Source: a virus
DNA: 21,588 bases
Direction: 5' to 3' (one strand)
IMG/VR virus record: IMGVR_UViG_3300033994_000338
Coordinates: 1 to 21,588 of that record
In this document: positions 1 through 21,588 of the stretch, one piece after another
How the letters are laid out: each line of letters opens with the position of its first letter
Position numbering within the stretch: the stretch's first letter is position 1
The notes under the pieces: model-generated
Databases searched by the model: none
Told to the model about the DNA's origin: nothing
Seen by the model: only the letters and a program-made list of their open reading frames with translations
Program-made: the position numbers and the translations under genes

Positions 1-312
1 GACTTCCTGATTCCACTCGGCAAGCTCGGCGGTGCGGTTATCCGCTATAGCGAAAGCCTTTACCTGCTCAGGAGTCCACTCTTCCGGGACTGCGACAGTA
101 TCTATCTCAGACCAGCCGAGAGAGATCGCCGCCTGAAGAGTCCCGTTCCCGGCAACGACTACGCCGTCGGCGTTTAGAACGATCGGCTTACGCTGACCGA
201 ACTCGGCTAAGGACTTCTTTATCGCGTCTAGGTTGAGCGGGCTATGCGAGCGGGCGTTCTCAGGATCGAAGCTCAAATCGGCTACCCGTCTAGTTTCTAT
301 GCGTAGGTTCAT
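1..312 (-). CDS. ParB-like nuclease domain protein (3' end outside window)
   Basis: An open frame starts with ATG at 312 and runs 104 codons to the window edge without a stop. Seen: a basic N-terminus with the RRVADL/DPENARSH pattern, then GQRKPIVLNADGVVVAGNGT at about residues 41-60, and AIADNRTAELAEWN near residue 90. This is the ParB/Srx fold of ParB-like nuclease domains, where the GxG-containing strand binds nucleotide. In phages this domain is often the N-terminal part of an adenine or cytosine DNA methyltransferase, and the IADNRxAE..W motif is typical of that fusion. Whether a methyltransferase domain follows cannot be seen here. A chromosome-partition role is unlikely for a stand-alone phage copy. 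The start is preceded by a 144-base gap. Confidence 0.85.
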   Translation of the reverse strand, partial: MNLRIETRRVADLSFDPENARSHSPLNLDAIKKSLAEFGQRKPIVLNADGVVVAGNGTLQAAISLGWSEIDTVAVPEEWTPEQVKAFAIADNRTAELAEWNQEV

Positions 313-406
313 AATCAAAACTCTACCATTTCAAAAACCCGTAATTTCGCGGACAGGCGAAACGAAGGGAGTTCGGGGTAGAAAGCGCGGGCGATACGTA
401 GGTTTG

Positions 407-436
407 ACCCGCCCCCCGAGTGTTACGGGTGGGGGT
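407..436. repeat. GC-rich imperfect inverted repeat in the 313-456 gap
   Basis: The gap between the HNH gene and the ParB-like gene (313-456) has no convincing gene. It holds a C-run at 407-417 (ACCCGCCCCCC) facing a G-run at 427-436 (GGGTGGGGGT), separated by nine bases. The arms can pair imperfectly into a GC-rich hairpin just downstream of the HNH stop codon. No clear U-tract follows on the minus strand, so intrinsic termination is only a weak possibility. Confidence 0.3.
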
Positions 437-456
437 ATAGCGGGGTTGTGCGGGCT

Positions 457-789
457 TTAGAGCGGTTTTGAGCCGCGTTTAGCGTTACAGGCTCGGTGCG
501 CTGGGGCTAACTGGTCTAGGGCGGTTACGGGCGTAGAAGGGTTTAGGTGGTCAGCTTCGATTCGGTCGCCCGGTTCAAAGGGTTTCCCGCAGATGTGGCA
601 AGCTATAGCGGTTTGTCTAATGATTTTCGCTAGGCGTGAGTATGCGCCTGAGTATTGACCCGTTTCGCTCTTTCTTCGATCCCGTCGCGCGTTCCGTTCC
701 GCTTCGACCTTATAGGCGTGTTCGGGGCAACGACTCCCATTAGTCGAGAGCCTTCCACAGGTTAGGCAGGGTTCGGGTAGGCGGGTCAT
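457..789 (-). CDS. HNH endonuclease
   Basis: This 110-residue protein has an N-terminal zinc-knuckle-like segment (CLTCG at residues 8-12, CPEH at 21-24), a basic helix (ERNARRDRRK), and a C-terminal HNH nuclease core. The core shows CHICG (residues 64-68), the catalytic ADH at 79-81, and LAPAHRACNAKRG near the end, which supplies the second zinc pair and the final conserved H/N. HNH proteins of this size in siphophages often sit beside the terminase genes and assist genome packaging. The left-edge position with the ParB-like gene fits that, but no terminase is visible here. Spacing to the upstream FmdB-like gene is 13 bases. The family call is firm; the packaging role is inferred. Confidence 0.9.
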   Translation of the reverse strand: MTRLPEPCLTCGRLSTNGSRCPEHAYKVEAERNARRDRRKSETGQYSGAYSRLAKIIRQTAIACHICGKPFEPGDRIEADHLNPSTPVTALDQLAPAHRACNAKRGSKPL

Positions 790-802
790 TAGTTCTTTTC
801 TT

Positions 803-985
803 TTATCTTTTGTTTCGGTCGGTGGAGTAGAAGCCTGACCCGGTGAACGATACTGATACGCCCGCTATTACTTGGCGCAAAGGCTTAGAGCATTTCGGGC
901 AGTCTTTAGGTTCGTTGTCGTCGAAGATCGAGCGGACTTGTTCGAGCTTATGCCCGTCGTCGCAGACATACTCGTAGAGCGGCAT
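803..985 (-). CDS. FmdB-family zinc ribbon protein
   Basis: A 60-residue protein beginning MPLYEYVCDDGHKLEQV, with CPKC at residues 29-32 and FTGSGFYSTD near the C-terminus. This is the layout of the FmdB family of small putative regulatory zinc-ribbon proteins. Family members normally start MPLYEYxCxxCG; here the second cysteine is missing and a histidine (H12) follows, so the metal site is probably C8/H12/C29/C32. The biochemical role of FmdB proteins in phages is unknown. Its ATG shares one base with the stop of the upstream 39-codon gene (TAATG), which points to translational coupling. Confidence 0.85.
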   Translation of the reverse strand: MPLYEYVCDDGHKLEQVRSIFDDNEPKDCPKCSKPLRQVIAGVSVSFTGSGFYSTDRNKR

Positions 986-1104
986 TACTTTCCCTTTATC
1001 TCTAGGAGAATCTCTCGCAGGATAGCCGCTTCACGTGTAGCCCCATACTCTAAGCACATCTGATAGTGCCTAACGATCACTAGGGTTATCTCGTTCGCGG
1101 TCAT
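985..1104 (-). CDS. Small hypothetical protein (39 aa)
   Basis: A short frame from ATG at 1102-1104 to TAA at 985-987 encodes 39 residues: MTANEITLVIVRHYQMCLEY, then a helix-rich second half ending EILLEIKGK. I do not recognise it. The reason to believe it is the TAATG junction with the FmdB-like gene, the same arrangement found at many other gene boundaries in this window, and the way it fills the otherwise empty interval between two genes. Its first 35 bases overlap the 3' end of the upstream zinc-finger gene. It could be only a leader that delivers ribosomes to the next gene. Confidence 0.55.
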   Translation of the reverse strand: MTANEITLVIVRHYQMCLEYGATREAAILREILLEIKGK

Positions 1105-1363
1105 TGTCTCTGCTTCTTTCTAATCGGTTGAGTCGAAGATAATGTTTAGCGCAAAGCTCTCGCGCCTTCATAGGGAGATCACAGGTCGGAACTCCGCAGG
1201 TCGTATACTTCACTCCGGGTTCTCTGCTCCGAGTCTGAGCGATAAGGATAGCACCCATAGAAGTTTTGACGATCAGACCCGCTTCTTTTCTTTCCCTATA
1301 GTTTGCTAGGTAGTGTTTAGCGCAAAGCCCTTTAGCCTTTACGGGCAGACCGCAGAAGCACAT
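1070..1363 (-). CDS. Tandem zinc-finger-like protein (two CxxH repeats)
   Basis: A 97-residue protein built of two copies of one motif. Copy A has C2-x-C4, then PVKAKGLCAKHYL with C14 and H17. Copy B has C56-x4-C61, then PMKARELCAKHYL with C71 and H74. Each copy can bind one zinc ion through two N-terminal cysteines and the C-terminal CxxH pair. Single copies of the pattern (kArGLCxxHY) occur in many actinophage proteins, sometimes next to HNH or DNA-binding domains. The C-terminal tail is highly charged (RSRDNDRERDNPSDR). A function in nucleic-acid binding is inferred. An AAAGGG element precedes the ATG at good spacing. Confidence 0.75.
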   Translation of the reverse strand: MCFCGLPVKAKGLCAKHYLANYRERKEAGLIVKTSMGAILIAQTRSREPGVKYTTCGVPTCDLPMKARELCAKHYLRLNRLERSRDNDRERDNPSDR

Positions 1364-1392
1364 TTTGAAACCCTTTCGTAGGAGAGAACAGT

Positions 1393-2544
1393 TTATAGCT
1401 TGAGAACTGTCCCGGTGAACTCGGTTGCCTGTTCAAGAACAAAGCAGACTAATCCCGGTTGGCTATCTTCCCCGCTTGTTAGTCGATACCAGTCAGACCC
1501 GTTATCGAGCGTTGCGGCTTGAACCCAGAAGCGGCTCGATCCCCGCTCGGTCGAAGCTATCTCTTGAACTCTTAGGTGGTGGAAGTGTCCGCTCGCAAGA
1601 ATCGTCGCGGCGGCTATCGGTTGATTTCCGAAGGCTTGAGCTTTCCACCAGTTCGGGATTCCTTCGGGGCGGTTCGCTTGGTGTCCGTGCGCTAGCCCTA
1701 AGCGGTGAAACTTATCTCCGAACACGTCTACGATTAGAGATTCGTCGTCGCGGCTCGGTTCGAGAAACTTTATTCCTAGCCCTACTTCGTTCGAGAGCCG
1801 GGCAAGAGTTCGCCCTATGTGAATAGCCCAGTCGTCCGTCGGAGTTCCTACCCGTTGCTTACTGACCCGCCATTGGCAATGATTCGACCCCACCGAAGCG
1901 TAAGTAATCTCAGGCACTAGACCCGCTAACTTCTTCAAAGTTTCATAAGCAAGAGTCGTCGCAAGATCCACCTGAGCCATAAGTGATAAGTCGTTGGACT
2001 GTAACTGAGCTAGGTTCGCGGCGTTCCCGAAGTTCTCGATCGTATCGCCAACGTCGCAAAAGACTACGCGGGTAATCTTCTCACGCTTCACCACCGCTAG
2101 GAGAGCTTCTACCTTTTCGTGAACCCGGACAATAAGCTCGGCGACCCCGCCGCGACTCGCGACTTTGCCGACCTGTAAATCCGACCATAGAACTACTAGG
2201 GCTTTACTGCCCGGTTCGGTCTTAGGTTTCTTTATCTTTGTTTTCTTTGCTTGCGAGTAGAGAAGCGGTAGGTCGATAGAAGCGTTTACTTTGCGGAAGC
2301 GGAACTTATAGGCGGTTAGCCACTCGCCGTCATAACGTTGCCACCTGCTCGTTCTAGGTTCGCCGACGATCTCAATTTCGGCAGGGTCGAAGCCCGCTTC
2401 AAGAAGGAACTGCTCGAAGTTAGGTTTATCTTCTACGCCGAAGCCGTTAGTGGTCGCTTCCCCTTCAGACCCGTTGAACTCGACGGCAGGTTTCCAGCCG
2501 ACGGGTGCGTCGATCTTTGGGGCGGGCTTTAGGTTCTCAAGCAT
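1393..2544 (-). CDS. Calcineurin-like metallophosphoesterase
   Basis: A 383-residue protein. After about 110 residues without a clear domain, ending in a lysine-rich linker (KKTKIKKPK), the metal-binding blocks of the calcineurin-like phosphoesterase superfamily appear in order: SDLQVGK (about 121), VGDTIEN (about 165), VGSNHCQWR (about 218), LAHGHQ (about 284) and ASGHFHHL (about 316). The first block has Q where D-x-H is usual, a variant seen in phage members. The substrate is unknown; superfamily members include nucleases and nucleotide phosphoesterases. The first 8 bases overlap the end of the HTH gene upstream, so the two are probably coupled. The same HTH/phosphoesterase pair is familiar from actinophages. 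Confidence 0.85.
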   Translation of the reverse strand: MLENLKPAPKIDAPVGWKPAVEFNGSEGEATTNGFGVEDKPNFEQFLLEAGFDPAEIEIVGEPRTSRWQRYDGEWLTAYKFRFRKVNASIDLPLLYSQAKKTKIKKPKTEPGSKALVVLWSDLQVGKVASRGGVAELIVRVHEKVEALLAVVKREKITRVVFCDVGDTIENFGNAANLAQLQSNDLSLMAQVDLATTLAYETLKKLAGLVPEITYASVGSNHCQWRVSKQRVGTPTDDWAIHIGRTLARLSNEVGLGIKFLEPSRDDESLIVDVFGDKFHRLGLAHGHQANRPEGIPNWWKAQAFGNQPIAAATILASGHFHHLRVQEIASTERGSSRFWVQAATLDNGSDWYRLTSGEDSQPGLVCFVLEQATEFTGTVLKL

Positions 2545-2761
2545 TACAACCGCATAGGTTCTTGCGGTGGCGTTCGATAACTGTTCTTGAAAGTTTCAGA
2601 CCCCGATTAGCAAGCTCGGACACTAGGGCGTTAGTAGACCAGCGTAGATCGACTACTGCGTCGAGAAGAATCGCTCTATCTTCTTTTGATAGTTCGTTAG
2701 CCAACTTCTTCACTAAGCAAGCGTGTTTCGGTGGCGGCGTTAGCCCGCTGAGAATACTCAT
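2537..2761 (-). CDS. Helix-turn-helix DNA-binding protein
   Basis: A 74-residue protein with SKEDRAILLDAVVDLRWST followed by LVSELANRGLKLSRTVIERHRKNLCGC. The second segment reads as a helix-turn-helix: a helix (ALVSELANRG), a turn, then a recognition-type helix (SRTVIERHR), ending in CxC. Similar small proteins occur in actinophages, where they are annotated as HTH proteins; some resemble small terminase or replication-associated DNA binders. The stop overlaps the start of the phosphoesterase gene by 8 bases. The specific target DNA cannot be deduced. Confidence 0.65.
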   Translation of the reverse strand: MSILSGLTPPPKHACLVKKLANELSKEDRAILLDAVVDLRWSTNALVSELANRGLKLSRTVIERHRKNLCGCNA

Positions 2762-2765
2762 AGTT

Positions 2766-2969
2766 TCAGTCTATCGTTAGGTTATTCGAGAAGTCGTCGA
2801 GCAACGCGGCGGAAAGATTCACCGCAAGAGTCTTAGGGTTCTTCTTCTTCGACTGCTTCTTCAACCACTCGGCAAGATAAGGGCGGATAGCTTCGAGATC
2901 GTCCGACCAGATAAGCCGGGCTTCGAGAAGCAGGGCGGCTTCTAGAACTAACTGTTGGCGGCGACTCAC
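2766..2969 (-). CDS. Hypothetical protein (67 aa)
   Basis: Not recognised. The sequence is mostly helical: LVLEAALLLEARLIWSDDLE, then IRPYLAEWLKKQSKKKNPK with a strongly basic middle, and a C-terminal LAVNLSAALLDDFSNN segment. It starts with GTG at 2967-2969, inside a GTGA overlap with the stop of the upstream gene, so translation is probably coupled. It lies four bases upstream of the HTH gene. There is no signal peptide or membrane helix. Confidence 0.7.
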   Translation of the reverse strand: MSRRQQLVLEAALLLEARLIWSDDLEAIRPYLAEWLKKQSKKKNPKTLAVNLSAALLDDFSNNLTID

Positions 2970-3214
2970 TTCTTCTTTTCTTTCTCGATTAGGGTCTGAG
3001 CGTTCTTATGCGCCCTAACCGCTTTAGGATCTCTTGCGCCTTCGTAGTAGCGCCCAGCGTGAAACATTATGTTGTCGCGGATTCTGTTATCGACCTTTGC
3101 TTGTTCGGGTGCGGGATCGAGCTTACGGGCGACCGGGTGAAGCCAAGTCTGATCGTGGCGCTCGGCTTCTAGGCGTTTCCAGAATAGGTCTACTTCTTTA
3201 GCAGTCTTAGGCAT
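2966..3214 (-). CDS. Hypothetical protein (82 aa)
   Basis: Not recognised. A charged, soluble protein: KTAKEVDLFWKRLEAERH at the N-terminus, a middle HPVARKLDPAPEQAKVDNRI, and a C-terminal helix AVRAHKNAQTLIEKEKKK. ATG at 3212-3214 overlaps the end of the upstream gene by 8 bases and its stop overlaps the next GTG by 4, placing it firmly in the same translation-coupled run of small genes. No motif suggests a function. Confidence 0.7.
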   Translation of the reverse strand: MPKTAKEVDLFWKRLEAERHDQTWLHPVARKLDPAPEQAKVDNRIRDNIMFHAGRYYEGARDPKAVRAHKNAQTLIEKEKKK

Positions 3215-3410
3215 CTTTAGTTCCCTTCAAGATAGCGATTATGGCGTTTATGTTTGCGGTTTGAGATAGGTTCTTATCTTGCGCTTGTTTGCGAAGGTGA
3301 CGTAGAAGCTCAAGCATTTTCTGGCGCTCTTCGATACGCCCGTCCACTAAGCCCGCGTCGTAGGCTATAAGCTCTTCGTCGGTCATTGGTCGATCATTAG
3401 GGTTAGGCAT
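3207..3410 (-). CDS. Hypothetical protein (67 aa)
   Basis: Not recognised. The N-terminus (MPNPNDRPMTDEELIAYDAG) is followed by one long helical region with an ERQKMLELLRHLRKQAQ core and a hydrophobic C-terminal part (NINAIIAILKG). It may form a coiled coil or helical hairpin. ATG at 3408-3410 overlaps the last 8 bases of the upstream methyltransferase gene (ATGCCTAA), suggesting coupled translation with it. There are no cysteines or membrane segments. Confidence 0.7.
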   Translation of the reverse strand: MPNPNDRPMTDEELIAYDAGLVDGRIEERQKMLELLRHLRKQAQDKNLSQTANINAIIAILKGTKDA

Positions 3411-4167
3411 TAGGGACGCTTTCTTTCAAATAGTTTTCGTTTAGTCTTTGATGAATAATTTCTATGGAGTTCGGATCTTTCTCTATGAGAATAAAGTTTC
3501 TTCCAAGATTCTTAGCCGCTAGCCCGGTTGTCCCGCTACCCGCGAACATATCTAAGACAACTTCTCCGGGTTTAGTGCTAAGTAAAATACAGGTTTCGGG
3601 CAGTTTTATAGGAAAGCCGCTATGCCCAAACTTAGACGCAGTTTCTTTACGTCCAAACCCGTTTTTAGTCTTGCCCGCGTTGAATTGAAGTTCCCAAACA
3701 TTGCCGACATTTTTAGTCTTGAACATTTCGGGGGCGTTTAGATAAGCCGCTTCTTTATCTAAGTAAATCTCTGCCGAGCTATGCCGAAGCATAAAAACAT
3801 ATTCACATTGGTTAGTCAGTTGCCGGGTAGTGTTTGCTGGTTGCTGGTTATAGCGATACCAGATAATCGAGTCGTGAAGTTTCCACATTAGTTTTCGGGT
3901 TGCGATCTCCATAATCTCGAAGGCTCGTATAGTTATTTCGCTATCGTTTATCACGTTGAGATAGAAAGTCCCGTTGTCTTTTAGAACTCGTTTAGATTCT
4001 TTTAGCCAAAGCTCGCACCAACCTAAATACTGAGCATAAGAATTGAAATACGCTTCATAAGCAAAGCCCTTCCAATAAGGCGGCGACGTGACTATACAGT
4101 CGATAGATTTATCGGGTAATTTTGCCATTTCTTCAAGGCAGTCGCCCAGAATAACTTGATTAGACAC
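3403..4167 (-). CDS. Site-specific DNA methyltransferase, beta class (N6-adenine or N4-cytosine)
   Basis: A 254-residue enzyme with VILGDCLEEMAKLPDKSID at the N-terminus, the catalytic TSPPYW motif at about residues 28-33 and the AdoMet-binding DMFAGSGTTGLAAKN followed by LIEKDP at about 205-232. Catalytic motif first and AdoMet motif last is the beta-class order of the N6_N4_Mtase family. SPPY fits N4-cytosine or beta-class N6-adenine methylation; sequence alone does not decide. No restriction endonuclease is nearby, so it is an orphan enzyme, most likely protecting phage DNA from host restriction. The start is GTG at 4165-4167 with an AGGGCGG element just upstream. It overlaps both neighbours by 8 bases. 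Confidence 0.9.
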   Translation of the reverse strand: MSNQVILGDCLEEMAKLPDKSIDCIVTSPPYWKGFAYEAYFNSYAQYLGWCELWLKESKRVLKDNGTFYLNVINDSEITIRAFEIMEIATRKLMWKLHDSIIWYRYNQQPANTTRQLTNQCEYVFMLRHSSAEIYLDKEAAYLNAPEMFKTKNVGNVWELQFNAGKTKNGFGRKETASKFGHSGFPIKLPETCILLSTKPGEVVLDMFAGSGTTGLAAKNLGRNFILIEKDPNSIEIIHQRLNENYLKESVPNA

Positions 4168-4555
4168 TAGATCCGCCCTGTAGTTCGGTAATTAGTTGCC
4201 TAAGTTCGTAGCATTTCCCGGAGTGATTACCGCAACGCCCGTCCGAATCCGCGAGCGCGTCGAAGCATATCTGCTTCTCTATGCGACCAATAATTCTTAG
4301 GCGTTCGGCTTTAGCCCCGAAGTAAAGCTCTGCCGAGCGGACAGTTCCCGATCGGTCGGCGCTATCCGAAATAAGGTTCATAAGGTTAAACAACTCGGTC
4401 GGATAGTTGAACCCGGTCGGCTTCCGCCAGTTGTCCTTGATAGCGGCTATTAGGGCGATAATCCTTTGTCGCTCTAAGGTGCGCCCCGTCGATACCGCGT
4501 CCATAATGGCGGTCGATAGCTCTTCTTGCTCAAGCTCTAGTTTCATCTTTCTCAA
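4160..4555 (-). CDS. Hypothetical protein (131 aa)
   Basis: Not recognised. Long helical stretches dominate: KLELEQEELSTAIMDAVSTG, RQRIIALIAAIKDNWRKP, AELYFGAKAERLRIIGRIEK, then a C-terminal segment ICFDALADSDGRCGNHSGKC with three cysteines and a histidine that could bind a metal. The longest frame uses a TTG at 4553-4555; an ATG at 4544-4546 (removing MRK) is an equally plausible start. It overlaps the methyltransferase start by 8 bases and overlaps the small upstream gene at its 5' end. Function unknown. Confidence 0.7.
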   Translation of the reverse strand: MRKMKLELEQEELSTAIMDAVSTGRTLERQRIIALIAAIKDNWRKPTGFNYPTELFNLMNLISDSADRSGTVRSAELYFGAKAERLRIIGRIEKQICFDALADSDGRCGNHSGKCYELRQLITELQGGSSV

Positions 4556-4676
4556 ACTTTCTAATAAGGTCGATAACTTGTTTACTCGGTTTAGGTATTG
4601 CTTTTAGTTCTTTTAGAATCTCTAGCCGGGCTTCAAGCCTTGCGGTTTTGCGGGCTAGGTCAAGCATTGACTTCAT
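4530..4676 (-). CDS. Small helical protein (48 aa, or 57 aa from TTG)
   Basis: A short frame with ATG at 4674-4676 and TGA at 4530-4532 encodes MKSMLDLARKTARLEARLEI followed by LKELKAIPKPSKQVIDLIRK and a charged end. It is strongly amphipathic and probably a coiled coil or helical hairpin. The frame stays open upstream to a TTG at 4701-4703 that overlaps the previous gene's stop by 8 bases and has a GGTGG element before it. That start gives 57 residues and suits the packed gene layout better, but it is less certain. Function unknown. The 3' end overlaps the next gene by 17-26 bases depending on which start that gene uses. Confidence 0.55.
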   Translation of the reverse strand: MKSMLDLARKTARLEARLEILKELKAIPKPSKQVIDLIRKFEKDETRA

Positions 4677-4695
4677 AGAGTCATAGATCGGGGTT

Positions 4696-4881
4696 TCACT
4701 CAATTAGCCCACCATAAACCCTTTGTAAGTGGTCGATAACTTCTCGACGGGCGGCGTTAGCAATAGCCAAAGTTTCGGGGTCTTGCTCCGAATAGGTTTG
4801 CTCTTTCGAGTCCGCGAATCGGGTTGCTTCGACTAGGACTTCGTTCACTAGCTCGATAGTGTCTTTCAGGCGATCGCTCAT
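4696..4881 (-). CDS. Hypothetical protein (61 aa)
   Basis: Not recognised. A small acidic helical protein: DRLKDTIELVNEVLVEATRF, then a polar loop (SKEQTYSEQDPET), then a second helix ending in HLQRVYGGLIE. ATG at 4879-4881 overlaps the upstream stop by 4 bases (ATGA). It belongs to the run of coupled small genes feeding into the methyltransferase. There are no metal-binding or membrane motifs. Confidence 0.7.
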   Translation of the reverse strand: MSDRLKDTIELVNEVLVEATRFADSKEQTYSEQDPETLAIANAARREVIDHLQRVYGGLIE

Positions 4882-5201
4882 AGGTTGCTACTCCAGACCA
4901 TAGGGCTTCGTTCGCTGGCAAGAGTGCGAATCTCAAACACGCCGTCTAGGTCGGCTTCGTTCTTCATAATCTTTCGGGCGTAAAGCGATCGGTAGTTGTT
5001 ATTCAGTTTGTAGCCTTCGGAATCGGTTAGCCCCGCTAAATGCCATTCCCAGCGCAGTTTCTCAAAGAGTGTCGCTATTCCGAGCTTTGCGCCGCCAGCG
5101 TTCACCCATTGGCGGGCTAGGCGAACTAACTGTTTGTAGACTTCCGGGTTCTGCGTGTCGAACTCGATAAAAGCCTTTTCTAGTTTGTTGAAACTTTCCA
5201 T
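4878..5201 (-). CDS. Conserved phage protein of unknown function (107 aa)
   Basis: The central block FEKLRWEWHLAGL followed by EGYKLNNNYRSLYARKIM and then LDGVFEIRTL (residues about 46-95) matches a pattern I associate with a small conserved protein found in many phages and prophages, with no assigned function. The N-terminus is helical (LEKAFIEFDTQNPEVYKQLV). The many aromatic and basic residues in the LNNNYRSxYAR block suggest a structural or nucleic-acid contact. It starts with ATG at 5199-5201, sharing one base with the stop of the upstream membrane-protein gene. The family resemblance is from memory, unverified by search. Confidence 0.7.
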   Translation of the reverse strand: MESFNKLEKAFIEFDTQNPEVYKQLVRLARQWVNAGGAKLGIATLFEKLRWEWHLAGLTDSEGYKLNNNYRSLYARKIMKNEADLDGVFEIRTLASERSPMVWSSNL

Positions 5202-5362
5202 TACTTCTTGCTCTCCTTTACTACTTTGATTAGGAAATAGGTAAATACGCTGAAGAACGTTAGGGCTAGAAACCAGTTCGCTTCTTTTGCGAGTTCGTTA
5301 CTGATCCACTCGAAAGCGACGACTAGGGCAACTAAGCCGAGAACGATTAGTAGTTCTTTCAC
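5201..5362 (-). CDS. Small membrane protein (53 aa)
   Basis: Two hydrophobic segments are clear: LLIVLGLVALVVAFEWI (residues about 4-20) and WFLALTFFSVFTYFLIKV (about 30-47), with a short polar loop (SNELAKEAN) and a basic tail (KESKK). This predicts a two-helix inner-membrane protein. I chose the GTG at 5360-5362, which forms a GTGA overlap with the upstream stop; a longer reading from 5398 would add an arginine-rich stretch embedded in the upstream gene and is unlikely. Its role is unknown. It lies far from the lysis cassette, so a holin role is less likely than for the membrane proteins near 13-14 kb. Confidence 0.65.
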   Translation of the reverse strand: MKELLIVLGLVALVVAFEWISNELAKEANWFLALTFFSVFTYFLIKVVKESKK

Positions 5363-5634
5363 TTTTCGCACCCTTCTTCCCCGCAGTCGAAGCCGCACTC
5401 TTCAGCGCCGCAGTCTGAGTCGCAAGAGCATTCTTCTTCGTCGCCTTCAGCGTAGAGCTTCACGTTCTCAAGAAGAGAAAAGAACTCTAGGATCTTCTCG
5501 ACGTTCGGTTCGTTCTTGAAGAATCTTTCGATTCGGTTAGCGGCGTAAGCGATTCCCTGCTGGAACGCTTCGTTCTGTGCTTGCTTTAGTCCGCTGAAAG
5601 TCAGCGTTACTTCGTCGTCTGCTTTGTATGGCAT
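5359..5634 (-). CDS. Hypothetical protein with cysteine/acid-rich tail (91 aa)
   Basis: The first 60 residues are a soluble helical domain (GLKQAQNEAFQQGIAYAANR, then FFKNEPNVEKILEFFSLLEN). The C-terminus turns abruptly into a low-complexity acidic segment with six cysteines at residues 69, 71, 75, 80, 84 and 89, spaced by D, E and G. Such a tail could bind a metal ion. I do not recognise the family. ATG at 5632-5634 shares one base with the upstream stop (TAATG), and its own stop is overlapped by the GTG of the membrane protein. Confidence 0.7.
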   Translation of the reverse strand: MPYKADDEVTLTFSGLKQAQNEAFQQGIAYAANRIERFFKNEPNVEKILEFFSLLENVKLYAEGDEEECSCDSDCGAEECGFDCGEEGCEK

Positions 5635-5921
5635 TAGTTATCCCCTTCGACAATTTCTGAATCTAGTAATGCTCGGATAAAATCTTCGGCTTCGTCCGGG
5701 CGGACAACGAACTCTTTTAGAGCGTCCGCAATGTAGTCGAGTTCAACGTATTCCAGAACCGCTTTAGCGCAAAGCTTTACGCCGTAATTCTCTTCGCTAT
5801 AGCCGATTAGGTCTATGAAGAAAGTGAACGGGTTATTCTCTTGATCGTAGTTCTTTCCCCAGTTGTATAGGGCGGCGATACTTTCGAACTTTTTATTTTC
5901 TAGTAGTTCTTGAATAGTCAT
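5634..5921 (-). CDS. Hypothetical acidic protein (95 aa)
   Basis: Not recognised. A soluble acidic helical protein: MTIQELLENKKFESIAALYN, an aromatic segment (NPFTFFIDLIGYSEENYG), then KLCAKAVLEYVELDYIADAL and a tail rich in D and E. It starts at the ATG in a TAATG junction with the 58-codon gene and ends in a TAATG junction with the next gene, so it lies in the middle of a coupled chain. Small acidic early phage proteins can be inhibitors of host enzymes, but nothing here demonstrates that. Confidence 0.7.
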   Translation of the reverse strand: MTIQELLENKKFESIAALYNWGKNYDQENNPFTFFIDLIGYSEENYGVKLCAKAVLEYVELDYIADALKEFVVRPDEAEDFIRALLDSEIVEGDN

Positions 5922-6097
5922 TAGTTCGCCGCCTTACGCTCGGCGATAACTTCTTTTATCATTTCTAGAACCTGCTGGGCGTGTTGCCCAAACACTAGAT
6001 CCTTGTTTCTGTATGCGTCGTCAAACGCCTTCTGCCAACCGCTGAGCATAATCTCTAAGAAGTTGTCGTCTTGAGTTCTAATCCAGTCCTTGTTCAC
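5921..6097 (-). CDS. Small hypothetical protein (58 aa), first gene of its operon
   Basis: The frame runs from GTG at 6095-6097 to TAA at 5921-5923 and encodes MNKDWIRTQDDNFLEIMLSG followed by WQKAFDDAYRNKDLVFGQHA and a helical end. A good ribosome-binding stretch (GGGAAAGAAGA) lies just upstream, and the stop forms TAATG with the next gene. It is therefore probably the first translated gene after the leader at 6098-6221. The function is unknown; the composition is soluble and helix-rich. Confidence 0.65.
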   Translation of the reverse strand: MNKDWIRTQDDNFLEIMLSGWQKAFDDAYRNKDLVFGQHAQQVLEMIKEVIAERKAAN

Positions 6098-6221
6098 TTG
6101 ATCTTCTTTCCCTAGTTGTTTATAGCTCTTATCGGCTATAGGTAGAGAGTATCAAAGTTTCGACTAAAAAGGCAGTATTTCAAGCAAGTTTTTTAGGTTG
6201 TTACCAATCCGTTACAAAGTC
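6098..6221 (-). promoter_or_regulatory. Leader/promoter region of the small-gene operon
   Basis: This 124-base gap separates the RusA gene from the next operon and carries the A/T-rich composition expected of a promoter. On the minus strand a TTGATA is followed 16 bases later by GATAAG, and a TATAAA lies slightly further on; both are only partial matches to -35/-10 boxes. The ribosome-binding stretch sits at the downstream end. Promoter assignment is tentative. Confidence 0.35.
6121..6140. repeat. Perfect inverted repeat, possible operator
   Basis: TATAGC and GCTATA form a perfect 6-base inverted repeat separated by eight bases (one turn of the helix between centres suits a dimeric repressor). 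It lies within the candidate promoter of the operon, overlapping the proposed -10 region. It could also be a weak hairpin in the transcript leader. No second copy was noticed in the window. Confidence 0.4.
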
Positions 6222-6656
6222 CTAAACCCTTGATAAATAGACCCTAGCCCCGCTAATCGGGTAGGTTTCGGGGGTCGAACCCGTCCATAGCTTTCGAGCG
6301 TCGATCTCAACGATAAGGGAATCGTCCAGCAAAACCCCTGCCTGTGTGAGCGAATCCCCCACCGCCCGGACCAAGTGATCCAAGTCTGGCTTTCCCCCCG
6401 GATAGTCCGCATACTTTGACTTAGCAGGGCGCTCAATAAAGAAATCGACTTCGAGCTTTACGGGTTCACTAAAAGGCGTAACGTCCATAGATTCATTTAG
6501 GGCAAGTTTCGCCGCCAACATAACCGCCGATCGCCACTCAGGAAGATACTTCGAAGATTCGACCATAACCGCCCGCCCGCCGCGAACATAAGCAGTCTTG
6601 CTACCCTGCGGCGCAGGTCGCCCTTCGACCAAGAAAGAGAACTCAGTCCTAGACAA
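6222..6656 (-). CDS. rusA: RusA-like Holliday junction resolvase
   Basis: A 144-residue protein. The N-terminus has FSFLVEGRPAPQGSKTAYVR, the basic start typical of actinophage RusA proteins. The catalytic region is KPDLDHLVRAVGDSLTQAGV followed by LLDDSLIVEI (residues about 89-118), giving the aspartates D91, D93, D101 and D111/D112 that coordinate Mg2+ in RusA. These dimeric enzymes cleave four-way junctions during recombination and clear branched DNA before packaging. It follows the SSB-like gene by two bases and starts with TTG at 6654-6656 without a good ribosome-binding site, so it probably depends on coupling. It is the last gene of its transcription unit. Confidence 0.85.
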   Translation of the reverse strand: MSRTEFSFLVEGRPAPQGSKTAYVRGGRAVMVESSKYLPEWRSAVMLAAKLALNESMDVTPFSEPVKLEVDFFIERPAKSKYADYPGGKPDLDHLVRAVGDSLTQAGVLLDDSLIVEIDARKLWTGSTPETYPISGARVYLSRV

Positions 6657-6658
6657 AA

Positions 6659-7021
6659 CTAGAAGGGCATATCGTCGGCTACGGCAGTCCAGTCCGCAGG
6701 AACTTTAGTATTAGACACGTTTACTCCGACAGGTTCAAAAGTAGTTCCGTTTATAGAAACCTTCACCGAACGACCGGGCTTACCTTCACGATCGAGCTTT
6801 ACCGAGCCGTCCGGGTTCTTCCAATCTTCGATAACCGCAGAGTGAATCCCACTAAACACGCCTTCAGCGCCCACGTCGAAACTTACAGGCTTCTCAAACC
6901 AAGCCGTATAAAGCCGCTGAGCAGATTCGCCGTCCTTAGTCTTGAAATACTCCGTAACAGTAACCGCTTTGCCGTCCCAGAAAATCTTGGTCGCAAAACC
7001 CTTAACGCTGATAGTCGCCAT
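6659..7021 (-). CDS. ssb: Putative single-stranded DNA-binding protein
   Basis: A 120-residue protein with a beta-rich N-terminal domain (ATISVKGFATKIFWDGKAVT, then SAQRLYTAWFEKPVSF and ARSVK-like strands near 90-98) consistent with an OB fold, and a C-terminus ending ADDMPF. The acidic DDxPF tip is the hallmark of bacterial and phage SSB proteins, where it recruits partner enzymes. The protein is shorter than cellular SSB (about 160-180 residues) and I see no obvious SSB signature in the core, so the call rests on the tail, size and context: it sits directly before the RusA gene in a recombination/replication setting. Confidence 0.65.
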   Translation of the reverse strand: MATISVKGFATKIFWDGKAVTVTEYFKTKDGESAQRLYTAWFEKPVSFDVGAEGVFSGIHSAVIEDWKNPDGSVKLDREGKPGRSVKVSINGTTFEPVGVNVSNTKVPADWTAVADDMPF

Positions 7022-7059
7022 TTAGCAACCCCTTCCAATAGATACTTCGAGCCTAGCAG

Positions 7060-7326
7060 TTACGTCCGACAATGTTCAACTTCTACACAGTCCTTATGAC
7101 CGCAGATTCTTTCCCCGATCATAAACAGTTCGCCGTCGATAAGCGGGTTATCGTCCGCGTCGAACTCACCACCCCAAGGCTTACAGGGCTTCCCAAAACC
7201 ATAACTAATAGTCTTAGCGGGGCGCATACGACAACTAAAGCACAACCCGTCTTTACGCTCACGCTTATCTAACGGGACGAAGCTCACCTGCCCGCACCTA
7301 ACACAAACTATCTTCTTATCGTCCAC
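7060..7326 (-). CDS. Zinc-binding phage protein (two CxxC pairs plus CGHxxC)
   Basis: This 88-residue protein has a zinc ribbon formed by CVRC (residues 8-11) and CFSC (29-32), then GKPCKPWGGEFDADDNPLI, and a C-terminal CGHKDCVEVEHC (75-86). The PW.GEFD..DNP and CGHxxCV..EH blocks recur in small actinophage proteins and resemble degenerate HNH zinc frames, but the catalytic residues are not clear. A DNA- or RNA-binding role is inferred. It starts with GTG at 7324-7326 just below a long non-coding region and precedes the SSB-like gene by 38 bases. Confidence 0.65.
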   Translation of the reverse strand: MDDKKIVCVRCGQVSFVPLDKRERKDGLCFSCRMRPAKTISYGFGKPCKPWGGEFDADDNPLIDGELFMIGERICGHKDCVEVEHCRT

Positions 7327-7753
7327 CCTAAAACCCTAGCAGTTCCTAAATAACGCTTTGGGTTCTCGAAGGGAGAGAGAAGGGCTTAGTTACGCTCCAA
7401 CTCTCTAACGCCAAGGGACTCTTGGGTTTCGGTCGGGGTCGAGTCTTGCGATATCGACTATCTACGCCATACGTAATAACAGGCTTCTAGGGCTATTGGG
7501 TAGACACGATTCAATAGCGCCGCTATTACTCTGCCGATCTCTCTTCGGCTTTTGCCCGATCTAAAGCTTCATTTATCCGCCGAGCATACTAAACAGGATC
7601 GCTCTAACCGACTGAAACCGGGAGTATGAGTCCACGGGAAATTGACTTTAGTTCGGCTTAACGAGTTGGCACTCTCCGAACACTTGACCAAAGGCAAGAT
7701 TTGACCCGAGTAGTTCGGGCTTGCTGCTATTCAGTTATAGGAAGTTGCTCTTT
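7327..7753. ncRNA. 427-base non-coding region, candidate structured RNA
   Basis: No credible gene occupies this interval although the rest of the window is packed. Short perfect stems follow each other: AGAGAG/CTCTCT (7374-7406), CCAAG/CTTGG (7411-7425), GTCGA/TCGAC (7438-7458), CTATTG/CAATAG (7493-7517) or alternatively AATAGC/GCTATT (7513-7527), GCCGA/TCGGC (7533-7549), CATACT/AGTATG (7585-7628), GTTCGG/CCGAAC (7651-7681) enclosing GAGT/ACTC, and CCCGA/TCGGG (7705-7719) extended by GCAAG/CTTGC (7694-7724). GGCAAG at 7693-7698 can instead pair with CTTGaCC at 7683-7689. Both strands could fold. It matches no RNA class I know (tRNA, tmRNA, group I intron). A control region or origin is the alternative. 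Confidence 0.4.
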
Positions 7754-8566
7754 CTACTTGAAGTTATCGTCGTCGATCAGGAATCTTAGGGCGAGCTCTG
7801 CCTGTTGCGGAACGACGCCGTTTCCAGCCATTTTGAGTTCGTCTGCTCGGCTTAGATTATGCCCGGTTATGTGTCCTTCGGGCAAACCCATAAGCCACTC
7901 GGTAAAGAGCGAACTGAGCCTGTGCGATCCGTCTTTGCCGTCGGGTTTAGTAGGCGGTGGAGATTTACGCCCAGTTACTTGCTCCCAACGTTGAATAGCG
8001 GCGGCAAACCTGCCCCAATTAGTTTCTTTCTGAGTTACCCAGACTTGACGTGCGAGAGTTTCGATTCTATTCGGGTTATGTCCGTTGTTTTTGTGAACGT
8101 CGGCAAGCGGGGTCTTTAGAAGCTCCATTCGAACGGCTACGCCTAGACTCACTCCCGGCATACCCTTTACTTTCCCGTCTAGGTAGTCCTGCCGACGATC
8201 TAGATAATCGTCTATCTCTTCGTCATAGTTTCTAATATGCCCGATAGTCGGAGTCGGCAGTAGTCCTAATTTTTTGCTATCTTCGACAAACTCATAAGGG
8301 TTTGGGTTCGCATTACCCCGAAATGCCGGGCTTCGACCATTAGAAGCCGTAGTAAGAGTGTTAAACACTTGGACGGGCGACGATAAAGACTCGCTCTCGC
8401 TGGTGAGCCGCCCCTGCGTCTGAAGCTCGAACAGTCGTCCAGCGGCAGTCATACCCGATTTCGGAAAGACTGCCTGAAACAACTCCGAGTGCTCGGAGAA
8501 TAGGCTCTCCTGCTCGGTAATCCAGACCTGAAGATTCGAGTTCCAACTCGCTAGCGGCTTTAGCAC
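7754..8566 (-). CDS. DNA cytosine-C5 methyltransferase, C-terminal part (TRD and motifs IX-X)
   Basis: The C-terminus carries HRLSSLFTEWLMGLPEGH (motif IX region) and AGNGVVPQQAELAL (motif X), the parts missing from the overlapping upstream methyltransferase gene. The middle (LLPTPTIGH to about residue 190) would be the target-recognition region. The longest frame starts at GTG 8564-8566 with AAGGGG upstream and contains FPKSGMTAAGRLFELQ, which resembles a stretch in some phage methyltransferase proteins. That part overlaps, in another frame, the conserved motif VIII of the upstream gene. An alternative GTG at 8366-8368 would give 204 residues and an 8-base overlap. Together with its neighbour it would rebuild one enzyme, either as two subunits (as known for M.AquI) or through a frameshift. 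Confidence 0.75.
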   Translation of the reverse strand: MLKPLASWNSNLQVWITEQESLFSEHSELFQAVFPKSGMTAAGRLFELQTQGRLTSESESLSSPVQVFNTLTTASNGRSPAFRGNANPNPYEFVEDSKKLGLLPTPTIGHIRNYDEEIDDYLDRRQDYLDGKVKGMPGVSLGVAVRMELLKTPLADVHKNNGHNPNRIETLARQVWVTQKETNWGRFAAAIQRWEQVTGRKSPPPTKPDGKDGSHRLSSLFTEWLMGLPEGHITGHNLSRADELKMAGNGVVPQQAELALRFLIDDDNFK

Positions 8567-8918
8567 TTAATAGACCCCTTACATTTTCGATAACTACTAT
8601 TTTCGGTTTTATTTCGGTAATCGCTCTCAAGAACTCGAACCATAAGTTAGACCGAGTTCCTTCGGTTAGACCTTTTCGAAGCCCTGCGGTCGAAACGTCT
8701 TGGCAGGGAAATCCGCCCGTAAGTATCTCGACGGGTTCTATAGCGGTGAAGTCCACTTTACTAACGTCGTGGTAGTTAGGCACTCCGGGAAAGTTTGCGG
8801 CTAGGACTGCGGACGGGGCTTTCTCCCACTCACAATGCCAAGCGACTTCTGCGTCGAAGATTTTGGCTACGGCTATATCGAGTCCGCCGTAACCGCTGAA
8901 AAGGCTTCCTATCTTCAC
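8361..8918 (-). CDS. DNA cytosine-C5 methyltransferase, N-terminal catalytic part
   Basis: A 185-residue protein with motif I SLFSGYGGLDIA at the N-terminus, motif IV GGFPCQDVS (catalytic cysteine in PCQ), motif VI ENVRGLL, and motif VIII QRERVFIVA at the C-terminus. It stops right after motif VIII, lacking the target-recognition domain and motifs IX-X, which lie in the next gene in a +1 relative frame. A typical single-chain enzyme is over 300 residues. Start is GTG at 8916-8918, immediately after the Dam stop. The last codons read GTT TAA followed by C, a context where +1 slippage onto TTT would join the frames. It probably protects phage DNA from restriction. Confidence 0.88.
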   Translation of the reverse strand: MKIGSLFSGYGGLDIAVAKIFDAEVAWHCEWEKAPSAVLAANFPGVPNYHDVSKVDFTAIEPVEILTGGFPCQDVSTAGLRKGLTEGTRSNLWFEFLRAITEIKPKIVVIENVRGLLSAKAASELELESSGLDYRAGEPILRALGVVSGSLSEIGYDCRWTTVRASDAGAAHQRERVFIVARPSV

Positions 8919-9416
8919 TTAGTCCCCTTTTCTTTTGAGATCGATAAAGAATCCTTCGATAGAGCAGTTTCGCAGGGCTTCCTTTTCGGCTTCACCATAG
9001 GCGATAAGGACTGAAGGCGAACCAGCAGTCCCGGCTTTCTCACCTGTAGGTAAGTGAAACCGAATCCGACCCTTGATAAAGAGAATTGCGTCCGCCCTGC
9101 CCCAAACAGTTTCAAAGAAGGTTTTAGTTTCGGTTCGAGCAAATACAAGAGCAAGCCCCCCCCCCGCGTGTTTTGCGAGCTTATTTAGCCAAAGATCCAT
9201 ACCGCGACCATAGGGCGGGTTTAGCCATACTCGACCGAACCAATCCTGCTTTAGTCCGTCGTTTTCTATCGTGAAGTGATTTAGCGCAGTATCCCAAGGG
9301 CTGTCTACAGGGGCGCAGGGGTCAAGATCGAACGTTCCGAGCTTTGCTAAAAGTTCGGGCGGGGTAAGCCAAACGTCCGTTCCTGCGACTGTAGGTTCGC
9401 CGCCTAAATTAGCCAA
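8919..9416 (-). CDS. dam: Phage DNA N6-adenine methyltransferase (Dam family)
   Basis: A 165-residue protein with VWLTPPELLAKLGTFDLDPC near the N-terminus (the family's substrate and AdoMet region), the catalytic VWLNPPYG motif at about residues 63-70, and a compact C-terminus ending in basic residues. This is the layout of the phage Dam family of orphan adenine methyltransferases. It starts with TTG at 9414-9416 preceded by AAAGGGG at good spacing. The AGGGLAL segment (around residue 85) is encoded by a run of ten G, a potential slippage site that could switch the gene off. The next methyltransferase gene begins directly after the stop, so the two are expressed together. Confidence 0.88.
   Translation of the reverse strand: MANLGGEPTVAGTDVWLTPPELLAKLGTFDLDPCAPVDSPWDTALNHFTIENDGLKQDWFGRVWLNPPYGRGMDLWLNKLAKHAGGGLALVFARTETKTFFETVWGRADAILFIKGRIRFHLPTGEKAGTAGSPSVLIAYGEAEKEALRNCSIEGFFIDLKRKGD
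9156..9165 (-). repeat. Ten-base poly-G tract inside the Dam gene
   Basis: On the plus strand ten consecutive C (ten G in the coding strand) encode part of AGGGLAL in the Dam protein. Homopolymers of this length are unusual in an otherwise mixed-composition genome and are prone to slip during replication or sequencing. Loss or gain of one base would shift the frame; a +/-1 frame is open for nearly 80 codons from here to 8915. Confidence 0.85.
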
Positions 9417-9439
9417 GTTATCCCCTTTCGATTATCTGA

Positions 9440-9778
9440 CTATACCGAAGAAATCTTCAAGTAACTAATTCGGCTATAAAAATTATCCGCAAGATACCAG
9501 CGTCCCCGCTGAAGATCATAATAAGGCGACTCTTCCGGGCTATCCGAAGCCGACAACTTCCAGCCATTCGACCGAGCTATCTCAGCCCACTCCGACGACG
9601 ACTCGATAAGCCCGTTCAACGCCGCACAAAGAACAACCACGTTAGAAGGAACGTCGCGCTCGCGGCTACCACCCATACCCCGATTAGCCCTATGATTCGG
9701 GACTGCGGTTTCGGTATCGCCACAATGAACGCAACCGCCGTCGCGGTCGAGATACTTTTGAAACTCTTTCTTAGTCAT
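9440..9778 (-). CDS. HNH-like zinc nuclease-fold protein
   Basis: The 112-residue protein shows CVHC (residues 16-19), PNHRANRGMGGS (27-38), then VPSNVVVLCAALNGLIESS (44-62). The pattern of CxxC, N-H-R, SNVVVLC and N resembles the beta-beta-alpha zinc frame of HNH proteins in actinophages (NHRxxRGMGG, SNVIVLC). A histidine corresponding to the catalytic H may be H29. The C-terminus is SYLKISSV after a YYDLQRGRWYLAD segment. Start ATG at 9776-9778 overlaps the upstream metallopeptidase gene by 8 bases. Probably a nuclease in DNA metabolism; activity is unproven. Confidence 0.65.
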   Translation of the reverse strand: MTKKEFQKYLDRDGGCVHCGDTETAVPNHRANRGMGGSRERDVPSNVVVLCAALNGLIESSSEWAEIARSNGWKLSASDSPEESPYYDLQRGRWYLADNFYSRISYLKISSV

Positions 9779-10112
9779 TGCTGCCTAGAAGATACTCGGC
9801 TAGTTCTGGGTTGTCCCTAAGCATTAGGACGACGGGTTCTTCGTAAAGCCCAATAAAGAAATGCTCCCAGTCGTCGAAGTCAGTATTTTTACCCGGTTGG
9901 AAAGACCCGCCGAAAGTGATTCGGATAGCGTGAAGAAGCTCGTGGAAGAGCGTAACCCGCTTCATAGACGGAGCTTGCTCAAAGTCAAGAACGATCGAGT
10001 TATTGCCCGTCGAAGTGAACCCGAAGTGATTATTGCTAACCGAGTGCTTCCGCTTCTGCTCGATAATCTCCCAGACTTGAGTTCCGATCTTCACCGATTT
10101 AGGAATAGGCAT
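9771..10112 (-). CDS. Zinc metallopeptidase-like protein (HExxH)
   Basis: A 113-residue protein containing TLFHELLHAI with the zincin motif HELLH at residues 57-61. A downstream acidic segment (FDDWEHFFIGLYEEPV, about 79-94) provides a candidate third ligand (E86 or E91). Small phage proteins with this layout resemble the ImmA/IrrE group of metallopeptidases, which in prophages cleave repressors; the usual HTH partner is not seen nearby. The start ATG shares one base with the upstream stop (TAATG). The enzyme's target is unknown. It lies in the recombination operon, so a role early in infection is plausible. Confidence 0.75.
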   Translation of the reverse strand: MPIPKSVKIGTQVWEIIEQKRKHSVSNNHFGFTSTGNNSIVLDFEQAPSMKRVTLFHELLHAIRITFGGSFQPGKNTDFDDWEHFFIGLYEEPVVLMLRDNPELAEYLLGSND

Positions 10113-10450
10113 TAGCGCAAGACTTTCAGTTCGGTTTCGAGTTGGCGGGCGATCGTCTGAGTAGACATCTGCGCTAATTCTAACTGCTTCAGTTTGAGCT
10201 TGATTCGGTTGTATTCGGCTTTAGCCAAATCCGCCGCTAAACGTGCTTCAGCGGCTTTTAGGCGGCTTACGGCAGTTCGGTCGGCGACTGTGCCTTGAGA
10301 GTCTAAGAAAGCCAACTGGAGCGTCCTGTCGTAGTCATACTCGCAGTCGGCTAACTTACACTCAGCGTCATAGAGAGCGCCCACGCCCTTAGCCGCTTCA
10401 GTTTGTATGCGGTAAAGTTCCGCTACTATCTGGGTCGGCGTAATGTCCAT
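10112..10450 (-). CDS. Coiled-coil protein of the recombination operon (112 aa)
   Basis: Almost the whole protein is one heptad-like helix: AELYRIQTEAAKGVGALYDA, then ECKLADCEYDYDRTLQLAFL, SRLKAAEARLAADLAKAEYN and LKLKQLELAQMSTQTIARQL. The A..L..A spacing and the ADRTAV segment recall a widespread small phage protein usually found beside ERF or other annealing proteins; its function is not established. It overlaps the preceding gene by 53 bases in another frame and ends in a TAATG junction with the metallopeptidase gene. An accessory role in recombination is inferred from the neighbours only. Confidence 0.7.
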   Translation of the reverse strand: MDITPTQIVAELYRIQTEAAKGVGALYDAECKLADCEYDYDRTLQLAFLDSQGTVADRTAVSRLKAAEARLAADLAKAEYNRIKLKLKQLELAQMSTQTIARQLETELKVLR

Positions 10451-10598
10451 TATTTAGCCTTTCTGCCCGGTCGAAGATCGACCAGCGCAACGCGTTAGCA
10501 AGATTAGGGTTATTAGTTGCGTAAAGCTCGGAGTGAAGTTCCTTGATCTCAACTAGCGCCGCTAGCAGAATCCGTCTGTCGGCTAAGGTCATTTCCAT
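10398..10598 (-). CDS. Hypothetical protein overlapping both neighbours (66 aa)
   Basis: A 66-residue frame with the helical core RRILLAALVEIKELHSELYA followed by NPNLANALRWSIFDRAERLN. It overlaps the end of the ERF gene by 50 bases and the start of the coiled-coil gene by 53 bases, unusually long overlaps for this window. The middle is unique sequence that would otherwise be a gap of about 98 bases, which supports a real gene. A start at the second methionine (residue 3) is possible. Function unknown. Confidence 0.6.
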   Translation of the reverse strand: MEMTLADRRILLAALVEIKELHSELYATNNPNLANALRWSIFDRAERLNNGHYADPDSSGTLPHTN

Positions 10599-11151
10599 AG
10601 GCTTTTACTTTCTCAAGAATCGCAGGGCTAACTTTAGCCGCTTGCGCCGCCTTATACAGTTTACGCAAGCCTTCAAGATCGTAAACCAACGCTAAAGCGT
10701 CCGCTTCCGAAACCCAGTCCCTAGCGGGCTTCGACGCTTCGTAACTAAAAGAGTCCGGGTCTGGCTCGTCCGTAGGCAAGCAAAGCAACTGAAGCAGGAA
10801 CGTTCTCATAGCCACGCTCATAGCCTTAGCGGTCGCCTTGTCGCCCGAATCGAAAGCTTCGGCGGCGACGATACCCGAAATAGGTTCGCCCGAATCCCCG
10901 TAGACCGAGAACTCGACTTCGACATACGCGGCGTTCATTTGCGACCCCTTAGCCGTCGTTAGGGCTTCGTGCCTAACCGATCGGACTGCCGGGACGATAA
11001 ACCCGCCCGCTTTTCGCAACGCTGGACCAACCGCGTTCATAACCGCGTCGATACCGCGAAAACTAAACCCTTGAGCTTGATTCCTGTCCTTCTTAGCCAA
11101 GCCTTGAACTTCGTTCATTACGGCTAGGACTACTTCTGCGCTACTTGCCAT
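10549..11151 (-). CDS. erf: ERF-family single-strand annealing protein
   Basis: A 200-residue protein with the ERF signature: GFSFRGIDAVMNAVGPALRK (about residues 28-47), strands around EVEFSVYGDSGEPI, then DSGDKATAKAMSVAMRTFLL and QLLCLPTDEPDPD (about 101-133). ERF proteins form rings on single-stranded DNA and anneal complementary strands. With the YqaJ-type exonuclease upstream, this completes a two-component recombination pair like Red alpha/beta. The C-terminal third is helical and ends in DSASGAS. It overlaps the next upstream gene by 11 bases and the downstream gene by 50. Confidence 0.9.
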   Translation of the reverse strand: MASSAEVVLAVMNEVQGLAKKDRNQAQGFSFRGIDAVMNAVGPALRKAGGFIVPAVRSVRHEALTTAKGSQMNAAYVEVEFSVYGDSGEPISGIVAAEAFDSGDKATAKAMSVAMRTFLLQLLCLPTDEPDPDSFSYEASKPARDWVSEADALALVYDLEGLRKLYKAAQAAKVSPAILEKVKAYGNDLSRQTDSASGAS

Positions 11152-11347
11152 TTTCTTTACCCTTCTTAGATGTTGCGGTTATTTTGACTCGATCCGAATA
11201 GAAGCGGGTAGATAACCCTTCGACTTCGATCCAGTAAGCGTCCGGGTTGTCGGCGACGTAGCCAGAAGCGACGACGATTCCAAAAACCCAAGTTTCTGCG
11301 TGTTGCTCGCTCTTGATAACAATAAAAACCTGTTTCCCTAGTTTCAT
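11141..11347 (-). CDS. Hypothetical small beta-rich protein (68 aa)
   Basis: Not recognised. The pattern KQVFIVIKSEQ, TWVFGIVVASGYVAD, AYWIEVEGLSTRFYSDRVKI suggests a compact beta-barrel, perhaps SH3-like, followed by a lysine-rich tail (KKGKENGK). The start ATG is two bases after the stop of the 56-codon gene. The upstream 56-codon protein shows a similar beta character, so the two may be related small barrels. Basic tail and location in the recombination operon would fit a nucleic-acid-binding accessory role, which is a guess. Confidence 0.65.
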   Translation of the reverse strand: MKLGKQVFIVIKSEQHAETWVFGIVVASGYVADNPDAYWIEVEGLSTRFYSDRVKITATSKKGKENGK

Positions 11348-11349
11348 AA

Positions 11350-11520
11350 TTAGCCCAACTTCATAGAGTCAAGCCCGGCAGTCTTAGCCGAGTAATAAGT
11401 AATAATCGCTATCGACCCTTCGGTCGTCCGAAGCTTTATGCGCTTCTCCGTATCGGTTTCGTGAATCTCAATAATCACGCCTTTTACGCCGCCAGCGGTA
11501 ACAGTCTGCCCCAGTTCCAT
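11350..11520 (-). CDS. Small beta-rich protein (56 aa)
   Basis: A frame from ATG at 11518-11520 to TAA at 11350-11352 encodes MELGQTVTAGGVKGVIIEIH, then KRIKLRTTEGSIAIITYYSA and a short end. The layout (MxLGQxV..GGVKGxI..I, then strands) resembles KOW/SH3-like small barrels. ATG shares one base with the upstream stop (TAATG), and the next gene begins two bases after its stop. That tight fit supports a real gene despite its size. Function unknown. Confidence 0.65.
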   Translation of the reverse strand: MELGQTVTAGGVKGVIIEIHETDTEKRIKLRTTEGSIAIITYYSAKTAGLDSMKLG

Positions 11521-11717
11521 TACTTTCCCTTCGAGACAAACTTGCCGATTAGTTGGAAGATTTCGTTGCTCTTCTGCGCAAGCGTGAGCAAAGACTGATC
11601 GGTTTTGAATAGCTTTAGAATCGCTCGATCGTGCTGACCGAGCTTGATTACTACATAGATTAGAAGGCTGGCAGAGATAATCTGTAAAGCCCCTAGAACG
11701 ATAACTGCGGTTTCCAT
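11520..11717 (-). CDS. Small single-pass membrane protein (65 aa)
   Basis: The N-terminal segment METAVIVLGALQIISASLLI followed by YVVIKLG is one transmembrane helix beginning at the very N-terminus. The rest (QHDRAILKLFKTDQSLLTLA, then IFQLIGKFVSKGK) is an amphipathic basic helix likely in the cytoplasm. It lies directly after the exonuclease gene with no gap and ends in a TAATG junction. Its role is unknown; a membrane protein within a recombination operon is odd and could be an exclusion or membrane-anchoring factor. Confidence 0.65.
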   Translation of the reverse strand: METAVIVLGALQIISASLLIYVVIKLGQHDRAILKLFKTDQSLLTLAQKSNEIFQLIGKFVSKGK

Positions 11718-12617
11718 TTATTTACCCTTCTTTACTGTTAGATAAGGAGTCCCGCCGTTGCGAGAACTCCGAGTCGCTACAACGTAGCGTTCCGACCCTA
11801 CTTCGATTACTGCGGTTTTCGCAGAACCCATTTGGTCGAGAGTCCTAGACTTTAGTTCGTTTAGTTTCGTTGTTAGAGCGTCGATCTCAGACTGAGTGTT
11901 CTGAAGGTCGATTCCTAACTGTTGCGCTATCTCTTCTTCCCGGTTCTCTATCTCCGGGTGAAGAAGTTTCGCAGTTTCGTAAGTGTTAGCCGCGCCGTCC
12001 CAGTCTGGCGGGGTCTGAAGTTGTAGAGCTTTGCGGAACTCTTTAGCGGCTTCAAGCATTACTTCGAACTCGAACTGGTCGAACTCTATCTCGTAGGTTT
12101 CGAAGCGTGAGTCGATAAGTCCGACTAGAACTGCTTTCTTTAGACCAAGCACTCCGAGATACCAGAGAATCTGCGCTCGGTAGTTAGCGGGGACTTCACC
12201 GCCCCAGTAGCGACCAGAGAACTTGACTTCGATTAGTCCTAGTTCGCCGTTCTCGTCTACAAAGAGAGCGTCCGGGTTTGCTCTAGCCCACTCTTCGAAA
12301 CTGCTAGCCCAAGTTCCCGTCCGATAGAACGTCCAGTTAGGTTTTGTTTTTGCGAAGAAGTCGAGAATCGGTTGCTCGAAGTGAGTTCCTAAAGCCATAG
12401 CGGTCGAAACAGGAATCTCGTTCGGGATAGCGCCTATCGCTTTGTAATAGCGTGTAACCGCAGACTCCCACTCGTTCACGCCGATAATCGAACCGATCGT
12501 AGAACCCGTAATAACTCCCGGTTCTTCTCGAAGCTTTGCCCACTCTTCAGACCCGGACTCGAAAACCCCTAAACAGATTGCGTCCGTAATCTGATCGTGC
12601 TGTGTAATTTCTTTCAT
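11718..12617 (-). CDS. YqaJ-type viral recombinase (5'-3' exonuclease)
   Basis: A 299-residue protein. Seen: SEEWAKLR and GVITGSTIGSIIGVNEW (about 23-50), ALGTHFEQPILDFF (75-88, with the metal-binding glutamate E81), NPDALFVDENGELGLIEVKF (114-133, with the catalytic D116, E130 and K132) and YRAQILWYLGVLGL (146-159, with Q149). This is the PD-(D/E)XK arrangement of lambda exonuclease-like YqaJ nucleases, which make single-stranded tails for an annealing protein. The ERF protein downstream is its natural partner. After residue 200 comes a coiled-coil (IDALTTKLNELKSRTLDQMG) before a beta-rich C-terminus. An AAGGGTAA ribosome-binding stretch precedes the ATG, within an inverted repeat shared with whiB. 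Confidence 0.9.
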   Translation of the reverse strand: MKEITQHDQITDAICLGVFESGSEEWAKLREEPGVITGSTIGSIIGVNEWESAVTRYYKAIGAIPNEIPVSTAMALGTHFEQPILDFFAKTKPNWTFYRTGTWASSFEEWARANPDALFVDENGELGLIEVKFSGRYWGGEVPANYRAQILWYLGVLGLKKAVLVGLIDSRFETYEIEFDQFEFEVMLEAAKEFRKALQLQTPPDWDGAANTYETAKLLHPEIENREEEIAQQLGIDLQNTQSEIDALTTKLNELKSRTLDQMGSAKTAVIEVGSERYVVATRSSRNGGTPYLTVKKGK

Positions 12618-12620
12618 TAG

Positions 12621-12655
12621 TTACCCTTTCAGCGTTTGTCTTTACGCTAGGGTAA
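12621..12655. repeat. Inverted repeat across the divergent gap between the exonuclease gene and whiB
   Basis: TTACCCT (12621-12627) and AGCGT (12631-12635) face ACGCT (12644-12648) and AGGGTAA (12649-12655). That makes a 12-base-pair inverted repeat with a 3-base bulge (TTC) on the left and an 8-base centre. It fills the 46-base gap between the two divergent starts. The outer arms contain the AGGGTAA ribosome-binding stretches of both genes, so part of the symmetry follows from that. The inner AGCGT/ACGCT is extra and could be an operator for a dimeric regulator. Confidence 0.55.
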
Positions 12656-12663
12656 AACTTACT

Positions 12664-12957
12664 ATGAGCCACCGACAAAGCAAACTCTATTCTGAGCTAA
12701 CGTTATCTATTCGTAATCTTGGGCAAGATCCGCCCTGCGTCGAAAGATACCTGCTTTACTACCCCGAAGGCGACGAAGCGTTCATAAGGTCTAGCAATAA
12801 GGAAGCGAAAGCGGTCTGCCAGACCTGCCCGGTTATTCAAAAGTGCCTAGATTACGCCCTGTCCGCTCAGGAAGCCGAAGGGGTTTGGGGCGGGACGACC
12901 GCTAGAGAGCGGGAATCACTTATCGCGGCGAAGAAGCAGACGCGCCTGAATAGTTAG
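12664..12957 (+). CDS. whiB: WhiB-family iron-sulfur transcriptional regulator
   Basis: The only plus-strand gene. Of 97 residues, the four cluster cysteines are C25 (in PPCVERY), C52, C55 and C61 (VCQTCPVIQKC), followed by GVWGGTTARERE (73-84), the G[VI]WGG turn, and a basic tail (AAKKQTRLN) for DNA contact. WhiB proteins hold a 4Fe-4S cluster, bind the principal sigma factor and control promoters; they are restricted to Actinobacteria and their phages. Phage WhiB can repress host whiB genes and affect superinfection. The divergent placement and the intervening inverted repeat suggest it controls the recombination operon and itself, which is inference. An AGGG lies upstream of the ATG. Confidence 0.95.
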   Translation: MSHRQSKLYSELTLSIRNLGQDPPCVERYLLYYPEGDEAFIRSSNKEAKAVCQTCPVIQKCLDYALSAQEAEGVWGGTTARERESLIAAKKQTRLNS

Positions 12958-12978
12958 AAGCTTGACGATAAGCCAAGA

Positions 12979-12995
12979 GAGCAAGGTTACTGCTC
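12979..12995. terminator. Small stem-loop between convergent genes
   Basis: GAGCA (12979-12983) and TGCTC (12991-12995) form a 5-base-pair stem with a 7-base loop, between the whiB stop and the convergent membrane-protein gene, overlapping the latter's stop codon. No U-tract follows in either direction, so it is at best a weak terminator. Confidence 0.25.
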
Positions 12996-13328
12996 GTCGT
13001 CTAGGTCGCCGTAATCTGCCCAGTCGAACTCTTCCATTTCGGCGATCTCTAAAGCGTCCTTGATGTTCTCGTTATCTTCCGCCTGTTGAGCGACTACCGC
13101 CCTAAAGGTCTTTTCGATATCGGCTAGAGTCCAATGAGCTTTCCAGATAAGGATTACGCCTAGCACAGTTACGATCGTGCCGAGAACAGTTCCGACGGCG
13201 ATCATACCGCCCCAGAACCAGCCCACAGGGGTAGGGGCTGAGATTCCCGCACCCGTTAGAAAGAAAGCCATAAAGATACCGATAATTCGGATACCGATAC
13301 TCTTGAGAATCTTCTTTGTGCTATCCAT
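12987..13328 (-). CDS. Two-helix membrane protein of the lysis cassette (holin candidate)
   Basis: The 113-residue protein has a basic N-terminus (MDSTKKILKSIGIRI), a first hydrophobic helix (IIGIFMAFFLTGAGI, about 15-29), a short loop with PTPVG, and a second longer one (GGMIAVGTVLGTIVTVLGVILI, about 40-61). The last 50 residues are soluble and strongly acidic, ending DYGDLDDEQ. It overlaps the M23 peptidase gene by 8 bases. A two-helix protein next to an endolysin is the usual context of a holin, though acidic tails of this length are less common; it may instead be a second lysis membrane protein. It faces whiB convergently. Confidence 0.7.
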   Translation of the reverse strand: MDSTKKILKSIGIRIIGIFMAFFLTGAGISAPTPVGWFWGGMIAVGTVLGTIVTVLGVILIWKAHWTLADIEKTFRAVVAQQAEDNENIKDALEIAEMEEFDWADYGDLDDEQ

Positions 13329-13827
13329 TTACTTTTGCTTCCTGTTCTGCGACTCGGCGGCTAATGTATTTGTGAGCGTCCCAAACTTTGCCGACCGCCC
13401 CGCCCTTAGTAACGTTCGATAGCGTGAAGTGTAGGTGAACCCCGCTCGAAGCCGACCCGGTAGTCCCTGCGCCGCCCATAGAGTCCCCAGACTTGACCTT
13501 AGTTCCGACCTTTAGCGGCGACTGCGTGTTTAGGTGGCAATACATAAAGAAAAGAGTTGCGGGTTTCTGCTCTTTACCCCAAGGGCAGTTAGCGACCTTT
13601 AGTTCGACGACCCAGCCGAGAATGTCCGACCAATAGTTAGCGGAAACTACTCCGTCGTTTACCGCTGGGAGTGGAGTGTTCTTTGTGAACGGGTAAATCT
13701 TCTTCTTAGTTTTAGGATCTAACCCGTTGTAGTCGCAACCCCTATGCGGGCGACCCGTTAGTCGTTTACGTTCCGGGCTTAGTGAACCGAACTCGTCGAA
13801 TACTACGGGAAAAGGTAACTGCCACAT
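13321..13827 (-). CDS. M23-family peptidase (endolysin)
   Basis: A 168-residue protein with RPHRGCDY at about residues 26-33 (H28 and D32 as HxxxD zinc ligands), YCHL at 96-99 and GVHLHF at 129-134 (HxH). These are the metal site and catalytic histidine of lysostaphin-type M23 endopeptidases, which cleave peptide cross-bridges in peptidoglycan. It is a single catalytic domain with no cell-wall binding module and no signal peptide, so it needs a holin to reach the wall. It lies between two membrane-protein genes. A tail-associated role is possible but the cassette layout favours host lysis. Confidence 0.88.
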   Translation of the reverse strand: MWQLPFPVVFDEFGSLSPERKRLTGRPHRGCDYNGLDPKTKKKIYPFTKNTPLPAVNDGVVSANYWSDILGWVVELKVANCPWGKEQKPATLFFMYCHLNTQSPLKVGTKVKSGDSMGGAGTTGSASSGVHLHFTLSNVTKGGAVGKVWDAHKYISRRVAEQEAKVNG

Positions 13828-13829
13828 TT

Positions 13830-14045
13830 TTAGATTCCTAACAATTTTGCGAGAACGATACCGAGTAGCCCCGATAGTGAAGCTATGCCTAGAACTGCCC
13901 AGCGAAACTGCTCTAGCAGTCGGATTCGCTTTTCGTGATCGAGAACGTTGCGCTCAGTCCAAGTGATGTGATTCGGCAACCGCTCATTTAGGATAGTTAC
14001 TTCTCTAATGAGTTCCTGCGCCCACATTGGGACTTGTTCTTCCAC
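13830..14045 (-). CDS. Holin-like protein with C-terminal membrane helix (71 aa)
   Basis: An N-terminal coiled coil (MWAQELIREVTILNERL, then ERNVLDHEKRIRLLEQF) is followed by a single C-terminal hydrophobic helix, WAVLGIASLSGLLGIVLAKL (about 49-68). This tail-anchored layout resembles the XhlA group of small lysis proteins. The start is GTG at 14043-14045; the ATG seven codons later is an alternative. It ends two bases before the peptidase gene and 45 bases after the next upstream gene's region. Together with the two-helix protein after the peptidase it suggests a two-membrane-protein lysis system. Confidence 0.65.
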   Translation of the reverse strand: MEEQVPMWAQELIREVTILNERLPNHITWTERNVLDHEKRIRLLEQFRWAVLGIASLSGLLGIVLAKLLGI

Positions 14046-14082
14046 GCGTCGATTCTTTCTATCGGGCGTAGGGTTTCAAGTT

Positions 14083-14340
14083 TTATTCGGGTAGAGCTTC
14101 GGGCTCTACTACTTCGACTTCTTCTTCGGGTTCGGGTCGCGGCTTAGTAGGCTCGTTCGGGTTGTCGCCCGGTAGTTCCGAAGTCGGATCGGTTAGCGAA
14201 AGAATTACCTGCGCCGCCCACGCTTCAGCTTCACCTTGAGCCCAAGCCGAGCCGTCTGGCCAAGTAGGTTGAAACATAAAAGGCGTTTCGTTGTCGCCTT
14301 CGAAGATTAGAACTGCGCCGTCTACTATTTCGTATCTCAT
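14083..14340 (-). CDS. Hypothetical tail-associated protein (85 aa)
   Basis: The first 50 residues (MRYEIVDGAVLIFEGDNETP, then MFQPTWPDGSAWAQGEAEAW) match a pattern I know from small proteins found next to phage tail-fibre genes, with no fixed function; tail-fibre chaperones are one possibility. The last 35 residues are low-complexity, rich in P and E (KPRPEPEEEVEVVEPEALPE). It starts with ATG in a TAATG junction with the fibre gene, so it is made in proportion to it. Evidence for a chaperone role is positional only. Confidence 0.6.
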   Translation of the reverse strand: MRYEIVDGAVLIFEGDNETPFMFQPTWPDGSAWAQGEAEAWAAQVILSLTDPTSELPGDNPNEPTKPRPEPEEEVEVVEPEALPE

Positions 14341-15398
14341 TATCCGTTACTTGGTCCAAATCCGCCAGTTAGTCTGCTGGCATAGCTCGCCGTCGATCCT
14401 GTGTTTACTGAAGAGAAAGAGCCAGTAGCCCCGGTCGTGCTTCTAAAAACTGTTCCGTCGCCGTTGAAGATAACGTAAGTCCCGTTTCCGTAAACGATAT
14501 TGTTACTTTGTTTTGACGCTGGCATAGAGATAGAAGCCCACGTTCCTAGCGGTGTAGTAAGTTTATACGCCGTTGCCGCGTTGTAACCGCCAGACAAAAC
14601 CCAAAGCTCATTATTAGCAATAAACATAGGGCTATTCACGTTTGAGAGAGTAGACATTGTCGTCCAAGTTGGCGACGCGGTAGCGATATTTGCGGTTCTG
14701 TAAATAACGCCGCTGTAATCTTCTACAAACCAATAGCCCTGCCAGAAAATAATATCCCTAAAGTAGTTCGCGGCGGGCGGTGTATAGAAAGCCCAGTTAG
14801 ACCAACCTAACTTACCTGCTCCGTCGAACTCGACGGGCATAATACCTGACCCTGATGTTCCCTGAGTCGTAAACCTAGCCCATTGAGTCGTATTGTTATC
14901 GCTTAGAACTGCCCAAGTCGAAGCCCCGTCCCAAGCAGGGCGACACATAGCCGTAGCGTAAGGGGCTGATCCGTAATACTGACGCAACTTCGCAGACTGA
15001 TCCTGAATACGGGACTGCGTATTTATTCCCCAGTAAAGATTTGCCCCAGCCGCCGTCTGAAACCACCCGTTATTAGTAGGGGTGTTATTATTTGACTGAT
15101 TATTGTAGTCGCCGTCTAGTTTCCCAGTAAGAAGATCCTTGGTAAACGAAGGAATATAGTTTGCGCCGCCGTTCCACCATTGCCAGCCAAGAGTTGACCC
15201 GTGATAGGTCAAGTATTGCTGAGTAACCGAACCCGGTGTTGTGCGCGAAGTCCAAGTAGACCCGTCCGGGCTAGTTCTAAAAGTAGAAGTTGCGTCCGCA
15301 AAAGCAAAAAGTCCTTCTGCCGATACGTTGCCAACGCTTGTCCTATTGAACTTATCAAAAGTCCTAATGCTTGATTTAGAGAGTGAAGAGATCGCCAC
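14340..15398 (-). CDS. Putative tail fibre / receptor-binding protein with propeller-like repeats
   Basis: A 352-residue protein rich in S, T, N, G, W and Y. Repeating units can be seen with a D/N-G-T-x-F/W-x-S/T-T pattern: FRTSPDGSTWTSRTTPG (about 40-56), VIYRTANIATASPTWTTMST, and YGNGTYVIFNGDGTVFRSTT near the end, each followed by a hydrophobic strand such as NNELWVLSGG. This resembles BNR/sialidase-like beta-propeller repeats seen in phage receptor-binding and tail-tip proteins. Position at the end of the tail module agrees. GTG at 15396-15398 has AGGGG seven bases upstream. No enzymatic residues could be identified; carbohydrate binding is an inference. Confidence 0.65.
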   Translation of the reverse strand: MAISSLSKSSIRTFDKFNRTSVGNVSAEGLFAFADATSTFRTSPDGSTWTSRTTPGSVTQQYLTYHGSTLGWQWWNGGANYIPSFTKDLLTGKLDGDYNNQSNNNTPTNNGWFQTAAGANLYWGINTQSRIQDQSAKLRQYYGSAPYATAMCRPAWDGASTWAVLSDNNTTQWARFTTQGTSGSGIMPVEFDGAGKLGWSNWAFYTPPAANYFRDIIFWQGYWFVEDYSGVIYRTANIATASPTWTTMSTLSNVNSPMFIANNELWVLSGGYNAATAYKLTTPLGTWASISMPASKQSNNIVYGNGTYVIFNGDGTVFRSTTGATGSFSSVNTGSTASYASRLTGGFGPSNG

Positions 15399-15408
15399 GA
15401 TCTATCCC

Positions 15409-15741
15409 CTAGACGATTTCTGAACCGAAAGCCGCAAAAGTTAGGTTAGCGTTTCCAGCGTAGACAGTTAGAACGTCCGAAGCGTCCATAGTAATACCGA
15501 GAGTCAAGTTAGTTGAATCGTTCGCCGCAATAGCCACGTCATAAGCTAGATAGTGAGTATTTGCTAGAGTTGCCCCGTCTGGACGAACTGCGATACGAAA
15601 AGTCGTAGCAGTAGCCCCGCGATTACAGACAACTAGCGTCGAGATAACAGTCTGCTTACCTGCGCCGACAGTATACATATCGGTCGAAGTAGTCGCTGAA
15701 GTTGCGTTCTGAGCTAGAACTTTATATGAAGTAGTTGGCAT
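15409..15741 (-). CDS. Virion structural protein (tail-tip/decoration type)
   Basis: A 110-residue beta-rich protein: TDMYTVGAGKQTVISTLVVC, then NRGATATTFRIAVRPDGATL, then NDSTNLTLGITMDASDVLTV and a C-terminal FAAFGSEI. The pattern (LYTVPxxxQTVVSTxVVCNRG..AxxFRIAVRP..A, TLGITL..SDVxTVYA) is familiar from small structural proteins encoded near tail fibres in many phages. It probably folds as an immunoglobulin-like or jelly-roll domain and sits on the virion surface. Function is not established. It lies 10 bases before the fibre gene. Confidence 0.7.
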   Translation of the reverse strand: MPTTSYKVLAQNATSATTSTDMYTVGAGKQTVISTLVVCNRGATATTFRIAVRPDGATLANTHYLAYDVAIAANDSTNLTLGITMDASDVLTVYAGNANLTFAAFGSEIV

Positions 15742-15745
15742 TTAT

Positions 15746-16003
15746 TTATGCTCCCATTAGTAGAAATTGGTCAAAACCGCCGCCGCCGCCGACAGACTGC
15801 CAAGCCGCCCCGTCGTAAACAGTAACTTCGTTAGTATCCGCAAGATAAGACATCATACCTTCAGAAACCGCAGTCCCCAAAGCCGAGCTTCTAGCCGCCG
15901 AAGAAGCAAAGACCATAACAGTCTGATCCATTAGATAGCCTTGAACGTTTACGGCAGTAAGAACTTCACCTGCCGAAAAGACTTTGCGACCAAGACCGGG
16001 CAA
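15746..16003 (-). CDS. Small tail-associated protein (85 aa)
   Basis: An 85-residue protein containing FSAGEVLTAVNVQGYLMDQT, then VMVFASSAARSSALGTAVSE, GMMSYLADTNEVTVYDGAAW and a glycine run before FDQFLLMGA. The NVQGYLMDQxVMVFA and EGMxxYLxDTxxVxVYDGAAW blocks recur in small proteins beside phage tail genes; they may form the N-terminal attachment or trimerisation part of fibres. The start is TTG at 16001-16003, supported by an AAGGAG seven bases upstream, one of the best ribosome-binding sites in the window. Role inferred from context. Confidence 0.65.
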   Translation of the reverse strand: MPGLGRKVFSAGEVLTAVNVQGYLMDQTVMVFASSAARSSALGTAVSEGMMSYLADTNEVTVYDGAAWQSVGGGGGFDQFLLMGA

Positions 16004-16013
16004 TTGGGACTCC

Positions 16014-17246
16014 TTAGAAACCTAGAACGTTGCTATTAGTATCTAGCATACCAAATACAGGGTCGTCCAAAACTAGGTAAGTTAGATCGACTGTAGCCAG
16101 ACCGAAGTTTACGATATGTTCGCCCGCGATATCGACTGAGTGATTTAGGCGGATAATCTCGGCGTAGCGGACGATAGCGGGCGGTAGATTCGACGGCAAG
16201 AACGTAACCTTTACCACCGATCCGAGTTCGAGTCCGAGAATCTGATTTTGCTCGGCTTCGGTAAGACTATTTAGGCGGACGTTTAGAGAGTCGAACCTGT
16301 ATTGCGGTTGCGAGTATTTCGAAGCAAGAAATAGAGCGGTATCGGTGAGCTGAGTATCGTCATTTAGCAGAAGGTCATTGAGCGTTAGGTTATAGATTCC
16401 GTAAGCGTTCTGAGAATCCGTATCGTTAGCGATAACCTGCGTCGAAGTGATAACCGAAGAAGCGACTATCTCGTTAGCCAAATCTTCCGACCCATACATA
16501 ACCACTAAATCTTGATAAGGGATACCCGTCCCAGTATTAGACAACTCGATAAGCCCCACCGAGCTAGGCGCAACAGTTCTATCCTGAAAAGTCGCTTTCC
16601 CGTCCTTAGCAATAAAGAACCGCCCAAGCTCAGACTGCTCGACCTTCTGAATATAGGCTAGTGCGCTAGTCCCTTCGGCGATCACGTCCGCACCGAGATA
16701 AGCCGACCCGGTATCTATCTGGCGGTTATCGGGCGCCCAGTCCACAAAAGGACTATCAAGAATTGCGTTTACTCTCGCCCCCGAAAACTGCGCCGTAGCG
16801 GTAGAAGCGGGCAAAGTCTGATTAGTAAGCTCGGCGAACCCGTCCGAAGTAACAAAGGAAGCAACCGCGTCGCCGTTCGAAGAATAAGCAAGATTCCAGT
16901 CGTCTACCGAACCGAAATACTGAATAGCGTCATTAGTCCAAATACGAACCTGCCGTTTAGGAATAATGTTTCCGAAATAAGGCGACGCTTCATAAGTTGG
17001 GTCATAGTAGCGATTCTGATTATTCAACTCGACGACCGCTTCACCCGAAGAGAAGTTCCCAATATCGTTAGCCTTACCCCGCTGAATAGTGAAACCCGTA
17101 ACGTCGCCCGTAATGTCGATAAAGATAGTTCCGCCGAGAACCCAGTTCGGATCGTCGAGTTTACCCGCTACCGGGTCGTCAAGAACTAGAAATGGTCCAC
17201 CCGCACCGCGCAGGTCGAACCCGATTTCGACTTTCTCAGTAGGCAT
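16014..17246 (-). CDS. Minor tail protein (tail-tip)
   Basis: A 410-residue protein directly after the tape measure, where distal-tail or tail-tip proteins are encoded. Blocks FTIQRGKANDIGNFSSGEAV, ELNNQNRYYDPTYEASPYFG and IPKRQVRIW (about 52-103) match the actinophage tail-tip pattern (RG+xxxxxxFxxGxAxVxLxNxxRxxDPxxxxSPF-G). An unusual feature is a repeated segment at the two ends: LVLDDPVAGKLDDPNWVLGG at 20-39 and LVLDDPVFGMLDTNSNVLGF at 391-410. The start ATG is part of a TAATG junction with the tape measure gene. It probably forms the baseplate hub or tail tip that contacts the fibre proteins downstream. Confidence 0.75.
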   Translation of the reverse strand: MPTEKVEIGFDLRGAGGPFLVLDDPVAGKLDDPNWVLGGTIFIDITGDVTGFTIQRGKANDIGNFSSGEAVVELNNQNRYYDPTYEASPYFGNIIPKRQVRIWTNDAIQYFGSVDDWNLAYSSNGDAVASFVTSDGFAELTNQTLPASTATAQFSGARVNAILDSPFVDWAPDNRQIDTGSAYLGADVIAEGTSALAYIQKVEQSELGRFFIAKDGKATFQDRTVAPSSVGLIELSNTGTGIPYQDLVVMYGSEDLANEIVASSVITSTQVIANDTDSQNAYGIYNLTLNDLLLNDDTQLTDTALFLASKYSQPQYRFDSLNVRLNSLTEAEQNQILGLELGSVVKVTFLPSNLPPAIVRYAEIIRLNHSVDIAGEHIVNFGLATVDLTYLVLDDPVFGMLDTNSNVLGF

Positions 17247-19456
17247 TAGACCAGCGCCACGTTCGATCGGTTGTATTTATTCAGCTCGGCTTGGATAGCC
17301 TGACCTACCGCCTTGCCGTCCGTTCCAAGACCAGCCTTTACAGTAATCGTTACAGTCTGAGCGCCCTGACCCTGCGTATTACGAAGATAGTTCCCGGCTA
17401 GTCGTCGAGTAACGCTACTGTTCGCCCCAGAAACCCCTACATTGCCCGCCGCTATGTCGGCAAGACTCAAAGTAATCTGCTCGAACTCCTGCGAAGGAAC
17501 TTTTAGATTTGTGATCATAGAGTTAAACGTAGAAGTAAATGCGTCCGCGAGCGCGGTCGCGGCGTTCACTAACGCTTGCTCTTGGCTCATAAGACCCGCC
17601 ACAAGCCCGCCAGCGACTTCCACGCCGTTATTGAACATAACTAGGGCGGTATCTTCCGCTATGGCTTCTCCGACCCGCTCAAGCTCTAAGAACAGGTTAT
17701 TTAGTTCGCTTACAGTCCCAGTTCCGCCCTTGATGATCTCGGCGGCGGTAGCAGACCCCGCTTCTAGCCCTGCGTCTACGATCTGCTTATACAGGTTCTT
17801 ATCTAGCCCAAGTTCCCGGAGTTGCTTCAACTGCGAAGCGAACTCTTTGCTCCGGGTAACTACGTCTGAGAAGTTCGAAACTAGGTTGCCCGTTTCCTGA
17901 TTCACTAGGCTAGTGATCGAAGCGAACCCGCGAACCGCGTCCTTTACGTCCCCGATAAGCGCCTGAGCAAGACTGCGCTTCGAAGCAAGTTCGTCCCTTT
18001 GGCGGGCAATAGCGGTTAGAGCTTTGCGTTCGGTCGCAACATAGTCAAGAAGATTCTTCCCGGCTCTAGCAACAATAGTTCCGTTACCAATTCCGTTCTG
18101 GATCGATTCCGCAATTGCGTCGAATCCGCTAGTAGCAGTCTGCTCGAACTGACCGATTTCACGCCCTAAGTCGATAAGCGGTTTTACGCCTAGCGAAAGC
18201 CCCATAAGTTCTTTAGAGAACTCGGCTAGAGCTTCGGTTTCTTTCGCTAAAGCTTCTGCGAGATCTTTAGCCGTTTCAGCGGCGGCTTCGGCGGCTTTCT
18301 TAGCGGCTTCGGCGGCAGTCTTAGCCGCCTTTTGAGCGGCAGTAAGACCAGTCGTGCCTTTAGGCGGTGGCGGTGGCGGGGCAATCTTTATCCCGGTTCC
18401 AAGACCACCGCGCAAACCTGTAGAGCCAAAGTAATTATCAAGAACCGAACCACCCTGCCCAGTCGCAGGTCTATTCTTCATAACATAAGATTCAATGTCG
18501 GCGATTATCGCCGCCGCTTGAGCGCCCTTTGATCGTCTTAGAAAAGCGATTTTCTCGTCGTAAGCCGCACGATTAGTTTTATACAACTCGACGTAAGAAT
18601 CCATAGCGGCATTAGCGTCTTGCTCCGCTAACTTGCCAAAGTTCAATTTAGATAGAGCGGCGAAACGCTCGATCAGAATAGCTAAATCGTCTAGTATGCC
18701 CGACAACTGAAGAGAGTCGGCTAGGTCGATAACTGAAGTAGCGATATCGGCAACGTCGCTAGCAAACTGCTTGAGCTTTGCTTGACCTTCTGCCGAATTG
18801 AAGTAATCTGCTAATTCGTTTAGGTATGGAAGGAGAGCCGCACCGATTTGCTCTTGTAAGTTACCGAAAACGATTTCTAGACGCTGGTAGGGGTCAAGCT
18901 TTGCGGCGGCTTCAGCCGAACCTGCGAACTGCTTTTCTAGCAAAGCCATAGGGTCTGAAACGCCCTTGACGTTTATTCCTAACCGGGTTAGGGCAGTTGA
19001 GTTACCTTGATAAGCCTTGCCTAGAGCAATAGCGACCGAGTTTAGTCCGCGACCAGTCCCGGCGGCAACGTCTAAAGCTAAACTTGTAAGACTTGTAGCC
19101 TGACCGAGATCGCCAGTAACTCTTGTAAGTTGGGCAAAGACCGGGCGAATCTCGTCGTCGGCAACTGCCGCCAAACTTTCCATTTTGCTTATGGAAGTTT
19201 CAACTGCGGCTATCTGCTCATTAGTTGCGCTAACAGTATTCTTGAGCGCATTAGCCAATAAGCCCTGCGATTTAGCGTCCGCAGTCGCCGCCTTAGCCGC
19301 CGCGTTGAGCTGATTAGTAATAGCACTAAGACCAAGACTGATACCTAAAGCACCAATAGTTCCTTTTAGGCTTTTACTTAAACCGCCAAAGGCTTTCTTA
19401 GCATTGTTTACGCCTTTGGGGTCGAACTTGGATACTAAGGGGACAATTACTGCCAT
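17246..19456 (-). CDS. Tape measure protein
   Basis: The longest gene of the window, 736 residues, after the tail chaperones as expected. N-terminal helices (FDPKGVNNAKKAFGGLSKSL, GALGISLGLSAITNQLNAAA) are followed by ADDEIRPVFAQLTRVTGDLG and GKAYQGNSTALTRLGI, a segment shared with many tape measure proteins. A proline run (PPPPPP near residue 360) precedes a long Ala/Lys/Glu helix (KTAAEAAKKAAEAAAETAKD). From family knowledge, length sets tail length at roughly 1.5 angstrom per residue, giving about 110 nm, so a siphovirus tail. No lytic transglycosylase or peptidase motif was seen. Confidence 0.9.
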   Translation of the reverse strand: MAVIVPLVSKFDPKGVNNAKKAFGGLSKSLKGTIGALGISLGLSAITNQLNAAAKAATADAKSQGLLANALKNTVSATNEQIAAVETSISKMESLAAVADDEIRPVFAQLTRVTGDLGQATSLTSLALDVAAGTGRGLNSVAIALGKAYQGNSTALTRLGINVKGVSDPMALLEKQFAGSAEAAAKLDPYQRLEIVFGNLQEQIGAALLPYLNELADYFNSAEGQAKLKQFASDVADIATSVIDLADSLQLSGILDDLAILIERFAALSKLNFGKLAEQDANAAMDSYVELYKTNRAAYDEKIAFLRRSKGAQAAAIIADIESYVMKNRPATGQGGSVLDNYFGSTGLRGGLGTGIKIAPPPPPPKGTTGLTAAQKAAKTAAEAAKKAAEAAAETAKDLAEALAKETEALAEFSKELMGLSLGVKPLIDLGREIGQFEQTATSGFDAIAESIQNGIGNGTIVARAGKNLLDYVATERKALTAIARQRDELASKRSLAQALIGDVKDAVRGFASITSLVNQETGNLVSNFSDVVTRSKEFASQLKQLRELGLDKNLYKQIVDAGLEAGSATAAEIIKGGTGTVSELNNLFLELERVGEAIAEDTALVMFNNGVEVAGGLVAGLMSQEQALVNAATALADAFTSTFNSMITNLKVPSQEFEQITLSLADIAAGNVGVSGANSSVTRRLAGNYLRNTQGQGAQTVTITVKAGLGTDGKAVGQAIQAELNKYNRSNVALV

Positions 19457-19467
19457 TTATTTATCTC

Positions 19468-19959
19468 CTAGAATCCAACTATTTTCGTGTATTTGTCTAA
19501 GACCATTCTAACTTCTGCTTCGACCGCAGGAAGTTTCTTTTCAACCGCTGGCCAGACATAGCGAGAAGGTGTGCCGCCAAGCGCACGAATAAAAAGCGTT
19601 CCCTGCGGACTACGGGCAACTCGCGCAGTATCTATGATCGAAACGATAGCCGAGTTAGCTTGAACTCGAACTAGAGAAGTAATCGCCGCTCTTTTCGAGC
19701 CAGTCGATTTGAAGTTAATGGAAACCGACTTTGGCTTGATTATGTCGCCCTTCCAGTTCTTCGAATAATTCCACGAAGTCCTGCCCCTGTGATTCATACC
19801 CCTAAGCGGTGGAGAATCCGGGATAGCCTTTACGATCGCCGCCTGAATGACCTTTGCGGGCTTCTTAGCTTCTTTCTGAAGCTCACGCTTGAGTTTCACG
19901 TCGATAAGGTCAAGACGCTTATTCAAGTCCCGAATATTCGAGTAGATTACGTCTGCCAT
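19468..19959 (-). CDS. Putative tail protein, HK97 gp10-like
   Basis: A 163-residue basic protein: LKRELQKEAKKPAKVIQAAI, then AIPDSPPLRGMNHRGRTSWN, then beta-strands with SAIVSIIDTARVARSPQGTL and a C-terminal VEKKLPAVEAEVRMVLDKY. The N-terminal helix, central beta domain and closing helix are like HK97 gp10-type tail-completion proteins. That gene normally lies before the tail tube gene; here it is between the chaperones and the tape measure, so another tail-assembly role is possible. ATG shares one base with the stop of the frameshifted chaperone frame (TAATG), which ties the two together. Confidence 0.6.
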   Translation of the reverse strand: MADVIYSNIRDLNKRLDLIDVKLKRELQKEAKKPAKVIQAAIVKAIPDSPPLRGMNHRGRTSWNYSKNWKGDIIKPKSVSINFKSTGSKRAAITSLVRVQANSAIVSIIDTARVARSPQGTLFIRALGGTPSRYVWPAVEKKLPAVEAEVRMVLDKYTKIVGF

Positions 19960-20368
19960 TACCGCTTATTCATTTCGTTTGCTTTCCAAATAAGATATCG
20001 CCCCATAGTCCAGAGCATACGATCCGACTGCTCTAAAAGGACGCTTGGAGCGATACCTGTTTCGCAAGCTAGGCTGGCAATAAACCAATGTGAACTACTG
20101 TCGCCTAGCCCCTTTATTTTGGGTCGGCTATTTCACTTGCTCCTACAGATTCGACCGATTCGAGCCAAGAGTCAAAATCGAGAGTAGTTGCTTTTGTGCG
20201 AACTTCGGCGGCGTGAACTAAGAAAAGAAGATAACTTATCTTCAAATCTTCTTCAATTTTGCCTATCGAAATATTGAAGTGATTTTCAAACTTGACTAGA
20301 TCGCTAGCCGAGCAAACAACTTCTTTAGTTTCGCCGTTCAAAAAAGTAACGCGTAGGGTTATTCTCAT
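19959..20368 (-). CDS. Tail assembly chaperone, long form made by -1 frameshift (gpG-T type)
   Basis: The 84-residue zero-frame protein ends EIADPK at TAA (20114-20116). A slip by -1 at CCCAAAA (20117-20123) would continue in the other frame for 52 more residues: IKGLGDSSSHWFIASLACET, then GIAPSVLLEQSDRMLWTMGR and YLIWKANEMNKR, giving 136 residues. The extension, with a PxxLLxxxxRMxxTMxxYL/AW pattern, looks like the T part of known G-T chaperones. It has no start of its own near the junction and its stop forms TAATG with the next gene, which argues that it is translated. The long form is expected to bind the tape measure protein during tail assembly. Coordinates cover both frames. Confidence 0.88.
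20114..20368 (-). CDS. Tail assembly chaperone, short form (gpG type)
   Basis: The non-shifted product, 84 residues: MRITLRVTFLNGETKEVVCS, then ASDLVKFENHFNISIGKIEE, a hydrophobic middle (LKISYLLFLVHAAEVRTKAT) and an acidic end. The position directly after the tail tube gene and directly before the slippery site identifies it. Such proteins are not found in the finished particle; they coat the tape measure during assembly, at a fixed ratio to the shifted form. Confidence 0.88.
   Translation of the reverse strand: MRITLRVTFLNGETKEVVCSASDLVKFENHFNISIGKIEEDLKISYLLFLVHAAEVRTKATTLDFDSWLESVESVGASEIADPK
20117..20123 (-). other. Slippery heptamer CCCAAAA for -1 programmed frameshifting
   Basis: Read on the minus strand in the zero frame as C CCA AAA, this fits X XXY YYZ exactly, followed immediately by TAA and then AGGGGC. 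After a -1 shift the codons are CCC AAA ATA AAG. The downstream GGGGCTAGGCGAC may provide a stimulatory structure, but no clear stem was found. The heptamer lies at the expected point of a tail chaperone gene pair. Confidence 0.88.
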
Positions 20369-20384
20369 TTTTGTTTAGTCCTTA

Positions 20385-20795
20385 TTAGGCGGTTGCGCGG
20401 GTGATAGCGCCAACAGTCGGAATCGTGATATCGAACGTCTGGAGATCGCCGACCTGTCCCGAAATTGGAGAATATTGCGAGATAAGCACAGTCGCCGAAT
20501 ACGCGGGATTTGTGGCAGACACAGTTCCCGAAGCCGGGCGGATAACTACAGTTCCTTCAGATCCCAAGAGCGGGAATAGAGTCGCGTCCACCGAACCTGC
20601 GCCGAAGTCCTGAAGAAAGTTCAAAGTAACCGAACCACTCTTTAGACCTGCGGCAACTTCACGCCAGCCCTGCGAACCTAGAGAAGTCTTGTCGATCTCT
20701 TCGACAGTAATCTCTAGCGAAGCGCCAGCCAAGCTTGATGATAGGTCAGTTCCGTTTAGACTGACGAATCTTGATGTAACTACTACTTTTGGCAT
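20385..20795 (-). CDS. Major tail tube protein
   Basis: A 136-residue beta-rich protein: VVVTSRFVSLNGTDLSSSLA, then GASLEITVEEIDKTSLGSQG and WREVAAGLKSGSVTLNFLQD, and a C-terminal strand series with GDLQTFDITIPTVGAITRA. The layout (strand, N-G-x-D/N-L, then W-x-E...AGLKSGSVTLxFxxD, then xxFxIxxPxxGxI) is typical of siphophage tail tube proteins, which stack as hexamers around the tape measure. It is the gene immediately before the tail chaperones, the canonical place. It is preceded by a short gap with an AAAAAAGGAAAAA stretch as ribosome-binding site and followed by a short gap. Confidence 0.85.
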   Translation of the reverse strand: MPKVVVTSRFVSLNGTDLSSSLAGASLEITVEEIDKTSLGSQGWREVAAGLKSGSVTLNFLQDFGAGSVDATLFPLLGSEGTVVIRPASGTVSATNPAYSATVLISQYSPISGQVGDLQTFDITIPTVGAITRATA

Positions 20796-20807
20796 TTTTT
20801 TCCTTTT

Positions 20808-21212
20808 TTAGTCAGCCTGAACGACAACGTTGAACTCTGCCGCCAGATATGTTGTTTCACCGATAGTTGTTGCGCCGTAGTTTCGCATATCGGTTACCAC
20901 GACGGCATAAGCCACGCCGCCGAGAGTCTTATCTGATTCTATCGCACGTCTGATAGATGAAACTCCGCTAGCCGAGCAATAAGCGTCGAGAGCGGTCTGA
21001 GCGGTGCGAGCGTCTGCTCGACCCACTACTAAGGTAACTGTGAAGTTGTATTCGCTTAGTGCGTCGTTGAAAGCCCGGTGATACGTTACGCCCGCAGGGA
21101 CGATAAGAGCAAAGGGCGGGTTCACTAGCTCGGGGAGAGTAGCCGAGCTTCGAACGTTAGCGGTAAGAAGGTTAGTGGCAAGCCCGGAACGAAGAGCGGA
21201 AATCGAAGCCAT
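20808..21212 (-). CDS. Putative tail terminator / tail completion protein
   Basis: A 134-residue protein with SISALRSGLATNLLTANVRS at the N-terminus, NPPFALIVPAGVTYHRAFND in the middle, and FTVTLVVGRADARTAQTALD before a helix and C-terminal strands ending AEFNVVVQAD. The alternation of a first helix, beta-strands and a helix with AYCSASGVSSIRRAIE is characteristic of tail terminator-type (lambda gpU-like) proteins that cap the tail tube. Location between the head-tail connector and tail tube genes agrees. The start ATG shares one base with the connector's stop (TAATG). Confidence 0.7.
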   Translation of the reverse strand: MASISALRSGLATNLLTANVRSSATLPELVNPPFALIVPAGVTYHRAFNDALSEYNFTVTLVVGRADARTAQTALDAYCSASGVSSIRRAIESDKTLGGVAYAVVVTDMRNYGATTIGETTYLAAEFNVVVQAD

Positions 21213-21588
21213 TAGGCGAACTTCACGATCCTGTAAGGGTCTACTAACTGAGCAACGTCCGGGTCGATTCTTGCGCCTACGCGGATAAAACCGAGATCGG
21301 GCGACGATAGCACTCCAAGGGGGCTATCTAGACGTTTGAAGATTCGGCTTGACTGAATAATCGTCGCCTGTTTGATAGCGATAGGGACTGAAGCCCAGCC
21401 CCAAGTGCCTGTAACCTTCACCAAGGCTTCTTCTCCCCAGACCGGGAAGGTGTAGTCGCCGATCGCTCTAATGGCGTTAGAAGGCACTACAAGCCCGTCT
21501 ACGCGGTTATTTAGCGGCTCTAACTGATAGTCGTCCGCTTGCCAAACAATGTCGTAAGTTCCGTCCGCAGAACTATCCGTCGCTATCT
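21212..21588 (-). CDS. Head-tail connector/adaptor protein (5' end outside window)
   Basis: The frame is open from the right edge of the window to TAA at 21212-21214, giving 125 codons of the C-terminal part. Upstream of the internal GTG at 21485-21487 the same frame reads ATDSSADGTYDIVWQADDYQ, clearly coding, so that GTG is not the true start. Later comes WGWASVPIAIKQATIIQSSR, then FKRLDSPLGVLSSPDLGFIR and RIDPDVAQLVDPYR. The GWxxVPxxIxQAxxxQxxRxFxRxDSPxG block is the familiar C-terminal motif of gp6-type head-tail connectors in actinophages. Protein function: bridges portal and tail. Confidence 0.8.
   Translation of the reverse strand, partial: IATDSSADGTYDIVWQADDYQLEPLNNRVDGLVVPSNAIRAIGDYTFPVWGEEALVKVTGTWGWASVPIAIKQATIIQSSRIFKRLDSPLGVLSSPDLGFIRVGARIDPDVAQLVDPYRIVKFA

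Follow-up and report, generated by a model that had tools for sequence, protein, structure and literature searches.

A large conserved structured RNA directly upstream of the zinc-ribbon/SSB-like/RusA genes in a group of phages

Gene 32 of phage T4, which encodes an SSB, reportedly carries an autoregulatory leader with a pseudoknot, and its product, gp32, is said to regulate its own synthesis. The RNA described here is likewise a phage RNA structure, with a candidate pseudoknot, placed before a gene for a putative nucleic-acid-binding protein, and it is likewise proposed to control translation initiation. In contrast to the T4 leader, it is far larger and built of many helices, and the first gene behind it encodes a zinc-ribbon protein, the SSB-like gene being the second. 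No homology between the two RNAs is known, either in sequence or in structure.

Comparative genomics has also revealed the manA and wcaG motifs, structured RNAs of cyanophages, the second of which occurs in probable 5' untranslated regions (PMC2864571). The present RNA is also borne by phages and was also found by comparative genomics, but the phages, the genes presumed to be regulated and the structure are different, and it has no match in the Rfam library. GOLLD, ROOL and OLE are large ornate and heavily structured RNAs of unknown function, some of them present in phages, which form homo-oligomeric complexes (PMC12286853). Our RNA is also large and heavily structured; unlike them, it is shorter, matches none of the Rfam families and abuts a start codon, whereas no cis role is built into the position of GOLLD, ROOL or OLE. 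Few bacterial or phage RNAs longer than 300 nt have comparable comparative support, and the RNA of roughly 340 bases presented here fits no described family.

The intergenic gap and its homologues

The DNA studied is the IMG/VR virus record IMGVR_UViG_3300033994_000338, and the whole stretch analysed, 21,588 bases long, is called here the window. An earlier note on this DNA had singled out positions 7327-7753 as a stem-loop-rich gap without genes and as a possible new structured phage RNA. The genes flanking the gap are read on the minus strand. Upstream lies a C5 methylase (8361-8918 and 7754-8566), and downstream follow a gene for an 88-aa zinc-ribbon protein (7060-7326, start codon GTG at 7326-7324), one for an SSB-like protein (6659-7021) and rusA (RusA resolvase, 6222-6656). 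The product of 6659-7021 does not by itself match any family significantly, and its putative assignment as SSB-like comes from its DDMPF ending and from the gene at the same place in another phage (locus L120), which matches the Pfam SSB family.

No credible open reading frame was found in the gap on either strand. Stops occur in all six frames in the window and in its four close relatives (L002-L005; 5/5), together with 1-nt insertions and deletions, and therefore the conservation of the gap is not that of a protein-coding sequence; this confirms its non-coding status and rules out a coding gene or the remnant of a broken methylase. ARAGORN detected no tRNA or tmRNA fold in the window or the relatives. 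Across the gap, L002, L003, L004 and L005 are 92, 83, 88 and 86% identical to the window, whereas in these close relatives the three downstream genes are only 48-69% identical at their four-fold degenerate sites, so the gap is non-coding and yet under selection. In L004 and L005 another gene takes the place of the methylase, and homology starts at the gap itself.

The RNA was found in ten other IMG/VR phage contigs, all of them metagenomic assemblies: the four close ones, five diverged ones recovered with a covariance model and one obtained by a motif scan. The covariance model (R2), which covers the central part and was built solely from the five close sequences, was applied to 75 more viral loci in which a profile scan had detected a zinc-protein homologue, and to the Pontimonas phage phiPsal1, the sole phage record to contain a relative of the zinc protein. 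It matched exactly five loci (L036, L037, L039, L040 and L041; E 1e-8 to 1e-10), each time directly ahead of a zinc-protein gene that shares 51-55% identity with that of the window; a neighbouring model, R1, gave in this diverged clade only collinear, individually sub-threshold matches. A motif scan of all viral contigs, independent of any gene, recovered known copies and added L120 (model E 8e-11), where the RNA lies upstream of the zinc protein and behind the C terminus of a C5 methylase. Other motif matches, in genome contigs (L123) or viral ones (L111, L113, L115-L118), were not matched by the model and were taken as chance, and the 31-base pattern of the first hairpin had no match in genome contigs. 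A third model (R3), made from all 11 sequences and tested over 89 loci, separated these 11 (E <1e-30) from the next locus (E 2.3).

The zinc-protein gene does not need the RNA, since about 70 phages have the gene without it. Most of these other genes begin less than about 30 nt from the preceding gene, leaving no room for the RNA, and R3 found no copy elsewhere in 24 whole records of relatives lacking it at the zinc-protein gene, phiPsal1 included. The zinc-protein tree is poorly resolved and requires the RNA to have been gained or lost once or twice.

None of the 4227 families of Rfam 15 was matched at the curated or gathering threshold in the window, L120, L039 or L041, and the matches of the element itself were only at chance level (E 3.6-8.7). 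No homologue was found in the phage and plasmid collections, and thus, at the sensitivities used, the RNA matches no described family in Rfam or in phage and plasmid records. The proposal of a new structured phage RNA is in this way strongly supported by conservation, by the absence of an Rfam match and by the compensatory changes described below.

A conserved fold on the minus strand

The folding energy of single sequences is unremarkable. By itself, the gap of the window is barely more stable than its shuffled versions (z -1.3 on the plus strand and -1.6 on the minus strand), values with which the density of stems, used as an argument in the earlier note, would not carry the case alone; single-sequence folding was set aside as an uninformative test. 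It is the comparison of homologues that decisively bears out a structure beyond chance. The consensus fold of the five close sequences on the minus strand contains 117 pairs, 16 of them changed on both sides, with a z of -5.4 against column-shuffled alignments (-4.6 on the plus strand) and none of 150 shuffles as low.

The core alignment comprises 11 sequences of 342-361 nt, which begin with the first hairpin and end with the start codon. It has 72 consensus pairs, and 97.6% of its cells are standard pairs; 43 of the 72 pairs show changes on both sides, although the 11 homologues form two tight groups plus one sequence and represent fewer independent events than such counts suggest. Controls in which the partners were slid, and which retain the relatedness of the sequences, gave only 2-10 pairs with double changes, and none of 500 shuffles matched the observed pairing or covariation score. 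The consensus-energy z for the 11 sequences is -15.3 on the sense (minus) strand and -12.6 on the antisense strand, and the sense structure contains 71 G-U versus 8 A-C cells, a difference that the prediction itself favours. The evidence favours the minus strand, whereas the earlier note had named none.

As a check independent of the distant clade, the consensus of the window's clade (clade 1) was also transferred to the six distant sequences. Helices H1-H3 and H5-H8 pair there at 88-100%, with many double changes, and the whole clade 1 structure is 73.7% paired in the distant clade versus 30-50% for slid versions; H9 and H10 fail in this automatic mapping and form once hand-aligned. Entire stems have been rewritten between the clades, as in H6, where GCCGA/UCGGC is replaced by GUUCU/AGAAC. 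A conserved RNA structure on the sense strand is thus found by computation.

The core of the RNA (7327-7682) starts with H1 and stops one base short of the zinc-protein start codon. It contains about ten helices; further features are a GNRA tetraloop, a pseudoknot candidate of 7 bp that is invariant, and a closing helix of long range. It is preceded, only in the clade of five, by a 5' extension with two hairpins (7683-7728), which neither the other clade nor L120 possesses. The hairpin at 7720-7704 carries a compensatory change in L003 (CCCGA/UCGGG to CACG/CGUG). H1 (7651-7681) is the nested GUUCGG/CCGAAC around GAGU/ACUC already pointed out among the stem-loops of the gap; it is kept in 11/11 sequences (100% paired), with double changes in 7 of the 9 counted pairs. 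The next hairpins are H2 (7618-7637; 8 pairs, 98.9% of cells paired, 4 double-changed) and H3 (7594-7614; 6 pairs, 98.5% paired, 5 double-changed), the latter with a conserved loop GUYAGAK and a 2-nt bulge.

The closing helix, P1, is formed between 7587-7591 and 7337-7341. Its 3' strand is UGCUA, of which GCUA is invariant; 96.4% of the cells of its five pairs are paired, with one double change and two pairs varying on one side only, and the last pair is broken in two sequences. Within P1 lie H5 (7553-7586), with two helices, a conserved loop sequence and 4 of its 6 pairs double-changed, and H6 (7533-7549; 5 pairs, 100% paired, 4 double-changed), with an invariant GAGAG loop. They are followed by H7 (7473-7529), a long hairpin of two helices and 17 pairs, 12 of them double-changed. 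Its loop strand at 7500-7506 (UGUCUAC in the window, UAUCUAC in the other ten) can pair over 7 bp with GUAGAUA at 7459-7465 in 11/11 sequences, pairing being kept in two wobble variants; this candidate pseudoknot, PK1, is suggested by invariance and complementarity rather than by covariation. H8 (7438-7458; two helices, 6 pairs, 100% paired, 4 double-changed) is capped by the GNRA tetraloop, GCAA here and GCAA, GUAA or GUGA among the homologues. The hand-aligned H9 (7406-7429) keeps its inner stem in 11/11, its outer A-U pairs being partly lost in the window, L002 and L005; H10 (7375-7405), also hand-aligned, forms in 11/11, with one pair changing between clades from G-C to U-A and another from G-C to G-U.

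Three further pairings were considered and discarded. The first consensus had another closing helix, ACUGAAUAG/CUGUUUAGU, which was dropped: its CUG is part of the covarying H3, and its 5' strand overlaps a -10-like box. A hairpin over the start codon and ribosome-binding site of clade 1, GAGAACCC/GGGUUUU, is only 33-45% paired in the distant clade and is not a general feature, and a second pseudoknot, between the GAGAG loop of H6 and a 3' CU-rich run, has a partner that overlaps H10 and is not clearly conserved.

The earlier note had also proposed a switch, on the grounds that two segments could each pair in two ways. One partner of each was upheld: 7512-7518 pairs with about 7493-7498, within the H7 stem, and GGCAAG (7693-7698) with 7683-7689, in a hairpin of the close relatives. 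Neither of the two remaining partners, 7522-7527 and 7720-7724, is conserved among relatives. So far nothing points to a switch, because the alternative partners are not conserved, and two mutually exclusive conserved folds were not found among the homologues. One other competitor of PK1, at alignment columns 220-226/301-307, is broken in L039.

Position, promoter and neighbouring genes

Every copy found, including all those from the gene-independent motif scan, lies directly upstream of an ortholog of the zinc-protein gene, and in 11/11 sequences the invariant GCUA of P1 stops precisely 10 nt short of its start codon. The structure thus has a consistent place 5' of the same gene and reaches the ribosome-binding region. 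The window, L120 and L039 share the downstream gene order zinc protein, SSB, RusA. The gene upstream of the RNA is variable, namely a C5 methylase (window, L036 and L120), a Mom-like gene (L041), an HNH nuclease (L037, L039 and L040) or a gene of unknown function (L004). As a side observation, this slot resembles a cargo site, being mostly occupied by DNA modification or nuclease genes (window, L004, L036, L037, L039, L041 and L120).

In the diverged clade, TATAAT is found just before H1. L041 has a near-consensus promoter (TTGCCA-17-TATAAT, 11/12) eight bases ahead of the first hairpin, and another, TTGCAA-18-TATAAT, lies just before H1 in L040; these predicted promoters would put the start of transcription at the first hairpin. 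In the window, a -10-like box, TATAAC at 7739-7734, lies inside an invariant block, with a weak -35, and a consensus promoter scan does not list the site; the promoter is weak in the window's clade and not evident in L120. On the sense strand, there is no terminator-like site between the RNA and the zinc-protein gene.

For 22 genes of the window, the median predicted Shine-Dalgarno energy is -6.4 kcal/mol; the zinc-protein gene reaches only -3.8 kcal/mol in clade 1, and values from -1.7 to +1.1 are predicted for it in the remaining sequences. This weak Shine-Dalgarno at RNA-bearing genes is only suggestive, since RNA-less homologues are often weak too.

Possible roles of the RNA

The best reading of these data, in which we place moderate confidence, is a new family of leader RNAs that act in cis on translation of the zinc protein/SSB/RusA operon, because the RNA tracks the downstream and not the upstream gene, its 3' helix has an exact position and no terminator-like site follows it. 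According to this proposal, 7327-7753 would encode a long, highly structured 5' leader, transcribed from a promoter just upstream, with its start at or near H1. The transcript would fold into about ten helices with the GNRA-capped hairpin and a loop pseudoknot, P1 closing the 3' two-thirds of the fold and laying its 3' strand on the ribosome-binding region, 10 nt before the start codon. The fold would most likely control translation initiation of the zinc-protein gene and of the coupled genes behind it, and the signal may be a nucleic-acid-binding product of the operon (the zinc-ribbon protein or the SSB) or a small molecule. We infer the transcription from a local promoter, the translational control and any ligand; that the zinc protein or the SSB might regulate its own synthesis is a guess modelled on T4 gp32. 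If the RNA does control the production of SSB and RusA, phage replication would have a new RNA device. It is small enough for synthesis and linked to a defined operon, and its pseudoknot and closing helix provide specific mutants for testing.

More tentatively, the RNA might represent a new class of large phage RNA with an activity of its own, for example a metabolite- or protein-sensing riboswitch with a new fold, or a structured leader that assists ribosomes in reaching a start codon whose Shine-Dalgarno sequence is weak or missing; it would then be retained to control phage replication and recombination genes.

The main rival to the cis-acting leader, which we regard as unlikely, is a stand-alone trans-acting non-coding RNA like GOLLD, ROOL and OLE, processed from the mRNA or made apart from it. 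The size, the number of helices, the pseudoknot and the GNRA loop exceed those of most leaders, L040 and L041 offer a promoter of its own, and most phages with the same operon are without the RNA. However, its 3' end has no terminator-like site, its spacing of 10 nt to the start codon is exact in all 11 copies, and it has never been found beside another gene. An RNA acting in trans would constitute a new large non-coding RNA class.

A DNA-level element (a replication origin or a packaging or recombination site), with hairpins acting in single-stranded DNA, would fit a location between a variable gene slot and replication and recombination genes, as well as an antisense strand that also folds well. 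It is nevertheless improbable, since the sense strand folds better, with its excess of G-U over A-C cells (even if the prediction favours G-U), and the GNRA loop, the strict orientation and the start-codon spacing fit RNA. Very improbable, too, is an intron or ribozyme that splices or cleaves itself and travels with a mobile element: the presence of HNH endonuclease genes immediately before the RNA in L037, L039 and L040 would agree with it, but no Rfam intron or ribozyme family is matched even at E 10, no gene is interrupted, and the distance to the start codon is fixed. Stem-loops arisen by chance in a spacer, or what is left of a decayed gene, both of which the unremarkable single-sequence energies would allow, are refuted by covariation, whole stems being compensatorily replaced between clades and conservation exceeding that of silent sites, and deserve practically no credence.

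Some other features of the window can be mentioned. The C5 methylase occupies two overlapping frames, an N-terminal one with the PCQ motif (8361-8918) and a C-terminal one (7754-8566), both matching DNA methyltransferase families; the arrangement, identical in L002, possibly corresponds to a frameshift-joined or two-part enzyme. A run of ten C at 9156-9165 (ten G on the coding strand) lies within a Dam-like methylase frame (8919-9416), and this slippage-prone tract might switch the gene or else be an assembly error; L002/L018 has a nine-base run elsewhere, close to the methylase junction. A second short gap, 3' of RusA (6098-6221), is 79-89% identical in the same relatives. Finally, a divergent gene for a WhiB-like transcriptional regulator (12664-12957, plus strand, opposite to its neighbours) is conserved in L034 and L033. 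WhiB proteins are actinobacterial, so this gene points to an actinobacterial host, and the phage group carrying the RNA probably infects actinobacteria.
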